Shown here: positions 1 to 64,000 of the stretch, one piece after another
Layout of the letters: each line of letters begins with the position of its first letter
How positions within the stretch are numbered: position 1 is the first letter of the stretch
DNA from: Deltaproteobacteria bacterium HGW-Deltaproteobacteria-6
GTDB lineage: Bacteria; Desulfobacterota; Syntrophia; Syntrophales; Smithellaceae
Direction: 5' to 3'
Assembly (NCBI GenBank): GCA_002840435.1
Contig: PHAT01000005.1
Coordinates: 610,460 to 674,459, forward strand
Length of the DNA: 64,000 nt
Made by a program: the position numbers and the translations under genes
The notes under the pieces: model-generated
The model's input: the letters and a program-made list of their open reading frames with translations, nothing else
Told to the model about the DNA's origin: nothing
The model's database searches: none

Positions 1-2
1 AA

Positions 3-1925
3 AGAATATGCGCCGCCTATGAATATGAAACCATCGCGCTTCTGGGCACCAACCTGGGCATTACCGATAATGATGCCATCGCGCGATTGAAGTTCATGTG
101 CGACGATATCGGACTCGACGGCATTGAAGCCGGAAGCGCACTGGGTGTGGCCGCCGAAGCGGGCAGGATGAAATGGGGAGATGCACAAAGCGCCGAAAAT
201 CTTCTGCAGGAGATTGAAAAGGAGACGCCACTCGGATTCGCATTAGCCAACGGCGTAGTGACAACGGCCCGCTTCCTGAACGTCGATCGGATTCCGGCTT
301 TTAAGGGTCAGGCTCTTCCCGCCCATGATCCCCGCGCGGTAAAGGGCACGGGCGTGACGTACTTCTCGTCTCCGATGGGCGCGGATCACACGGCTGGTCT
401 CACCTATCGACAGCCCAAAGAAAAGAAAGAACAAATCCAGACGTCGCTTGCCACGCAGATCAAGGCGGCGGCCTGTGACGCCTTCGGTTATTGCCTCAAT
501 GCCGTTCCCGGCGGCGAACCGGTTTATCCTTTTTTCGCCAAACTGATGAATGCGCGCTTCGGCCTCACCATGACGGAAGAAGCCGTCATCGACGTTGCCA
601 AACAGGCGCTTCGCGATCAGCTGGCTTTCAATGAAAAAGCCCAGTTCAGCAAAATCGATACGAAGATTCCGGCCTTCTTCCGCGAAGAACTGATCGCTCC
701 GACCAGTTCCGTCTTTGATGTCAATGAAGCGGAGGTGAAAGATTTGTGGAAGGGCCTCGATGCATTCAGGGAAAAAGAAAAAGTCTGGGAGATCCGCATC
801 CCGCCGATGCCGGACATTCTGATGGGCGAAGGTGTGGCCCGGTCGATGGGGAAAAAAATCAAAGCATTGAAAGTTACCAAGGTGTTTCTGGTCACGGACC
901 CGTTTATGTTGAAAAGCGGCCGCGCGGCGGAAGTTCAGGACATCCTGAAAAAAAGCGGGATTGAAACCTATATTTTCTCGGAAGTGGAACCGGATCCACC
1001 CATCGAGCTCATCGAAAAAGCCGGCGCGCTTTATAAAGAAACGGGTTGTGACGGCATCCTGGGCCTGGGCGGCGGCAGTTCGCTGGATACCGCCAAAACA
1101 CTGGGACTGCGCGTCACCCATGGCGGCGACATGCGCGAGTATGAAGGCATTGTCGGCGGCGGCGGCAAAATCAAACCGATCTTTCCGCCGATCATCTGCA
1201 TGCCGACCACCTCGGGCACCGGCAGCGAAGTCAATCCCTGCGCCGTTCTGACCGACAAGGCCAGAGATTTGAAATTCATTTTAATGAGCAATCACTTTAT
1301 TCCCAAACTGGCGGTCGTTGACCCGCTCTTCACCAAAACCATGCCGCCTGGACTGACCATCGAATCCGGCATTGACGCCTTATCGCATTGTATCGAAGGC
1401 AGTGTGTCGCTGGCCACGCCTTATCACCCTTACTTCGAATCCAAAGCGCTTTTCGGCGTCAAACTGATTGGCCGTAGTCTGATCACGGCTTACAAAGAGC
1501 CGGACAATATGCGCGCCCGGACGGACATGTGTATGGCGGCCATCTGCGGGGGAATCGCCTTCCTCAAAGGGCTGGGGCTTGGACATGCCCTCACCCACGC
1601 CATCGGCGCCCACTATCACCTGCCGCATGGCAGAGCGGCCATCTTCGGTCTTCTCGGTTTCGTTATCGCCAATAAGGAAACCTGCAGGGAGGCCTTTATG
1701 GACATGGCTTATCTGATCAACCGGTCGGATGATCTGGAATCGGCGCTTAGGTGGCTTTATGGGGAATTGAATATTGACCTGCGGCTCAAAGCCCACGGCA
1801 TCAGCAAGGAAGCGCTCAAAGAAATTGCTTTTTATACATCACGCGACGCGGTGAACATGGCCACCGATCCGACATCACCCAGTCAGTCCAGAATTCTGGA
1901 GATCCTCACGGCGATGTATGAATAA
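3..1925 (+). CDS. Aldehyde ferredoxin oxidoreductase / iron-containing alcohol dehydrogenase fusion (5' truncated)
   Basis: The frame is open from the left edge, so the start lies outside the window. The first ~240 visible codons match the C-terminal half of the AOR family: ETIALLGTNLGI, then GTGVTY..SPMGADHTAG, then a DAFGYC motif whose Cys corresponds to the distal [4Fe-4S] ligand of AOR. After a short linker near nt 720-780 a full group III (iron-type) alcohol dehydrogenase begins: GGGSSLDTAK nucleotide loop, PTTSGTGSE, and the metal-binding GIDALSHCIEG and GHALTHAIGAHYHLPHG motifs with their Asp and three His. One polypeptide could therefore take a carboxylate through the aldehyde to an alcohol (or the reverse), using ferredoxin at the tungsten/molybdenum site and NAD(P)H at the iron site. 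AOR and Fe-ADH are normally separate proteins. A ThDP enzyme and an MDR oxidoreductase follow on the same strand. Confidence 0.85.
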   Translation, partial: RICAAYEYETIALLGTNLGITDNDAIARLKFMCDDIGLDGIEAGSALGVAAEAGRMKWGDAQSAENLLQEIEKETPLGFALANGVVTTARFLNVDRIPAFKGQALPAHDPRAVKGTGVTYFSSPMGADHTAGLTYRQPKEKKEQIQTSLATQIKAAACDAFGYCLNAVPGGEPVYPFFAKLMNARFGLTMTEEAVIDVAKQALRDQLAFNEKAQFSKIDTKIPAFFREELIAPTSSVFDVNEAEVKDLWKGLDAFREKEKVWEIRIPPMPDILMGEGVARSMGKKIKALKVTKVFLVTDPFMLKSGRAAEVQDILKKSGIETYIFSEVEPDPPIELIEKAGALYKETGCDGILGLGGGSSLDTAKTLGLRVTHGGDMREYEGIVGGGGKIKPIFPPIICMPTTSGTGSEVNPCAVLTDKARDLKFILMSNHFIPKLAVVDPLFTKTMPPGLTIESGIDALSHCIEGSVSLATPYHPYFESKALFGVKLIGRSLITAYKEPDNMRARTDMCMAAICGGIAFLKGLGLGHALTHAIGAHYHLPHGRAAIFGLLGFVIANKETCREAFMDMAYLINRSDDLESALRWLYGELNIDLRLKAHGISKEALKEIAFYTSRDAVNMATDPTSPSQSRILEILTAMYE

Positions 1926-2018
1926 AGAGACGACCATCCGTCAGGTTTAAAAGGTGAAGAAAATTAAGTTCGATTAAAATCATGTAATGCCCTTGCATCG
2001 TGACGTTAAGGAGTTTTT

Positions 2019-3572
2019 ATGACGGGCGCGGAAATAATTTTCACGACGGCGGCAAAGGCGGGTGTGGAGATTTGCCTGGCCAATCCCGGAACAACGGAAC
2101 TGGCGCTGGTCGCGGCGCTGGACAATGTCAGGGACATCAGACCGGTCCTGGGACTCTTTGAAGGAGTCTGCACGGGAGCGGCCGACGGCTATGGCCGGAT
2201 CAGACAAAAACCGGCGCTCACGGTTTTGCATCTGGGACCGGGGTTCGCCAACGGCATCGCTAATCTGCACAATGCCAGGCGCGCCCGGACGCCTGTCGTT
2301 AATATCATAGGTGAACATACCACCTGGATCAAACCCTATGATCCGCCTTTGAACATGGACATCGCATCGCTTGCGGGCACGGTTTCCGGCTGGCAGAAAG
2401 AAAACACCTCAGCCGATCAATTAGCGGGCGATACGATCGAGGCCGTTAACGCTTCTTACTATGGTCAGATTGCCACGATGATTGTTCCGGCGGACTGCCA
2501 ATCCGCAAACAGCAAAACGGAAAGTATTACGCTGCCCGAATTCCAATTCGATGCCGTGGATGAGGCAATCATCGCCCGTGCCCGTACGTTGATCAGACAG
2601 GCAAAGAAACCCTCACTGATTCTGGGCGGCCGCACGTTGAGGCTTCCGGCACTGGCCTGGGCTGCGGACATCAAAGCCAAAACAGGCTGCGATTTAATGA
2701 TGATGACCTTTCCCGCTTATTTTGATGCAGGCATCGGCTTGCCTGTTTTGAAGCGTATTCCCTACTTTCCGGGAGAAGCGCAAAAACTGCTTGCCGGTTA
2801 CGACGCGTTTGTCCTGGCGGGAGCAGCGGAGCCTGTGGCTTTTTTCGGTTATGCAAGCGGTACGACTTCACTGCTTCCGGAAAATGTTTCCCGTATCCGC
2901 GTCGATACGGACAGGCAGGATGCAGGCGTTGTTTTACAGGCGCTTGCGCAATCGCTGGGGCCTTCCGCAGCAAAAAGTGAACTTCATCCAATCCTGGCCG
3001 AGTGCGCGATACCGCCGCTGCCGGCGGGCGCCTTGAACGCCCGGACGATGTGCGCGGCTATCGCCGCCCTGCAGCCTGAGCATTGCATTGTTGTCGACGA
3101 AGGCGTGTCGTCCGGCGCTTTCTATTACACCCACTCACCTTACTTAAAACCCTACAGCCATCTGACGCTGACCGGCGGCGCCATCGGCATGGGCATGCCG
3201 CTGGCGTTGGGTGCTGCGCTTGCCGCACCCGACCGGCAGGTGATCGATATCCAGGCGGACGGCAGCGCCATGTATACGCTTCAGGCGCTCTGGTCTCAGG
3301 CGCGTGAAAAAGCAAATGTGATAACCGTGATCTGCTCCAATCGCACGTATTTCACCATTGAACTGGAGTGTCTGCGGGCTGGTTACAAAACACTGGGCGA
3401 CAGAGCAAAATCTCTGATGCACCTGAATAACCCGGCTTTGGATTGGGTAAGCCTGAGCCGCGGCATGGGCGTGCCTGCCTGCGCCGTCAACACGGCGGAG
3501 GCGTTTATCGGGGTATTTCAAGCCGCACTTAACGAACCCGGACCTTATTTGATAGAAGCGATTCTGGAGTAG
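2019..3572 (+). CDS. Thiamine diphosphate-dependent acetolactate synthase-like enzyme (IlvX/benzoylformate decarboxylase type)
   Basis: 517 aa, started at an ATG 6 nt after AAGGAG. The N-terminal PYR domain has the catalytic Glu in FEGVCTGAADGYGR and the AAAxAG-like opening; the C-terminal PP domain has the ThDP/Mg motif ADGSAMYTLQALWSQAREK ending in ICSN. The family includes IlvX-like proteins, benzoylformate decarboxylase and related 2-oxoacid decarboxylases; it is shorter than true acetolactate synthase catalytic subunits (~560-590 aa), and no regulatory IlvN subunit is nearby. I therefore favour a 2-oxoacid decarboxylase or carboligase over branched-chain amino acid synthesis. It lies 93 nt after the AOR-ADH fusion, so an aldehyde made here could be a substrate of that enzyme; this is inference from position only. 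Confidence 0.8.
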   Translation: MTGAEIIFTTAAKAGVEICLANPGTTELALVAALDNVRDIRPVLGLFEGVCTGAADGYGRIRQKPALTVLHLGPGFANGIANLHNARRARTPVVNIIGEHTTWIKPYDPPLNMDIASLAGTVSGWQKENTSADQLAGDTIEAVNASYYGQIATMIVPADCQSANSKTESITLPEFQFDAVDEAIIARARTLIRQAKKPSLILGGRTLRLPALAWAADIKAKTGCDLMMMTFPAYFDAGIGLPVLKRIPYFPGEAQKLLAGYDAFVLAGAAEPVAFFGYASGTTSLLPENVSRIRVDTDRQDAGVVLQALAQSLGPSAAKSELHPILAECAIPPLPAGALNARTMCAAIAALQPEHCIVVDEGVSSGAFYYTHSPYLKPYSHLTLTGGAIGMGMPLALGAALAAPDRQVIDIQADGSAMYTLQALWSQAREKANVITVICSNRTYFTIELECLRAGYKTLGDRAKSLMHLNNPALDWVSLSRGMGVPACAVNTAEAFIGVFQAALNEPGPYLIEAILE

Positions 3573-3576
3573 TAAA

Positions 3577-4569
3577 ATGAAAGACACGATGCAATATATC
3601 GATCACGGCCGGGGAGGCGCCGCCTCCTGCCTGCGGCTTTTGCACGGCTCCCTGCCAAAATTGAAAGAAGGCGAAGTGCTGATTGAAGTTGCCTACGCGG
3701 GCGTCAACCGGCCGGATGTCTTCCAGCGCATGGGAGTGTATCCGCCTCCGCCGGACGCTTCGCCTGTTCTGGGACTGGAAGCGGCAGGAACGATTGCGGC
3801 AAAATCCGACGACGTGCGGCAATGGCAAATCGGCGATGCCGTCTGCGCGCTCACTCCCGGCGGGGGGTATGCCGAATACTGCGCCGTTCCCGCGGTGCAT
3901 TGTTTGCCGATCCCGCAGGGACTCTCTCTTGCCCAAGCTGCGGCGCTTCCCGAAAACTATTTCACCGTCTGGTCCAACGTTTTTGAACGAGGCGCTTTAA
4001 AACCCGGAGAAAATTTTCTGGCGCACGGCGGGGCGGGCGGCATCGGCTACACCGCCATACAACTGGCTAAAGCTTTCGGCGCGAAAGTCTTTACCACCGT
4101 CACGGGCGCAGGGCAGGTTGAGGCCGTAAAGAAGCTGGGCGCGGATGTCGTTTTGGATTATCAAAGGCAGGATTGGGCGCAGGAAATTGCCGGTATTGCC
4201 GGGAAGCAGGGCATTGACTGCATCCTCGATTTTGTGGGCGGACCCTATATTCAAAAAAATCTGCAACTGCTGGCCCGCAATGGACGGCTTGTGCAAATTG
4301 CTTTCCTGCAGGGCGCAAAAGTCGAACTGGATTGCCTGCCGATCCTGACCAAAAATCTCACCTTCACCGGTTCAATGCTTCGTCCCCGTTCCATCGGAGA
4401 AAAAGCGGCTCTGGCCCAAGCCTTGCTGAAAAACGTCTGGCCGCTCTTTACCGCCGGAAAATTAAACGTTCTGATCTCCGCTGAATTTCCGCTCGCCCAG
4501 GCAGCGAAAGCGCATGAACTCATGGAATCCTCCGGTCATATCGGCAAGATTGTGCTGAAGGTCCGCTGA
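3577..4569 (+). CDS. NAD(P)H:quinone oxidoreductase-like MDR protein
   Basis: 330 aa, beginning 4 nt after the preceding stop and so translationally linked to the ThDP enzyme. It is a medium-chain dehydrogenase/reductase of the quinone oxidoreductase / PIG3 class: GroES-like N-terminus with AYAGVNRPDVFQR and LGLEAAGT, no zinc ligands, then a Rossmann domain with GGAGGIGYTAIQLAKAFGA and DFVGG. Such proteins reduce quinones, enones or enoyl substrates with NADPH in the cytosol. The substrate cannot be read from the sequence. The NADPH preference is inferred from family membership. Confidence 0.85.
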   Translation: MKDTMQYIDHGRGGAASCLRLLHGSLPKLKEGEVLIEVAYAGVNRPDVFQRMGVYPPPPDASPVLGLEAAGTIAAKSDDVRQWQIGDAVCALTPGGGYAEYCAVPAVHCLPIPQGLSLAQAAALPENYFTVWSNVFERGALKPGENFLAHGGAGGIGYTAIQLAKAFGAKVFTTVTGAGQVEAVKKLGADVVLDYQRQDWAQEIAGIAGKQGIDCILDFVGGPYIQKNLQLLARNGRLVQIAFLQGAKVELDCLPILTKNLTFTGSMLRPRSIGEKAALAQALLKNVWPLFTAGKLNVLISAEFPLAQAAKAHELMESSGHIGKIVLKVR

Positions 4570-4645
4570 AACAATCCTCCCTGACTCTCCTTTGCACCCT
4601 GAAGGGCGCAAGTATGAGGAGGAAATAAAAGGGGGTCCCAACAGC

Positions 4646-5713
4646 CTACAGGCGCCGGTAAACCCAGCAGTGCCAGTAAAGGAAAAAGGCTTCACCGCCG
4701 CCCAGACTGAGCAGTTTTTTAGAAATGGCCCGGACGTCTTTTTGTCTGGAAACTTTATGATCGGCCAGATAGATGCCGAGGAGTCCGCGGGTAATTAAAT
4801 GATGAAATTTTGCGTCGGGCAGACTTGCAACGCAAGCCTGCGCCTGATTGTAGAAATGACTGAGCCTGCCGTACAATTGTTCATTATTTTCATAATAAGA
4901 GCAAAAGTTTAAGTCCAGACCGCTTAGGTCTTCCTCCTGGTCGATCAGATAATCCAAAAGAATATGCAGACCCTGGACCCACGGAAAATAAGCGTTCTTA
5001 ATTCTGTCGACCAGTACGGCTGACGTTGCCTGGTTGAACAGCCGGGAAACAATGCAAAAGATGCCCAGCGTCGAGCCCGTGCAGGCGGCAAATTCATACC
5101 AGGCCATTGGTGGCAGGTTTTTTTCGTGCTCGGCAAACCATGCCCGCAGCCTGGGCACGCGTTCATCTTTTCGAACATGCTTGTGCACCTGTAAATCAAT
5201 ATAGACGCCTGCCAGTTCTCGGACGGCCGCTGCTCCCGACGGGTAGTTGGCAAGGCGACCCAGGATATCCCTGCAGGTCTGTACCAGGGCGGCCAGATAA
5301 CCGCCGTCTTCTCGTTCCTGCCGGAAACGATAGTAGGCGGTCAGCGGCGCGTCCGGTGTCAGGGCTTGCAGCATCGATTCGTGCAGCGCTCGGAAATCCT
5401 CGGGGTCCTGCGACGTGCTGCGGTCGCAGAGATTGTCCAGATAATCACTGATCGTCTGATAGGCGACGATAAATTGAATTGCGTCTTTGTAGCGATGACC
5501 GGCGAGCAATCCATAAAGTGAACCGCCTTCGCAGTGAAACGTTTTTGCTGCGATGCTCGCCGTCGCCTGGCGGCGCAGTTCCGGATCGGGAATATTTTGA
5601 GCGCGCTCTTTCCACTGGCGCAGGCAGGCACGCGTGACGGGCTGCACCTTCAGAATCATTTTGGTGGTCAGCGATATGAGATTGGTCGGTACCTGCAAAT
5701 CATGCCCCTTCAT
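4646..5713 (-). CDS. ytpB: Tetraprenyl-beta-curcumene synthase family protein (YtpB/DUF2600)
   Basis: 355 aa, all-helical, close to the ~360 aa of Bacillus YtpB. The signature QTISDYLDNLCDRSTS near residue 85 matches the motif used by this class of terpene synthases in place of a classical DDxxD, and there are further acidic motifs such as ILLDYLIDQEEDL and FCSYYENNEQLY. In Bacillus the enzyme cyclises C35 all-E heptaprenyl diphosphate to tetraprenyl-beta-curcumene, the first step of sesquarterpene synthesis. The gene stands alone on the minus strand, convergent with the MDR gene and divergent from the YhiN-like gene. A long-chain polyprenyl synthase that could supply substrate lies at 47901-48875. 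I see no squalene-hopene cyclase in the window for the next step. The ribosome-binding site is weak. Confidence 0.8.
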   Translation of the reverse strand: MKGHDLQVPTNLISLTTKMILKVQPVTRACLRQWKERAQNIPDPELRRQATASIAAKTFHCEGGSLYGLLAGHRYKDAIQFIVAYQTISDYLDNLCDRSTSQDPEDFRALHESMLQALTPDAPLTAYYRFRQEREDGGYLAALVQTCRDILGRLANYPSGAAAVRELAGVYIDLQVHKHVRKDERVPRLRAWFAEHEKNLPPMAWYEFAACTGSTLGIFCIVSRLFNQATSAVLVDRIKNAYFPWVQGLHILLDYLIDQEEDLSGLDLNFCSYYENNEQLYGRLSHFYNQAQACVASLPDAKFHHLITRGLLGIYLADHKVSRQKDVRAISKKLLSLGGGEAFFLYWHCWVYRRL

Positions 5714-5828
5714 TGAATGTTCACAAGGCGAATCTTTAGCACAGCCGTGAGCGTATCACAAGAGCGGGCAAATTGATCCATTGACCGGTCTTGAAGATCT
5801 ATGGTAGCTGGTGAATAATGGAGCTGCA

Positions 5829-7178
5829 ATGAAGAATACAGTAAGCAAAGAGTCTGATGTTATTGTCATCGGCGGCGGCGCGGCGGGTCTGATGGCGGCG
5901 GGGAAGGCGGCGCAATCGGGCGCTCGCGTGCTGCTTCTGGAAAAAACGGACAGCCCGGGCAAAAAGATTCTGGTCAGCGGCAAGACACGCTGCAATCTGA
6001 CCAACGCTGCCGACCTTCGGGCTTTTATTGCCATGTACGGTTCAAACGGCCGTTTTCTGCACAGCGCTTTTTCCCGTTTCTTTCGTCCGGAACTGCTCGC
6101 CTTTTTCGAACAATACGGTCTGGCCACCAAAGTGGAACGCGGCGGCAGAATTTTCCCTGTTTCCGACGATGCCCGCGACGTGGTGCGTGCTTTACAAAAA
6201 TATTTGGCTGAAAATAAAGTCCACACGATTTTCAACGCCAAGGTAAGCTCGGTGACCCATGCTGAAGATTCCCTGTTTTCCATTCAAACCACAAACGGCC
6301 GTTATCAGGCCCCGTGTGTCATTATCGCGACCGGCGGCGCCTCCTGGCCTCGCACCGGTTCGGAAGGCGACGGCTACCCCATCAGTACGGCGCTTGGCCA
6401 CACGGTTGTCAAGCCCAGACCGGCGCTGGTTCCCCTGATGGTCCGTGAGCAAAAACTGGCCGGGTCCATGCAGGGTGTTTCTTTGCGCAACGTGCGCGCC
6501 ACGGCATTTCAGGGAGAAGCCCAGGCAGTGAATTCAGCGCTTATCCCCGGTTTTGACTATGGCCGAGGCGAAAAGAAAACCCCCCGGCCCCCGGTCATTG
6601 AAAGCCGGTTCGGTGAAATGCTTTTCACGCATTTCGGCCTGGGCGGACCGATTATCCTGCTGATGAGTCTGTCGGTTGTTGAAGCGCTGGAAAACGGCCC
6701 TGCTTCAATCCTGATCGATTTAAAACCCGCCCTGACGAAAGAGCAGTTGCGAAAACGGTTGCAGTCGGATCTGAACAATTTCGGCAAAAGAAAAATTGCA
6801 ACGATTCTGAAAGAGTATCTGCCGGCAAAAATGATTGAGCCTTTGAGGGCTCTTTCCGGAATAGACGAAGAAAAGCAGGGGCATCAGGTAAGCGCCGCCG
6901 AGCGGGAAACCATGATCGACTTGCTCAAAGCATTGCGCTTCAACATCAAAGCCCCGCTGCCGCTCGCCAAGGCTATTGTGACGGCGGGAGGCGTTACTCT
7001 TGATGAAATCGATCCGCGCACGATGTCGTCCAAAAAAATATCCGGCCTTTATTTTTGCGGCGAGGTCATGGATATCGACGCGGACACCGGCGGCTACAAT
7101 TTGCAGGCTGCTTTCTCCACCGGATATATAGCGGGAGAAAGCGCCGCCGCTTATTGGCGGGCTAAGTTCTGTCCTTGA
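5829..7178 (+). CDS. NAD(P)/FAD-dependent oxidoreductase, YhiN/HI0933 family
   Basis: A flavoprotein of about 449 aa. The N-terminus has the FAD dinucleotide-binding fold VIVIGGGAAGLMAAGKAAQSG followed by LLEKTDSPGKKILVSGKTRCNLTN, which is diagnostic of the HI0933/YhiN family; the C-terminus has LYFCGEVMDIDADTGGYNLQAA, the typical closing FAD contact. I start it at ATG 5829, 5 nt after GGAG, rather than at the GTG 18 nt upstream, which has no ribosome-binding site. The physiological reaction of the family is unknown. No partner gene is obvious: the neighbours are the divergent YtpB gene and the roadblock operon 190 nt downstream. Confidence 0.85.
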   Translation: MKNTVSKESDVIVIGGGAAGLMAAGKAAQSGARVLLLEKTDSPGKKILVSGKTRCNLTNAADLRAFIAMYGSNGRFLHSAFSRFFRPELLAFFEQYGLATKVERGGRIFPVSDDARDVVRALQKYLAENKVHTIFNAKVSSVTHAEDSLFSIQTTNGRYQAPCVIIATGGASWPRTGSEGDGYPISTALGHTVVKPRPALVPLMVREQKLAGSMQGVSLRNVRATAFQGEAQAVNSALIPGFDYGRGEKKTPRPPVIESRFGEMLFTHFGLGGPIILLMSLSVVEALENGPASILIDLKPALTKEQLRKRLQSDLNNFGKRKIATILKEYLPAKMIEPLRALSGIDEEKQGHQVSAAERETMIDLLKALRFNIKAPLPLAKAIVTAGGVTLDEIDPRTMSSKKISGLYFCGEVMDIDADTGGYNLQAAFSTGYIAGESAAAYWRAKFCP

Positions 7179-7370
7179 AAAAAATGCATAAATATTATAA
7201 TGCTATTGACAATAGAGTATAAATTATTTCCGTTTTAGTCTGTCCTGTCTTAATGGATGTTCCACTGAGGATGCGTATGGCTTGGCGGGAAATCAATTTG
7301 TGAGTCAATATCCAGGTCCGGGTGCGCCGGGAAAATGGGCGCACAATATTCTGAATAAAGGAATACAAAT

Positions 7371-7760
7371 ATGATTTTAGGCCAGAAGCAACTCGACGAG
7401 ATCCACGATACTTTGACTAAAAATCTGATCGGGTCCGGCGTCCGGAGTGTGATGCTGATTGATACGGCCGGCAATGTGATCGCGTCAATCAATAACGGAA
7501 ATGAAACGATCGACATGTATTCGCTGGCAGCGCTCGCTGCCGCCAATTTCGGCGCCATGAGCTGCATGGCTAAGATTGTCGGTGAAGATGAATTTTCCCT
7601 CTTATTTCATAAGGGTGAAAAAGAGAATATCTACTTTTGCAAAGTCAATGAAGAATTGCTGCTGGTGAATATATTCAATGATCAGATTTCGCTTGGTTTT
7701 CTCAGGTTGAAAATGGCGAAAGTCGTGGAAGAGTTGCTGGCAGTCGTGGCGACTAGTTAA
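7371..7760 (+). CDS. Roadblock/LC7 domain protein (MglB-like)
   Basis: 129 aa and a single roadblock/LC7 domain: SGVRSVMLIDTAGNVIAS, then SLAALAAANFGAMSCMAKI, then FFKVNEELLLVNIF-type strands. Proteins of this kind dimerise and act as GTPase-activating or localising partners of MglA-type small GTPases; the MglA homologue starts 66 nt downstream, which strongly suggests a cognate pair. RBS AAAGGA lies 7 nt before the ATG. It is the first gene of a five-gene cluster that ends at 12115. Whether it is a true GAP like Myxococcus MglB, or only an adaptor, cannot be judged here. Confidence 0.88.
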   Translation: MILGQKQLDEIHDTLTKNLIGSGVRSVMLIDTAGNVIASINNGNETIDMYSLAALAAANFGAMSCMAKIVGEDEFSLLFHKGEKENIYFCKVNEELLLVNIFNDQISLGFLRLKMAKVVEELLAVVATS

Positions 7761-7826
7761 AGAAATTTTCAAACATAAAAATATACACGGCCTTGTTACG
7801 GCTTTGGAATGTCAGGGGGTGTCCGA

Positions 7827-8432
7827 TTGGCATTTATTAATTTGAAAGACAGAGTTATTCAAGCCAAAATAGTTTATTATGGCCCCGGCAGATGCGGCAA
7901 GACAACGAATCTTGAATATGTATACGAAAAATGCCGTCCCCAGGTCAATTCAGAGATGGTCACGGTTAAAACACAGGGCGACCGCACGTTGTTTTTTGAT
8001 TTTTTTCCTCTGGATATGGGGAAAATCGGCGGGTTTGACGTCAAAATTCAACTCTACACCGTTCCGGGTCAGGTGAAGTATGATTCCACAAGACGGCTCG
8101 TCTTAAAAGGCGTTGACGGCGTTGTTTTTGTCGCTGATTCCGCAGTGGGCCGCCGGGAGAAAAACATTATTTCCATCCGCAATCTTGAAGATAATCTCAA
8201 GATTTACAATAAAGATATTCACGATATCCCGCTGGTGATTCAATACAATAAAAGGGACCTTGTCAAAGAAGGCATCGAAGTCCTGGATATTGAAACTCTG
8301 GAAAAGGATCTTAATGCGGAATTAAAAGTTCCTGCATTTGAAGCCAGTGCTGTTGCCGGGGATAATGTCGTTCTGACCCTTAAGAAAATTATTTCGCTGA
8401 CGCTGGCGTCTCTGGAAAAGCAATTGAAATAG
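7827..8432 (+). CDS. mglA: MglA-like Ras-superfamily GTPase
   Basis: About 201 aa. It opens like MglA (AFINLKDRVIQAKIVYYGPG) with P-loop GPGRCGKTT, followed by the MglA-type GDRTLFFDFFPLDMG in the switch region, a Walker B-like QLYTVPGQVKY, and the base-recognition motif QYNKRD. MglA proteins set cell polarity and drive gliding or type IV pilus switching by reversible polar localisation. I take TTG 7827 as the start because GGGGG stands 10 nt upstream and the family begins at this point; an ATG at 7809 is in frame but has no good RBS. It sits between the roadblock partner and a repeat-rich protein 10 nt downstream, consistent with one operon. Confidence 0.87.
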   Translation: MAFINLKDRVIQAKIVYYGPGRCGKTTNLEYVYEKCRPQVNSEMVTVKTQGDRTLFFDFFPLDMGKIGGFDVKIQLYTVPGQVKYDSTRRLVLKGVDGVVFVADSAVGRREKNIISIRNLEDNLKIYNKDIHDIPLVIQYNKRDLVKEGIEVLDIETLEKDLNAELKVPAFEASAVAGDNVVLTLKKIISLTLASLEKQLK

Positions 8433-8442
8433 GAGTCATAAC

Positions 8443-10170
8443 ATGGCCAATAAAGAAGAGTCGGCATTTCTTAAGGGTGTGGAAAGTCGTCTGGACAGTC
8501 TCTTTGGTGAAGAGACGAAACCGGTTAAAGAAAATGACCTTGATGCTTCCCAGGCTGTCACGGAACAAGTGGTTGACGACTTGAAAACGGACGATTTCCG
8601 CGATACCCAAATGATCAGAGCGGCAAACGATGAAGCGGAAATTTCTCCGGGCGGACCCGACAGGCGGGATCAGCCGTCCTTTGCCCGGGATGCCACAGTC
8701 CCAATTGACGGGAACATGCGGGAAATTCCACCTCTGGACGAAACAGGCATCCCATCAGAAACAGTTAAAGTGCAGGATAAATCAGCTTTCATCTCTGAAA
8801 TCGAAAAACGCTTCTCGGCAATTTTCGGTGATGACGAAAACGCCGGTGCTGTTAAAGAAACTGAAGATAAGGCCGGGCCGGAGGAAATTAAAGAGTCCGA
8901 GCACTCCGAGAATATCTCCCTGCCGCCGTCCGCCGTGCTTCAATCCCATTTGAAAGATTTGAAAAGCATTGTTCTTTCGCTTGAATGGGAAATTAACAAT
9001 CGGATTCTGGAACAATTCGAAGATGAGATCAATAAATTATACCTGTTCTATACAGGCGATAAAGTTGTCCAGGGATTGTTAAGAATTCTCCGCTTTGCGG
9101 GAAGGTACATCCAGGTCAGAGGAGCCAGTTCCAATCAGGGTTCCATCAACCTGCTCATGTCTGTCTACGACCATCTGGAAGGCGTCATGGTTTCAGAAGG
9201 AATGACAGAGGCCAACAAACGCGTTTTTTTAATTGAAAGCATTAAGCAATATCAAGCATGGGTGGAAAGCACGGATATTGAAAGCCCTGAGGAGACCGGG
9301 GTTCCGGAGGCACACACTGACGAGATGAAGCCGCTTGAAATGGAACGGTCTCAATTCAGCAGCGACGAAGAACAAAAAGAAGACGTTGCGGATGTTCGAG
9401 TTGCCGGAGAAAAACCGTTGGCCGATGCCGTCATCGATCAACCTGCCGGTGACGAGTTGTCCATAAGAGAAACGGCCGGAGAAGATCAAATCGAATCGGC
9501 CTTCCAAGAGCAGGATATTTCTTTAGAGACAAAGGTTCCGGAGATTCATGTTGACGAGATGAAGCCGCTTGAACTGGAACGTTCGGAAGACCTTTTCAAT
9601 AAAACGCAAAAAATGAAGGTACCGCCTTTTGTGGATGTTCAGGCAACTGAAGAAACGCCCGCTGCCGGCGGCGAGTTGACCGTGAGAGAGACGGCCGGGG
9701 AAGAACAAATCGAATCGGCCTTCCAAGAGCAGGATATTTCCTCGGAGACACAGGCTCCGGAGATTCATATTGACGAGATGAAGCCGCTTGAACTGGAACG
9801 GTCAGAAGGCAACATCCCCGAAGGGCAAAAGGAGGAAGTTGCGGATCTTCAGGTTGTCGAAGAAAAATTGTTTACCGAAGCCGGGAGCGATCAGCCCGCT
9901 GGTGATGAGTTATCCGTGAGAGAAACTGCCGGGGAAGATCAAATCGCACCGGTTATCAAAGAACAGGACAGCCCTGTTCAGGCAGGGCCGGCCTCCATTG
10001 ACGAAATGCCGCCGGCGCAAAACGGGGATGTGGAAAGAATGATTGCGGCCATGAAAGATCTGCCGCCTCATGAGGCATTTGCCTGGGCGCTGGATGAGTT
10101 GAAGGGAACTTTCCAGGCGGAAATCGATGCCCTGAAAGAAGAGATCCGCCTCCTTAAAAATGCCGGATAA
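8443..10170 (+). CDS. Repeat-rich acidic protein of the MglA-roadblock operon, function unknown
   Basis: 575 aa, no signal peptide or membrane segment. Residues ~1-150 are acidic and low-complexity with two short FISEIEKRFSAIFG-like motifs (also FLKGVESRLDSLFG at the N-terminus). Residues ~165-280 look like a folded helical domain (HLKDLKSIVLSLEWEINNRILEQFEDEI, then VVQGLLRILRFAGRYIQVRG). Residues ~288-515 hold three 73-78 aa repeats centred on DEMKPLELERS. The last 40 residues form a coiled coil ending in EIDALKEEIRLLKNAG. It begins 10 nt after mglA. A scaffold or effector of the GTPase is a reasonable inference from position; I recognise no family. Confidence 0.75.
   Translation: MANKEESAFLKGVESRLDSLFGEETKPVKENDLDASQAVTEQVVDDLKTDDFRDTQMIRAANDEAEISPGGPDRRDQPSFARDATVPIDGNMREIPPLDETGIPSETVKVQDKSAFISEIEKRFSAIFGDDENAGAVKETEDKAGPEEIKESEHSENISLPPSAVLQSHLKDLKSIVLSLEWEINNRILEQFEDEINKLYLFYTGDKVVQGLLRILRFAGRYIQVRGASSNQGSINLLMSVYDHLEGVMVSEGMTEANKRVFLIESIKQYQAWVESTDIESPEETGVPEAHTDEMKPLEMERSQFSSDEEQKEDVADVRVAGEKPLADAVIDQPAGDELSIRETAGEDQIESAFQEQDISLETKVPEIHVDEMKPLELERSEDLFNKTQKMKVPPFVDVQATEETPAAGGELTVRETAGEEQIESAFQEQDISSETQAPEIHIDEMKPLELERSEGNIPEGQKEEVADLQVVEEKLFTEAGSDQPAGDELSVRETAGEDQIAPVIKEQDSPVQAGPASIDEMPPAQNGDVERMIAAMKDLPPHEAFAWALDELKGTFQAEIDALKEEIRLLKNAG
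9304..9987 (+). repeat. Three tandem ~230-bp coding repeats (78, 73, 77 codons)
   Basis: Units begin at about 9304, 9538 and 9757, each with P-E-x-H-x-DEMKPLE-x-ERS, and each ends with an RETAGE(D/E)QI segment plus an EQDI or EQD tail. A degenerate fourth copy of the first motif (SIDEMPP) follows at about 9994. All copies are in frame, so the repeat number can vary without breaking the gene. Confidence 0.85.
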
Positions 10171-10335
10171 GCGGGTGTCAGAATGGACATTTTGAAGAAA
10201 TTCGACCGATGAAATCGCTGGTTTAATGGGAAGCGGCGGCAATCCCGCTCACGCTGCGGGACAAGCGTTAAATCGTCCAAAGCTTGCTGCGGGATGGCTG
10301 ATTAAAATTCAGGAAGAAAAGGTAAGGACAGGGGC

Positions 10336-10515
10336 ATGGAAATGATCATTTTTTGTGAGGAATGCGGAGAAAGGTACATCATTGAGAACGAAGAGATAAA
10401 AGGTTCGGAGATGGTTTTTACCTGCCGTGTCTGCAAGGATATCATCCGTGTTCCGGCAGAGAAACTTAACCTCAAGTCTGATGAAAAGGCGGAAAGCAAG
10501 CCTGAAAAAAAATAG
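10336..10515 (+). CDS. Small zinc-ribbon protein (MJ0042-like), 59 aa
   Basis: A short ORF starting at ATG 10336 behind AGGGG. It encodes MEMIIFCEECGERYII at the N-terminus, then CRVCKD about 20 residues later, and a lysine-rich tail. The CxxC...CxxC spacing and the CGxxY pattern match the MJ0042 zinc-finger domain, which in many deltaproteobacteria is the N-terminal domain of longer membrane proteins with a DUF3426 C-terminus. Here the DUF3426-like protein is the next gene, so the two halves seem to be encoded separately. Its role is unknown. Confidence 0.7.
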   Translation: MEMIIFCEECGERYIIENEEIKGSEMVFTCRVCKDIIRVPAEKLNLKSDEKAESKPEKK

Positions 10516-10552
10516 GGCATTCAGGGAAAAAATCATTGACCGGATTGAACGG

Positions 10553-10630
10553 TTAGGGGCCGTTAAGAAATAACCACCCATGCGGGTGGCAAGACTGTTA
10601 CATTTCTATCCATTTCGTTACGGCCCCTTA
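10553..10630. repeat. Nested inverted repeat, possible MITE or structured RNA
   Basis: The arms at 10553-10570 and 10613-10630 are complementary at 15 of 18 positions (core AGGGGCCGT / ACGGCCCCT). Inside them is a second perfect hairpin, CCACCC-ATGC-GGGTGG at 10574-10589. A near-copy of the internal TGTTACATTTCTATC (10596-10610) recurs as TGTTACATTACTATT at 10651-10665. There is no following T-run, so it is not an ordinary terminator. It lies between the zinc-ribbon gene and the TM repeat protein. Confidence 0.6.
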
Positions 10631-10693
10631 TGCCGGGTATGATCTTAAAATGTTACATTACTATTGAACAATGGCTTAGGTAAGGACGTTTGA

Positions 10694-12115
10694 ATGGAAA
10701 ACAAAAAAGAATTGTTTGATTTACAACGCGAGAAGCGAGAACTGGATGCCTTTTTGTCCACGTTTGTAGAAACTGATGCCTCTCTTTCCCATGAAAACAT
10801 TATCCAGCCGAAAGAAACCTCTTCTTATTCAGCGGAAATCAAACTGGAGCTGGAATCGGCTCCGCGGGAGATATCGGGTCTGGAAATGGAAACGCCTGCA
10901 CCGAAGTTCGAAGAGACCCCCGAGCCCGCGGAAATCAAACTGGAGCTGGAATCGGCCCCGCGGGAGATATCGGGTCTGGAAATGGAAACACCCGCGCCGA
11001 AGTTCGAAGAGGCCCCCGAGCCTGCGGAAATCAAACTGGAGCTGGAATCGTCTTCCCGGGAGATATCGGGTCTGGAAATGGAAACACCCGCGCCGAAGTT
11101 CGAAGAGGCCCCCGAGCCTGCGGAAATCAAACTGGAGCTGGAATCGGCCCCGCGGGAAATATCCGGTCTGGAAATGGAAAGGCCCGCGCCGAAGTTCGAA
11201 GAGGCGGGGGGAGAGTCAGGTTACGAAGAAAAGGTGTTTGTGCCGGATGATCAGGAAATGCGTTCCGGGTTGACAGATACGATGGCGATCAGGCCGCCGG
11301 AGCCCATGCAGGAACGGGAGACCGCGCCTTCGTTTGAGCCGTTTGAAGAAGAGAAAAAGGCGGAAATTCCAACTGAAAGAACCGATGTCCAGGACACTCA
11401 AACGCCGGAAGATTTTGAAACGGCGACGCGGTTTGACGAGACAACGCAATCGGATGAACCCGTGATGTCCAAAACGCCTCCGCCGGAAGAAGAAAAAATA
11501 CCACCGAAACCGGCGCCGGAAAAGAAAGCGAAAAAAACCAATGCTTACGATTTCGCACCGGAAAATAAAAGTACCGGCATGGGAAAGTGGCTCTGGGCAG
11601 GGATTTCAATTCTTCTGCTGATAGCTGCGCTTGTCGGCTATTTCTTGTTTTCCCCTCTGCAGGGCGGCAAAATAATGGAGGTCATCAAATCCTATATTCC
11701 TCTTTCTAAAACCGATCAGGGCAATGCCTCTGCGTCCGTGCAGGGAATCAATCTGATTCAAGTCCGGCAAAAACTTATTCACAATGAAAGATTAAGGAAA
11801 AACATCAGAGTGCTGGAGGGCCTTGTTGAAAATTCGACGGATCGCCCTGTGTCCAGAATAAAAATTGCGGCAAATCTTTACAACGCTGAAGGTGTTGTGC
11901 TTTCGTCGACGGAATCTTACGGCGGAAATATTATTATTGATGAAAAACTGGAAAGTCTCGATGCCAATGGGATTCTGGCGGCTCTGAAAGACGTGAAAAC
12001 GATGGAAGACAGAGTTCAACCCAGGGGGCAAATACCATTCATGATTGTTTTCACCAGCGCGCCTTCCGAAGTTTTCCGGGTCGCCGCCTTACCAGTAGAT
12101 TTAAAAAAGCATTAA
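10694..12115 (+). CDS. Single-pass membrane protein with acidic tandem repeats and a DUF3426-like C-terminal domain
   Basis: 473 aa, no N-terminal signal. Residues ~47-174 are four copies of a 32-residue acidic repeat beginning AEIKLELESAPREISGLEME. A Pro/Glu/Lys-rich linker follows, then one membrane helix near residues 296-318 (WLWAGISILLLIAALVGYFLF). The C-terminal ~140 residues (RVLEGLVENSTDRPVSRIKIAANLYN..., IPFMIVFTSAP) have the pattern of DUF3426, an extracytoplasmic immunoglobulin-like domain. Predicted orientation is therefore repeats in the cytoplasm and domain outside. Start ATG 10694 has TAAGGA 9 nt upstream. Position suggests it belongs to the MglA-roadblock unit, possibly as its membrane anchor. 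Confidence 0.75.
   Translation: MENKKELFDLQREKRELDAFLSTFVETDASLSHENIIQPKETSSYSAEIKLELESAPREISGLEMETPAPKFEETPEPAEIKLELESAPREISGLEMETPAPKFEEAPEPAEIKLELESSSREISGLEMETPAPKFEEAPEPAEIKLELESAPREISGLEMERPAPKFEEAGGESGYEEKVFVPDDQEMRSGLTDTMAIRPPEPMQERETAPSFEPFEEEKKAEIPTERTDVQDTQTPEDFETATRFDETTQSDEPVMSKTPPPEEEKIPPKPAPEKKAKKTNAYDFAPENKSTGMGKWLWAGISILLLIAALVGYFLFSPLQGGKIMEVIKSYIPLSKTDQGNASASVQGINLIQVRQKLIHNERLRKNIRVLEGLVENSTDRPVSRIKIAANLYNAEGVVLSSTESYGGNIIIDEKLESLDANGILAALKDVKTMEDRVQPRGQIPFMIVFTSAPSEVFRVAALPVDLKKH
10832..11215 (+). repeat. Four direct 96-bp repeats within the DUF3426-like gene
   Basis: GCGGAAATCAAACTGGAGCT recurs at 10832, 10928, 11024 and 11120, an exact 96-bp period. The copies are nearly identical at DNA level, with only a few substitutions (for example SS for AP in copy 3 and R for T in copy 4). 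This points to recent expansion or homogenisation and likely copy-number variation between strains. It also produces a long antisense ORF that is a shadow. Confidence 0.95.
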
Positions 12116-12319
12116 TCATGCCGTGACCCTGCCTGGGTCGGGGAGGGTTAAAAGCATTAAGTCAAAACGATTTTTCGGGACGGCCGTTTTTCCATGCGGC
12201 ACTTCCCTGTTCTTTCCAAGCCTTCAGGCGAAGAAAATAATTTCTTTTACAGTTCATATCATCCCCTGTTCACATAAGATCTTCAGGAGGGGAACTTTTT
12301 ATAAAAGGGAGGATTGTGT

Positions 12320-14089
12320 ATGAGAGGGAAAGGATTATTGATAGCGGCCGTTGTCATGATCCTGGCCGGCGGCATTATCGCCAACCAGGTTCAAACTGAC
12401 TTTGGCCGGGTTAAAGTGACGGATGTTCGCTTTCCGGGCAAGGACGGCGCCACGCTCTCCGCGTTGCTCTATGTTCCGCAAAATGCCACACCCCAAACGC
12501 CGGCTCCCGCCATTCAGGCGATTCACGGCTATATCAATTCCCGGGAAACACAATCGGGTTTTGCCATTGAATTTGCCAGACGCGGCTGGGTGGTGCTGGA
12601 ACTCGATCAGATGGGGCATGGTTACTCCACCCCGCCGGTAGGGAAAAACGCCTATGGCGCCATTGACGGTCTCGCTTATCTGCGGAGTCTGGATTTTGTC
12701 GATAAAAACAAGATCGGCCTGGAAGGCCATTCCATGGGCGGCTGGGCTTCCGTGGCGGCGGCGGCGACGAGCCCCAATGATTATGCTGCGATGGTGCTGG
12801 AAGGCTCATCCACCGCTACCAAATTTTCCTCGAAGTATGTTCCCATTCCCGGCACCCCTGTTTTTCCCCGGAATCTCGCCCTGGTCTTCAGCACCTTCGA
12901 TGAATTCTCCATGCTGATGTGGGAAGTGCCGGTCGCAAAAGACGTCATCAACAGCGAACCGCTCAAAAAAGTTTTCGGAACGACCGCGGCCATCGAGCCC
13001 GGCAAGATTTACGGGTCCATCAAAGAGGGCAACGCACGCGTGCTGTATCAGCCCGTCACCACGCATCCCGGCGATCACATTTCATGCAGCGCCATCGGCT
13101 ATGCCATTGACTGGTTCGATAAAACGCTGGGCGCCGTTAATCCGCTGCCTGCTTCCAGCCAGATCTGGTGCTGGAAGGAAATCGCGACGCTCATCAGCTT
13201 GATCGGCTGCCTGCTTTTTATTTTCGCTTTCGGAAAACTGCTTTTGCAAACCGGATTCTTCAGCGCTCTGGCGAACGGGCCTCAAAATCCGAAGCCGGCA
13301 ACAGGCGCGGGTTGGTGGATTGGAGCATTGCTGATGATGATCATCCCCGCCATTACTTACTTTCCGCTGAATGGTATAGGAAATCTTGCTGTCAAGGCAT
13401 CCTGGCTTTTCCCGCAGCAGGTAACGAACACCCTGATGTTCTGGCTCGTCGTCAATATGATCATTTCATTGATTCTCTTTCTGGCCTGGCATCTGTTTAA
13501 CCGGAAGAAAGGCGCAAACGCCGTATCCTACGGCATTGCCGATTCTGCAGGCTCCACCTGGAAAAAAATCGGTCTGTCCGCAGTTTTCGCCGTCCTGGTA
13601 ATCGGTGTCGCGTATCTGTCGGTCGTTTTGATTTCGGCGATATTTACCGTGGATTACCGGTTCTGGATCATGCAGCTTAAACCCATGAGCGGACTGCAGT
13701 TTAAAATAGCCCTGCGCTACATTATTCCCTTCCTGCTCTTTTATCTGGTGTTCGCCGCTGCCTTGCACGGCCAGTTGAGATCGACGGCCGGAACGCTCGC
13801 CAGCCGGATGATCAAGGCCGCCGTTGTGACGTCGCTGGGCTATCTTGTGCTGCTCTTGCTTCTTTATGTTCCCTTGTTTGCGGGCGGTCCGCTTGGTATG
13901 CCCGATATCCGGTTGATCCTTTACGCGATCGTCGCCATTCAGGTGTTGCCTTTGTTTATTATCGTCACCTTCATCTCGACGTATTTCTTTGAAAAAACGG
14001 GGTTGATTTATCCCGGCGCGTTCATTAACGCGTTGTTTATCACCTGGTATATTATTGCGTCGCAGGCGACCCATTTCCCGCTCACGTAA
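12320..14089 (+). CDS. Alpha/beta hydrolase fused to a multipass membrane domain
   Basis: 590 aa. An N-terminal signal anchor (residues ~5-23) is followed by an alpha/beta hydrolase domain: IHGYINSRE (oxyanion region), LDQMGHGYS, and the nucleophile elbow GLEGHSMGGWAS with Ser as catalytic residue; a late THPGDHIS is a candidate for the catalytic His. From residue ~285 on there are about eight hydrophobic helices. This arrangement places the hydrolase outside the membrane with a polytopic tail. Substrate unknown. I start at ATG 12320, 7 nt after GGGAGG. The gene ends in front of a strong terminator, so it is likely monocistronic. Confidence 0.8.
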   Translation: MRGKGLLIAAVVMILAGGIIANQVQTDFGRVKVTDVRFPGKDGATLSALLYVPQNATPQTPAPAIQAIHGYINSRETQSGFAIEFARRGWVVLELDQMGHGYSTPPVGKNAYGAIDGLAYLRSLDFVDKNKIGLEGHSMGGWASVAAAATSPNDYAAMVLEGSSTATKFSSKYVPIPGTPVFPRNLALVFSTFDEFSMLMWEVPVAKDVINSEPLKKVFGTTAAIEPGKIYGSIKEGNARVLYQPVTTHPGDHISCSAIGYAIDWFDKTLGAVNPLPASSQIWCWKEIATLISLIGCLLFIFAFGKLLLQTGFFSALANGPQNPKPATGAGWWIGALLMMIIPAITYFPLNGIGNLAVKASWLFPQQVTNTLMFWLVVNMIISLILFLAWHLFNRKKGANAVSYGIADSAGSTWKKIGLSAVFAVLVIGVAYLSVVLISAIFTVDYRFWIMQLKPMSGLQFKIALRYIIPFLLFYLVFAAALHGQLRSTAGTLASRMIKAAVVTSLGYLVLLLLLYVPLFAGGPLGMPDIRLILYAIVAIQVLPLFIIVTFISTYFFEKTGLIYPGAFINALFITWYIIASQATHFPLT

Positions 14090-14434
14090 ATTTATCCTGA
14101 TCACTATCCTCAAAGGCAGTTGAGTAATCAACTGCCTTTTTTATTCCGCTTCCAAATTAAATAAAAGATATTGCTTGCTATTTATCGGCTTTGCCTGTAG
14201 AGACCCCGCAGGAATAGCGATACATATTGACCTTCCCACCTTTCTTCGTCGGAAATTTGCTAAGGATAATCCCGCTAATCACAATAGAATCCAAATGTTC
14301 TGCCGTATTGGAGACGTGGTCTTTCAGACGCCGGCAAGTGTCGGCAAAGGCCTGCCTTTACCAGCCTTATAACGGTTTTCATTGGGTTTAAGTTTAAATA
14401 GTTGCTGGTAACATACAATAAAGGAAAAGAAATA
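14090..14434 (+). other. Intergenic region: terminator, then helicase leader
   Basis: It holds the intrinsic terminator at 14112-14142 and ~290 nt of leader before rhlE. I see no convincing promoter boxes, RNA gene or conserved small ORF in the leader; a 65-codon frame at 14175-14372 lacks a ribosome-binding site and family features. Confidence 0.5.
14112..14142 (+). terminator. Rho-independent terminator
   Basis: A perfect 12-bp stem (AAAGGCAGTTGA / TCAACTGCCTTT) with the tetraloop GTAA is followed by a T-run. It lies 22 nt after the hydrolase-membrane gene. Confidence 0.93.
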
Positions 14435-15727
14435 ATGAGTTTTGAGAAGTTTAAGTTAGATGAAAAAATACTGGCCGGCATTCACGCCGCCGGTTACAAG
14501 AAACCGACGCCGATTCAGGCCGAGTCCATTCCTTCCATTATGGAAGGCAGGGATATTATGGGGTTGGCCCAGACCGGAACCGGGAAAACCGCCGCTTTTG
14601 TGCTGCCGATTTTACAACGTCTGATGCACGGACAGCGCGGTCCTGTTCGCGCTCTGATCATCGCGCCGACACGGGAATTAAGTGAGCAGACCCATGAAGC
14701 CATTGGGCAGCTGGGCAGAAAAACGGGACTTTGCAGCACCTCCATCTATGGCGGGGTCAACATCAACACCCAGATCAACCGGCTGCGATCACGCGTCGAT
14801 ATCATCTCGGCCTGTCCCGGCCGCCTGCTCGATCATATCGGCCGCGGCACGCTTGATTTATCCAAGGTGGAAGTTCTGGTTCTCGATGAAGCAGACCACA
14901 TGTTTGATATGGGTTTTCTGCCGGACGTCCGCAGAATTGTCAAGCACCTGCCGGCTCGTCGTCAGACGCTGCTTTTCTCCGCCACGATGCCCGGCGAGAT
15001 CCGCTCTCTGGCCGATGATCTGCTTTCCAATCCGGTCCATGTTCAGATTGGAGATACCGCTCCGGTGATGACGGTTTCCCACAGTTTTTATCCGGTGCAA
15101 ACGGAACAGAAAACCGCCTTGCTCAAGGATATCCTGGAAAAGACCGACACCGAATCCGTCCTGGTTTTCACCCGGACAAAATCGCGCGCCAAAAGCCTGG
15201 CCGAACAGTTAAACAGAGTAGGCCATAAGGTAACCTCCCTGCACGGCAATCTCACGCAGCAGAAGCGCAAACAGTCACTGGATGGTTTTCGGGATGGCCG
15301 TTATGAAGTAATGATTGCCACGGATATTGCCGCGCGCGGAATCGACGTGACCCGGATCTCGCATGTGATTAACTATGACATGCCGTCCACATCGGACGCT
15401 TATACGCATCGGATCGGCAGAACCGGACGCGCCATGAAGACCGGGGATGCGTTTACTTTTATTACCGGGGATGACGGCGAGCTCTTGCGTTCGCTGAAGA
15501 AAATGCTGGGAGATAAGCTGCAGTATCAGAATGTGGAAGGATTGACCATGAATCCGTCCATCTGTGAAGCGATGGGGGCCCGCTCTCATCAGCTGACGAG
15601 ACCCGGTAACCATAGCGGCAGGAAATCCTTTTCGTCCCGGACGCCGTCCGCCAAAAGGCCTTCGCAGCGTTCGTTTAAAGATGCGGACCGTTCATTTTGG
15701 TCGCCGCGCGCTCCGCAGGCGGCATAG
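14435..15727 (+). CDS. rhlE: DEAD-box ATP-dependent RNA helicase, RhlE type
   Basis: 430 aa. All core motifs are present: Q motif with KKPTPIQ, motif I AQTGTGKTA, Ia PTREL, II VLDEADHMFDMGF, III SAT, IV VLVFTRTKS, V ATDIAARGID, VI HRIGRTGRA. The basic, Ser/Arg-rich tail after residue ~385 is typical of RhlE-like proteins that remodel rRNA and mRNA structures. Start ATG 14435 has AAGGAAA upstream; an earlier in-frame TTG at 14402 is less likely. The gene stands alone with a long leader, as is common for cold-inducible helicases, but no cold-shock element could be recognised. Confidence 0.92.
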   Translation: MSFEKFKLDEKILAGIHAAGYKKPTPIQAESIPSIMEGRDIMGLAQTGTGKTAAFVLPILQRLMHGQRGPVRALIIAPTRELSEQTHEAIGQLGRKTGLCSTSIYGGVNINTQINRLRSRVDIISACPGRLLDHIGRGTLDLSKVEVLVLDEADHMFDMGFLPDVRRIVKHLPARRQTLLFSATMPGEIRSLADDLLSNPVHVQIGDTAPVMTVSHSFYPVQTEQKTALLKDILEKTDTESVLVFTRTKSRAKSLAEQLNRVGHKVTSLHGNLTQQKRKQSLDGFRDGRYEVMIATDIAARGIDVTRISHVINYDMPSTSDAYTHRIGRTGRAMKTGDAFTFITGDDGELLRSLKKMLGDKLQYQNVEGLTMNPSICEAMGARSHQLTRPGNHSGRKSFSSRTPSAKRPSQRSFKDADRSFWSPRAPQAA

Positions 15728-15747
15728 TAATATCCCTTAACCCTGCA

Positions 15748-15780
15748 GGGGGCTGAAGCATTACAATGCTTTAGCCTCCT
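15748..15780. terminator. Hairpin between convergent rhlE and acyltransferase genes
   Basis: GGCTGAAGCA / TGCTTTAGCC with the loop TTACAA extends by further G-C and G-T pairs to about 13 bp. It overlaps the last codons of the minus-strand acyltransferase. It lacks a clear T-run on either side, so it may act as a weak bidirectional terminator. Confidence 0.4.
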
Positions 15781-16666
15781 TAATCAATGCTGCCATCTGT
15801 GCGTCCTTGTCCTTCCATAAATCCTGCACCCATAGCTGGAAGGCCGCCTGGAATTCTTTATCCCCTTCGTAATCGCCATGCAGAAACCGTTGCGGTATCT
15901 CCATGGCGGAAGCCCGGACAATAACTCTTTTCACTTTGCCGCATAAAAAATCCCAGAAGGTCGGGATGCCGTCCGGATAAACAATGGTGATATTCAACAG
16001 GGAATGAAATTTGTCTCCCAGCACGCTTAATGCCAGCGCAATACCGCCCGCTTTGGGCTTCAGCAGGTATTGATAGGGTGAATTCTGCCGGGAGTGCTTG
16101 GCCCCGGTAAATCGCGTTCCTTCCAGAAAATTCATCACGCTGGTCGGCATGTGCGTAAATTTTTCACAGGCCTTGCGGGTGGTTTCAAAATCCTTTCCCT
16201 TTTGTCCGGGATGTTTTTTCAGATAGTCAACACTGTGGCGGCGCAGAAAGGGAAAATCCAGCGCCCACCAGGCCAGTCCCATCAGAGGAACCCAGATCAA
16301 TTCGCGCTTCAGAAAGAATTTCATAAACGGAATGCGCCGGTTCAACAGCCTTTGCAGAATAAAAATATCCGCCCAGGACTGATGGTTGCTGACTACCAGA
16401 TACCAGCCGTGGTAATCCAGGTTGTCCAGTCCCTGAACGTCCCAGATGGTTCTTTGCGTCAGCTGCATCCACAAACCGTTGCAGGCGATCCAGTTTCTCG
16501 ACACCCACAGCAGAATTTTATCGAGCAGACGGGTCAGCGGGGCGAAAGGCAGTATGAATTTCAGAAAGGAAAAAAAGAATAAGATCGTTACCCAGAATAT
16601 TACGTTCAAAGCCAGCAGGGACATTGCGATACAGCCTACCAGCCATTTTGGCAGAAAATTCGACAT
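15761..16666 (-). CDS. 1-acyl-glycerol-3-phosphate acyltransferase family membrane protein (YihG-like)
   Basis: 301 aa from the ATG at 16666, which follows a very strong GGAGGGGGAAAG; the longer frame upstream is rejected for that reason. It has an N-terminal hydrophobic stretch (VGCIAMSLLALNVIFWVTILFFF), the acyltransferase HX4D motif in SNHQSWADIF, the FLEGTRF motif, and a following conserved PKAGG. This pattern fits the LCLAT/YihG branch of lysophospholipid acyltransferases, which transfer acyl chains from acyl-CoA or acyl-ACP to lysophosphatidate or lysophospholipids at the inner membrane. Acyl and acceptor specificity are not predictable. A second, PlsC-type acyltransferase is at 52667-53428. 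Confidence 0.85.
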   Translation of the reverse strand: MSNFLPKWLVGCIAMSLLALNVIFWVTILFFFSFLKFILPFAPLTRLLDKILLWVSRNWIACNGLWMQLTQRTIWDVQGLDNLDYHGWYLVVSNHQSWADIFILQRLLNRRIPFMKFFLKRELIWVPLMGLAWWALDFPFLRRHSVDYLKKHPGQKGKDFETTRKACEKFTHMPTSVMNFLEGTRFTGAKHSRQNSPYQYLLKPKAGGIALALSVLGDKFHSLLNITIVYPDGIPTFWDFLCGKVKRVIVRASAMEIPQRFLHGDYEGDKEFQAAFQLWVQDLWKDKDAQMAALIKEAKAL

Positions 16667-16786
16667 TTCTTTCCCCCTCCATGCGTTATAACCTCGCCTT
16701 AGCACGGGTTGCCTGATTGGTAAAGCATTACTATTTATGCCTCTTTCCATGGCAATATTTCACCCGGTACGGTATAGAATTGCGTC

Positions 16787-17071
16787 ATGGAATCAAAAGC
16801 TGAACAAAAAACAAAACCATGGATGGTATACATCCTGAGCTGTTCGGATGGCAGTTTCTATACCGGCATAACGAATAGCCTCGAAAAGAGACTGACGGAC
16901 CACAACCGGGGAACGGCATCCAAATATACCCGGTCCAGAAGACCGGTGACCTTGCTGGCCACAAGCGCCGGCATGAGCAGGGGCGAAGCCTTGCGCCTGG
17001 AAATAAAAATCAAAAAACTGCCGAAAACAAAAAAGATAGCCTTTTTGAAAAGCACCTGTTCCGAAAACTGA
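16787..17071 (+). CDS. GIY-YIG domain protein (UPF0213/YhbQ type)
   Basis: 94 aa, a single GIY-YIG nuclease domain: WMVYILSCSDGSFYTGITN carries the paired Y-I and Y-T-G motif, followed by the catalytic Arg in LEKRLTDHN and the closing EIKIKKL helix. Members of this small family are stand-alone putative nucleases with roles suggested in DNA repair or stress; the activity is unproven for most. It is divergently oriented to the acyltransferase, with 120 nt between them. Confidence 0.88.
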   Translation: MESKAEQKTKPWMVYILSCSDGSFYTGITNSLEKRLTDHNRGTASKYTRSRRPVTLLATSAGMSRGEALRLEIKIKKLPKTKKIAFLKSTCSEN

Positions 17072-17127
17072 AAATAAAACATCCCCCCAGTTTGTAAAAA
17101 ATCAGCTTGACTTTAAGAAGTGGATAA

Positions 17128-17158
17128 TTAACCATATGGTTAAACCGAGCGGTTAAAC
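17128..17158. promoter_or_regulatory. Palindrome and repeat upstream of the TetR gene (candidate operator)
   Basis: TTAACCATATGGTTAA (17128-17143) is a perfect 16-bp palindrome. The half-site GGTTAAAC occurs at 17138-17145 and again at 17151-17158. The position ~150 nt before a TetR gene that heads an efflux operon is typical of an autoregulatory operator. Confidence 0.6.
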
Positions 17159-17302
17159 TGCATGGCCGGGATGTTCCGGCAGGTTCCGGGATCGTTTCAT
17201 TTTCCTCGGGCGGATTCGTCATAACAGAGGGGCTTTTTATCAGAGAGGTTTTGCCGTTTTGCTTTCAGCAGGACCAGGGCTCACCAAATTGAGGAGCAGG
17301 CA

Positions 17303-17938
17303 TTGATCAGGAAAACAATCGATATCGACAAACCGGGCAAGACCGCCGGGAAAATTCTGGCCGCGGCGCGGGCCGTGTTTGCCGAAAAGGGCTACAGCGG
17401 AACACATGTGGATGAAATTGCCGCGCGTGCCGGCGTGAACAAGGCCAGTCTCTATTATCAAATCGGCGATAAAGATACCCTTTACGCCAACGTGATTCAT
17501 CAGGTTCTCGGCAATGTAGCGCAGGGCCTTGCCGAAGTCGTGGCTAAAGTTGATACGCCGGAGGAAAAGCTTAAAGTCTATATCAACGGCCTTGTCGCTG
17601 CCGTGGATAAAAATCCCGAATTGCCGCCGATCATGATGCGCGAAGTAGCATCAGGCGGAATCCATTTACCCCGTGTGGTTATGGAGGACATGGTTTCCGT
17701 GATCTCCATTCTGTTTGGCATTCTGGAGCAAGGCAAAAAAAAAGGTGTTTTCAGCGAGGTTGCGCCGTTTCTCATCCACATGATGATTATGGGGACAATC
17801 CTTTTTTATACAAAAGGCACGCCGATTAAAAACAAACAGGAATGGCTGCCTGCCGCCATTAAAGCCCGTGATAAGAAGCTGAAGGGCAGCCTGGGCGAGG
17901 AAGTCGGCAAATTGGTCCTGAAGGCGATCAAGTTGTAG
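17303..17938 (+). CDS. TetR/AcrR-family transcriptional regulator (CecR-like position)
   Basis: 211 aa from a TTG start 6 nt after GAGGAG. The N-terminal helix-turn-helix is canonical (KILAAARAVFAEKGYSGTHVDEIAARAGVNKASLYYQIGDKDTLY); the C-terminal ligand-binding half is variable with a helix dimer interface. It is the first gene of a unit that continues with an HlyD-type fusion protein, two ABC ATPases and two ABC-2 permeases, the same order as cecR-ybhGFSR of Escherichia coli. By analogy it should repress the efflux genes and be released by a toxic ligand; the palindrome at 17128 is the candidate site. Confidence 0.88.
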   Translation: MIRKTIDIDKPGKTAGKILAAARAVFAEKGYSGTHVDEIAARAGVNKASLYYQIGDKDTLYANVIHQVLGNVAQGLAEVVAKVDTPEEKLKVYINGLVAAVDKNPELPPIMMREVASGGIHLPRVVMEDMVSVISILFGILEQGKKKGVFSEVAPFLIHMMIMGTILFYTKGTPIKNKQEWLPAAIKARDKKLKGSLGEEVGKLVLKAIKL

Positions 17939-17980
17939 GGAATGATTCGAAACCATTGCCATGTCAAACGGAGGGAAGCA

Positions 17981-18994
17981 TTGAAAAAGAAAATTATCAT
18001 CATTGTGTTTGTCATCCTTTTTATCGGGGCGGGAACTTTTGTATATTTCGGCCAGAAGAAAGGCCAGCAAAATGAACTGTTCTTTTCCGGAACCATTGAA
18101 GCAACACAGGCCAATCTGTCTTTCCAGGTGCCGGGCCGCGTGGCCCTCGTCCATGTGCGGGAAGGCCAGCCGGTGACTAAAAACCAGCTGATTGCCCAGT
18201 TGGATCGCGCGGAATTCCAGTCGCGCTTTGATCAGGCCAAAGCAGGCCTCGACCGTGCGGTGCAGGCCAGACAGCAGGCCGCTATTGCGCTCGCCATCAG
18301 CAAAAAAACATTGCCTTCCGAAGTGACACGGGCCGAAGCCGGTGTGAAAAGTGCAAAGGACATGCTGGCGGATGCGGAAAAAAATTACCGGCGTTATGAA
18401 GAACTCTTTTCTCAGGAAGTGGTCACGGAAAAGGAACGCGATGCCATGAAGCTCGGTTATGATGTCGCGAAATCACGTCTCAACGAAAGCCTGTCCCTGC
18501 TCAGACTGGCCGAGGGCAATCTGACCCGGATCGACGCGGCGCGCCAGGAAATTGAAACAGCCGCGGCGCAGATCGATGTGGCCAAAGCAGCGCTTAATCA
18601 GGCGGCTATTCAACTGGATTATACGCAATTGAAAGCGCCGCAGAACGGCGTCGTCACCAGCCGCAATATCGAACCCGGTGAAACGGTCAATGTCGGACGG
18701 GAAGTCATTACTATTGCCGATCTCTCCCGTGTTGATTTGAAAATTTTTGTTGATGAAACGGAAATCGGCAAGGTCAAACCCAACCAGAAAGTTCTGGTAA
18801 AGGTCGATACCTTTCCCGGTAAAAGTTATACAGGCTACGTGTCTTTCATCTCCCCGGAAGGAGAATTTACGCCAAAAATCATTCAGACAAAGAAAGAACG
18901 GGTCAAGCTGGTTTATCTGGTGAAAGTATCCATCATGAATCCCGACTTTGAGCTCAAGGCGGGCATGCCGGCCGATGCCGTCTTGATGCAATAG
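17981..18994 (+). CDS. HlyD-family membrane fusion protein (YbhG-like)
   Basis: About 337 aa. An N-terminal membrane anchor (IIIIVFVILFIGAGTFVYF) is followed by the lipoyl/barrel half FSGTIEATQANLSFQVPGRVALVHVREGQPV, a long alpha-helical hairpin rich in Ala and Gln (residues ~75-200), the returning lipoyl strand YTQLKAPQNGVVTSRNIEPGETV, and a beta-barrel domain ending KAGMPADAVL. These features define the periplasmic adaptor of tripartite ABC exporters. I prefer TTG 17981, 5 nt after GGAGGG, to the in-frame ATG at 17942 without an RBS. It works with the ATPases and permeases downstream. No outer-membrane TolC gene lies nearby. Confidence 0.88.
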   Translation: MKKKIIIIVFVILFIGAGTFVYFGQKKGQQNELFFSGTIEATQANLSFQVPGRVALVHVREGQPVTKNQLIAQLDRAEFQSRFDQAKAGLDRAVQARQQAAIALAISKKTLPSEVTRAEAGVKSAKDMLADAEKNYRRYEELFSQEVVTEKERDAMKLGYDVAKSRLNESLSLLRLAEGNLTRIDAARQEIETAAAQIDVAKAALNQAAIQLDYTQLKAPQNGVVTSRNIEPGETVNVGREVITIADLSRVDLKIFVDETEIGKVKPNQKVLVKVDTFPGKSYTGYVSFISPEGEFTPKIIQTKKERVKLVYLVKVSIMNPDFELKAGMPADAVLMQ

Positions 18995-19005
18995 CAGGCT
19001 TGCCT

Positions 19006-19779
19006 ATGGTCACAATCCCGGAGAATTCCCGATCGATGGTAGAGGTCAAAAACGTTACCCTGCGTTTCAACCTTGTTGAAGCCGTCAAAGATGCTTCTTT
19101 TCAGGTCGATTACGGTAATATTTTTGGTCTGGTCGGCTCCGACGGCGCCGGCAAGTCGACACTGCTTCGGCTGATTGCGACCATGATCAAACCGACTGAA
19201 GGTGAAATTTATATAGGAGGCCAAAACGTCCTGACCGAAAAACAAAAAATAAAAAATATGATCGGCTACATGCCTCAGCGTTTCGGCCTGTATCAGGATT
19301 TGACCGTCGATGAGAATATTAATTTTTTTATGGACGTTTTCGGAATCGAACGCGCGGAAAGAAAAAAACGCCGAGAGAAGTATCTGGGGTTTTCCAATTT
19401 GCTGCCCTTTGCGGACAGGCCCGCCGGGAATCTTTCGGGCGGCATGAAACAAAAGCTGGGGCTGGCCTGCGTGCTTTCACATGAACCGCAATTACTGATC
19501 CTGGACGAGCCGACCAATGGTGTTGATCCGGTATCGCGGCACGAATTCTGGGAAATACTGGGGAGTATGAAAAAAGAGGGCATGACGATCATCATTTCCA
19601 CCGCCTACCTGGACGAAGGTGAAAAATGCGATCATCTGGGATTAATGCATCGTTCCCGTCTTCTGGATACGGCGGCGCCTCCGGTCATTCGCGGCAAATA
19701 TCATTCGCTGGAAGAGGCGATCATTGAACGCATTAAAGCGGTTGACGGGGGGCTGGCACATGACACTTTCCAGCTCTGA
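19006..19779 (+). CDS. ABC transporter ATP-binding protein (N-terminal half of a YbhF-like ATPase)
   Basis: About 257 aa. One complete nucleotide-binding domain: Walker A GSDGAGKST, Q-loop YMPQ, signature LSGGMKQKLGLA, Walker B LLILDEPTNGVDP and a switch His replaced by a Thr/Ala context (ISTAYLDEGEKC) where the typical sequence is TTHY. In E. coli YbhF two such domains are fused; here the second is a separate gene that overlaps this one by 20 nt. The loss of the switch His suggests this site may hydrolyse ATP poorly and that the pair works asymmetrically. Confidence 0.87.
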   Translation: MVTIPENSRSMVEVKNVTLRFNLVEAVKDASFQVDYGNIFGLVGSDGAGKSTLLRLIATMIKPTEGEIYIGGQNVLTEKQKIKNMIGYMPQRFGLYQDLTVDENINFFMDVFGIERAERKKRREKYLGFSNLLPFADRPAGNLSGGMKQKLGLACVLSHEPQLLILDEPTNGVDPVSRHEFWEILGSMKKEGMTIIISTAYLDEGEKCDHLGLMHRSRLLDTAAPPVIRGKYHSLEEAIIERIKAVDGGLAHDTFQL

Positions 19780-20515
19780 TTCCATTTCCGTGACCGATCT
19801 GGAGAAAAAATTCGGCGCTTTTGTCGCGGTTAACAAGATTACCTTTTCCGTAAAAAAAGGCGAAATATTCGGTTTCCTCGGCGCCAACGGTTCCGGCAAG
19901 TCCACGACGATTCGCATGCTCTGCGGCATCATTACCCCGACATCCGGAGCGGGATTGGTTGCCGGCCACGACATCATGAGGGATGCCGAAGAAATCAAGC
20001 ATTCCATCGGTTACATGTCGCAAAAATTTTCCCTTTATGAAGATTTGACGCCCTTTGAAAATTTACGCTTTTATCTGGGAATCTATGATGTGCCGGAATC
20101 CCAATGGCCGGAGCGCATTGACTGGGTTTTAAATATGGCGCGCCTGCAGGAGGTGCGCAACCGCAAAACCAGAGAATTGCCGCCGGGCTGGCGCCAGCGC
20201 CTGGCTTTGGGCTGTTCGCTGCTGCACAAGCCGGATATCCTGTTTCTGGATGAGCCGACTTCCGGCGTTGATCCGGTCACCCGGCAGCATTTCTGGAATT
20301 TCATCAAACAACTGGTCAAAGGCGGCATGACGATATTTGTGACGACCCACTACATGGATGAAGCGCGGTTTTGTGAAAGAATTGTCATGATTAATGCCGG
20401 TAACATTGTGGCTGCGGGCAGCCCCGCGGAAATTATTGCCGGCGCCTGCCCGGGCAGGCCTGACGCTGACCTGAATGATGCATTCATCGCTCTGATGATG
20501 AGGACAGACACTTGA
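19760..20515 (+). CDS. ABC transporter ATP-binding protein (C-terminal half of a YbhF-like ATPase)
   Basis: 251 aa from ATG 19760, just after a GGGGGG tract inside the end of the previous gene. Walker A is GANGSGKST, Q-loop YMSQ, Walker B LFLDEPTSGVDP, and the switch His is present in TTHYMDEARFC. The signature is unusual: LPPGWRQRLALG in place of LSGGxxQR, so the SGG core is degenerate. With a normal signature but no switch His in the partner and the reverse here, the heterodimer appears to have one canonical and one degenerate ATP site. It feeds the two permeases downstream. Confidence 0.87.
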   Translation: MTLSSSDSISVTDLEKKFGAFVAVNKITFSVKKGEIFGFLGANGSGKSTTIRMLCGIITPTSGAGLVAGHDIMRDAEEIKHSIGYMSQKFSLYEDLTPFENLRFYLGIYDVPESQWPERIDWVLNMARLQEVRNRKTRELPPGWRQRLALGCSLLHKPDILFLDEPTSGVDPVTRQHFWNFIKQLVKGGMTIFVTTHYMDEARFCERIVMINAGNIVAAGSPAEIIAGACPGRPDADLNDAFIALMMRTDT

Positions 20516-21645
20516 ATCCTGGAAGAATCAAAGCCATTGTCCGCAAGGAATTCTATCATTTGATCCGGGATTACCGCAGCCTTTATCTGGCTTTCGCGAT
20601 GCCGCTGATCCTTATTATTCTTTTCGGATACGCGCTCAGTCTCGACGTGGATAACGTTGAAACGGTAGTCGTTGATTATGACAAATCCGAACGCAGCCGG
20701 GATTTTATCCGCAGGCTGGACGCCTCCGCCTATTTCCATGTTTCACAGATGCTGCCGCAGACCAGAGATGCCATGGATTATCTCGATCACGACCTTGCCA
20801 AAGTAGTCATCGTCATCGGCCCCGATTTTATGAAGAGTCTGCTTGCCGACCGGGAAACGCCTCTGCAGATCATCATTGACGGCAGCGATCCGACTTTCGG
20901 CAGCATTATCCGCGGTTATATGACCGCCTTCACGGAGCAGTACAATCAAAAGCTGCTGCTCGGCTTTCTTAACCGCCAGGGGCAGGAGCCCATCAAACCT
21001 CCGGTGGAGGGGCGCATCCGTATCTGGTTCAATGAAGATCTGGAAAGCCGTAATTTCATCATTCCGGGCATCATTGCCGTGATCATCATGATCATCGGCG
21101 CGCTTTTGGCCTCGCTTGTGATTGCCCGCGAATATGAAAACGGCACCATGGAAACGATTAAATCCATGCCCGTCAGAGCCGGGGAATTACTGGTGGGCAA
21201 AGCCATCCCTTATTTTTTTATCGGGCTCGCGAATGTGCTGATCGCGATTCTCCTGGGTCAGGTTTTGTTCGGCATCGTCATGAAAGGGAATTTCTGGCTG
21301 ATGATCGCGTCAGCTTCTCTCTATTTGAGCGTGGCCATATCCCTGGGACTCCTGATTTCCAACGTCACAAAATCACAATTGATGGCCAACCAGATAGCCA
21401 TTTTAACAACCTACCTGCCGTCTCTGCTTCTTTCCAACTTTGTTTTTCCAGTCATCAATATGCCGGCGTTTTTGCAGCTCCTGACCCTGCTTGTTCCGGC
21501 AACTTATTTTATCGATATATTGTCGGGAATTTATCTGCGGAATCTGGGTCTGGCTTATTTATGGCCCAGTATGTCGATTCTGGCTTTGATGTTTACGCTG
21601 CTGACAGCCGTTAATTACACCTTATTAAAAAGGGAAGGCCTATGA
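20512..21645 (+). CDS. ABC-2 type permease (YbhS-like)
   Basis: 377 aa from a TTG that overlaps the stop of the ATPase gene. Topology is that of ABC-2 exporters: first helix in the segment FAMPLILIILFGYALSLDV, a ~140-residue extracytoplasmic domain with VDYDKSERSRDFI, then five helices in the C-terminal half (IIPGIIAVIIMIIGALLASLV, and so on) with the conserved AREYENGTMETI motif after the second helix. It pairs with the following permease. The system most likely exports cationic or amphiphilic drugs or a membrane component, from family knowledge only. Confidence 0.88.
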   Translation: MNPGRIKAIVRKEFYHLIRDYRSLYLAFAMPLILIILFGYALSLDVDNVETVVVDYDKSERSRDFIRRLDASAYFHVSQMLPQTRDAMDYLDHDLAKVVIVIGPDFMKSLLADRETPLQIIIDGSDPTFGSIIRGYMTAFTEQYNQKLLLGFLNRQGQEPIKPPVEGRIRIWFNEDLESRNFIIPGIIAVIIMIIGALLASLVIAREYENGTMETIKSMPVRAGELLVGKAIPYFFIGLANVLIAILLGQVLFGIVMKGNFWLMIASASLYLSVAISLGLLISNVTKSQLMANQIAILTTYLPSLLLSNFVFPVINMPAFLQLLTLLVPATYFIDILSGIYLRNLGLAYLWPSMSILALMFTLLTAVNYTLLKREGL

Positions 21646-22763
21646 GCTGGCTTCGCATCAGAGAACTGGTTCGCAAGGAATTCATCCAGCTTTTCAGCGA
21701 TAAACGCAATCGGGCGATGCTGTTTGTTTTCCCTTTTATTCAATTGATGATTTTCGGTTATGTCGTCAATTACGATATCAGCAATATCCGCGTGGCTGTT
21801 CTGGACTATTCCAAAACCTATGAAAGCCGGCGGCTTGCCGACAGCTTCACCGGCAGCAGGATCTTTCACATCACTCATCACGCGGCCACTGAACGCGAAC
21901 TGGCTGAACTGCTGCTGCAGGGGAAAATCGATATTGGGATTAAGCTCAGCCGGGATTTCGCATCGGTTATTCGAAAAGGGCAAACCGCTTCCGTTCAGAT
22001 CCTTGTGGACGGTTCCATGAGCAACATGGCGACGATGAGAGTGGCGTATACGTCATCCGTTCTGGATAAATTCAACCGTGAGGAGCTGCGCGCGCTCTAT
22101 CCCCGGCAGATGAGCTACGGCAAGGTGGATGCGCGCATTCGAACCTGGTACAATCCCAACCTTGACAGCCAGTATTTTTTTGTTCCCGGAATTGTCGCCA
22201 TTTTAGTCATGGTGACCGCTTTTATCCTGACCGCTATTGCCATCATCAGAGAAAAGGAAGACGGCACGATGGAACAATTGATCGTCACGCCTTTAAAATC
22301 CTATGAACTGATCATCGGCAAAACGATTCCCTATATTATTATTTCACTGGCCCAGATGTCGGCGGTTATTGTTTTGGCCATTTTCTGGTTTAAGATACCC
22401 CTGGAGGGCAGTATTTTACTGCTTTTTTTCGCCACCTGTTTATTTCTGCTCAGCACGCTGGGCATCGGACTTTTTATATCGACCATATCGTCAACCAAAC
22501 AGCAGGCGATGATGACCTCCTTCTTTTTTATCATGCCATTTTTTATGCTCAGCGGTTTTGTCTTTCCCATCGCCAACATGCCTGAAGTCGTGCAATGGCT
22601 GACTTTCCTTAATCCCCTGAGATTCTTTCTGGTCATTCTCCGGGGCATTTTCCTCAAGGGCGTGGGACTTGAGGTGCTCTGGCCTCAATATCTCGCCCTG
22701 GCTGTTTTAGGAACGATCGTCTTTTCCGGCGCAATCGGCCGCTTTAAAAAACGGCTGGATTAG
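21642..22763 (+). CDS. ABC-2 type permease (YbhR-like)
   Basis: 373 aa, ATGA overlap with the preceding permease gene. Same architecture: LFVFPFIQLMIFGYVVNYDI for helix one, an extracytoplasmic domain beginning VLDYSKTYESRRLAD, then FVPGIVAILVMVTAFILTAIA and the coupling motif REKEDGTMEQLIVTP. The two permeases are paralogous and presumably form a heterodimer. It is the last gene of the TetR-led operon; no clear terminator follows. Confidence 0.88.
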   Translation: MSWLRIRELVRKEFIQLFSDKRNRAMLFVFPFIQLMIFGYVVNYDISNIRVAVLDYSKTYESRRLADSFTGSRIFHITHHAATERELAELLLQGKIDIGIKLSRDFASVIRKGQTASVQILVDGSMSNMATMRVAYTSSVLDKFNREELRALYPRQMSYGKVDARIRTWYNPNLDSQYFFVPGIVAILVMVTAFILTAIAIIREKEDGTMEQLIVTPLKSYELIIGKTIPYIIISLAQMSAVIVLAIFWFKIPLEGSILLLFFATCLFLLSTLGIGLFISTISSTKQQAMMTSFFFIMPFFMLSGFVFPIANMPEVVQWLTFLNPLRFFLVILRGIFLKGVGLEVLWPQYLALAVLGTIVFSGAIGRFKKRLD

Positions 22764-22788
22764 TGTAAGAAGAAATATCGTTTCTGCG

Positions 22789-23817
22789 ATGGAAAGGTTG
22801 CCCAAAGACATGCTCAAGGTTATCGAAGATGAAAAACTGATTGCCAGGTACGCGCGGCAGTTTGCCGGAAGCTTCAAACCGTTTATGGATGATAAGATCA
22901 AGGTGAAGCTGGGGCATCAGGGGGCAAGTTTTGCGGCGAAGGTTTCCTGGTCGAAAAAACTGGGCATCTGGATATTTTCCCAGGCAACCCGTGGTGTCCG
23001 TTACTGGAACGCCTTCGGGATGGGCAAACCGCAGGCGTCAGGCAACCTGCCGATAACGGCGGAAATCAATTTCCCGTGGGCGGGAATAGACCGCAAAACC
23101 GGCGCGGCTTTTGCCCGGGATGCATGGAATCGTGTCTACGTCATTCACCGGGGCAAAATCGGCGGCGGCAAAAAAGGAATCGGCAAATCCCTGTTTGAAG
23201 AAAATTATCGCGGCATCTGGGCCTGGATGGAGGATGGCGGCTCACTTGCGCAGGTTGCGGTGATCGGAGCGCTCGGAAGCAGTCGTTTTGCACTGCAAGC
23301 CACTCAATTTGTCGGAAAAATTGAAAAGCTCAAATCAGGCGCATCCTGTTCGACCCAGACATCCCTGAATTTTTCGGACGTATCTTTTCGCGAGGAACTT
23401 GTCGGAAGTCCACCCTCTTCATCGTTTGAAGAAGAAGTCTGCTCGTGCGATCACGATTTGATTATCAGCCACCTGGCGGCTCTGCTGCAGCGCTGGAAGT
23501 TTAAAATCGGCAATGACCCGAATACCGAATTATTCCTGATCCCGCCCGCCTCTGAACGCATATCTCATATTTTTGCTGTTTGTGACCATGTGAGCGAAAA
23601 AAGCGTGCTGGCCGCGGCGGCAAAATTACTTTTGCAGCAATCCTCACAGGCCGGTCATCCGTCCGCCTTCTTAATGATGCCGGAGGAGGGGATGAACCGG
23701 TATGTTCAATCCATGCAGCGGCTGCATATTGAAGTATTGGGTTACCGGATGGAGAACGAAAGAATATTTTTCCCGGATTTGGGGAAAATCAAGCTTGACC
23801 AAAACTCGCAGTTGTGA
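22789..23817 (+). CDS. Hypothetical protein, 342 aa
   Basis: I do not recognise this protein. It has no signal peptide or membrane segment. Residues ~1-180 look like one folded domain with conserved-looking aromatic and Gly motifs (WSKKLGIWIFSQATRGVRYWNAFGMGKP, INFPWAGIDRKTGAAFARD, RVYVIHRGKIGGGKKGIGK). A Ser-rich, Cys-containing linker follows (residues ~185-225). The C-terminal ~110 residues alternate hydrophobic strands and helices (ELFLIPPASERISHIFAV, KSVLAAAAKLLLQQ, HIEVLGYRMEN). It starts 25 nt after the ABC permease with no evident ribosome-binding site, so it may be translated by coupling. Confidence 0.7.
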   Translation: MERLPKDMLKVIEDEKLIARYARQFAGSFKPFMDDKIKVKLGHQGASFAAKVSWSKKLGIWIFSQATRGVRYWNAFGMGKPQASGNLPITAEINFPWAGIDRKTGAAFARDAWNRVYVIHRGKIGGGKKGIGKSLFEENYRGIWAWMEDGGSLAQVAVIGALGSSRFALQATQFVGKIEKLKSGASCSTQTSLNFSDVSFREELVGSPPSSSFEEEVCSCDHDLIISHLAALLQRWKFKIGNDPNTELFLIPPASERISHIFAVCDHVSEKSVLAAAAKLLLQQSSQAGHPSAFLMMPEEGMNRYVQSMQRLHIEVLGYRMENERIFFPDLGKIKLDQNSQL

Positions 23818-23894
23818 AAATATAGTATTTATAAGTAAGTACCGATGTTTTTTAGTGTTATCTGTGTTATGCGATTTTTCAGAAAGGGATGTCC

Positions 23895-24248
23895 ATGACC
23901 AAGGAACGAAGAAAGCGGACAAGAGTTCCGGTTAATTTCGAATTGAATATACTGCTGAAAGGGAAAAAAATAAAAGTTCAAACGAACAATATCAGCATGA
24001 CGGGGGTCAACTTCATCAGTCCGCAAACATTCAAAGCCGGAGAAAAATGCACCATCGATTTGCGCCTCAACAAAGAAATACATTTAAATATTGAAGCTAA
24101 AATTCTCCGCTCCAAAGACAACGAAACCATAGCCTCTTTTCTGGTGATGGATGAAGAAACTTTCTATCACTTAAAAAGACTTTTGCAGTTTAACGCCGCT
24201 GATTCCGATCAGATTGAAAAAGAATTGGGTGAGCCGGCTTTTACTTGA
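23895..24248 (+). CDS. PilZ domain protein, probable c-di-GMP receptor
   Basis: 117 aa from ATG 23895, chosen over the ATG 6 nt upstream because AAAGGG is then at proper spacing. The c-di-GMP-binding RxxxR motif (KERRKRTRVPVNFE) and the partner NISMTGVNF, a variant of (D/N)xSxxG, are both present, followed by the beta-barrel strands ECTIDLRL and EAKILRSKD. A short helical tail closes the protein. It heads a group of signalling genes (24312-26370) with links to c-di-GMP metabolism. What it controls is unknown. Confidence 0.85.
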   Translation: MTKERRKRTRVPVNFELNILLKGKKIKVQTNNISMTGVNFISPQTFKAGEKCTIDLRLNKEIHLNIEAKILRSKDNETIASFLVMDEETFYHLKRLLQFNAADSDQIEKELGEPAFT

Positions 24249-24311
24249 TTTCGGGCCAACTGAGACTGCCGCCCGATGGGATCCAACATTACCTGAGAAG
24301 GAGTTGCTGCA

Positions 24312-24608
24312 ATGCCGAAAATTCCTGTAGCCAAGCTTGAGCCCGGCATGATACTGGCCAAGCCTATTCTGACACCGAACGGTATGGTCATGCTGGGTGA
24401 AGGGACGGAGCTTACCGAAAAATGGGTTGAAAGAATTCAGGATATGGAAATCCCCAGTGTCTTTATCGACGGTCCGCCGATTCAGACGATTTCCAGGGAA
24501 GACGCGTTGGCCAATCTGGACGCCAGATTCGTTCTGGTTGAAGGCAAACCTTTCATGAATTCCATTAAAAAAATTGTCAAAGAACACATCGAAGGATTGT
24601 ATAACTAA
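24312..24608 (+). CDS. Stand-alone N-terminal domain of HD-GYP-type proteins, 98 aa
   Basis: 98 aa, RBS GGAG. The sequence VAKLEPGMILAKPILTPNGMVMLGEGTELTEKWVERIQDMEI is the small domain that usually precedes HD-GYP or HDOD domains, in which L-x-PGM-x-L-A-x-P and G-x-x-L-x-x are hallmarks. Here it is a separate gene, and its stop codon abuts the start of the HDOD gene, so the two products probably work together as a split protein. Confidence 0.75.
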   Translation: MPKIPVAKLEPGMILAKPILTPNGMVMLGEGTELTEKWVERIQDMEIPSVFIDGPPIQTISREDALANLDARFVLVEGKPFMNSIKKIVKEHIEGLYN

Positions 24609-25433
24609 ATGGACCCGAAAGTATTGCGTCATAAAGTGGAAAATATCAATGCGCTGCCCACCATGCCCGCGGTTTTGAAGCGGCTTTCCTCCGTTATCGA
24701 AAAACCGCGGATCACGATTGTCGAAATCAGCGCCTTTATTTCCAACGACCCGGCCTTGACCACCAAGGTTTTGAAAATGGTGAATTCCGCGATATACGGA
24801 TTTCCGGGGAGAATCGCTTCCGTTTCGCATGCGACGATGCTCCTGGGATTGAATGTTATCAAGGGACTGCTCCTGGGGGTGTCCGTTTTTGAATTGATGC
24901 AGAAAACGATGAGCGGACTTTATGAGCACTCACTGGCGACCGCGATTGCTTCCCGCGTGATTGCTCAAAAGAAAAACCTGAAGGAGCCGGAAGAGGTTTC
25001 GGTTGCCGGCCTTTTGCACGATATCGGCAAAGTCATTTTGACGCTTGAATTTGCCCAGGAATATGAAAAGGCCATGAAAGAGGCCGAGGAAAAAAAGATA
25101 GCGATCTTTGATGCGGAGAAAATTCAATTTAACGCAACACACGCCGATGTCGGCGGCTGGCTGGCAGAAAAGTGGCGCTTTCCAACCAATTTGATTGAAG
25201 TCATTCAATTTCATCACCGCCCGACTCTGGCGAAAACCGCTCCGATGGAAACGGCTATTGTGCACATGGCCGATCTGCTGGTGCGGGCACGGGGCTTTGG
25301 CTTTGCCGGAGAAAATTTTGTGCCGGAAGTCAATCCGGTTGCCTATGAACTTCTCAATCTTTCCAATGAGGACATTAAAGATGTCCTGAGGGAGATGGAA
25401 GATAATATGGAAGCGGCGGAAGATATCAACTAA
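24609..25433 (+). CDS. HDOD domain signalling protein
   Basis: 274 aa, starting directly after the previous stop. HDOD features: LPTMPAVLKRLSSVI, ISNDPALTTKVLKMVNSAIYGF, SVSHATMLLGLNVIKGL, and the retained GLLHDIGKVILT of the HD superfamily, with further His in HADVGGWLAEKW and FHHRP. Because HD, and a later HH, are present, some metal binding may be kept, unlike in many HDOD proteins. Such proteins act in signal transduction, often beside GGDEF proteins, without known enzyme activity. Confidence 0.88.
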   Translation: MDPKVLRHKVENINALPTMPAVLKRLSSVIEKPRITIVEISAFISNDPALTTKVLKMVNSAIYGFPGRIASVSHATMLLGLNVIKGLLLGVSVFELMQKTMSGLYEHSLATAIASRVIAQKKNLKEPEEVSVAGLLHDIGKVILTLEFAQEYEKAMKEAEEKKIAIFDAEKIQFNATHADVGGWLAEKWRFPTNLIEVIQFHHRPTLAKTAPMETAIVHMADLLVRARGFGFAGENFVPEVNPVAYELLNLSNEDIKDVLREMEDNMEAAEDIN

Positions 25434-25437
25434 TTTT

Positions 25438-26370
25438 ATGAAAACAGTCGTTGTCGTCTGTAAAGATGTTATCCTGAATAATGTGATTGAACGGCGTCTG
25501 AAAGATATCTATCAGGTCGTCACTTTCCACAACATGCCTTCGGCGCTCGACTATGTTTATAATTCCATTCCCAACCTTATTGTCATGAGCATCACGGATG
25601 ATGATTCGCTGAGTCTCAATGTTTTGAACGATTTAAAATCCGACCCGATGTTCCAGCAGCTGCCGGTTCTGGCGGTTTTGCCTGAAAAATTTAGCATTAC
25701 CGATTGGACGCACCTGCTGGTGGAGGATTACATCCGCCGGCCGGATTTGGAAACGGATTTCATGGCGCGTGTGAATCTGTCCATCCTGCGTTCGGAGCGA
25801 ATCGTGGAAATCAACCCCCTGACCCGTCTGCCGGGCAATATTTCCATCAACAAGGAAATACAGGAGCGCATCGACGCTAAAAAAGAATTTGCCTTCGGCT
25901 ATGCCGATCTCGATTATTTCAAGCCCTTCAACGACCGCTATGGTTTCAGCCGCGGGGATGAGGTCATCAAGATGACCGGCCGCATTATTCTGGGCGTGAT
26001 CAAAAGCAAGCAGCCGCAGGGCAGTTTTATCGGCCATGTCGGCGGTGATGATTTTGTTTTCATCATTGATACGCCGCTGGTGGAAGAAGCGGCGGCAGAG
26101 ATCATCAAGGCTTTCGACAGTCTGATTATCGGACTGTATGACCACGCCGATTTGAAACAGGGCTTCATTAAATCCTTTGACCGCGCGGGCAAAGCCTCTC
26201 AATTTCCGGTGATGGGCATTTCCATCGGGATTACCGAAACGCGCAACCGCGCCTTTACACACTACGGAGAAATTACCGAAATCGCCGCCGATATGAAAAA
26301 ATTCGCGAAACGTTTTACGGGCAGTTGTTATAAAACCGATCAAAGGCAACCCGATCCGAAGCCGGGATAA
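25438..26370 (+). CDS. Receiver-like / degenerate GGDEF protein
   Basis: 310 aa. Residues ~1-115 fold like a receiver domain (VVVVCKDVILNNVIERRL, NLIVMSITDDDSLSLNVL, LPVLAVL) but the usual phospho-Asp position is not a clear DxxMP. Residues ~125-290 are a GGDEF domain: FAFGYADLDYFKPFNDRYGFSRGDEVI is excellent, but the active-site loop reads HVGGDDFVFI. The Glu of GG(D/E)EF is replaced by Asp and a usual DALT stretch is missing, so diguanylate cyclase activity is doubtful; c-di-GMP or GTP sensing is possible. It begins 4 nt after the HDOD gene and precedes a terminator. Confidence 0.82.
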   Translation: MKTVVVVCKDVILNNVIERRLKDIYQVVTFHNMPSALDYVYNSIPNLIVMSITDDDSLSLNVLNDLKSDPMFQQLPVLAVLPEKFSITDWTHLLVEDYIRRPDLETDFMARVNLSILRSERIVEINPLTRLPGNISINKEIQERIDAKKEFAFGYADLDYFKPFNDRYGFSRGDEVIKMTGRIILGVIKSKQPQGSFIGHVGGDDFVFIIDTPLVEEAAAEIIKAFDSLIIGLYDHADLKQGFIKSFDRAGKASQFPVMGISIGITETRNRAFTHYGEITEIAADMKKFAKRFTGSCYKTDQRQPDPKPG

Positions 26371-26427
26371 AGCGATGGACAACAAATGTCTTATGCAGCC
26401 ATTCAGCCGTCAATTTCGGAAGATGAT

Positions 26428-26449
26428 TAAACCGCGCAAAGCGGTTTTT
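26428..26449 (+). terminator. Rho-independent terminator
   Basis: AAACCGC-GCAAA-GCGGTTT followed by TT closes the PilZ-HDOD-GGDEF group. The stem of 7-8 bp is short but GC-rich. Confidence 0.75.
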
Positions 26450-26472
26450 AACTCATGAGAGGTTAATTACCA

Positions 26473-26889
26473 ATGGACGAAATGCTCGAACTGGGCCGGC
26501 AGGTTCTGGCGGCCCAACCCTTCAGTGTTTTGATTGGGGCGGAGTTAACCGGTTTTGCCGTCGGCAGCGCCGAATTGAAAGTGCCCATCAAGCATGAGCT
26601 CAAACAGCAGCACGGTTTTTTGCATGGCGGCGTCGTCAGTTACGCGGCGGACAATGCGCTGACCTATGTGGGAGGAAGTGTTTTGGGCCCGGCCGTGGTG
26701 ACGTCCGAATACAAGATCAACTACGTGCGGCCGGCGATGGGTGATTACATCATCGCGCGTGCAACCGCGGTTTACGTCGGAAAAACCCAGGCTGTCTGCC
26801 GGTGCGATGTTTTCGCCGTCAAAGACGCGAAAGAGAATCTGTGCGCGACAGCTCAGGGCACCATTACCAAACTTGGACAATCCAAATAG
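26473..26889 (+). CDS. PaaI-family hotdog thioesterase
   Basis: 138 aa, RBS GAGAGG. Hotdog fold with HGGVVSYAADNALTYVGGS around the catalytic region (HGG then D on the central helix), the strand SEYKINYVRPAMGD, and closing strands AVCRCDVFAVKDAKENLCATAQGTITK. Members hydrolyse acyl-CoA or aryl-CoA thioesters such as phenylacetyl-CoA derivatives in the cytosol. It is isolated between signalling genes, so the substrate cannot be inferred from context. Confidence 0.87.
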   Translation: MDEMLELGRQVLAAQPFSVLIGAELTGFAVGSAELKVPIKHELKQQHGFLHGGVVSYAADNALTYVGGSVLGPAVVTSEYKINYVRPAMGDYIIARATAVYVGKTQAVCRCDVFAVKDAKENLCATAQGTITKLGQSK

Positions 26890-27151
26890 CCGCGGCCCCG
26901 GAGGGGAGGGCCGCAGACGTCGTCTTCCACGGGCCTGCGGAGCGTTCCCCGGTGCTGCAAAATAGGGGCTTCCACAGGGCCATTCTTCAACCTTCTGTCT
27001 AAACATTCAATGAACCTGCCCTATTTTTCCAGGATAGCTGATATCCGGTCATCGTATTTCAAATAAAGGCATTTTTTGTAAATATTTGCTTGTAAAGACT
27101 ATGGATATTTGATTAATTAATGACGATAATGCGCATTGAAAAAGGTGAAAA

Positions 27152-29164
27152 ATGGAAGAGTCGTCGATGATCAATGATTTGCAATCTGAAATCAAACAGT
27201 TGAAACTGAACATTGCCAATTTTAAAGAGATTAACGGGGATCTTGAACATTTGCTGCACATGGTTTCCGATGGCATGCTGATGATCGGCAAAGAAGGACT
27301 GATTACCTACGTGAACAAAGCGCTGGAGCGGATTGTCGGTTGCAAAAGCCGGGAGATGATTGGGCAGCCTTTTGATGATCCGCGATGGAATTTAAAATGT
27401 GTTGACGGGGGATCGGGTCCGGAGGAGTCTGTTTTTCAAAGCGTTTTTGAGACGGGTCAGGAACTTACCGACAAAGTCTGCCGGATGGGGGTTGAGCAAG
27501 ACCATCAGCGGACTTTCATGATCAATACCACCATTCATCATGATGAACAAGGGCGCCTGGCGGGAATTGCCGCTATTGTTCGTGATTGCACGGAACTGAG
27601 CCGCGTGAAGGCGGAAAATCAGGAAATCAAAACCGTGTACGAACGTCTCGCGCATTACGCCGATGAGGCGATTTTCCGTATTCAGCCCGAAAACGGCCAA
27701 ATGGTCTACATCAATGACGCTGCGGAGAAAATTCTGGGGTATTCACTTGCCGACTATCTGGCGGATTCCAGAGTGCGGATGAAGGTGATCGATAACGAGC
27801 ATTTGAAAACCTGGATTGCCGCGGTCGACGAAAAACAGGGCGCAAAAAATGTTTTAAGAAATATTATCATGACCTGCACGGGCAACGAGGGGCAGACGGT
27901 GATAATGGAATTTACGGTGATCGCTGTCCGGAACGACGCGGGTGACATCCTGTATTTTGAATGCATCGGACGCGACATTACCGTGCGAAGGTTTATGGAG
28001 GCGGAACTGGCCAAAGCGCAGAAACTGGAATCGATCGGTCTTTTAGCCGGCGGCATCGCCCATGACTTCAATAATATCATGACGGCTGTTTTCGGCTCCC
28101 TGGCTCTGGCGAAAATGGAAGCCATTCCGGGCAGCTCGCTTTATACGCGATTGGTCAGCGCCGAAGAACACTGCATGAGAGCGAAGACGCTGACCCGGAA
28201 GCTGTTAACCTATTCCCGGGGAGGGTCTCCGCAGCGAAAAACCGCATCCATCGCTAATGTCATTCGCGATGCGGTCAATTTATCTTTAAGCGGGAAAAAT
28301 ATTGATTGCCGGTTTGATCTTCCCGATGATCTCTGGTCGGCGCAAATTGATGAGAGTCAAATGCATCAAGTGGTCCATTCCCTTGTAACCAACGCCGCCG
28401 AAGCCATGCCCCAGGGAGGCACCATTGAAATCGGAGCACAAAATGTGGATTTAACCGCGGATCAGATCCAGCCGCTCAAGTCGGGCCACTACATCAAATG
28501 GTTTGTCCGGGACCGGGGTGTGGGCATCTCTCAGGAGCACATGAAAAAACTCTTTGACCCTTACTTTACTACCAAGCAAATGGGCAGCGTCAAAGGAATG
28601 GGACTGGGGCTGGCTATTTGCTATTCGATTGTGAAGAGCCATGAAGGGATTATTATGGTCGACTCCACTCCCGGGAGCGGAACGACCTTTACGGTTTACA
28701 TTCCGGCATCCAACGGCGAAAAAGATGAAAAGAGACCGGCTGCCGCAAAAGAGGCGGAGGTCGCGCCCAGGCAGAATGTTCTTCTTGTTGATGATGAGCA
28801 AATCCTGCTGGATGTAACCGGCAGCATGCTGCAGCATATCGGCTACAATGTTGTAACGGCTAAAACACACGGCGACGCGATGGAGCATTATCGGCGGGCC
28901 AAGGAAGAAGGCAACCCTTTTTCGCTGATCATCATGGACTTGACCATGCGGGGCGATGAGGGAGGAGAAATCGCGATCGGCCGGTGGAAAAACGCCCACC
29001 CGGAAGTGAAAGCCGTGATTTCCAGCGGTTACATGAACGATCCGGTCATTGAAGAATACTGGAAATACGGCTTTGTCGGAGCCATGGTCAAACCTTACTC
29101 GCTTATGGAGCTGAAAAGTTCTCTGGAAAAAATCCTGGCCGGTACGGGTGACGCAAAAAATTAA
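27152..29164 (+). CDS. Cytoplasmic hybrid histidine kinase (PAS-PAS-HisKA-HATPase-REC)
   Basis: 670 aa, without membrane segments. A short N-terminal coiled coil leads into PAS 1 (LHMVSDGMLMIGKEGLITYVNKALERIVG) and PAS 2 (ADEAIFRIQPENGQMVYINDAAEKILGY). The kinase core has phospho-acceptor His304 in LAGGIAHDFNNIMT, an N box in LVTNAAEAMPQGG, G boxes in DRGVGIS and KGMGLGLA. The C-terminal receiver has Asp596 in LIIMDLTMRGDEGG. The HDFNN type of H box is typical of NtrB-like and many deltaproteobacterial kinases. No transcriptional response regulator is adjacent; the next genes are metabolic (fbp, fba), 9 nt away. Confidence 0.92.
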   Translation: MEESSMINDLQSEIKQLKLNIANFKEINGDLEHLLHMVSDGMLMIGKEGLITYVNKALERIVGCKSREMIGQPFDDPRWNLKCVDGGSGPEESVFQSVFETGQELTDKVCRMGVEQDHQRTFMINTTIHHDEQGRLAGIAAIVRDCTELSRVKAENQEIKTVYERLAHYADEAIFRIQPENGQMVYINDAAEKILGYSLADYLADSRVRMKVIDNEHLKTWIAAVDEKQGAKNVLRNIIMTCTGNEGQTVIMEFTVIAVRNDAGDILYFECIGRDITVRRFMEAELAKAQKLESIGLLAGGIAHDFNNIMTAVFGSLALAKMEAIPGSSLYTRLVSAEEHCMRAKTLTRKLLTYSRGGSPQRKTASIANVIRDAVNLSLSGKNIDCRFDLPDDLWSAQIDESQMHQVVHSLVTNAAEAMPQGGTIEIGAQNVDLTADQIQPLKSGHYIKWFVRDRGVGISQEHMKKLFDPYFTTKQMGSVKGMGLGLAICYSIVKSHEGIIMVDSTPGSGTTFTVYIPASNGEKDEKRPAAAKEAEVAPRQNVLLVDDEQILLDVTGSMLQHIGYNVVTAKTHGDAMEHYRRAKEEGNPFSLIIMDLTMRGDEGGEIAIGRWKNAHPEVKAVISSGYMNDPVIEEYWKYGFVGAMVKPYSLMELKSSLEKILAGTGDAKN

Positions 29165-29173
29165 GGAGACGCT

Positions 29174-30112
29174 ATGGGCGAAGGCATAAATGATTACACA
29201 AAAAATATTGTTGATCTGAGACGCCACATGTGGAGGGAAGGCATCGAAGTGGAATTGCGGCGGCTGATCTGGCAGATTGCCGTGGTCGGCAAGTATATCT
29301 CCGCCAAAATCCATGAATCCAACCGCAAGCTGGCCGGGTTTAAAAATATTTACGGTGAGGAACAACTGGCTCTGGATCGCGTCACCGACGATATCCTGAA
29401 AAACAAATTACAAAACTCCGGGTTTGTGAGCCACTATGCTTCCGAGGAACTGGAAGACATCGTGGCCATCGGCACGGGCCGGGAGAAATATATTGTCACC
29501 GCCGACCCGCTTGACGGTTCGTCGCTGGTGGACACCAATCTGGCCATCGGGACGATTATCGGCATTCATCAGAAATCTATTTTTGATTGCGGAAGGAATT
29601 CGATGGTGGCCGCGCTTTACATTACTTACGGTCCGCTGATCACGATGATTTATTCGGCGGGCAAGGGCACCCATGAGTTTGTTCTGGACCGGGAAGGGGA
29701 ATATGTCCTTTCCGAAGAAAAAATTCAGCTCAAGGAAAAAGGATCCATCTTTTCACCGGGCGGCTTGCGTAAAGACTGGACGGACGCACATCTGAGGTTT
29801 GTTGAGAAACTGGAGCAGGACGGCTATAAACTGAGATACAGCGGCGGGTTCGTTCCCGATATCAATCAGGTCCTGATTAAAAAGGGCGGCCTGTTTACCT
29901 ATCCCGCGCTGAAAAAATCGCCTCAGGGGAAGCTGCGTCTGTTGTTTGAACTGCAGCCGATGGCTTTTATTACGGAACAGGCGGGCGGGCTGGCTACGGA
30001 CGGCAAAGACGATATTTTATCCCTGAAAGTAACATCGGTTAATCAGTGTTCGCCGATTTACATCGGCTCTGCGGCGGAAGTGACGATGGCGGGACAATTC
30101 CTGTCGCAATAA
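29174..30112 (+). CDS. fbp: Fructose-1,6-bisphosphatase, class 1
   Basis: 312 aa, RBS AAGGAG 5 nt before ATG. The metal and phosphate-binding motif VTADPLDGSSLVDTNLAIGTI is canonical for class I FBPases, preceded by ASEELEDIV. The substrate-binding strand YSGGFVPDINQVLIKKGGLF is present. It hydrolyses fructose 1,6-bisphosphate to fructose 6-phosphate, the committing step of gluconeogenesis, in the cytosol. The aldolase gene follows 22 nt downstream, so both make a small gluconeogenic module that seems to share a transcript with the upstream kinase. Confidence 0.94.
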   Translation: MGEGINDYTKNIVDLRRHMWREGIEVELRRLIWQIAVVGKYISAKIHESNRKLAGFKNIYGEEQLALDRVTDDILKNKLQNSGFVSHYASEELEDIVAIGTGREKYIVTADPLDGSSLVDTNLAIGTIIGIHQKSIFDCGRNSMVAALYITYGPLITMIYSAGKGTHEFVLDREGEYVLSEEKIQLKEKGSIFSPGGLRKDWTDAHLRFVEKLEQDGYKLRYSGGFVPDINQVLIKKGGLFTYPALKKSPQGKLRLLFELQPMAFITEQAGGLATDGKDDILSLKVTSVNQCSPIYIGSAAEVTMAGQFLSQ

Positions 30113-30134
30113 TTACAGCATATAAGGAGCAGCC

Positions 30135-31529
30135 ATGATTTACGAAAACAAAGATCAATTGAAAAAAGGATGCGAAAACATACTCGCCTGTGAAGACGGT
30201 GATGTCCGCATTTTAGATGAAGGCGGGTTTCAGAGTAAATTAATCGATGATTTGATCTATACGGTCGTGTTCAGCCCCGATCCCGGAACGAAGGAAGCTG
30301 CGGCTTTTCTGATCCGCCGGGGAGCGGCGGCGCTGGGGATTATGTCCGCGTCGATTCAATCACTCTATGAGGCGATGGGCCGCAGAGAGGTTGGCGGTTT
30401 CACCGTTCCGGCCATCAATCTCCGCGGGATGACCTACGATGTCGCGCAGGCTGTTTTCCGCGCCGCCATGAAAGGGGACGTGGGACCGGTCCTTTTTGAA
30501 ATTGCCCGTTCGGAAATCGACTACACCAGTCAAAGACCGCAGGAATATACCTGTGCGATCACTGCGGCGGCCGTCAAATCCGGCTGGCGCGGCCCGATTT
30601 TTATTCAGGGCGATCATTTTCAGATGAATGCCAAGAAATTTGCCGCGGATGCGGATAAAGAAACGCAAACGGTCAAGAACCTGATCTGGGAAGCCATTGA
30701 AGGCGGATTTTATAATATTGACATTGATACCTCCACGCTGGTTGATTTGTCTCAACCCACGATCAAAGACCAGCAGAGAACCAATTTCTCGCTCGCAGCG
30801 GAGCTGACCACCATGATTCGTGATCTGGAACCGGAAGGCGTTACCGTTTCGGTGGGCGGCGAGATCGGCGAGGTGGGCGGTAAAAACAGCACAGTGGAAG
30901 AACTGCAGGCCTACATGGACGGTTACCTCGAAGAACTCAAAAAGCGCGGCGATGACTTCAAGGGGATCAGCAAGATCAGCGTGCAGACCGGAACAACGCA
31001 CGGCGGCATCCCGCTGGCCGACGGCACGGTCGCGAAAGTCAAGATTGATTTCGACGTTTTGGAAAAATTGTCTGAAATGTCCCGCTTGAAATACGGTTTG
31101 TCCGGTGCGGTTCAACACGGCGCATCAACCCTGCCCGACGAGGCGTTTGACCGTTTTCCCGCCACCGGCACCGCCGAGATTCATCTCGCGACAGGGTTTC
31201 AGAATATGATCCTGGACAGCAAAAAATTTCCGGCGGATCTGCGGGCGAAAATTTATGATTATCTGAAAGCCAACATGCAGGACGAGCGGAAAGAAAAAGA
31301 TACGGAAGAACAATTTATTTACAAGACCCGCAAGAAGGTCTTCGGGCCGTTCAAACTGGAATTGTGGCATCTGCCGGCGGATATCCGTAACAGCATCTGC
31401 GCCGAGCTGGAGCGCCAATTTGCATTTCTGTTTGACAAGCTCAAGGTCAACGGCACCAGGGGCCTTATGGATCAATATATTAAACCGGTTGACGTACCGT
31501 TGAAAATGCCCGCATCACTGAAGGGCTAG
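30135..31529 (+). CDS. fba: Class II fructose-bisphosphate aldolase (long form)
   Basis: 464 aa, longer than the ~345 aa of typical class II enzymes because of an N-terminal extension of about 75 residues and a C-terminal helical extension. The zinc site is visible in FIQGDHFQMN (His ligand and catalytic Asp region) and in the second His of TGTTHGG; the phosphate loop is SVGGEIGEVGG. The region from GFTVPAINLRGMTYDVAQAVFRAA starts the catalytic barrel. It condenses dihydroxyacetone phosphate and glyceraldehyde 3-phosphate. Pairing with fbp argues for a gluconeogenic role. Confidence 0.87.
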   Translation: MIYENKDQLKKGCENILACEDGDVRILDEGGFQSKLIDDLIYTVVFSPDPGTKEAAAFLIRRGAAALGIMSASIQSLYEAMGRREVGGFTVPAINLRGMTYDVAQAVFRAAMKGDVGPVLFEIARSEIDYTSQRPQEYTCAITAAAVKSGWRGPIFIQGDHFQMNAKKFAADADKETQTVKNLIWEAIEGGFYNIDIDTSTLVDLSQPTIKDQQRTNFSLAAELTTMIRDLEPEGVTVSVGGEIGEVGGKNSTVEELQAYMDGYLEELKKRGDDFKGISKISVQTGTTHGGIPLADGTVAKVKIDFDVLEKLSEMSRLKYGLSGAVQHGASTLPDEAFDRFPATGTAEIHLATGFQNMILDSKKFPADLRAKIYDYLKANMQDERKEKDTEEQFIYKTRKKVFGPFKLELWHLPADIRNSICAELERQFAFLFDKLKVNGTRGLMDQYIKPVDVPLKMPASLKG

Positions 31530-31553
31530 ACGCAGGCAGGATTGAGCTGAATC

Positions 31554-32582
31554 ATGAAAGCGGCTGTTCTGGAGAAAATTACGAGCATTCGTGAGAATCC
31601 ACAGCCGCTTTCTTTTGTGGATCTTCCCGAACCCGTGCCTGCGGAGAGGCAGCTTCTGATTCGCGTTGCCGCCTGCGGCGTCTGCCATACCGAACTCGAC
31701 GAAATCGAAGGCCGGACGCCCCCATCCTCATTGCCGTTTATTCTGGGACATCAGATTGTCGGCACTGTGCAAAAGTGCGGTCCGTGTGCCGTAAAATTTT
31801 CCGAAGGTCAGAGAGTCGGGATCGGCTGGATCGGGCAGGCCTGCGGCCAGTGTGCGGCTTGCCGGCTCGGCCTGGAAAATCTCTGTCCGGATTTTAAAGC
31901 AACCGGAAGGGATTTGCCCGGTGGTTACGCGCAATATGTAACGGTGGCGGAGGATTTCGCTTTTCTCATCCCGTCTGTTTTTTCCGATAGTGAGGCCGCG
32001 CCGCTTTTATGCGCGGGCGCCATCGGCTGGCGGTCGCTTCGCCTGGCCGGTCTTTGCAACGGCGATCCTCTGGGGCTTACGGGTTTTGGTGCGTCGGCTC
32101 ATCTGGTTTTGCAGCTGGCCCGTCACCTTTATCCCGATTCCCGCATATTTGTTTTTGCCCGCGCCGCGAGCGAGCGGAATTTTGCACTGGATCTGGGCTC
32201 GGCTTGGGCCGGCGATACAGGCGAGAAAAGCCCGCAGAAGCTTTCCGCGATCATTGACACGACGCCCGTGTGGAAGCCGGTCCTCGAAGCATTGGAAAAT
32301 CTGGCGCCCGGCGGCAGGCTGGTGATTAACGCCATCCGCAAGGAGGAAACGGATAAGGAACAGCTGCTGCGGCTCGACTATCCGCTGCATCTGTGGCAGG
32401 AAAAAGAAATTAAAAGCGTGGCGAATGTGGCGCGCCGGGACATTGAAGAATTTCTGGAATTCGCCGCGCGCATCCCCATCATTCCCGACATCGAGGAATA
32501 TCCGTTTGCCGACGCCAACCGGGCGCTTGCGGAATTAAAAGCCGGGCAAATACGCGGCGCGAAAGTGTTGAAAATGGACTAG
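31554..32582 (+). CDS. Zinc-dependent alcohol dehydrogenase family protein
   Basis: 342 aa MDR dehydrogenase. Catalytic zinc ligands are in ACGVCHTELDE and LGHQIVG; the structural zinc loop CGQCAACRLGLENLC is complete. The Rossmann part has LTGFGASAHLVLQLA in place of the usual GxGxxG, which is a feature of a subgroup of these enzymes. The C-terminus ends EIQRAKVLKMD-like (GAKVLKMD). Substrate probably a short or medium-chain alcohol or aldehyde. It follows the aldolase gene by 24 nt. Confidence 0.87.
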   Translation: MKAAVLEKITSIRENPQPLSFVDLPEPVPAERQLLIRVAACGVCHTELDEIEGRTPPSSLPFILGHQIVGTVQKCGPCAVKFSEGQRVGIGWIGQACGQCAACRLGLENLCPDFKATGRDLPGGYAQYVTVAEDFAFLIPSVFSDSEAAPLLCAGAIGWRSLRLAGLCNGDPLGLTGFGASAHLVLQLARHLYPDSRIFVFARAASERNFALDLGSAWAGDTGEKSPQKLSAIIDTTPVWKPVLEALENLAPGGRLVINAIRKEETDKEQLLRLDYPLHLWQEKEIKSVANVARRDIEEFLEFAARIPIIPDIEEYPFADANRALAELKAGQIRGAKVLKMD

Positions 32583-32609
32583 CACCAACTACGAGCTACG
32601 AGATACGTC

Positions 32610-33455
32610 TTAACTTCCTGCCTGCCAGCTTGCCATATACTCTAATGATTTGATCGACGGTGCGGAATCGTCCTGACGCCAGCTTCCGGCAAGCCCCGAC
32701 TCTTTGAGAGTCAAGTCAAAGTGGCACATGGCGATGCCGATATCGATTTCCTGCAGGGAAACATCCCGCATGTGGCGGTATCCGAAGGCTCGCGATAGAT
32801 AAAACAAAAAAGTATTCCGGGCCGGTTCATAGACGATTCGCCAGGGTTGTTTATTGGAAGCCGAAGGCGCCAGACGCACGTTTTCCAGCGCTTCACGGTA
32901 TGTCCCTGCATCTTCGGGCGAAAGTGGATTTGCGACACTGCCGTTAAAGAAAAGGGCAGACCAGGGCTGGCGGTGGTCGGAGCCGGCAATGCCGCGCATG
33001 ACGCGTTCGGTCAGACTGCGGCGTTTCGCCGCGTAGCCGATGGGGGTGACGGTTGGCAGCAGCTCGTTTCGCCGCATTCCCGCTGCGCGTCCGAAGGCGC
33101 TGATTGCAAAAGTGCCGCCCATCCAACAGGTGCTCAAACCCAGTTCGGTGGCTTTTAAGATGAGTTTTTCCTTGCAGTAACCGTAATCCTGAGTGGCCAT
33201 CGGCGCGGGACTGATCATGCCCGCCAGATACAGATGAGCATTTTTAATCACGCCATAAGTCCCCAGTTTTTTCCAGTCGTCGCGGGAAAACGTGTCCATG
33301 GAGATCAAAACGAAGCGCGGGCTGTTCCCGAAAGGTCCCTTTTGGGGGGCGCTGACTGTTTGCCGGAAACTCTGCAAAACGGATTCTTCGACCTGATCAG
33401 CCGAATAGGAACGGCACGAATAACGCTTTTGAATGATTTCCGTTATGGACGTCAA
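32610..33455 (-). CDS. Nitroreductase family protein
   Basis: 281 aa from a TTG start that is preceded by a perfect AGGAGG. The FMN-binding opening IIQKRYSCRSYSADQVEES is typical, followed by GPFGNSPRFVLISM, then AELGLSTCWMGGTF-like KATELGLSTCWMGGTF and a late APSASNKQPWRIVYEP segment, which contains the SxNxQPW FMN contact. The order of these segments (a second NKQPW block near residue 200) makes it longer than standard ~190-220 aa nitroreductases. It is convergent with the ADH gene. Substrate unknown. Confidence 0.82.
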   Translation of the reverse strand: MTSITEIIQKRYSCRSYSADQVEESVLQSFRQTVSAPQKGPFGNSPRFVLISMDTFSRDDWKKLGTYGVIKNAHLYLAGMISPAPMATQDYGYCKEKLILKATELGLSTCWMGGTFAISAFGRAAGMRRNELLPTVTPIGYAAKRRSLTERVMRGIAGSDHRQPWSALFFNGSVANPLSPEDAGTYREALENVRLAPSASNKQPWRIVYEPARNTFLFYLSRAFGYRHMRDVSLQEIDIGIAMCHFDLTLKESGLAGSWRQDDSAPSIKSLEYMASWQAGS

Positions 33456-33554
33456 GAGGCCTCCTGAAAAATGTTATTGGCAAAATCCCGCGGGTATTCT
33501 ATACTAATAACCGGAATATTTCACATTAAATCATGAGCCGTATGAGGAGTAATC

Positions 33555-35123
33555 ATGAAACTGGCCACCGTGGAACAAATGCGAAAAATGGATCGTTACG
33601 CGATCGAAAAACTGGGAATTGCCGAAGAAATTTTGATGGAAAACGCGGCGCTGGCATCGGTTGCGCTGCTTGCGAAGGCATTCGGCATTCGCGGCAGGAA
33701 ATTTGTGATTTTCTGCGGCGCGGGTAATAACGGCGGCGACGGACTGGCTGTGGCGCGCCTGATAATGTCCGCAGGAGGCCAGTCAAAAGTCCTGCTGACG
33801 GCTTCTCCCAAGAAATACAGCGGCGCGGCTAAAACGAATTACGATATTCTTTGCAACCTGTCCGGCGATATTCAACTGTTAACCAGAGCCGATGAAGCCA
33901 GAGCAGACATCTTTCACTGTGATGCCGTTGTGGATGCGATTTTTGGCACGGGACTGGACCGCGATGTCAAGGGGTTGGCTGCGGATGTCATTGCGCTCAT
34001 TAATGGATGCGGCCGGCCTGTTTTGAGCCTGGACATCCCCTCCGGCATTTCCGGCGATACGGGAAGGGTGATGGGTGTTGCCGTCAGGGCTTCGCATACG
34101 CTTGCTTTCGGATTGCCGAAAATCGGCAATCTGCTTTATCCCGGCTATGAACATTGCGGCGTCCTTTCCGTGACGCACATTTCTTTCCCGCCGTCACTTT
34201 ATGACCGCGCCGATCTGACAGTGGAAACCAATGACAGGGTTTTGCTGCCGCCCCGGTCCGTCGAAGCCTACAAAGGCTTAATGGGCGATGTTTTATTTAT
34301 TGCCGGCGGCGCCAACTACTTCGGCGCACCGTATTTTTCCGCCATGTCTTTTTTGAAAGCGGGCGGCGGCTATGCAAGGCTGGCCGCTCCGGCGTCGATT
34401 ATTCCTTTTATCGCGCAGTCCGGCCGTGAAATCGTTTATCTCCCGCAGCGGGAAACCGCAACGTTCAGCTTGTCGCTCAAGTCCAAACCGGAATTGCTTG
34501 CTCTGGCGGACAAGGCCGACATGGTGGTAATCGGTCCGGGGCTTTCTTTGCAGGATGAAACAACAAAACTGGTCCGCGAGCTGTCTTCGGTCATTGCAAA
34601 ACCGCTGTTGATTGACGGAGACGGTTTAACGGCCATTGCCGAGCGGCCGGAGATATTACTCAAAAGAAAAGCGGCAACGATTCTGACGCCTCACGCGGGT
34701 GAAATGGCGCGTCTGGCGCGCAAAACCGTAGCCGAGGTGAATGCCGATAAAATCAGTATTTTACGGGAGACGGCTGCAAAGATGAACGCTACGGTTGTTT
34801 TCAAAGGCGCGCATTCGCTGATCGGCCTTGCGGACGGCCGGGTGTATGTCAATTTAAGCGGCAATCCGGGCATGGCGACGGCCGGAAGCGGCGACGTCCT
34901 GACCGGCTGCATTGCGGCCATGCATGGTCTGGGTTTAAGTCCGGAACTGGCAACACGCAAAGGTGTTTTTCTGCACGGCTATGCCGGAAACCTGGCCGCC
35001 GCACAGAAAGGCGAAGACGGCATCGTCGCGACGGATATCCTGGAACAAATGCCTGCGGCATTAAAGGATGATCGCGCCTGCGCGGTGGCTGAGAAATATT
35101 TTGCGCCGCCTGTCATCTTGTAG
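33555..35123 (+). CDS. nnr: Bifunctional NAD(P)H-hydrate repair enzyme (epimerase and dehydratase)
   Basis: 522 aa. The N-terminal YjeF/NnrE domain has FCGAGNNGGDGLAVARLI and DAIFGTGLDRDVKG and epimerises NAD(P)HX; the C-terminal NnrD domain has VLFIAGGANYFGAPYFSA, VIGPGLS, LIDGDGLTAI, LTPHAGEMARL and GNPGMATAGSGDVLTGCIAA and dehydrates it with ADP or ATP. RBS GAGGAG is 6 nt before the ATG. The enzyme restores damaged nicotinamide cofactors in the cytosol and is a housekeeping gene. Confidence 0.95.
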   Translation: MKLATVEQMRKMDRYAIEKLGIAEEILMENAALASVALLAKAFGIRGRKFVIFCGAGNNGGDGLAVARLIMSAGGQSKVLLTASPKKYSGAAKTNYDILCNLSGDIQLLTRADEARADIFHCDAVVDAIFGTGLDRDVKGLAADVIALINGCGRPVLSLDIPSGISGDTGRVMGVAVRASHTLAFGLPKIGNLLYPGYEHCGVLSVTHISFPPSLYDRADLTVETNDRVLLPPRSVEAYKGLMGDVLFIAGGANYFGAPYFSAMSFLKAGGGYARLAAPASIIPFIAQSGREIVYLPQRETATFSLSLKSKPELLALADKADMVVIGPGLSLQDETTKLVRELSSVIAKPLLIDGDGLTAIAERPEILLKRKAATILTPHAGEMARLARKTVAEVNADKISILRETAAKMNATVVFKGAHSLIGLADGRVYVNLSGNPGMATAGSGDVLTGCIAAMHGLGLSPELATRKGVFLHGYAGNLAAAQKGEDGIVATDILEQMPAALKDDRACAVAEKYFAPPVIL

Positions 35124-35550
35124 AGATTAAAAAAATATTTTTAGTGACGTATGCCTTCCGGAATAAAGCGATCCAGAATTTCAGAGGGCATACTTTCTTT
35201 AATCCGTTACAAACAGTATTAACGACCCATACCAAGCGCAAGGTGCACCGTCCGCGTTTAAGACCAAGATTTTCTTGACACATCAGGCCGCGTTCCCTAT
35301 ACTCAATTTTATATAAAGAAGGTTTTATTAAATTCGGGCTGTCCAGGTAAGATGTCTGCCGGGTCAGCGCCAGTCTCGATGCTTATGGGAATATTCTGCG
35401 CTATGATTTTTCTGATGATGTCTTCACACCGGATAATTTTTTTTCCGGTCGCGTATAAAAAAGGAAGCGTCCGGCGGCTTCTTGAAATATACTTTCATCA
35501 TCACAACGAAAATCAATTTTGAGCACGAATAAATGAGGAGCTGATCCGCA
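35124..35550 (+). other. Intergenic region with a promoter and a long leader
   Basis: Apart from the promoter at 35275-35303 I see nothing clear. The ~245 nt leader has one hairpin-forming tract (CCGG-ATAATTTTTTTT-CCGG near 35432) but I could not match it to a GEMM c-di-GMP riboswitch or other known class. Confidence 0.5.
35275..35303 (+). promoter_or_regulatory. Sigma-70-type promoter for the HD-GYP gene
   Basis: TTGACA (35275-35280), a 17-nt spacer and TATACT (35298-35303): six of six and five of six matches to consensus. The predicted start is ~240 nt before the gene. Confidence 0.75.
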
Positions 35551-37092
35551 GTGGAAGATATCTTGTCACTTCAGTCCAGGGTAGAAGAGCTGACAACAGA
35601 AAACGAACAACTTAAACAAATCCTTGCCATGGGTGATACCCTCTGCATGGAGCGGAACCTGGAAAAGCTGCTCCCCATGATGATGAAGGAAATCTCATCC
35701 CTCCTTGCTGCGGATCGCAGCACCCTTTTTCTTGTCGATTGGGAGCGCAGGGAACTCTGGACAAAATTTGCCGAAGGCCTGGACAACGACCGCATTCGCA
35801 TCGGAATGAAAATGGGCCTGGTCGGATTGTGCGTCATCACGAAAAAGATTGTCAATGTCGCTTACGCCTATGATTCTCCTTATTTCAACAGGGAAATCGA
35901 CGAGCGGACGGGATTCCGTACGGAAAGCGTTCTTTGTGCCCCCGTTTTCAATCAACACCAGGAGATCATCGGCGCGGTGGAATTCCTCAACAAAAGAAGC
36001 GGGGTTTTCACCAAGGAGGATGAAGAAAAGGTAACCCAATTTGCGGACGGCCTTAAAGCCTGTGATTGTCATCTGGCAGCAAACCTCGACAGGACTAAAG
36101 ATACCGTCCGAGCGTTTCGCGATGACCTGAAGTGCGCGCGGTGCGCCCTGTTTCTTCTCAATCGTAAAAACGGTGAAATTCGTTCCGCGTTTGCCGATGC
36201 TATCGAAGGCTGGGATATCCTTTTGAATCTGAATCTGGGCATTGCCGGACTTGTGGCGCTCACCGCCGAAGAAATCATTATACCCGACGTCTATCAGGAC
36301 GACCGCTTCGACCGAAGCGTCGATGAACAAACGGGATACAGGACGCGGTGTTTGTTGTGTGTGCCGTTAAAGACCATGTCGGGGGAAATCCTCGGGGTCA
36401 TCGAGGTCATGAACAAAAAAAACGGCATCTTCACCACGGCCGACATGGAGCACCTGAAATCCCTGTCTTCCTATCTCAGCATGTTTCTGGAAAATGCCAT
36501 TCTCTTCAATGAACAGACAAGGCAGTTCCGGAGCGTGCTGGAAGTTCTGGCCGCATCCATTGATGCCAAGGACTCAATGACGGCGGGCCATTCATCCCGT
36601 GTTGCCGAATTTACCGTGGGCATTGCGTCGGAGTTGGGGTTCAACGAAGACGACATCGATACGCTCAACGTGGCGGCTCTCCTCCATGATTACGGAAAGC
36701 TCGGAACAGACGACCATATCCTGAAAAAACCGGGGCGCTTGACTCCGGACGAGTATGAACATATCAAAGAGCATGTCGTCAATACGAGAAATATCCTGAA
36801 CAAGATGACGTTCAGCCGGAAGTACAAAGCCGTTCCGCTCCTGGCGGCAAGACACCATGAACGCCTTGACGGCAGCGGCTATGCGGAAGGATTGACGGCG
36901 GCGGAAATTCCTTTCATGTCCCGGATTATCGCCGTTGCCGATGTGTTTGAAGCCCTGACCGCCCAGAGACACTATCGCGGCCCCCTTTCCGTCAAAGAGG
37001 CCTTCGAGATTCTCGATCAGGATATCGGAACGAAATTTGACGGCAACGTCGTTCGCGCCCTGAAATCGTACTACAAAAAAAATCATGCTTAA
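35551..37092 (+). CDS. GAF-GAF-HD-GYP protein, putative c-di-GMP phosphodiesterase
   Basis: 513 aa from a GTG behind GAGGAG. A short coiled coil, then two GAF domains (residues ~30-165 and ~170-335, with DRSTLFLVDWERRELWTKFAEG and CARCALFLLNRKNGEIRSAFADA), then an HD-GYP domain: AGHSSRVAEFT, AALLHDYGKLGTDD, AARHHERLDGSGYAEGL, IIAVADVFEALTAQRHYR, GTKFDGNVV. The metal ligands H, HD, H, HH and D all appear present, but the GYP signature reads GYA. Activity is still plausible. It is preceded by a near-consensus promoter and starts the signalling island. Confidence 0.9.
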   Translation: MEDILSLQSRVEELTTENEQLKQILAMGDTLCMERNLEKLLPMMMKEISSLLAADRSTLFLVDWERRELWTKFAEGLDNDRIRIGMKMGLVGLCVITKKIVNVAYAYDSPYFNREIDERTGFRTESVLCAPVFNQHQEIIGAVEFLNKRSGVFTKEDEEKVTQFADGLKACDCHLAANLDRTKDTVRAFRDDLKCARCALFLLNRKNGEIRSAFADAIEGWDILLNLNLGIAGLVALTAEEIIIPDVYQDDRFDRSVDEQTGYRTRCLLCVPLKTMSGEILGVIEVMNKKNGIFTTADMEHLKSLSSYLSMFLENAILFNEQTRQFRSVLEVLAASIDAKDSMTAGHSSRVAEFTVGIASELGFNEDDIDTLNVAALLHDYGKLGTDDHILKKPGRLTPDEYEHIKEHVVNTRNILNKMTFSRKYKAVPLLAARHHERLDGSGYAEGLTAAEIPFMSRIIAVADVFEALTAQRHYRGPLSVKEAFEILDQDIGTKFDGNVVRALKSYYKKNHA

Positions 37093-37573
37093 AAAAACGA
37101 GACGGATGAAACAATATCTGACGGAGCCATACTCTGTTCAATCTATACGTCTGCCCTATCTTTCCGCAGCATGCAGCGCCTTTGAATATTGGAAGTGATT
37201 CAGTTTCTTCCTGAAACATTTTGACCCTTCTTCGATATTACGATAGTTGAAATACACTGCTCACAGGATGGTGAAGCATATATGCGGATTGTTAAAAGGC
37301 AGATTCAATCGGTTCTGCTTTATACGTTCACAGCAAAATTTAGAAATACAACCCGTCTAATGCGGCGTCTACCCTGCCGCTTTAATGAAAAGACCTCCAT
37401 TTTAAAAAGGTTATTAGTTGACATGTCCCATGGGTTACAGTAAAATCAAGACGGTGCAAAGCGGGTATCTGTCGATCATCAATACTTCCTTAAATATGGA
37501 ATAACCAGTAATTTAAACTTTCATGAGAGAATTTGGTTAGTGCAGATGTTTTTCAACCCGAGGACTTTTGACC
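37093..37573 (+). other. Intergenic region with a promoter
   Basis: 481 nt without a plausible gene. It contains the near-consensus promoter at 37418-37446; the rest is AT-rich and I see no terminator with a good stem, no riboswitch and no repeat. Confidence 0.5.
37418..37446 (+). promoter_or_regulatory. Sigma-70-type promoter for the sensor operon
   Basis: TTGACA (37418-37423), a 17-nt spacer and TAAAAT (37441-37446). It is ~120 nt before the Cache/PAS/PocR sensor and is the best promoter for the genes up to about 45923. Confidence 0.78.
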
Positions 37574-40500
37574 ATGCCCAGATTTCATTTCACCAAGAAT
37601 AGATTTCTCGCAACGATCTTTTGCGCTTTTGTCATCCTGACTGCCGCCGGGTGGTTTTTTACCGGTTCCCTTGTAGAAATGGCAACACGCACCGTGAAAG
37701 AAGATGTTCACGATGCAAACCTCATCATATCTCTCAATCTGATCAATGAATTAAAGAAAATTCAAAACGCGGCGGTGGCTATTGCCGGATCCCCCCTAAC
37801 CCTTCCCGTTTTGCAGGTCAATGTCCCTGAGAATCTTGAAAAGGTAAACAACATATTGGATCGATATCACAAATCTTTGGATGCGGCTGCCTGCTATCTC
37901 ATCAATGATGAAGGATTAACGCTGGCATCTTCCAACCGGAATGCAAAAGACAGTTTTGTGGGGCAGAATTATACATTCCGGCCCTATTTCCAACAGGCGA
38001 TAAAAGGGGATGTGTCCCAACACTTCGCTTTCGGTACCGTATCGAAGAAACGCGGAATATTCGCCAGTGCTCCCGTCAAGGATAAAAAAAGAAATATAGT
38101 TGGAGTTGTGGTCATAAAAAAAGAAGTCGAGGATATTGAGGCCAGTCTCAAACAATATATCTGGTTTCTGGTGGACAAAAACGGCATTATCTTTATGTCT
38201 TCACAGCCGGATGCACGCCTGAAAAGTCTATGGCCACTGGATAATCAGCAGCAGCAAAAAATTATTTCTTCCAAACAATACGGACCTGGACCATTCTCAC
38301 CCATCATGCCCAGACAATTCCAGCGCGGGGAGGAGGTAAGTTTTAAAGGGGGGAAATATCTTGCGGAGCAGGTTGCCACACCCTATGAGGGTGTTTCCGT
38401 AGTCCTTCTCTGGCCAACGGCGCAGATAACCAATTATCTTTGGTTCGGCATTATTCTGACCCTGCTGACCATCTTATTGACAATAAGTTTTCTTACGGCA
38501 CTTTACATATTCACTCAATCTAATTTAAGAATGAAGAAGCTGCTCAAAGAGAGCCAGTCTCAAGCATCGGCCCTGGCTGCTTCCGAGCAGCAACTCATGG
38601 TCCGCAGAGACGAACTGGAGGAACAGAAGGAACTGCTGGCTCAAACAGAGGAACGCAGCCGTTTGATCCTGGCCTCAATGAGTGAAGGGATCTTTGGTAT
38701 GGGCAATGACGGCAGGGTCACATTCATCAATCCTGCCGTGAGCACGATCCTCGGCTATACAGAAGAAGAAATGCTCGGGAAATTGATGCATACGGAAGTT
38801 CATCATACTTATCCCGACGGGTCGGAATTCCCACGTCTGCAATGCCCCATGTATCTGACTTCCCAGGATGGCAAGGCCCGTACCGTGGACAATGAGGTTT
38901 TCTGGCGCAAAGACGGTGCGGCTGTCCCAGTGGAATATTCAACAACACCGGTATGGAAAAACGGCCAGGTAGTAGCGACTGTCGTTTCGTTTCACGACAT
39001 CACCGAGCGCAGACGGGCCGAAGGCCTCAAGGTGGATAAGGAGGTTGCCGAAGAGGCTGCCGAGCGCGCCGAACGGGCCAGGCAAGAGGCAGAACGCATC
39101 CAAAAGGAATTAACAGTCAAGCTTCTGGAGATAGAACGATTTAACCGGCTGTCATTAGGTCGCGAAGAACGAATTATCGAACTTAAGAAACAAGTGAATG
39201 CCCTGTCAATCAAGGCAGGCGAAAAGCCTTTTTATCAGGAACACGAATTAACCGGGGGAATGGATGAAGAATTAGTGTTGACAGACTCAGTCATTCCGGA
39301 GCCTGAGCAGTCGGATATTAACCGGAACTCTTTGGCTGAAATGCTCAACGTGGAGCAGTTTCAGCGGCTGCTGACGGATTTTTGCGAATCAGTAGGCATA
39401 GCCTCTGCGATCATCGATTTGAAAGGTGAAGTTCTGGTTGCAGCGCGTTGGCAGAGAGCCTGTACCGATTACCATAGGGTCAACGAAAAGACCTGCACAC
39501 GCTGCATAGAAAGTGACACTGAACTTGCCCTTAATCTCAACGCAGGCAAGCCATTTTCCGTTTACCGCTGCAAAAACGGGTTAACCGACGCTGCCTCGCC
39601 TATCATCGTTGAGGGCAAACATATTGCCAATACCTTTGTGGGGCAGTTTTTCACCAGTCCCCCTGATATGGATTATTTCCGGCGCCAGGCCGAGGAGTGT
39701 GGTCTGGATACAGACCAGTATCTGGCAGCCATCAGAGATGTTCCGGTTGTCGCTGAAAACAAACTCCAGCCGGTGCTGGGATTCCTCGTAGGCGTAGCGC
39801 AAACAGTAGCTGCCATGTCCATGGAGCGTACCCGGGCCAGACAGGCAGAAATATTTGTGGCCAGACAGATAGATGCGATCAAACGTGAACGTGCCTCCGC
39901 CATGAGCTTGGCCGAGGATGCCAACGATGCCCGTAGAGAGCTTGAACGATACAAGGATAATCTGGAGCTGCTTGTCCGGGAGCGTACCGATGAACTGAGC
40001 ATGAGTGAGGAACGCAGCAACCTGATCCTTGTTTCGGTACAGGAAGGTATCTGGGGCCTGGATACAGAAGGCAAGACGACATTTGTCAACCGGGCGGCAT
40101 TGGGTATGCTGGGTTATACGGAAGAGGAAGTGATCGGCAAACCGATGCATGATCTCGTCCACTATGCCTATACGGATGGATCGACGTATCCGCGGGAAGA
40201 ATGTCATATGTATAAGACCTTCGCAGACGGCAGATCACGCACCATTACCAATGAGGTCCTCTGGCACAAAAACGGTTCAAGTTTCCCGGTGGAATACACG
40301 ACAACTCCGATACAAAAAGAAGGAAATCTTGTAGGCACGGTAGTCACCTTCCACGACATTACCGAGCGCAGACAAGCGGAAGAATCGATGCTGGAGGCAA
40401 AAAACAGAACAGACGCCATACTGGGGGCATCAACCAATGGCATTGTTACGATCAATGAAAAAGGTATTATTGAAACATTCAATCCCGCCGCGGAAAGAAT

Positions 40501-40912
40501 ATTCGGTTATGCATTGGATGAAATAGCGGGGAGGAATGTATCTTTATTGATGCCTGATGAACATGCGGATAGGCACGACATCTATTTGAATAATTACTTA
40601 ACAACTGGAATTAAGAAAGTCATCGGAAAACGCGTAGAAATTACAGCGAAAAGGAAAAATGGTGAACTCTTTCCTGCAGAAATAGGAATCAGCGAAGTTT
40701 TTCTAAAAGACACCAAACTCTTTACCGCTATTATCAGTGATATTACCGAAAGAAGAATGGCAGAAAAGGAATTAAAAGAACGTATGGATGAGTTGGAGCG
40801 GTTCAGCCGGCTGACCATCAACCGCGAGGAGAAAATGATTCAGCTCAAGGAGGAAATCAACAGCCTACTGGAGAAGATTGGCCAGGAAAAAAAGTATAAG
40901 ATTGTAGAATAA
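37574..40912 (+). CDS. Membrane sensor with Cache, PAS and PocR domains but no kinase domain
   Basis: 1112 aa. Helix 1 (residues ~10-30) and helix 2 (~288-312) flank a ~250-residue extracytoplasmic double-Cache domain (DAAACYLINDEGLTLASSNR, FGTVSKKRGIFASAPVKD). In the cytoplasm: PAS 1 (~365-480), a coiled coil, a PocR-type ligand domain (~590-755; EQFQRLLTDFCESVGIASAII, CTRCIESD, YRCKNGLTDAASPIIV), a coiled coil, PAS 2 and PAS 3 (~820-1060), and a terminal coiled coil. PAS 1 and PAS 2 are clear duplicates, each with an unusual PDGS-x-x-P-x-x-x-C-x-M insertion. No H box, HATPase, GGDEF or HAMP is present, so output must pass to a partner, most likely the soluble V4R protein and hybrid kinase downstream. 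Start ATG 37574 rather than the TTG 6 nt upstream. Confidence 0.88.
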   Translation: MPRFHFTKNRFLATIFCAFVILTAAGWFFTGSLVEMATRTVKEDVHDANLIISLNLINELKKIQNAAVAIAGSPLTLPVLQVNVPENLEKVNNILDRYHKSLDAAACYLINDEGLTLASSNRNAKDSFVGQNYTFRPYFQQAIKGDVSQHFAFGTVSKKRGIFASAPVKDKKRNIVGVVVIKKEVEDIEASLKQYIWFLVDKNGIIFMSSQPDARLKSLWPLDNQQQQKIISSKQYGPGPFSPIMPRQFQRGEEVSFKGGKYLAEQVATPYEGVSVVLLWPTAQITNYLWFGIILTLLTILLTISFLTALYIFTQSNLRMKKLLKESQSQASALAASEQQLMVRRDELEEQKELLAQTEERSRLILASMSEGIFGMGNDGRVTFINPAVSTILGYTEEEMLGKLMHTEVHHTYPDGSEFPRLQCPMYLTSQDGKARTVDNEVFWRKDGAAVPVEYSTTPVWKNGQVVATVVSFHDITERRRAEGLKVDKEVAEEAAERAERARQEAERIQKELTVKLLEIERFNRLSLGREERIIELKKQVNALSIKAGEKPFYQEHELTGGMDEELVLTDSVIPEPEQSDINRNSLAEMLNVEQFQRLLTDFCESVGIASAIIDLKGEVLVAARWQRACTDYHRVNEKTCTRCIESDTELALNLNAGKPFSVYRCKNGLTDAASPIIVEGKHIANTFVGQFFTSPPDMDYFRRQAEECGLDTDQYLAAIRDVPVVAENKLQPVLGFLVGVAQTVAAMSMERTRARQAEIFVARQIDAIKRERASAMSLAEDANDARRELERYKDNLELLVRERTDELSMSEERSNLILVSVQEGIWGLDTEGKTTFVNRAALGMLGYTEEEVIGKPMHDLVHYAYTDGSTYPREECHMYKTFADGRSRTITNEVLWHKNGSSFPVEYTTTPIQKEGNLVGTVVTFHDITERRQAEESMLEAKNRTDAILGASTNGIVTINEKGIIETFNPAAERIFGYALDEIAGRNVSLLMPDEHADRHDIYLNNYLTTGIKKVIGKRVEITAKRKNGELFPAEIGISEVFLKDTKLFTAIISDITERRMAEKELKERMDELERFSRLTINREEKMIQLKEEINSLLEKIGQEKKYKIVE

Positions 40913-40946
40913 CCTAATTGCCGACCTGATTAAAAAGGAGGAACTT

Positions 40947-41474
40947 ATGTTCAAAGAGGAAAGAGACGCTTCGATGTTTGACTGGAGTATGATCGGGAAT
41001 ATTACGGAGGGACGTCCCAATCTCGGCAACACCATGGATGTGGCGGTCTATCGTCTCATGCAGTTTACTTTGCGGGATGTAATTATTCAGGAATTCGACA
41101 CGGCAACGGCAGAGAGAATTTATTTTAGGGCCGGGGAACTGGCGGGCCGGGAACTGTTCAAGAATGTAATCACCCAGAAGACTGATTTCGGCGCCTTTGT
41201 GAAAGAATTGCAGGATGTTCTGTCTGCGCTGAAGATCGGCATCCTGAGAGTGGAAAAAGCGGACATGGCAAAGATGGAATTCACGCTGACCGTTGCCGAG
41301 GATCTGGATTGTTCAGGGCTGCCGGTCTCAGATGAGACGATATGCACTTATGATGAAGGCTTTATCAGCGGATTGCTATTTGGGTTTTCCGGGAAAAAAT
41401 TCTCGGTCAAAGAGGTTGATTGCTGGTGTTCGGGTGACAGGGTTTGCCGCTTTGCAGTAAAACCGGACGCTTAA
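40947..41474 (+). CDS. V4R domain protein
   Basis: 175 aa behind a perfect AAGGAGG. It is a single 4-vinyl-reductase (V4R) domain: ARIYFRAGELAGRELFKN-like region AERIYFRAGELAGRELF, then LRVEKADMAKMEFTLTVAEDLDCSGLP, GFISGLLFGFSGKKFSVKEVDCWCSGDRVCRFAV. The CWCSGDRVCRF end is the diagnostic Cys-rich signature, related to the sensory domains of XylR/DmpR-type regulators and to bacteriochlorophyll BchJ. V4R domains bind small hydrophobic ligands. Placed between a kinase-less sensor and a hybrid kinase that begins 12 nt downstream, it is likely an adaptor or ligand sensor of that pathway. Confidence 0.87.
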   Translation: MFKEERDASMFDWSMIGNITEGRPNLGNTMDVAVYRLMQFTLRDVIIQEFDTATAERIYFRAGELAGRELFKNVITQKTDFGAFVKELQDVLSALKIGILRVEKADMAKMEFTLTVAEDLDCSGLPVSDETICTYDEGFISGLLFGFSGKKFSVKEVDCWCSGDRVCRFAVKPDA

Positions 41475-41486
41475 GGATATCATAAA

Positions 41487-44246
41487 ATGATCCAGGTCAG
41501 TGAAAGCGATATCGATAAGATCACGGAAGTCTTCTATACGATCCTCAAAGGCAAGAAGCCCGCGCCGATTGTGCTGCCCGATGATTATCCGGACAATGAA
41601 ATCCTTCAAGCCGTTGGTTATATCAACAAATTTATTGCTGAATATAATCAAATGACTGAATTTGGCTATCATCTTGGGCGCGGAGAGATCAATGTTGAGC
41701 CGCCGCGGGGAAACATGATCATCTTCCAATCGCTAAAGGCGCTGCATGCCAGCCTGAGAAACCTGACCTGGACCACCAAACAGGTTGCCGCCGGTGATTT
41801 CAATCAGAAAGTCAGCTTTATGGGTGAGTTTTCCGAGGCCTTCAACAGCATGACAGAGCAGTTGCAAACCTACTTTCAGGAACGAAACAGAAAAACGGAC
41901 GAGCTGCAGAATCAAATAGGAGAGATGGACAAAGCGCGAAAGGCGATGTTAAATCTCATGGAAGATCTTGACGTGGCCAGACAGGAAGCCGACTCCGCCG
42001 CCCAAGCCAAGGCGGATTTTCTGGCCAACATGAGTCACGAGATCCGCACGCCCATGAATGCCATTATCGGATTTTCCAACCTGGCGATGAAGACGGAACT
42101 GGACAGGAAGCAGCGCGACTACCTCAGCAAGATTCAGCAGTCGGGAAAGCATTTGCTCGGGATCATCAATGACATCCTTGATTTTTCCAAGATCGAAGCC
42201 GGCAAACTGTCTGTTGAGCAGACGGAATTTGAACTGGAGAAAGTTCTGGAGAATGTTTCCAATCTCATTTCCGAAAAGACGGCCGCCAAAGGGTTGGAAC
42301 TGGTGTTCTGCGTTGAGAAAGGAACATCCAATTATCTTGTGGGAGATCCTCTCAGGCTGGGGCAAATCCTGGTCAATTATGCCAATAACGCCGTCAAGTT
42401 CACGGAACAGGGCGAGATTGTCGTTTCCGTCAAGGTCGTTGAAGAGACCGACCATGACGGCCTTTTCCGCTTTGACGTCCGGGATACGGGCATTGGCTTG
42501 ACGGAAGAACAAATCGGCAAGCTGTTTCAGTCATTCCAGCAGGCGGACATGTCCACTTCCCGGAAGTATGGCGGAACCGGACTGGGTCTGGCCATCTCCA
42601 AGAAACTCGCTAACCTGATGGGCGGCGACGTGGGAGTGGAAAGTGAATACGGCAAAGGCAGCACCTTCTGGTTTACAGCGCGCCTGGGCAAGGGAATCGC
42701 CAAAGCGAGAAAATTCGTACCCGATCCCGATTTGCGCGGGCGGCGGATCCTGGTTGTGGATGATAACGAGATGAGCCGCGTGGTCCTCGGAGACATGCTG
42801 ACCTCGATGACCTTCGAGGTGCATGATGTTGCTTCCGGCAAGGCGGCGCTGGAAGAGATCCGCAAAGCTGCTGAAACAGGCAAACCCTATGAGATCATAT
42901 TGCTTGATTGGCGGATGCCCGAAATGGACGGCATTGAAACAGCCAGGGCGATCAGGGAATTGCCCCTGAGACCCTTTCCGCATATGGTCATGGTCACGGC
43001 TTATGGACGCGAGGAGGTATTGAAAGAGGCGGCCCTGGCCGGTCTGGAAGATGTGTTGATGAAGCCGGTGAGCGCCTCAACCATGTTTGATACTCTGATC
43101 CAGGTTTTAGGCGGATCCCATGAAGAAAGAAGAGATGACGGCCAGCAGACAACGGTATTAACAGATAATCTTGCAGCCATTAAGGGGGCATCCATTCTGC
43201 TGGCGGAAGATAATGAATTCAACCAGCAGCTCGCCATGGAATTGCTTGCCGATGCCGGCGTCGAAGTTGATCTGGCCGTGGATGGTCAACAGGCACTGGA
43301 GATGTTGAGTAAAAAAACCTACGAACTGGTGCTGATGGATATGCAGATGCCGGTCATGGACGGTGTTACTGCGACACAGGAAATACGCAAGCGGGAATGT
43401 TTCAAGGATCTGCCGGTTGTGGCCATGACAGCAAACGTCATGGCCGAAGACATTGATAAGTGCTACAAGGCGGGTATGAATGACCATATCGGCAAGCCCA
43501 TCGACCCTGATGAGCTTTTCGGCAAATTGTTGAAATGGATCAAGCCGCGCGAAATCCGCCACGTTCAGGAGCCAGTGCAAAAATCAGCTGCCGGCAAAAT
43601 ACCAGCAGAGGCAGGTGAAAAAAAGCAAGACGATCTGCCCGATATTCCCGGGCTGGATACCAGTCTCGGTTTGAAGAGGGTTGCGGGCAAGAAAGACTTC
43701 TACCTTACCATGCTGAAGAAGTACATTGACAACCAGAGTGAAATGCCGGCGCAGATTCGTCAGAGTCTGGAGGCAGGGGACTACGCGACGGCGGAGCGTC
43801 TGGCCCATACGGCCAAAGGAGTAAGCGGAAACATCGGCGCCACAAAACTGCAGGAACTGGCGGCCCGGGTGGAGAAGGCAGTCAAGGATGGCGAGAACCG
43901 CGACGTGATTGAAGGCTTGCTGGGGCCTTTTGCTGATGCCCATACCCTGCTGATTACGGGGTTGAAGGAGACTTTGCCGGTCCGGGAATCCGGTGAGAAA
44001 CCGGACGGGTTGGCAGTCCCGGTGGACCATGAGCAGGGCATTGCGGCCTGCAAGGCACTGGCGGAATTGTTGAGCAACGACGATAGCGAAGCGTTGGACC
44101 TGCTGGATGAGCGAAGTGAGTTCCTGAGGGGTATCCTGGGGGCGAATGAATTCAGGTCCATTGAGAAGGCCTTGAAGGATTATGATTTTGAAAAAGCTCT
44201 GGCACTTCTCAGAGCCCGGGCGAAAAAGGTTAATATCGAACTGTGA
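41487..44246 (+). CDS. Soluble hybrid histidine kinase with two receivers and an HPt domain
   Basis: 919 aa, no membrane helix. N-terminal ~130 residues contain a HAMP-like part ([33 protein letters not shown]), then a coiled coil. HisKA has His184 in [16 protein letters not shown]; HATPase has [16 protein letters not shown] and [10 protein letters not shown]. Receiver 1 has Asp474 in [12 protein letters not shown]; receiver 2 has Asp618 in [12 protein letters not shown]; a C-terminal HPt has His774 in [15 protein letters not shown]. This BarA/ArcB-like layout supports an internal His-Asp-His phosphorelay. It lies in one run with the upstream sensor and V4R genes and with the receiver genes that follow, which could be the phosphorelay targets. 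Confidence 0.93.
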
Positions 44247-44276
44247 TCAATAAAATTGTTGAGAGGAATAGCGCCC

Positions 44277-44717
44277 ATGAATGATTCCAGCAATGAGCAT
44301 AAGCCGACCATCCTTGTTGTCGATGATACTCCCGATAACCTCACGCTGATCACTTCGTTACTCAGGGATCTCTATCGGGTGAAAATTGCCGTAAGCGGGA
44401 AAAAAGCCCTGCAGATCGCCTTTTCCGGAGAACGCCCCGACCTTATCCTCCTCGATATTATGATGCCGGAGGTGGATGGCTATGAGGTCTGCCGTCAGTT
44501 AAAGGGGGATTCGGAAACCAGGGACATCCCCGTCATCTTCCTTACCGCCAAAACAGAGATTGAGGATGAGGTGAAAGGTTTTGAATTCGGGGCTGCGGAT
44601 TACATAACCAAACCAATTAGTCCGCCCATTCTTCTTGCGCGAGTCCGTACCCACCTGAAGTTGAAAAGAATGACCGACTATTTGAAAAGTAAAATGGACG
44701 AGGCAGACTTGTGGTAA
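44277..44717 (+). CDS. Single-domain response regulator
   Basis: 146 aa from ATG 44277 with AGAGGA upstream; an earlier in-frame TTG is less likely. A receiver domain alone: ILVVDDTPDNLTLITSLLRD, phospho-Asp60 in LILLDIMMPEVDGYE, VIFLTAKTEIEDEVKGFEFGAADYITKPISPPILLARVRTH. The ~20-residue tail is a helix that starts like the linker of the following protein (LKRMTDYLKSK). It is closely related to the receivers encoded at 44781 and 46255. Without an output domain it may serve as a phosphate sink or shuttle for the hybrid kinase. Confidence 0.9.
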   Translation: MNDSSNEHKPTILVVDDTPDNLTLITSLLRDLYRVKIAVSGKKALQIAFSGERPDLILLDIMMPEVDGYEVCRQLKGDSETRDIPVIFLTAKTEIEDEVKGFEFGAADYITKPISPPILLARVRTHLKLKRMTDYLKSKMDEADLW

Positions 44718-44780
44718 AAGTGGAGAATTGAATACGGAACACCCGGATGAATAATGAAAACCAATATAAAGGAGAAGGGC

Positions 44781-45923
44781 ATGGCCAATACAAACACTTA
44801 TATTGAAAAACCGACGGTACTGGTTGTCGATGATACGCCGGACAACCTGACCCTGATGAGCGGGTTGCTCAAGGATAAGTATAAAGTCAAGATCGCCAAC
44901 AATGGTGAGCGGGCCCTGAAGGTTGTCATGACCGGTACGCCGCCGGACATCATTCTCCTGGATATCATGATGCCGGTCATGGACGGCTATGAGACCTGCC
45001 GGCATCTGAAAGAAAATCCGGAAACCAGAGATATTCCTGTTATCTTTCTAACCGCCAAAGTAGAAGTCGAGGACGAAATGAAGGGCTTTGAACTCGGGGC
45101 CGTGGATTACATCACCAAGCCGATCAGCCCGCCTATTGTTCTGGCCCGGGTGCACACCCACCTGCAGTTGAAAAGGGTTCGTGATTATTTGAAGGATCAG
45201 AATGAATTTCTGGAGGAGGAGGTGCAAAAACGTACCCAGGAGGTTGTTGCCGTCCAGGAGGTGACCATACTGGCGATGGCATCGCTTGCGGAAACCCGAG
45301 ACAACGATACGGGGAATCACATTCGCAGGACTCAGTTCTATATCCGGGCTCTGGCGGAAAAGCTTCGTCATCACGAACGTTTCCGTCATCTCCTCAATGA
45401 CGACAAAATCATTGACTTGCTGTTCAAATCAGCTCCATTGCATGACATCGGCAAAGTCGGCATTCCTGATAATATTCTCCTCAAGCCGGGACGTTTTACG
45501 CAGGAAGAATTCGAAATCATGAAAACACATTGCAAGCTGGGCCGCGATGCGATCATCGCTGCTGAACGACGACTGGGATTGGAGCTGCCTTTTCTTTCCC
45601 TGGCTAAGGAAATCGCGTATACCCATCAGGAAAAATGGGACGGCACCGGTTACCCTGAAGGTTTATCGGGAGATGACATACCGATATCCGGCCGTCTGAT
45701 GGCCATTGCGGACGTCTATGATGCCTTGATCTGCCGCCGCGTGTATAAAGAAGGTATGCCGCACGCCAAAGCTGTCGATATAATCGTTCAGAGTAAGGGA
45801 ACTCATTTTGATCCGGACATGGTGGATGCCTTTGTGGAAATTGCCGAAGAATTTATCGAGATAGCAAAGCGTTATGAAGACACAGATCATGATCTCGGAA
45901 TAGATGCAAAACGTCCGGCATGA
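44781..45923 (+). CDS. Receiver-HD-GYP response regulator (RpfG-like)
   Basis: 380 aa from ATG 44781, 6 nt after AAAGGAG; an ATG at 44754 is in frame but weaker. Receiver with phospho-Asp61 in IILLDIMMPVMDGYE, a short coiled coil (FLEEEVQKRTQEV), then HD-GYP: ETRDNDTGNHIRRTQFY, APLHDIGKVGIPDNILLKPG, YTHQEKWDGTGYPEGL, IADVYDALICRRVYK, GTHFDPDMVDAF. The signature is intact; one of the paired His reads Gln (THQEKW), a known variant. Likely hydrolyses c-di-GMP under control of the kinase at 41487. Confidence 0.92.
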   Translation: MANTNTYIEKPTVLVVDDTPDNLTLMSGLLKDKYKVKIANNGERALKVVMTGTPPDIILLDIMMPVMDGYETCRHLKENPETRDIPVIFLTAKVEVEDEMKGFELGAVDYITKPISPPIVLARVHTHLQLKRVRDYLKDQNEFLEEEVQKRTQEVVAVQEVTILAMASLAETRDNDTGNHIRRTQFYIRALAEKLRHHERFRHLLNDDKIIDLLFKSAPLHDIGKVGIPDNILLKPGRFTQEEFEIMKTHCKLGRDAIIAAERRLGLELPFLSLAKEIAYTHQEKWDGTGYPEGLSGDDIPISGRLMAIADVYDALICRRVYKEGMPHAKAVDIIVQSKGTHFDPDMVDAFVEIAEEFIEIAKRYEDTDHDLGIDAKRPA

Positions 45924-46254
45924 TTTCCAAAGAAGCCATTTTTCCCGGTTGTAGACGATTTTGAGTCCGTGCATAACATTGCGGCGAAACATTTAGGTTC
46001 TTTTGGAATTTCAAACGTTCTGAAAGCGGACAACAGGTATTGCTATACTTATTCAGGCAAGTTGCCCACCTTGGCGCAACAAGGCAAAATCGAAATGACG
46101 ACTGCACAGTAAAAATGAGACGGACATTATCGTTATGCTGCTGCGTACCTCTGTAATGGAGTGAGCCGGCTCATTATTGTAAAATGAAAGGAAATTAATT
46201 TTTTAACGTTTTCTTTCGCGCAATGTCAAAGATTGCGAATAGATGAGGATTAAA
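45924..46254 (+). other. Intergenic region before the third receiver gene
   Basis: 331 nt without a convincing gene. It contains a 12-bp palindrome at 46162-46173 and a weak hairpin (GTTGC-N10-GCAAC near 46050); an 84-codon antisense frame overlapping the upstream gene end looks spurious. Confidence 0.45.
46162..46173. promoter_or_regulatory. 12-bp palindrome TGAGCCGGCTCA
   Basis: A perfect dyad ~80 nt before the REC-PAS-kinase gene, next to TTATTGTAAAAT which could be a -10 region. Candidate binding site; the factor is unknown. Confidence 0.3.
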
Positions 46255-47850
46255 ATGGCGGAGACAATTGGCGAGATGGAGAAAACGACCGTTCTGATCG
46301 TTGATGATTCACCAGATGATCTTGCTCTGATCAGCGTGTTGCTCAAAGATCTGTATGAGGTTAAAATTGCCAATAGCGGCGGACAGGCTTTAAAAGTCGC
46401 CATGCGCGGTAAAACGCCCGACATCATTCTGCTTGACATCATGATGCCGGGCATGGATGGTTATGAGACCTGCCGCCTTTTAAAGGCAACTCCGGAAACG
46501 TTAAATATCCCGGTCATTTTTCTGACCGCTAAAACTGATATTGAGGATGAGATGAAGGGCTTCGAACTTGGCGCGGTGGATTACATCACCAAACCAATCA
46601 GCCCGCCTATTGTCCTGGCTCGCGTGAAAACCCATCTGCAGTTGAAGCGGGTGCAAGACTACCTGCAGGACAAAAGTGCCTTTTTGGAAGAAGAAGTGCA
46701 GCGGCGCACAAAGGTGATTGCGCGGACGGAAGGTGCACTGAAAGAGTCCGAAGCGCGCTACAGGCAGTTATTCGACACAAGCCCCGACGGCATAGTCCTC
46801 GTCGGGCCTGACGGGTGTATCCTGCAGGCAAACATCGCGCAGGGACAAATGTATCGTTATGACCCGCCAAGTGATCTGATTGGTGTCCATGCGACGCAGT
46901 TAGTCGCCCTGTCTTCCAGGGACTATTCCGTGCAAATCATGCGGCGCCGTCTGAACGGCGAGGATATTCAGCCTGTTGAGTATGAGCTGGTTCGGAAAGA
47001 CGGAACTACATTCTTCGGAGAGATTTCGGCGACGATCCTGCGGAAATCAGACGGCACGGTTTCAGGTTACATTTGCGTCACACACGATATAACAGACCGC
47101 AGACGGGCGAAAGAAGAGATTGAGGCACTCAATGCTGAACTCGAACAGCGCGTCCTCAAACGCACCGCTCAGTTGGAGGCAGTCAATAAAGAGCTGGAGT
47201 CTTTCAGTTATTCCGTTTCGCACGACCTGAGGGCCCCCCTGCGCGCAATCGACGGGTTCAGTGAGACGCTCCTGGAAGATTATGGACAGATGCTGGATGA
47301 TCAGGGGAGGGACTATTTGGATCGGGTACGCCGCGCCGCGCAGCATATGGGACGTCTGATTGAAGATCTGCTGAAGTTATCGAGAATAACAAGAATGGAA
47401 TTTCAAGGCGAAAAAGTCGATTTGAGCGCGCTGGTCAGGTCTGTTGCTGAGATGTGCCGTCAGAATAATCCCCGGCAGGTTGTTGATTTGCTTATTCAGG
47501 AAGGCGTCGTCGTGTGGGGAGACAGCAATCTGTTGCGGATTGCCATTACGAACCTGCTGGACAATGCCTGGAAGTTCACCAGTCATACTACCCATCCCCG
47601 GATCGAGTTCGGCGTAACCGTGAAAGACGGTAAGGCTGTTCATTATATCCAGGACAACGGTGCGGGTTTCGATATGGCTAATATCAATAAGCTCTTCGAT
47701 GCCTTTCAACGTTTCCACAGCGCCAATGAATTCCCGGGTACGGGCATTGGTCTGGCCACGGTGAAGCGAATTATGGATCTTCATGGCGGCCGGATATGGG
47801 CCGAAAGTGAGATACACAAGGGAGCCACGTTCTTCTTGACTTTGCCGTGA
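46255..47850 (+). CDS. Receiver-PAS-histidine kinase (phytochrome-kinase type)
   Basis: 531 aa from ATG 46255 with TGAGGA 5 nt upstream. Receiver with phospho-Asp61 (DIILLDIMMPGMDGYE) closely related to the receivers at 44277 and 44781, a coiled coil, PAS (YRQLFDTSPDGIVLVGPDGCILQAN), then HisKA with His323 in YSVSHDLRAPLRAIDGFSETLLEDY, N box ITNLLDNAWKFT, and ATPase motifs QDNGAGFDM and GTGIGLATVKRI. An input receiver makes this kinase a link in a relay, receiving phosphate from another kinase. The tight relation to the preceding two genes suggests one duplicated group. Confidence 0.92.
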   Translation: MAETIGEMEKTTVLIVDDSPDDLALISVLLKDLYEVKIANSGGQALKVAMRGKTPDIILLDIMMPGMDGYETCRLLKATPETLNIPVIFLTAKTDIEDEMKGFELGAVDYITKPISPPIVLARVKTHLQLKRVQDYLQDKSAFLEEEVQRRTKVIARTEGALKESEARYRQLFDTSPDGIVLVGPDGCILQANIAQGQMYRYDPPSDLIGVHATQLVALSSRDYSVQIMRRRLNGEDIQPVEYELVRKDGTTFFGEISATILRKSDGTVSGYICVTHDITDRRRAKEEIEALNAELEQRVLKRTAQLEAVNKELESFSYSVSHDLRAPLRAIDGFSETLLEDYGQMLDDQGRDYLDRVRRAAQHMGRLIEDLLKLSRITRMEFQGEKVDLSALVRSVAEMCRQNNPRQVVDLLIQEGVVVWGDSNLLRIAITNLLDNAWKFTSHTTHPRIEFGVTVKDGKAVHYIQDNGAGFDMANINKLFDAFQRFHSANEFPGTGIGLATVKRIMDLHGGRIWAESEIHKGATFFLTLP

Positions 47851-47900
47851 TAATGTTGTGGAGGGAAAACGCAAACCGCAATCAGTGACTATCTTGTAAA

Positions 47901-48875
47901 CTAAATTTTTCGCGACAAAATATATTCCGCGACGGCGTGAAGATGTTCTTTTTCAGGGCCGTCGGCAAAGACTTTTAATCCGTCTTTTGCTTCCCGGATG
48001 AACTGCTCCGCGCGCTGAAGCGAATAGTCAATGCCGCCGGATTTTTGTATTAAGGCGAATATGTCCCGTATGGCATCCGTGGAAAAAGCTTTCTTCTCAA
48101 TGGTTGTTTTAATCATGTCTTGTTCAGATTTGGTGCATTTTGTTATCGTGTATATGAGCGGCAGCGTCATTTTGCCCTCTTCCAGATCCTTGCCGATGGA
48201 TTTGCCGAAATCTTCTTCCTTGGCCATGTAGTCCAGCGTGTCGTCGGTGATCTGAAAGGCCATGCCGATTTTGTAGCCGTATTGCTCCAGGGCTTTGGCC
48301 TTTTCACCGGACGCGCCGCCCAGCACCGCTCCGCTTCCGCAGGCGGCGGAAATGAGCACGGCGGTTTTCTTCTCGACAATGCTCAGATATTCCGCTTCCG
48401 TAAGGCTGGTATCGCCGCATTTCATCAATTGAAAGACTTCGCCCTCGGACATGATATTGGTCATCTTCGACATGATCTGAACAATGGCAATATCGCCGAT
48501 TTCGGACAAAAGCTTGAAGGCCTTGGAATACAAGAAGTCGCCGACCAGGACGCTGGCCGCGTTTCCCCAGACATTGTTGGCGGAGGTTTTGCCCCGGCGG
48601 ATAACCGCCTCATCGATCACGTCATCATGCAGAAGGCTGGCGGTATGAATGAATTCAATGGAAGCCGCAAGCGGGAAACGGTGCTCTCCCGAATATCCGC
48701 AAAGTCCGGAGCTGATCAAATGCAACAGAGGACGGAAGCGTTTGCCGCCGCTGTCAATCAGGTGATGGGCGACTTCCGGGATCATTTTCACATCGGACGT
48801 GATATAGCGGTCGAGATGAAGCTCGATTTGGCGCATCTCATCAGCATAGGCGGCGAAGACATCGGATATTTGCAT
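47901..48875 (-). CDS. ispB: Trans-polyprenyl diphosphate synthase (octaprenyl/heptaprenyl type)
   Basis: 324 aa. Both aspartate-rich motifs are present: the first as LLHDDVIDEAVIRRGKTSANN, the second as QITDDTLDYMAKEEDFGKSIGKDL; the GGKRFRP motif stands near residue 40. The length and the small residues before the first motif (FIHTASLL) fit long-chain synthases that make the side chain of menaquinone. Chain length would have to be measured. It could also supply the YtpB-like enzyme at 4646-5713. Minus strand, alone; the following region to 49056 holds no clear gene. Confidence 0.9.
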   Translation of the reverse strand: MQISDVFAAYADEMRQIELHLDRYITSDVKMIPEVAHHLIDSGGKRFRPLLHLISSGLCGYSGEHRFPLAASIEFIHTASLLHDDVIDEAVIRRGKTSANNVWGNAASVLVGDFLYSKAFKLLSEIGDIAIVQIMSKMTNIMSEGEVFQLMKCGDTSLTEAEYLSIVEKKTAVLISAACGSGAVLGGASGEKAKALEQYGYKIGMAFQITDDTLDYMAKEEDFGKSIGKDLEEGKMTLPLIYTITKCTKSEQDMIKTTIEKKAFSTDAIRDIFALIQKSGGIDYSLQRAEQFIREAKDGLKVFADGPEKEHLHAVAEYILSRKI

Positions 48876-49056
48876 AACACTATTGACCCCGAAAATATTT
48901 GGACGAACTATATGGGAAACGGATAAGAATTGTCAAATAAGATTTATCACATTCCCCAATACCATAATCACCTGAAGGTGACTCGAGAACGCGAGGTCAA
49001 GCGCTACGGTTGTTGGCGTCGCGTAGAAGCACGCTTGGAAGACGCCGCGGTATCAT

Positions 49057-50427
49057 CTATGATTGGGAAATGGAATTAGATATGATTTCGCCGAAGAGGT
49101 CGTAATGATCCGCGGCGGTGATTTTGCATTTTACTATCCTGCCGATTTTGGCGCTGGCGTCTTTGATATAGGTGACGCCGTCGATTTCCGGAGCCTGCCT
49201 GCGGCAGCGTCCGACAAAAGCATAGCCTTCGCGGCCGCTTTTTTCTTCGATCAAAACCTCCTGTATCGATCCGATCAGCGAAGCATTAATGGCATGAGAA
49301 ATATCGGCCTGTTCGCTCATGATGATCTCCCGCCGGCGCTCTTTTTCTTTTTCCGAAATACGCGACGGCAGAGCTGCCGCGGCCGTGCCCTCTTCGCGCG
49401 AATAGGTAAAGACACCCAGATGATCAAAGCGGGTTTCGCGCACGAAGTCGAGCAGGCGTTCAAACCGCTTTTGCGTTTCTCCCGGGAAACCCGTGATGAT
49501 CGATGTGCGCAGCGCCACACCGGGGATGATGGATCGGGCATCGCTGATCATTTGCGAAATGCGGGCGGCGCCGGTCTTGCGGTTCATGGCGGCAAGGATC
49601 GCATCGTCAATATGCTGCACGGGCAGATCAAGATAACGGCAGATGGTTTTGTGATTGCTCATGGCGGTAAGCACTTCGGTTGTGATATGCGCCGGGTGGG
49701 CATAAAGCAGACGCAGCCAGCGAAGACCGGAAACCCCCGCCAGATCGGATAAAAGACCGGAAAGCTTCGGCCGCGTTTTTAAATCCCGGCCGTAAGCGGT
49801 TGTGTCCTGACCGATCAGGATGATTTCTTTAATCCCTCTGGCCACAAGGTTTTGCGCTTCCCGCAGAATATCGTCGGGCTGACGACTGCGGGCCTTACCG
49901 CGAATGGACGGAATCGCGCAGTAAGTGCAGCAGTTGGAACAGCCATCCGAAATTTTCAAATAGGCGGTGACCGATTTGGAGGACAAAACCCGTTCGTGCT
50001 GCGATGTCATCAGGAAATCCGGTTTGGAGCAAACGACGGTGCGGCGTGGCTTTGCTTCGCTTAAATTTTGTAAATGACCGGCGATGCGGCCGACTTCTCC
50101 CGTGCCGATAAATAAATCGACTTCGGGGATTTCGTTCTGCAAATCTTTCGCATAACGCTGGGCCAGGCAGCCGGCCACCACCAGCTTCAGGTTGCGCCCG
50201 CTTTTCTTTTTTTCTCCCGCCAGGGTCAGAATAATATCCAGCGCCTCTTCCTTGGCCGGCTGAATAAAGCCGCAGGTATTGACGATTACGACATCGGCAT
50301 CGTCGGGACTCTCCACAATCGTCATGCCGGATGATTGGGCCAGGCCGCCCATAACCTCCGAGTCCACCAGGTTTTTGGAGCAGCCTAAAGAAATAATATG
50401 CAGTCTTGACGGAGAAGTCTTTTTCAC
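49057..50427 (-). CDS. rimO: Ribosomal protein S12 methylthiotransferase
   Basis: 456 aa from a GTG start that overlaps the ftsK stop by 4 nt. The N-terminal UPF0004 domain binds a [4Fe-4S] cluster through three Cys (SLGCSKNLVDSE, VNTCGFI, VAGCLAQRY); the radical SAM cluster is CSNCCTYC (CxxxCxxC); the TRAM domain closes the protein. IISLGCSKNLVDSE and DGCSNCCTYCAIPSIRG distinguish RimO from MiaB. It methylthiolates Asp of ribosomal protein S12. It is the third gene of a plsC-ftsK-rimO operon. Confidence 0.95.
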   Translation of the reverse strand: MKKTSPSRLHIISLGCSKNLVDSEVMGGLAQSSGMTIVESPDDADVVIVNTCGFIQPAKEEALDIILTLAGEKKKSGRNLKLVVAGCLAQRYAKDLQNEIPEVDLFIGTGEVGRIAGHLQNLSEAKPRRTVVCSKPDFLMTSQHERVLSSKSVTAYLKISDGCSNCCTYCAIPSIRGKARSRQPDDILREAQNLVARGIKEIILIGQDTTAYGRDLKTRPKLSGLLSDLAGVSGLRWLRLLYAHPAHITTEVLTAMSNHKTICRYLDLPVQHIDDAILAAMNRKTGAARISQMISDARSIIPGVALRTSIITGFPGETQKRFERLLDFVRETRFDHLGVFTYSREEGTAAAALPSRISEKEKERRREIIMSEQADISHAINASLIGSIQEVLIEEKSGREGYAFVGRCRRQAPEIDGVTYIKDASAKIGRIVKCKITAADHYDLFGEIISNSISQS

Positions 50428-52667
50428 TGGGGCAGCTTTCTGATAAGGACTTTGCGGGGTTTCGCGCCGTCGGACGGGCCGACGATGCCTTCGCGCTCCA
50501 TTTGTTCAATCATGCGCGCGGCACGGTTATAGCCGATTTTCATATAGCGCTGGACCAGCGAGATGGAGGCCTGTCCGAGTTCGCCCACTAAAGCGACGGC
50601 TTCATCGTATTTTTCATCCAAGCCGTCTTCAGCCTCACGGGCCTGGGCGGACTCGAATTCAAATTTTTCAATTGATGCGTCGTAAGTCGGCTGGGCCTGC
50701 ATTTTGATGAAATCGACAATGCGCGATATCTCCGCGTCCGACAGGTACGCGCCGTGAATGCGGGTGAGTTTGGATGTGCCCGGCGGAATGAAGAGCATGT
50801 CTCCCGCGCCCAGCAACTGCTCCGCGCCCGGCTGGTCAATAATGGTGCGCGAATCAATTTTGGAGGAAACCTTGAAGGAAATCCGCGTGGGGAAGTTGGC
50901 TTTGATGAGCCCCGTGATGACGTCCACCGAGGGCCGCTGCGTGGCAAGAATCAGGTGAATACCCGCCGCCCGCGCCATCTGGGCGAGCCTCGTCAGCGAT
51001 TCTTCCACGTCCCGGGAGGCAACCATCATCAAGTCGGCCAGTTCATCAATGACCACGACAATATAAGGAAGTTTGACGTGCTGGAACGGCGGATTATGTT
51101 TAGCGGCGCCTTCCGCTTCATCGGCATCCGGCGCGGTTTCGGATTTGAGGTCTTTAACCGCCGCCTTGCTTTTGGGGCTGGTCAGAATGATTTCGTTATA
51201 GGCGTCGATGCTCTTCACGCCCATGGCGCTGATGACTTTATAGCGACGCTCCATTTCTTCAACGGTCCAGCGCAAAACCTGCGAGGCTTTTTTCGGGTCC
51301 ACCACCACGGGGTGCATCAGGTGGGGAATGCCTTCATAGGAGGACAGTTCCAGGCGTTTGGGATCGACCATCAGAAACTTGATGTCGTCCGGCTGCGCCT
51401 TGAAAAGAATGCTGCAAATCATGGCATTGAGCGCGACGCTTTTACCGGAGCCGGTGGTTCCGGCAATGAGCAGATGCGGCATTTTAGCCAGATCGGCAAT
51501 CACCGGCGTGCCGACAAAATCGACGCCCAGCGCGATGGGCAGACGCAGGGATGACTCGGTAAAGGCGTCGTTGTCCAGCACGTCTTTGAGGAAAACCGGA
51601 TCTCTTTTGAGGTTGGGGATTTCAATGCCGATGACGGATTTGCCGGGAATGGGCGCCAGAATCCGGATGCTGGGCGCCATCAGCGCCAGCGCCAGATCGT
51701 CGGCCAGATTGGTAATGCGGTTGATTTTCACGCCGGACGCCGGTTCCAGTTCATACATGGTAATCACCGGGCCGGGCATCACTTCCACGACACGCGCCTC
51801 GACGCCGAAATCCGCCAGCTTCTTTTCCAGGATGCGCGAGTTGGTAACCAGATGATCGCGCTTGACGCGTGTGTCTTTCTGGGGCGCTACTTCCAGCAGG
51901 GTGAAAGGCGGCAACTGAAATCTGCCGTCGGATTTGAGTTTCGAAAAATCAAAATGCGTCTGTTCGATTTTCTTCGGTTTTGATTTCTTCGGCGCTGGCT
52001 CCGTTTCTTCGATGATGGGCGGCGGGTTATTTTCCGTTTTCAGCCGGGAAAACAATCCGGCATAAAAAGATGTGACATGATCTTTGGTTGATTTCAACAG
52101 ACCATGGGTCCACTGAGAAAAACGTTCCGTTACCGACACGAGGGAGAACTCGATGATGAAAAACAGCGCGACAATAAAAATAACGATCAGAATAATGTAG
52201 GTGCCGGCCGGATTAAAATAGCCAAGCAGGAACTGAACGATACCGCTGCCGATCTCTCCGCCTGCTCCTACTCTGAGCTTTTCTCCATGAAGGGTAATAC
52301 CCCCTCTGATCAGGGTGCTGAAAAGACCGGCACAGGACAATGTAAAAAACAGAAAGCCGAAAACGCGCTGAGTGTCCATTGCAAAAGCCGGCCGCAGAAA
52401 ATACTGGAAGGCCATGGCCGAGAGGGCGATGGGCAGAAGGAAAGAGGCAAACCCCAGAAGAAAGATCATCCAACCTGCGGAATAGGAGCCGACGATGCCT
52501 GTGAGATTGTGTGTGGATTGGGCATCCCCGATGAATTTCATCGGAGACGGATCAGCAGGCGAGAATGAAAAAAGACACAAAAAGAGAAACAGCGACAGTC
52601 CGAGACAAATGACGCCTTTAATTTCCCTGATGCGTTTATGAGGATGATCCTTGGGATTTTCTTCCAT
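50424..52667 (-). CDS. ftsK: DNA translocase FtsK/SpoIIIE
   Basis: 747 aa. Four membrane helices in the first ~180 residues (GVICLGLSLFLFLCLFSF, and others), a short linker, then the alpha/beta motor domain with Walker A AGTTGSGKSVALNAM and Walker B VVVIDELADLMM, and a C-terminal winged-helix gamma domain (QASISLVQRYMKIGYNRAARMIEQMEREGIVG) that reads KOPS sites. It pumps chromosome dimers to the XerCD site at the septum. The linker is short compared with E. coli FtsK, as in SpoIIIE. It overlaps the upstream plsC stop by 1 nt. Confidence 0.95.
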   Translation of the reverse strand: MEENPKDHPHKRIREIKGVICLGLSLFLFLCLFSFSPADPSPMKFIGDAQSTHNLTGIVGSYSAGWMIFLLGFASFLLPIALSAMAFQYFLRPAFAMDTQRVFGFLFFTLSCAGLFSTLIRGGITLHGEKLRVGAGGEIGSGIVQFLLGYFNPAGTYIILIVIFIVALFFIIEFSLVSVTERFSQWTHGLLKSTKDHVTSFYAGLFSRLKTENNPPPIIEETEPAPKKSKPKKIEQTHFDFSKLKSDGRFQLPPFTLLEVAPQKDTRVKRDHLVTNSRILEKKLADFGVEARVVEVMPGPVITMYELEPASGVKINRITNLADDLALALMAPSIRILAPIPGKSVIGIEIPNLKRDPVFLKDVLDNDAFTESSLRLPIALGVDFVGTPVIADLAKMPHLLIAGTTGSGKSVALNAMICSILFKAQPDDIKFLMVDPKRLELSSYEGIPHLMHPVVVDPKKASQVLRWTVEEMERRYKVISAMGVKSIDAYNEIILTSPKSKAAVKDLKSETAPDADEAEGAAKHNPPFQHVKLPYIVVVIDELADLMMVASRDVEESLTRLAQMARAAGIHLILATQRPSVDVITGLIKANFPTRISFKVSSKIDSRTIIDQPGAEQLLGAGDMLFIPPGTSKLTRIHGAYLSDAEISRIVDFIKMQAQPTYDASIEKFEFESAQAREAEDGLDEKYDEAVALVGELGQASISLVQRYMKIGYNRAARMIEQMEREGIVGPSDGAKPRKVLIRKLPQ

Positions 52668-53428
52668 TAGAGCGCCATTTTCATTTCTGGCTGAACGTCT
52701 TTGATGTTTGCCGTGCCGTCATGTCGATAGGCGTTATAATTTTCAATAATGACCTGCCGGACATGGTTGATCAGCTCCTGCCGGTTTTCCAATGTGTAGT
52801 TTTTAACGTTAATCGGTTTGCCGATGACCAGTTTGATTCTGCCGGGTTTAATTTTGAGCGACCGCTTCGGCATGATGTCGCCGCTGCCGATGATGCTGAT
52901 CGGAACAATCGGCACACCGGATTGTATCGCCAGGTAAAAGGTTCCCTGCTTGAACGTTTTAATTTCGCCGTTGCGGCTGCGGGTACCTTCCGGAAACGTC
53001 ATGACGGATTTTCCCTGCCGGATGCGCAATGCCGCCAGGTCCAGGCTTTGCAGGGCTTTTTCGTGGTTTTGCCGGTCGATTTCAATATAGCCTGCGCTTT
53101 TCATGGCCTGGCCGAAGATGGGGATCGCGAATAATTCTTTTTTGGCAATCCAGCGAAACTGCCCCGGAACGTGCGCCAGCGTAATCAGAATATCAAAATC
53201 GCTTTGATGGTTGGCCATAAACACCTGGGGTTTGCCCCGCAGGATGTTTTCGCTGCCGATGACCTCGACTTTGGTGTTGCAGAGCATCAGCAGAATTCTG
53301 CCCCAGATATTGGCTACCTTATGAACATTATTTTCCGCGTTGTTAAAAAAAGAAAAGACAACGGACCAGAAGGAGAAAAATGCCGTAATCGCTATGCCTA
53401 ATGTGACTAAGAGTGCCGAACGAATCAT
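52667..53428 (-). CDS. plsC: 1-acyl-sn-glycerol-3-phosphate acyltransferase
   Basis: 253 aa. N-terminal membrane helix (LLVTLGIAITAFFSFWSVVFSFF), acyltransferase block I MANHQSDFDIL (HX4D), block III FPEGTRSRNGEIKTFKQGTFYLA, and block IV VPIVPISI. It converts lysophosphatidate to phosphatidate in the inner membrane. It heads the plsC-ftsK-rimO operon on the minus strand. Confidence 0.92.
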   Translation of the reverse strand: MIRSALLVTLGIAITAFFSFWSVVFSFFNNAENNVHKVANIWGRILLMLCNTKVEVIGSENILRGKPQVFMANHQSDFDILITLAHVPGQFRWIAKKELFAIPIFGQAMKSAGYIEIDRQNHEKALQSLDLAALRIRQGKSVMTFPEGTRSRNGEIKTFKQGTFYLAIQSGVPIVPISIIGSGDIMPKRSLKIKPGRIKLVIGKPINVKNYTLENRQELINHVRQVIIENYNAYRHDGTANIKDVQPEMKMAL

Positions 53429-53570
53429 CGCGTTCTTTCCTTGAGCAGGTTACTTGAGACTGATGCTATTTTTTACTTGATAACGCAGTTGAAGTCAACA
53501 GTGAAAAAGGATGACCGGTCGGACATTGGAATAATTTTCAGCTGTTTAATGGATTGCCGGCATCCATGCA

Positions 53571-53610
53571 AAAAAAGAGCCCTCACCGGTTCATCCGGAA
53601 GGGCTCTTTT
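53571..53610 (-). terminator. Intrinsic terminator downstream of the flavoprotein gene
   Basis: AAAAGAGCCCT / AGGGCTCTTTT forms an 11-bp stem with an inner CCGG/CCGG helix; both ends carry A or T runs, so it can work in either direction. It separates the minus-strand flavoprotein gene from the plsC operon. Confidence 0.88.
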
Positions 53611-53660
53611 GGTTTCAACGCATTCCCGATCTTTATCAGGCGATCAGGGATGGCAGGGTT

Positions 53661-55223
53661 TTAACTCCATGCTTTTTCCGCTGCCGCGTTTTTTCCGGCA
53701 ATCCGGCCGAAAATCAGGCAGTCAAGCGTGGCGCAGCTGCCCAGGCGGACCGCACCATGCACACCGCCTGTGACTTCACCGGCCGCATACAAACCGGGGA
53801 TGGGCTTGTCCGTCATGATGTCCGTCGCCTGCGCTTTGACATTCATATTGACGCCGCCCATGCAGTGATGAATCTTGGGTGTGAGCCTGAGAGCATAGTA
53901 GGGACCGGGGCCCAGCGGTTTCTGATTTTTCTGCAAATATCTGCCCCATTCGGCATCCTTGCCGGCCAGAACACCTTTGTTGAATTTTTCAATTTCCCCT
54001 TTCAGGGGTTCCACCGGGCAATCATATGCCGCTGCCATCTGTTCCAGCGTATCATATTTTTTAACCACGCCTCTTTCGATCAATTTCGGCAGGGACTCCG
54101 CAATCAGCTTTTCGCCGAGGGCATAGCCATAGGCATCTGTAAAAGCGATGCATTTATTGCCGACGCGAATGATGGCATCCGCGCGAATTTTACGGTCGGC
54201 CAATTCATTGACAAAGCGTTTGCCGGTTTTGGTGTCAATCCAGAGGCCATACATGGCAGCACAAAGCTGTGCGAAGAAAGGCGACAGTCCCATGCCCTTT
54301 TCATCCGGACTGCCCCACGGACCAAGCTGAATCCAGGAAAGCTGCAGCGGTGTGCAGCCAATGCGCAGGGCTTCGCGCAAACTTTCCGCGGTGGCGCCGG
54401 GCTGATTCGTGCTGGGGAATTCGGCCGTCAGGCGGGGGTCCTGGATGGTTCTGAAGGCGACGTCGTTGCCAAAACCTCCCGTGGCCAGAACGACGGCTTT
54501 TCTGGCCTTGATGTTTTTTGCTTTTCCACTGTCTTTGTTGGGGAAAACATACTTCTCCCGAATCTGAACGCCCTTGACCCGTCCGTCTGCGTCGCGGTAT
54601 ATCTGGGTCAGAAAGCTTTGTGTTTTGGGCACTATGCCCAACTCTTTTAATTTAGCCAGCTGCTGCGTGACGATGGCCGAACCGCTCTGGTTGTAAGTGC
54701 TGTACATCCGGGGAACAGAGTGACCGCCCTCCTGGGAAAGTTTGTCCTTGTACTGAACACCGAGTTCCGTAATGGTCCATTGAACGGTTGAGTTGGAATT
54801 ATCGGCAACCATCTTGGCCAGTTCCACATGATTCAGGTTGAGGCCGGCTGCCAGCATGTCTTTTAACAAGAGTTCCGGTGAATCCTGAATACCCTGTTCT
54901 TTTTCCTTGGGAGAACCTGCCGCGGAGATTACACCGCCGTTGATAATCGAGTTTCCGCCCGGCGTACGCATCTTTTCCAAAACGACAACGGATGCCCCGG
55001 CTTTCTTTGCTTCATAAGCCGCAGCCAGTCCCGCAAATCCGCTGCCGATGACGACCACATCATAAGTTTCGTCCCATTTTTTCGGCAAGGCGGCCGCTTC
55101 CGCTTTCCAGGGCGCCAACGCGACACCGCTTGAGGCCAGCCCGGCGACAGCCGCTACAGTGCCTGCGGATTTTATGAAATTCCGTCTGGTTAATGATTTT
55201 GTGATTTTTTTGTCTTCCGCCAT
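53661..55223 (-). CDS. Tat-exported FAD-dependent reductase, fumarate reductase flavoprotein family (paralogue 1)
   Basis: 520 aa, RBS AGGAGG. The Tat signal TRRNFIKSAG plus a hydrophobic stretch is at the N-terminus. FAD-binding YDVVVIGSGFAGLAAAYEAKKAGA, E...VVLATGGFGN and the capping domain follow. Of the catalytic residues known from Shewanella FccA, the acid Arg (NELADRKIRADAI), the His of IHHCMGGV and the Arg of GAVRLG are kept, but the active-site His in the IQAHP segment is replaced (IQLGPWGSPDEKG) and the TE pair of ITEAVRG is absent. So it is likely a reductase of a C=C bond in a substrate other than fumarate. No haem domain, so a separate cytochrome must donate electrons; a paralogue is at 59867. 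It is divergent from the cytochrome at 55816. Confidence 0.87.
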   Translation of the reverse strand: MAEDKKITKSLTRRNFIKSAGTVAAVAGLASSGVALAPWKAEAAALPKKWDETYDVVVIGSGFAGLAAAYEAKKAGASVVVLEKMRTPGGNSIINGGVISAAGSPKEKEQGIQDSPELLLKDMLAAGLNLNHVELAKMVADNSNSTVQWTITELGVQYKDKLSQEGGHSVPRMYSTYNQSGSAIVTQQLAKLKELGIVPKTQSFLTQIYRDADGRVKGVQIREKYVFPNKDSGKAKNIKARKAVVLATGGFGNDVAFRTIQDPRLTAEFPSTNQPGATAESLREALRIGCTPLQLSWIQLGPWGSPDEKGMGLSPFFAQLCAAMYGLWIDTKTGKRFVNELADRKIRADAIIRVGNKCIAFTDAYGYALGEKLIAESLPKLIERGVVKKYDTLEQMAAAYDCPVEPLKGEIEKFNKGVLAGKDAEWGRYLQKNQKPLGPGPYYALRLTPKIHHCMGGVNMNVKAQATDIMTDKPIPGLYAAGEVTGGVHGAVRLGSCATLDCLIFGRIAGKNAAAEKAWS

Positions 55224-55815
55224 AATTTACCTCCTGATAATTTGTTTCTGTGGTTAGGTTGTTAAAAGACGTTTTCTTGCCATAAAATGACCGAAGATAA
55301 ATTGTAATGACTAAAATCATTATAACTTATCATGATTGAAAATGATTTTGTTAAAAGACCCTGATGCGGTATCCGTGCATGGGAACAGTATTTTGCAGGG
55401 ATAAGACAGCGCCGGAAAATGGATATGATGAGACCAGGCTGAAGAAGAAACAACGAACTGCTATGGCAAAATGACTTAATAATTCTTTTCACAAGTATAA
55501 ACCCTGCGGAGAATGTAGCATAAACGGAAAGAAATGCAAGAATTCCCTTCTGGCCAAATATCCCATGGATAGTCGTTAAATTATTTCCGGCGCCTCTGAC
55601 TTTTATTCGGAAAAAGCCGCAACGGGAAAGAGGCTTGCAATGTCGCCGATTAAATACTAGAATGCGCGGGAAATGATGGAAGACATTATGATGCCCGTCA
55701 ACTGCCAGCGATGCATTAAATTTCCATCCCGATTGATGGATCGCAAATTAAATGAATTTGATGAAAGGTTACCGGCTTAATCAATTCAAAAAACTGCAAT
55801 CTCCGGGAGGTTTCA
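55224..55815. other. 592-nt divergent intergenic region
   Basis: It separates the flavoprotein gene (minus) from the undecahaem cytochrome gene (plus). It has an AT-rich inverted repeat AAAATCAT (55314-55321) / ATGATTTT (55342-55349) near the flavoprotein end and a promoter candidate at 55635-55663. I found no small gene and no recognised RNA. Confidence 0.5.
55635..55663 (+). promoter_or_regulatory. Candidate promoter for the undecahaem cytochrome gene
   Basis: TTGCAA, 17-nt spacer, TAGAAT (five of six at -10). It is ~150 nt before the ATG at 55816. Confidence 0.45.
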
Positions 55816-57063
55816 ATGCGCAATCAACAAATAACCCCTTTCTTTCTAATGCTGATCTTTTTCTTCATTTTTTGTTCAGCCGGCTTCGCTGCTTCTAACA
55901 GCAGTTGTGTGACCTGTCATTCCAATGAATCGCTGATGAAGTCGATGCATAAACCGCCGCCTGCGCCGATGAGTGAAGGAGAGGGGTGAGCGGGCGCTCC
56001 TCCGGCGGTCCGGCCGGAAGAAATGTATAAAGGGTATGTTGTCGATCGTGACCTTCTCAAGAAAGATCAACATTTTATTCTATCGTGTTCCCAGTGTCAT
56101 CGGGGAGACAGTGAAACTTTAAATAAACAAAAGGCCCATCAAGGCCTGATTAAAAGACCTTCGGACAATCTGTCCACCTGCGCGACGTGCCATAAGCCGG
56201 TGACGGACAAGTATGCAAAGTCGCTTCATTACACATTGGCCGGTCAGCGAAACGGGGTGATGCCCCGTTTTTCCAAAGAAGAATTAAAAATATTTGATGA
56301 AAAAGTTTTTGAAAAATCATGCCGCAGTTGCCATGCGTCCTGCGGAGACTGCCACGTCAAGTCTCCGGCCGTAGGCGGCATCAGTACCGGATTGCTGGCC
56401 AAACATAAGTTCGTCAAAAAAGATGAAGGCAAAACCTGTTCGTCGTGCCACGGCGGGCGGGTCTATCCTGAATATACGGGAGAATACGGCGGTGCCCCGG
56501 ATGTTCACTATCAAAAAGGCATGCTGTGCATGGACTGCCACAAGAAGCTGGAATTTCACGGCGACGGTAAGGCGTATGCATCCAAGAATCATGTAAAAGA
56601 TCGTCCGGCCTGCCGCAGCTGCCACAAGGCGGGCGGCGAAAAAAATGCAATGGCTAAAATGTCGCACGAGACGCATCAAGACAAGGTATCCTGCTACGGA
56701 TGCCATGCCGGAGCGGAGTATCGCAACTGTCAGCAATGCCATGCGGGCGAAGGCGCAAAAGCCAATCCGGAAATCATATTAGGGCGCAGTCCGCGGGACA
56801 AAAAAATGCTGACGACTTTGCGGTTGATTCCGACAGTTCGCGACACGTTTGCCAAAGAAGGCATCAAAATGGAGCATTTCGACGCCTTGCCCAATTACTG
56901 GGACACGCCCGCCCACAATATCCGGAAACGGACGGACCGCACCCGTTCCTGCGATGCCTGCCATGTCGAGAAGAAGAATTTTTTAACGAAAGAAAAACTG
57001 ATCAAGGATGGTTCCAGGGCCAATGAAGGCTTAATCTATCATCTTAAGCGAATCAACAAATAA
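55816..57063 (+). CDS. Periplasmic undecahaem c-type cytochrome read across an in-frame UGA (candidate selenoprotein)
   Basis: ATG 55816 (GGGAGG 5 nt upstream) starts a signal peptide (FFLMLIFFFIFCSAGFAAS) and a CVTCH haem site. The frame then meets TGA at 55987-55989 and continues without a break as a cytochrome with ten more CxxCH sites (CSQCH, CATCH, CRSCH, CGDCH, CSSCH, CMDCH, CRSCH, CYGCH, CQQCH, CDACH) to 57063. The junction reads MSEGEG-(UGA)-AGAPPAVRPEEM. The part after the UGA has no signal peptide or proper RBS of its own, so it makes sense only as one protein. A hairpin at 56001-56018 fits a bacterial SECIS, hence selenocysteine at codon 58 is my first reading; a nonsense mutation or sequencing error is the alternative. 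A rhodanese gene follows 16 nt downstream. I recall, without being able to check, that the multihaem cytochrome ExtKL of the selenite/tellurite reduction operons of Geobacter relatives is also read through UGA. Confidence 0.8.
55987..56018 (+). promoter_or_regulatory. UGA codon with SECIS-like hairpin
   Basis: TGA at 55987-55989 is followed after 11 nt by a perfect 6-bp stem TCCGGC (56001-56006) / GCCGGA (56013-56018) with the loop GGTCCG. The loop begins 17 nt after the UGA and has G at its first two positions; its GGUC matches the apical loop of the E. coli fdhF SECIS. I see no clear bulged U in the stem. Confidence 0.6.
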
Positions 57064-57079
57064 CCCGGGAGGTTTTTTT

Positions 57080-57973
57080 ATGAGAAATGAAAGATGGTTC
57101 AAAACAGTAATGGTTGTTATTTTGTTCCTTTTGCCGTTAACCGCGCTGGCCGGCAGCATGGATCCCGTTGTCTCTACGGACTGGCTGCAAAATAATCTGA
57201 AGAATGCAAATTTAGTCATCCTGGATATTCGGAAAGTGGAGGAATACAAGGCCGGTCATATTCCCGGTGCGATCAATGTGTTTTATGGTTCCTGGGCGAT
57301 CAAGAAGGGGAGCCTGCTCAATGAACTGCCGCCCGTTGATGATCTGACGGATGTTGTCGGAAACGCGGGCATCGACAAGGATTCACAGGTGGTCATTGTC
57401 GGAAAAACGGATAAAGTTCCCGATCAGTTCGATATGACCCGCGTTGCCTGGACCTTGAAGTATCTGGGCGTGCCCAATGCAGCTATTCTCAATGGCGGCC
57501 AGAATCAATGGGTCAAAGAAAACAAACCTCTCTCGCAGGATATGGCAAAGGCGAAAGCAAAATCTTTCAAAGCTTCCGTTAATCAGGCTTTGTTTGCCGA
57601 TAAGGCCTATGTCCTGGATAAAATAGGCAAGGCCGTCATCGTCGATACCCGAGCGCCGGCTTTCTACCAGGGAAAAGAAAAGCTTGCTTTTGTGCCTAAG
57701 CTGGGCCGAATCAAGGGATCTGTTAATTTGCCGGTGGGCCAATTGTACACTCCGGAGGGTTTATACAAAGACAAGGCCACGCTTGCCGCGTTAGCCGAAA
57801 AAGCAGTGGGGGGCGATCGGAATAAGGAATATATCCTTTATTGCGATACCGGCAAGACTTGTACCTCCTGGGCATTGATCATGGTGGATATGCTGGGATA
57901 TAAAGATGTGAAAGTTTATGATGGTTCGTCCATGGAATGGCTGGCCGATCCGGCAGCTCCCGCCGAACCCTGA
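57080..57973 (+). CDS. Periplasmic two-domain rhodanese-like sulfurtransferase
   Basis: 297 aa. Signal peptide (VVILFLLPLTALAGS), then rhodanese domain 1 with DIRKVEEYKAGHIPGAINV and no active-site Cys loop, then domain 2 with VDTRAPAFYQG and the active-site loop YCDTGKTCTSWAL, where the first Cys is in the catalytic position. Such proteins move sulfane sulfur (or selenium) from a thiosulfate-like donor to an acceptor. Close coupling to the undecahaem cytochrome suggests both act on a sulfur or selenium oxyanion, polysulfide or tellurite in the periplasm. A bidirectional terminator follows. Confidence 0.9.
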   Translation: MRNERWFKTVMVVILFLLPLTALAGSMDPVVSTDWLQNNLKNANLVILDIRKVEEYKAGHIPGAINVFYGSWAIKKGSLLNELPPVDDLTDVVGNAGIDKDSQVVIVGKTDKVPDQFDMTRVAWTLKYLGVPNAAILNGGQNQWVKENKPLSQDMAKAKAKSFKASVNQALFADKAYVLDKIGKAVIVDTRAPAFYQGKEKLAFVPKLGRIKGSVNLPVGQLYTPEGLYKDKATLAALAEKAVGGDRNKEYILYCDTGKTCTSWALIMVDMLGYKDVKVYDGSSMEWLADPAAPAEP

Positions 57974-57987
57974 TTTTTTTAAGAATT

Positions 57988-58040
57988 AAAAAAGCCGTTG
58001 GAAGGGCATGCAGCAAACCTTCCAACGGCTTTATTTTTTG
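57988..58040. terminator. Bidirectional intrinsic terminator
   Basis: A 15-bp perfect stem (AAAGCCGTTGGAAGG, 57991-58005, with CCTTCCAACGGCTTT, 58018-58032) and a 12-nt loop, flanked by an A-run on the left and TATTTTTT on the right. It serves the rhodanese gene and the convergent OTR gene. Confidence 0.93.
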
Positions 58041-58049
58041 CCCTGCCCT

Positions 58050-59456
58050 TTATTTCTTTTCCCCAGGATCGCCGGCATAACCCAGATCTTTCCAGTTGAG
58101 TCTGCCGTTCTTGCCGTGGCAGTCGTTACACTTTAGCGCGTTTGCCTTGGGGGCTACCATGTGATTGACCTTCCAGTACATGTCTGTTTCCGCAAAGCCG
58201 TATTTTCCGCTGTAGGGCAGACCTGCGACTTTCATCCCGTCAACCATGGCCTGGCCCCAGTCCCAGTGCTTCCAGTAACCGGCCCACAAATGCGGTACGG
58301 CAAAGACATTGTTTCCCGCATCATATGGCTGTTTACCCCGCATGACTTTAAACGGGGTAATCCTGGCCGTTTTATCATTTCGGTCCCCCCTGGGATAATT
58401 CAGGTGGGTCACTTTTGACGGATCCATCTTTTCTCCCAGAAGATAGCGATCAACGGAGCCATTAAACCAGAAATAAACCGGCTTTTCCTCTTTAGCCCAT
58501 TTAAAGTCGCCTTTCTGCTTGTCATAGAGCGGCTGGCCGTATTGATCTTTCTGGACAGGTCCGTCTTTGCCCGCTGTTGACCAGTCCCACCATATTTTTG
58601 TCGGAAGCGCTTTGGCATAAGTCGGAATGTGGCAGGTCTGGCAGGCAACCCTTTCACTGTGTTTGTTGAGAATGGCATTTTTGCCATGCGGGGTTCCCGC
58701 GTGGCAATCGGAACAGTTGAGCGTCAATCCACTTCCGGTCATGGATACGGAGAGCGCTTTTCCGGGGATGACGTGATTAACGGTTTTATGGCAGGAACTG
58801 CAGTTCATGTTTGCGCCGTCTACGGCCATATGGACATCGATTGAACGTTTGGGGGCTCCCAGAGAACTATCCAGATCCCCATGTTTGATGTGATCGCCTC
58901 CGCCGCCGAAGAAATGGCAGGCTCCGCAGGTCGCTCGACTGGTTGGGCCAACGCTTTTTGCGATCTTTTCCAGATCAAGCGCTTTCCAGATTTTTCCTGA
59001 TTTAGGAGGGAATTCCGTATCCTGATAAGCGGGATGGCCTGATCCTGCGGGAAGCTTTTTATAGCTGCCTGTCTTATCATGGCAAATGAGACAGTCGATG
59101 TTTTCCGGCTTCGAGAAATCGAAAGAATTATCTTTCCAGCCATAGCCCGCATGACAGCTTGTACAACGGGGATTGTTGCTCGGTAAGGCGATACAATAAT
59201 TATTGATGGCGTTCTTCTTGCCGAGTTCGACTTTTCCCTTCCCCTGAACTTCCTGGGTTGTGCTCCATGTCCAGTGAGGCGTTTTCATGAAGTCACCAGC
59301 CTGTTTACCATGACATTGCAGGCACTTTTTCGTGACGTCCGGTCCCGTCTTGAACGGTCCCGAGATAAATTGGGAGTGGTCCTGCGCTGCCGGGGCCACG
59401 CCGGCAAACAGCAGGAATGAAACCATAAATGCAAATATTTTTATGACATGAATCAT
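58050..59456 (-). CDS. Octahaem c-type cytochrome, tetrathionate reductase (OTR) family
   Basis: 468 aa, RBS AGGAGG. Signal peptide (IFAFMVSFLLFAGVAPAA) and eight haem sites: CLQCH, CTSCH, CLICH, CGACH, CSSCH, CSDCH, CQTCH, CNDCH. Length, spacing and the WDWSTAGKDGPV and MDPSKVTHLNYPRGDRNDKTARITPFKVMRGKQPYD segments are characteristic of the Shewanella OTR family, which reduces tetrathionate, nitrite and hydroxylamine in vitro. The substrate in this organism is unknown. It is transcribed alone from a near-consensus promoter on the minus strand. Confidence 0.88.
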   Translation of the reverse strand: MIHVIKIFAFMVSFLLFAGVAPAAQDHSQFISGPFKTGPDVTKKCLQCHGKQAGDFMKTPHWTWSTTQEVQGKGKVELGKKNAINNYCIALPSNNPRCTSCHAGYGWKDNSFDFSKPENIDCLICHDKTGSYKKLPAGSGHPAYQDTEFPPKSGKIWKALDLEKIAKSVGPTSRATCGACHFFGGGGDHIKHGDLDSSLGAPKRSIDVHMAVDGANMNCSSCHKTVNHVIPGKALSVSMTGSGLTLNCSDCHAGTPHGKNAILNKHSERVACQTCHIPTYAKALPTKIWWDWSTAGKDGPVQKDQYGQPLYDKQKGDFKWAKEEKPVYFWFNGSVDRYLLGEKMDPSKVTHLNYPRGDRNDKTARITPFKVMRGKQPYDAGNNVFAVPHLWAGYWKHWDWGQAMVDGMKVAGLPYSGKYGFAETDMYWKVNHMVAPKANALKCNDCHGKNGRLNWKDLGYAGDPGEKK

Positions 59457-59515
59457 AACGAACCTCCTTGCATGTTTCAGATATATGATTGATACACCCT
59501 GCTGAGTCTGAGTGC

Positions 59516-59544
59516 ATTATCCGCCGATCATGATCATTTGTCAA
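59516..59544 (-). promoter_or_regulatory. Sigma-70-type promoter for the OTR gene
   Basis: On the minus strand TTGACA (59544-59539), a 17-nt spacer and GATAAT (59521-59516). The start would be ~55-60 nt before the ATG. Confidence 0.75.
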
Positions 59545-59679
59545 GACATCATGGGTTTACGTATCGGAAGAACATCCGGAACGGTGTTATTTCAAACATT
59601 TGATCAGCGCCGCCATATATTAATAATATTAACTTCTTATGTTGCTGTTTGACAAATAAATTATTGATGATGGAGTTTC

Positions 59680-59709
59680 TTGACAGGCCTTTCCGTTTGG
59701 GTGTATTGT
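59680..59709 (+). promoter_or_regulatory. Promoter candidate for the flavoprotein-cytochrome-NrfD operon
   Basis: TTGACA (59680-59685), an 18-nt spacer and TATTGT (59704-59709). It is ~155 nt before the ATG at 59867. Confidence 0.55.
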
Positions 59710-59866
59710 AGCACCGCCGGATTTGCAGGTAAGTGTAAAATCCGTTTTGTCGCCGGAATGTATAATCCTCAATCGTTTCAGAAGTACTAACTGCCTCTTT
59801 TTTATTCTTTGCCGGAGGAATCATTACTCAACCCAAAAAGATAAATACAACCAGGAGGGATATCCT

Positions 59867-61420
59867 ATGAAAAAAATCAATCAGACCGAAGAAACGCTCA
59901 GCAGACGGAATTTTCTCAAGACGGCCGGCGGGGTGGCCGCTGTTGCCGGACTGGCCGCAAGCGGCTTGCCTTTAATGACCGGACAGGCCGAAGCGGCATG
60001 CGATGTTCTGCCGAAAAAATGGGATGACACCTACGATGTTGTTGTGGTGGGCAGCGGCTTTGCGGGTCTGGCCGCCGCCATTGAAGCGAAAAATGCGGGA
60101 GCCAGTGTTCTGGTCATCGAAAAGATGCCGCTTCATGGAGGCAACTCCATCATTAACGGCGGCGATTTTTGCGCGCCCGGCACGAAGCTGCAGCAGGAAA
60201 ACGGCGTTCAGGACTCGGCGGAGCTGATGTTAAAAGATATGCTCAAGGCGGGGGCTTATCTGAATCATCCCGACCTGGCCAAAATTGTGGCCTACGGGGC
60301 CAGGGGAGCATTGGAATGGACGGAAACATACATTGGCGCCAAATATACCAAACTCAATTATCACGGCGGCCACTCCGTCAAGAGGGCCCATGGAACAATC
60401 AACTCCTCGGGTTCGGAACTGGTCAACAAAGAACTGTCCAAAGCCAAAGAAATCGGCGTGAAAATTCAAATGCGCACCAGGCTGGTCAAATTCCTTTCCA
60501 ACAAAGAGGGCCGAATCGTCGGCCTGGAAGTGCGGAAGGATTACAAATTTCCCGATGATCGTTCGGGCAAGACAGCCTTTATCAAGGCGAAGAGAGCCGT
60601 CGTGCTGAGTTCAGGCGGTTTTTCCAGAGATTTGAAATTGCGTCAGGTGCATGACCCCCGCCTCACGGACAGGTTCGAATCCACTAATCAGCCGGGCGCT
60701 ACCGGCGAAGCATTGCTGGCAGCGTGCAAGGCCGGCGCGATGGATGTCCAGATGGACTGGATTCAGCTGGGCCCCTGGACAAGCCCGGATGAAAAGGGAT
60801 TCGGTTATGTGCCGCTCTTTTGTGAACGGCTGGTCGGATACGGCCCGATGATCAATCCCAAGACAGGCAAACGATTCTTCAAGGAAACGGGAAACCGCAA
60901 GGAACGCGCCGATGCCATCATCCTGGTTGGCGACCCGGTCATTATTATGGGCGATTCTTACGCCGTCAGGAAACAGATCTTTCCCAAGGCGCTCGAAAAA
61001 GGGATGGAAGCGGGAGCTATCAAGAAGTTTGATTCGCTGGACGCCGTGGCGAAGGAATACCATATTGCCGTTGATGTTTTCCTTAAAGAAATCGAACGCT
61101 GGAATTCCTTTGTGGAAAAGAAAAAGGACGATGATTTTGACTGTATGATCTTCAAGGACGCCAAACCGACCGTTGAAGCGCCTTTTTATGCCGCAAGACT
61201 CTGGCCCAAGGTTCATCATACGATGGGTGGACTGAACATCGATCAGGACGCTCAGGTTATCGGATTTGATTTTAAGCCGGTGAAGGGTCTTTACGCGGCA
61301 GGCGAGGTGACCGGCGGCGTGCATGGCGCCGTGCGGCTGGGTGGCGTGGCCATGGCGGATTGTATCGTCTTCGGCCGTATTGCCGGAAAAAGCGCAGCTA
61401 AAGAAAAACCGTGGGGTTAA
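59867..61420 (+). CDS. Tat-exported FAD-dependent reductase, fumarate reductase flavoprotein family (paralogue 2)
   Basis: 517 aa from ATG 59867, 7 nt after AGGAGGG; the open frame further upstream lacks an RBS. Tat signal SRRNFLKTAG, FAD motif YDVVVVGSGFAGLAAAIEAKNAGA, and RAVVLSSGGFSRD. Catalytic Arg in GNRKERADAI, His in VHHTMGGL, Arg in GAVRLGG are kept; the fumarate-specific His is replaced by Gly in IQLGPWTSPDEKG and the TE pair is missing. It is clearly paralogous to the product of 53661-55223 over the whole length. Downstream are a hexahaem cytochrome, an NrfD protein and a Tat-exported 4[4Fe-4S] protein, so it is likely the catalytic subunit of a quinol-linked periplasmic reductase with unknown organic acceptor. 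Confidence 0.88.
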   Translation: MKKINQTEETLSRRNFLKTAGGVAAVAGLAASGLPLMTGQAEAACDVLPKKWDDTYDVVVVGSGFAGLAAAIEAKNAGASVLVIEKMPLHGGNSIINGGDFCAPGTKLQQENGVQDSAELMLKDMLKAGAYLNHPDLAKIVAYGARGALEWTETYIGAKYTKLNYHGGHSVKRAHGTINSSGSELVNKELSKAKEIGVKIQMRTRLVKFLSNKEGRIVGLEVRKDYKFPDDRSGKTAFIKAKRAVVLSSGGFSRDLKLRQVHDPRLTDRFESTNQPGATGEALLAACKAGAMDVQMDWIQLGPWTSPDEKGFGYVPLFCERLVGYGPMINPKTGKRFFKETGNRKERADAIILVGDPVIIMGDSYAVRKQIFPKALEKGMEAGAIKKFDSLDAVAKEYHIAVDVFLKEIERWNSFVEKKKDDDFDCMIFKDAKPTVEAPFYAARLWPKVHHTMGGLNIDQDAQVIGFDFKPVKGLYAAGEVTGGVHGAVRLGGVAMADCIVFGRIAGKSAAKEKPWG

Positions 61421-61438
61421 CTGTAAAATGGTCCGGCA

Positions 61439-61470
61439 TCAATGAAGGGCCGTTAACAGCCCTTCATTGA
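61439..61470. promoter_or_regulatory. Perfect hairpin between flavoprotein and cytochrome genes
   Basis: TCAATGAAGGGC / GCCCTTCATTGA, a 12-bp perfect stem with an 8-nt loop, 18 nt after the flavoprotein stop. No T-run follows, so it may be an mRNA processing or stability element that sets the ratio of subunits rather than a full terminator. Confidence 0.6.
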
Positions 61471-61552
61471 CGCTTGTGTCTTGCCATGCTTATATGCTAT
61501 TTAAAAGACGGTTAGTATATTTGAAGTCATTGTATGATTTTGGAGATGAATT

Positions 61553-62107
61553 ATGAAGAATAAGAACATAAAATATTTGCTCATGACCTTTTCACTGGTT
61601 GCATTGCTGGCGGTGTTTTTTGCCGGCGGTCTTGATGCCGCGCCTAAAGAGAAGAAAGCGGCCGCCTCCAAGTCAAAGACCATCACCGTAAAAGCATGGG
61701 ATTGTGCGGGTTGTCATAAAGACAAGAAAGTGCTTCCGGAAAATCACATAGCGATCAAGGAAATGCCTTATACAGGCTGTCTGGTTTGCCATGTGGCGGG
61801 CGAAGGGAAGGCCGGTACATTAAAGGGCAAGGTTCCGGGCAGCCACCTGCATGCTCTTAAAGGTGTGCAGTGCGCACAATGCCACGGCAAAGTAAAGAAA
61901 CCGGCTCCGGTGGAAATGGCCAAGTGCTTGGCCTGTCACGGCGCAACGGCGAAGCTGGCCGAAAAAACGGCGAAAGTCAAACCGAGCAATCCTCACGAAT
62001 CGCCGCATTACGGGACGGATGCCGACTGCAATCTCTGTCATCATCAGCATGCCAGGTCGGAGAATCTTTGCGCCCAGTGCCATAAGTTTGATTTTATCGT
62101 TCCGTAA
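61553..62107 (+). CDS. Periplasmic hexahaem c-type cytochrome
   Basis: 184 aa with a signal peptide (LMTFSLVALLAVFFAGGLDAA). Six CxxCH sites: CAGCH, CLVCH, CAQCH, CLACH, CNLCH, CAQCH, with many single His residues that could serve as distal ligands (GSHLHALKG, NPHESPHYG). The pattern resembles the cytochrome c7/c3 and flavocytochrome c haem domains, that is, the haem part which in Shewanella FccA is fused to the flavin subunit. It most likely carries electrons to the flavoprotein encoded upstream. Confidence 0.88.
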   Translation: MKNKNIKYLLMTFSLVALLAVFFAGGLDAAPKEKKAAASKSKTITVKAWDCAGCHKDKKVLPENHIAIKEMPYTGCLVCHVAGEGKAGTLKGKVPGSHLHALKGVQCAQCHGKVKKPAPVEMAKCLACHGATAKLAEKTAKVKPSNPHESPHYGTDADCNLCHHQHARSENLCAQCHKFDFIVP

Positions 62108-62144
62108 ACTGAAGTTGATCTGAGCCGACATAAGGAAAAAGATC

Positions 62145-63389
62145 ATGGTGCGTTCGGAAGAATCAGCATGGATGGGATGTGTTAAGGATGCAGCGGGCCG
62201 CGTAATAAACGGCGGTCCGCTGTATTTTGTCTTTTTAATTTTTTTTACTCTTCTCTTCCTCGCCGGTGTCGTTTCCGGCGTTTATTCCCTGTTTATTGCA
62301 GGCAGCCGCCATGCTTACGGCACCTTCCGGGAGATCCCGCTGGCGCTGCTCATTGCCACATACATTTTCTTTGTTGTGGCATCCACCGGGCTTTGTCTGG
62401 TTTCTTCCATCGGACACGTGTTCGGCAACCGAGACTTTCTGCCGATTGCCAAACGTTCCGTCCTTCTGGCTTTAATTACGATCATATCCGGTTTTCTGGT
62501 GATCGGGCTGGAAATCGAAAATCCCTTCCGGATGATGATTTACTTTTTTACATCGCCTAATTTTTCCTCCAACATCTGGTGGATGGGCGCCCTTTACATG
62601 ATGTACATGATTTTTATGGCAATAGAATTTGTTCTGCTCCTGCGCGAATCTCATCGCGTCGCTGCCTTTTTCGGGTTCCTGAGCGTCGCCTTCGGTGTGG
62701 CCGCGCATAGCAATCTGGGCGGTATTTTTGCCATGCTGCATGGCCGGGATCTCTGGTATGGTCCGTTCCTCCCTGTTTATTTCATTATATCGGCAATGAT
62801 GACGGGCAGCGCTTTCATTATCTTTTTCAGTATCGTGGCGCAAAAGCTCCGCAAACAGGCCATGGAAGAGGATGAGAAAAAATCGCTTTTACTGGTCAGT
62901 AAGCTGGCCATGCTGATGATTGCCGCCGTTATGTTTATGACGATCTGGAAGATGATCACGATAACCACGGCCGGTGCAACGCTTCTGATCACCATTTATG
63001 AAATGATCAGCGGAGCGCATGCCTTCAACTTCTGGGTATTGGAGGTGACTTGCGGCATGGTCATTCCTTTTTTTCTGTTTTTGCTTTCCGGGGGCCGGAA
63101 GCAAAGCTTGATGATTGTTGCCGCGAGCTTTATGATCTTCAGTATCTTCTTCATGCGTCTGGATCTGGTGGTGACTGCACAAATTGTTCCTCTTTACTGG
63201 GAACTGGGCGTCAAAGAGTTTTCTCAATTGCTTACTTATACTCCCACGTGGAGAGAAATCCTGGTTGCCATGGGGGGTGCCGGCTTTTGCGGGATGGCGT
63301 TTTTACTGGGGGAAAAGATATTCAACGGTTTTGGCGATGTCCGTTGTGATGAGCCGGTCGAAAACGGAAAGACTGAGAGTGAACCATGA
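62145..63389 (+). CDS. NrfD/PsrC-family integral membrane quinol oxidoreductase subunit
   Basis: 414 aa with about ten membrane helices (for example FVFLIFFTLLFLAGVVSGVYSLF and WWMGALYMMYMIFMAIEFVLLL) and no haem-ligand pattern typical of b-type cytochromes. NrfD/PsrC proteins carry the quinone site and pass electrons to a periplasmic Fe-S partner. ATG 62145 has AAGGAAAA upstream. It begins 37 nt after the cytochrome gene and overlaps the next gene by ATGA, so both are translationally coupled. Confidence 0.9.
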   Translation: MVRSEESAWMGCVKDAAGRVINGGPLYFVFLIFFTLLFLAGVVSGVYSLFIAGSRHAYGTFREIPLALLIATYIFFVVASTGLCLVSSIGHVFGNRDFLPIAKRSVLLALITIISGFLVIGLEIENPFRMMIYFFTSPNFSSNIWWMGALYMMYMIFMAIEFVLLLRESHRVAAFFGFLSVAFGVAAHSNLGGIFAMLHGRDLWYGPFLPVYFIISAMMTGSAFIIFFSIVAQKLRKQAMEEDEKKSLLLVSKLAMLMIAAVMFMTIWKMITITTAGATLLITIYEMISGAHAFNFWVLEVTCGMVIPFFLFLLSGGRKQSLMIVAASFMIFSIFFMRLDLVVTAQIVPLYWELGVKEFSQLLTYTPTWREILVAMGGAGFCGMAFLLGEKIFNGFGDVRCDEPVENGKTESEP

Positions 63390-64000
63390 TTTTCAAGCCG
63401 TTTGACACAGAAAAAATATTGGAAAAATCCGAAAAGATTTCCGAGATGGATCGCCGGAGATTTTTAAAAATCGGTTTCGCGATTACCGGTGTGTTTGCGG
63501 GAGGCTCAATTGTGTCGCTCGTATCCGCCGCTGAAAAAATATTCCCCCCCGGGTCCTTTATGGACAGGTATCCTTATAAACCACACTACTGTATGGTGGT
63601 CCGCGTGGACCAGTGCATCGGCTGCCGCCGCTGCATGAGAGGCTGCATTGACACCAATCATGTGCCGGACTATGGCTGGCGTACGCTCGTCCTGGAAAGG
63701 GAAGTTCCGCTGGCGATCGGACAGAAGAGGGAATTTATCCCGGTGCTTTGCAATCAGTGCAATAATCCGCCCTGCGTCCGCGCTTGCCCCGTGGTTGCGA
63801 CATACAAGGATAAAGCAAACGGCATTGTCATGATGGATAACAAAAAGTGCATCGGCTGTAAAATCTGCATGGTGGCCTGCCCGTACGATGCCCGGTATTT
63901 CAACGAGGAAAAGCACGCTATCGACAAATGCGATTTTTGCTTTGAATCAAGGCTTTCACGCGGCGAGAAAAACGTTGCCTGTTCGGTGGCGTGTCCGGCG
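63386..64000 (+). CDS. Tat-exported 4x[4Fe-4S] ferredoxin-like subunit (DsrO/PsrB/NrfC type), 3' truncated
   Basis: The frame is open to the right edge (205 codons visible). A Tat motif DRRRFLKIGFAITG is at the N-terminus. Cys motifs are CIGCRRCMRGC, CNQCNNPPCVRAC, CIGCKICMVACPYD, and CDFCFESR...CSVACP, enough for four [4Fe-4S] clusters. This is the usual partner of NrfD/PsrC proteins and transfers electrons from the membrane subunit to a periplasmic cytochrome or reductase. The start overlaps the NrfD stop. The C-terminus is beyond the window. Confidence 0.92.
   Translation, partial: MIFKPFDTEKILEKSEKISEMDRRRFLKIGFAITGVFAGGSIVSLVSAAEKIFPPGSFMDRYPYKPHYCMVVRVDQCIGCRRCMRGCIDTNHVPDYGWRTLVLEREVPLAIGQKREFIPVLCNQCNNPPCVRACPVVATYKDKANGIVMMDNKKCIGCKICMVACPYDARYFNEEKHAIDKCDFCFESRLSRGEKNVACSVACPA

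Follow-up and report, generated by a model that had tools for sequence, protein, structure and literature searches.

Positions 55816 to 57063 of the window, by which we mean the whole stretch of 64,000 nucleotides that was analysed, appear to encode one exported undecahaem c-type cytochrome with selenocysteine (Sec) at UGA codon 58. On the sequence evidence set out below, we give this full reading a probability of about 0.92, and the narrower prediction that UGA codon 58 is read as Sec is slightly safer still. The prediction follows from a conserved UGA with conserved flanks, a SECIS-like structure with compensatory changes and the presence of the Sec machinery, and the cytochrome is very probably a selenoprotein. 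All the evidence is genome-derived, mostly from MAGs.

The cytochrome gene and its reading frame

The translation of 55816-57063 contains a single in-frame TGA in 415 codons and ends with TAA at 57061-57063. It holds eleven CXXCH motifs, one 5' of the TGA and ten 3' of it, in agreement with the preliminary description, which had seen one frame broken only by the TGA at 55987. For this reading, the list of open reading frames (≥100 aa) gives only a 346-codon frame from 56023. The 346-aa product lacks a hydrophobic leader, as had been said of the downstream part taken alone, and the ATG at 56023 is, judging from the sequence, probably not the real start of the cytochrome. Homologues align over the full length of the 55816-57063 reading and continue through the TGA with a conserved motif; the TGA is neither a universal stop nor a universal start. 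Pfam detects cytochrome c7/c3 repeats in the read-through protein, and no NCBIfam model scores above its own cut-off for it. The mapped parts, all on the + strand, are as follows.

55805..55810, +: GGGAGG, Shine-Dalgarno-like, before the ATG (by eye)
55816..57063, +: predicted Sec-containing undecahaem cytochrome gene (415 residues, Sec at 58, TAA stop)
55816..55890, +: likely signal peptide MRNQQITPFFLMLIFFFIFCSAGFA (hydrophobic N-terminus, boundary estimated by eye)
55906..55920, +: first haem site CVTCH, 5' of the UGA (C31, C34 and H35 in 124/124 homologues)
55987..55989, +: in-frame TGA, predicted Sec codon 58 (U in 121/124 distinct homologues)
56001..56018, +: SECIS-like hairpin TCCGGC-GGTCCG-GCCGGA, loop 56007-56012 (comparison and published model)
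56023..57063, +: conventional ORF from an internal ATG, ten haem sites, leaderless (ORF list)
57080..57973, +: two-domain rhodanese (PF00581, two stretches), leader-like N-terminus (by eye)

Probable recoding of the UGA: homologues, hairpin and Sec machinery

We pooled 168 fetched loci, a selection from the matches found (L002 being the window's own), and kept one row per distinct haem region, which gave 124 distinct homologues. L029 (weak, 27% over part), L217 (a fragment without the region) and L218 (the wrong stretch) were left out, as were fragments not reaching residue 58 and a weak relative in genome G093. In the Sec column, 121 rows have U, one Ala, one Trp and one Tyr, and Gly directly precedes this column in 124/124. 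Rows as distant as ~30-35% identity to the window protein carry the TGA in the same column, so its recurrence goes beyond chance. Cys occupies the column in 0/124 distinct homologues; Cys-containing homologues are usual for selenoproteins without defining them. Most homologues share the motif G-U-[A/G]-G, and GEGUAGAPPPV is the majority form of the wider motif; a distant set reads GEGUGGAVAPLEP, and a further set VAGUGVSAPQ. In a scan of named genomes, which yielded at least 561 confirmed relatives, the best 80 were used; 80/80 have one in-frame TGA and the same motif, these loci being the closest matches and hence biased toward likeness to the query.

On a quick tree built with the Sec region left out, the three rows without TGA represent three separate changes, L208 sitting on a long branch of unsure placement. 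L042 (Ala, GCA; G132) and L043 (Trp, TGG; G063) retain the hairpin, and their codons reflect either a recent loss or change or an assembly error. In the lists from the order and phylum searches, we found no full-length match without TGA beyond these three. The G093 relative (26%, E 1.2e-9) has the surrounding region without Sec; it corresponds to 2663-3211 of L046 (G093:C37:4162-4710), adjoins the main copy, has few haem sites and a TAA end, and is perhaps a degenerate duplicate. Another stop is present in 15/124 rows. L150 has a TAG 5' of the TGA, and most of the other extra stops likely lie in the 10 and 5 residues by which the sequences were extended past the profile match.

The read-through protein finds matches (E ≤0.001) in 25/51 genomes of the host's taxonomic family and in 68/155 genomes of its order, counts that include short, weak matches. 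With the A1 profile (E ≤1e-20), 54/395 genomes of an even phylum sample are hit, and in six of the 54 the only matches are short, weak and away from the Sec region; seven weakly matching frames of ~360 aa (G164, G226, G258, G325, G336, G364, G232) align to the profile only from position ~147 onward. Judged by record titles, the best 80 of the at least 561 named relatives include Syntrophales, Syntrophorhabdales, Geobacter sp. OR-1, another Geobacteraceae and Desulfonema magnum, as well as Spirochaetota and one Rokubacteria MAG. Some loci (L020-L026) have six extra haem sites at the N-terminus, giving 17 CXXCH in total; L106, L124, L129, L130, L137 and L141 are apparently the same genes as these.

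Downstream of the UGA, the window carries a hairpin with a 6 bp stem and a 6 nt loop, GGUCCG (-14.0 kcal/mol), which starts 11 nt past the UGA and has its loop at 17 nt. It falls within the bSECIS rules as stated in PMC13188914, namely a 4-16 bp stem, a loop of 3-9 nt whose first two places have G, a 16-37 nt spacing and an MFE of -7.5 or lower. We compared 98 distinct family sequences gap-free from the TGA onward. The same rules hold for 73/98 of them, against 63/1200 (5%) control stretches from the same genes, and 25/98 fail them under MFE folding. Third codon positions +12 (U 90/98), +24 (G 97/98) and +27 (G 93/98), where the protein sequence imposes little constraint, are near-fixed, unlike the variable third positions +3, +6 and +9. 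In addition, loop positions +19/+20 are GU in 91/91 main-form sequences.

Pairs were counted on 91 of the 98 sequences, L027, L028 and L044-L048 being left out for a shifted or different stem (L044-L048 passed the bSECIS rule test, while L027 and L028 did not). Over 86 distinct rows, 94.0% of cells are paired, against 34-63% in slid versions of the hairpin. Two-sided changes occur in three of the six pairs, for example G-C to A-U and U-A (columns 18/29) and C-G to G-C (columns 19/28), and none of 500 shuffles reached as high a covariation score, although kinship of the sequences may inflate such scores. Two-sided cells are more numerous in two slid controls (22 and 13, against 9 in the hairpin), which have fewer pairs and lower pairing. 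Of the six pairs, four are retained in the RNAalifold consensus, which also has an additional small stem on the 5' side. Against synonymous recodings, the family (n=98) has a mean z of -1.02 and 400 control stretches one of -0.02. The window's own fold is unremarkable in stability (z -0.76 over 91 nt, -0.79 over the 33 nt after the UGA), hence the SECIS case rests on the family. In a distant set the stem is unrelated, UGGCUCC-GUU-GGAGCCA being one case, and GU stands there at almost the same spacing. L027 and L028 are a second copy (~47% identical), their genomes carrying the main form as well; the TGA is kept and the putative SECIS stem lies in a shifted register.

The host genome contains the whole Sec machinery: selA (501 bits), selB (364.8 bits, cut-off 242.25), tRNA-Sec (62.5 bits, gathering 47) and selD (373 bits), the last with an in-frame TGA of its own. 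Because the tRNA-Sec model also scored above cut-off in 5/14 control genomes, we ran ARAGORN as a check, and it called a tRNA-SeC with anticodon tca (UCA). Since selB is above cut-off in 142/155 genomes of the order, that is, nearly all have the machinery, co-occurrence of gene and machinery within the order is uninformative. The preliminary description had put forward a candidate Sec cytochrome, to be examined by aligning homologues and searching for the sel genes. Both lines, together with the hairpin, now support it, the alignment through Sec codons and not through Cys.

Three other explanations of the UGA were weighed. The one that survives best, and is still very improbable, is a conserved operon of two proteins, a one-haem secreted peptide followed by a ten-haem protein restarting at ATG 56023, an alternative raised earlier for ExtKL (PMC1914089, in the part that treats this protein). 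GGAAG does stand a few bases 5' of that ATG (by eye), but an ATG occurs at this place in only 46/121 TGA-bearing homologues, and the region from codon +9 to +16 offers a possible start (ATG, GTG or TTG) in 64/121. Furthermore, the ten-haem part would be leaderless, protein-level conservation is continuous across the TGA, a SECIS-like hairpin lies 3' of it, and in all 124 rows the Sec column shows either TGA or a sense codon, with no TAA or TAG. Even less credible is a recoded genetic code, with UGA decoded as Trp or passed by unspecific read-through: the TGG in the column of L043 would fit it, whereas the restriction to one TGA per gene, always in the same column among the best 80 of the at least 561 named relatives, the complete Sec machinery and the hairpin do not. 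Moreover, TGA ends 3/10 neighbouring genes (the rhodanese, the NrfD-like gene and 50424) and 12/45 long ORFs of the window, and TGG is in use in the neighbouring genes. Finally, a nonsense mutation, pseudogene or sequencing error in the host, which a lone stop within an open frame of a 53-contig draft genome might suggest, is refuted by the homologues, which share the TGA across many independent assemblies and conserve the residues on either side of it.

Gene neighbourhood and possible function

The rhodanese gene at 57080-57973 starts 16 nt past the cytochrome, and Cys255 of its product stands in the active-site position. Two of the 80 named loci had too little sequence; in the 78 that could be tested, a rhodanese starts ≤200 nt downstream in 60, and its active-site Cys is retained in 60/60. 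This adjacency suggests periplasmic sulphur or selenium chemistry. No rhodanese lies directly downstream in the remaining 18/78, including the nearest relatives L074-L076, in which flavocytochrome-c-like FAD proteins flank the gene; similar ones stand further out in the window. There, FAD proteins that resemble the flavin portion of flavocytochrome c (53661-55223 on the - strand and 59867-61420 on the + strand) flank the Sec cytochrome and have twin-arginine-like leaders, one by PF10518 and one by eye; L074-L076 keep both. Further genes follow downstream in 15-17 of 81 clustered loci: an eight-haem cytochrome of 662 aa, another rhodanese, and a cytochrome with nine haems and a b561-like part, one representative of each having been annotated.

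A TIGR04315 octahaem cytochrome without Sec (58050-59456, - strand, 609 bits) lies 1 kb from the Sec cytochrome. At 61553-64000 (+ strand), consecutive genes encode a six-haem cytochrome, an NrfD-like membrane protein and a DsrO/TtrB-like 4Fe-4S protein; they may specify a quinol-linked complex, truncated by the end of the window. In Geobacter sp. OR-1 (L122, 9116-10063), an ArsP-like permease (PF03773) is found downstream of the rhodanese gene, a possible metal or metalloid context. In Desulfonema magnum (L138, 4938-5480), a single-domain rhodanese lies upstream, with none directly downstream of the cytochrome.

We propose the following course of synthesis. Translation would start at 55816; SelB with Sec-tRNA-Sec would bind the hairpin and insert Sec at UGA 58, and the protein would be exported and loaded with eleven haems. 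Under selenium shortage, a 57-residue one-haem peptide may be made instead. The Sec, in the Gly-rich GEGUAGAPP between haems 1 and 2, may lie in an exposed loop and form a redox-active site that draws electrons from the haem chain. The rhodanese could present a persulphide or perselenide, which the Sec would attack while the haem chain gives electrons. A chalcogen substrate fits the common rhodanese neighbour. That the Sec cytochrome and the rhodanese of the same operon act on sulphane sulphur, polysulphide or a selenium or tellurium oxyanion is a tentative proposal, to which we give somewhat less than even odds; by analogy, the ext operon of Geobacter may offer a functional parallel.

Haem ligation was considered on the 124 rows. 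Nine His outside CXXCH are invariant (H86, H108, H138, H197, H231, H248, H284, H287 and H367), and Met236 is found in 116/124. With nine invariant His for eleven CXXCH haems, at least one haem may lack a His partner. It is conceivable, if rather unlikely, that the Sec58 selenolate binds or adjoins a haem iron, as axial ligand or catalytic residue, in a natural selenolate-haem centre; such a centre, if real, would work with the rhodanese on sulphane sulphur or selenium. AlphaFold2 (72 rows) returned a model with mean pLDDT 76.7 and pTM 0.69, the Sec block 51-60 having a mean pLDDT of 53 and residues 52-54 falling below 50. Foldseek gave 0 matches at E ≤0.001 in the PDB with this haem-free model, which may be expected of a haem-packed protein modelled without its haems. 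By sequence, the PDB yielded partial matches alone, to four sequences (best E 2.2e-6).

Relation to known selenocysteine cytochromes

The preliminary description had pointed to a similar case in the ext (selenite/tellurite) operons of Geobacter relatives. This is right in so far as ExtKL (GSU2937-2936 of Geobacter sulfurreducens) has been proposed as a Sec cytochrome in the relevant parts of PMC1914089 and PMC5877670; the undecahaem gene itself is not ExtKL. PMC5877670 describes this cluster as containing a rhodanese and cytochromes along with ExtKL, and reports impaired reduction of selenite and tellurite when extI is lost. Membership of the undecahaem cytochrome in the ExtKL family is barely tenable. 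Both are multihaem c-type proteins with a predicted Sec, in clusters with a rhodanese and other cytochromes, and the rhodanese here is weakly like ExtH (82.8 bits, cut-off 200), but NF040886, the ExtKL model, gives no match to the undecahaem cytochrome even at E ≤10 (cut-off 250 bits). In seven ExtKL loci, five haems precede a Sec at about residue 310-355, whereas here Sec58 lies between the first two of eleven haems; L190 and L207 were left out of this seven-locus reading, L190 being counted in the later motif set. The Sec motif is AGHxIPDG-U-P in 17/20 ExtKL loci, against GEGUAGAPP here; L199 (TGHAIPDGUP), L203 and L207 do not match that pattern. Thus, the null with NF040886, the haem count, and the position and motif of the Sec rule ExtKL membership out.

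The genomic distributions also differ: among 395 phylum genomes, 54 match the undecahaem profile, 40 match ExtKL and one matches both. That the two seldom share a genome (1/395) may be explained by shared genome ancestry. NF040886 was above cut-off in 0/155 genomes of the order, and ExtKL in 0/6 genomes reached through named loci. In the phylum sample, no stop interrupts five full-length NF040886 matches (in genomes including G187, G358, G432 and G476), so non-Sec members seem to exist within ExtKL.

We could not find a description of the undecahaem Sec family in the main texts of the open-licence literature, where it is apparently undescribed; PMC6687939, considered as a candidate, was rejected, as its relevant passages concern a formate dehydrogenase and an OmcS-like cytochrome. 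Among multihaem or CXXCH entries, the pertinent part of a 2026 review (PMC13188914) names ExtKL, the GSU2204 family and a TIGR04315 octahaem form, the Sec form of the last being given as GenBank-annotated; by NCBIfam search, the undecahaem cytochrome is none of the three. As no Cys form was found, the family is hard to detect by searches for Cys/Sec pairs. The authors of deep-Sep state, in their remarks on this point, that it may miss selenoproteins without Cys homologues (PMC12013277), and a limit of this type would explain why the family was overlooked. Gene callers that stop at UGA would report a leaderless ten-haem ORF or nothing. Isolate-type names among the relatives, Geobacter sp. OR-1 and Desulfonema magnum 4be13, make the selenium-haem chemistry and the rhodanese link testable.

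Several known systems resemble the undecahaem cytochrome in part. The TIGR04315 octahaem tetrathionate reductase family is likewise multihaem, with a Sec variant reported in the review's entry for it (PMC13188914), and differs in that the undecahaem cytochrome does not match its model (cut-off 375 bits). ExtM, ExtN and ExtO (NF040943, NF040967 and NF040968) give weak partial matches over the haem repeats, at 34-37 bits, far below cut-offs of 200-800 bits. The Tso rhodanese/DsbD selenoprotein (NF045694) and the rhodanese-related (seleno)protein (NF041203) likewise bring together selenium and a rhodanese; in these, according to the table of the same review, the Sec is in the rhodanese protein, whereas here the rhodanese keeps its Cys and the Sec would be in the cytochrome. 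ExtKL is also multihaem c-type with a predicted Sec and, in the account of its cluster, a rhodanese and cytochromes nearby (PMC5877670). It differs by its five haems followed by the Sec and by the lack of any sequence match, and its 2007 prediction reports, where it treats this protein, neither a SECIS nor, at that time, non-Sec homologues (PMC1914089). The family described here would stand beside ExtKL as a distinct, second family of Sec multihaem cytochromes, with stronger sequence evidence and a spread over Desulfobacterota-type bacteria, Spirochaetota and beyond.
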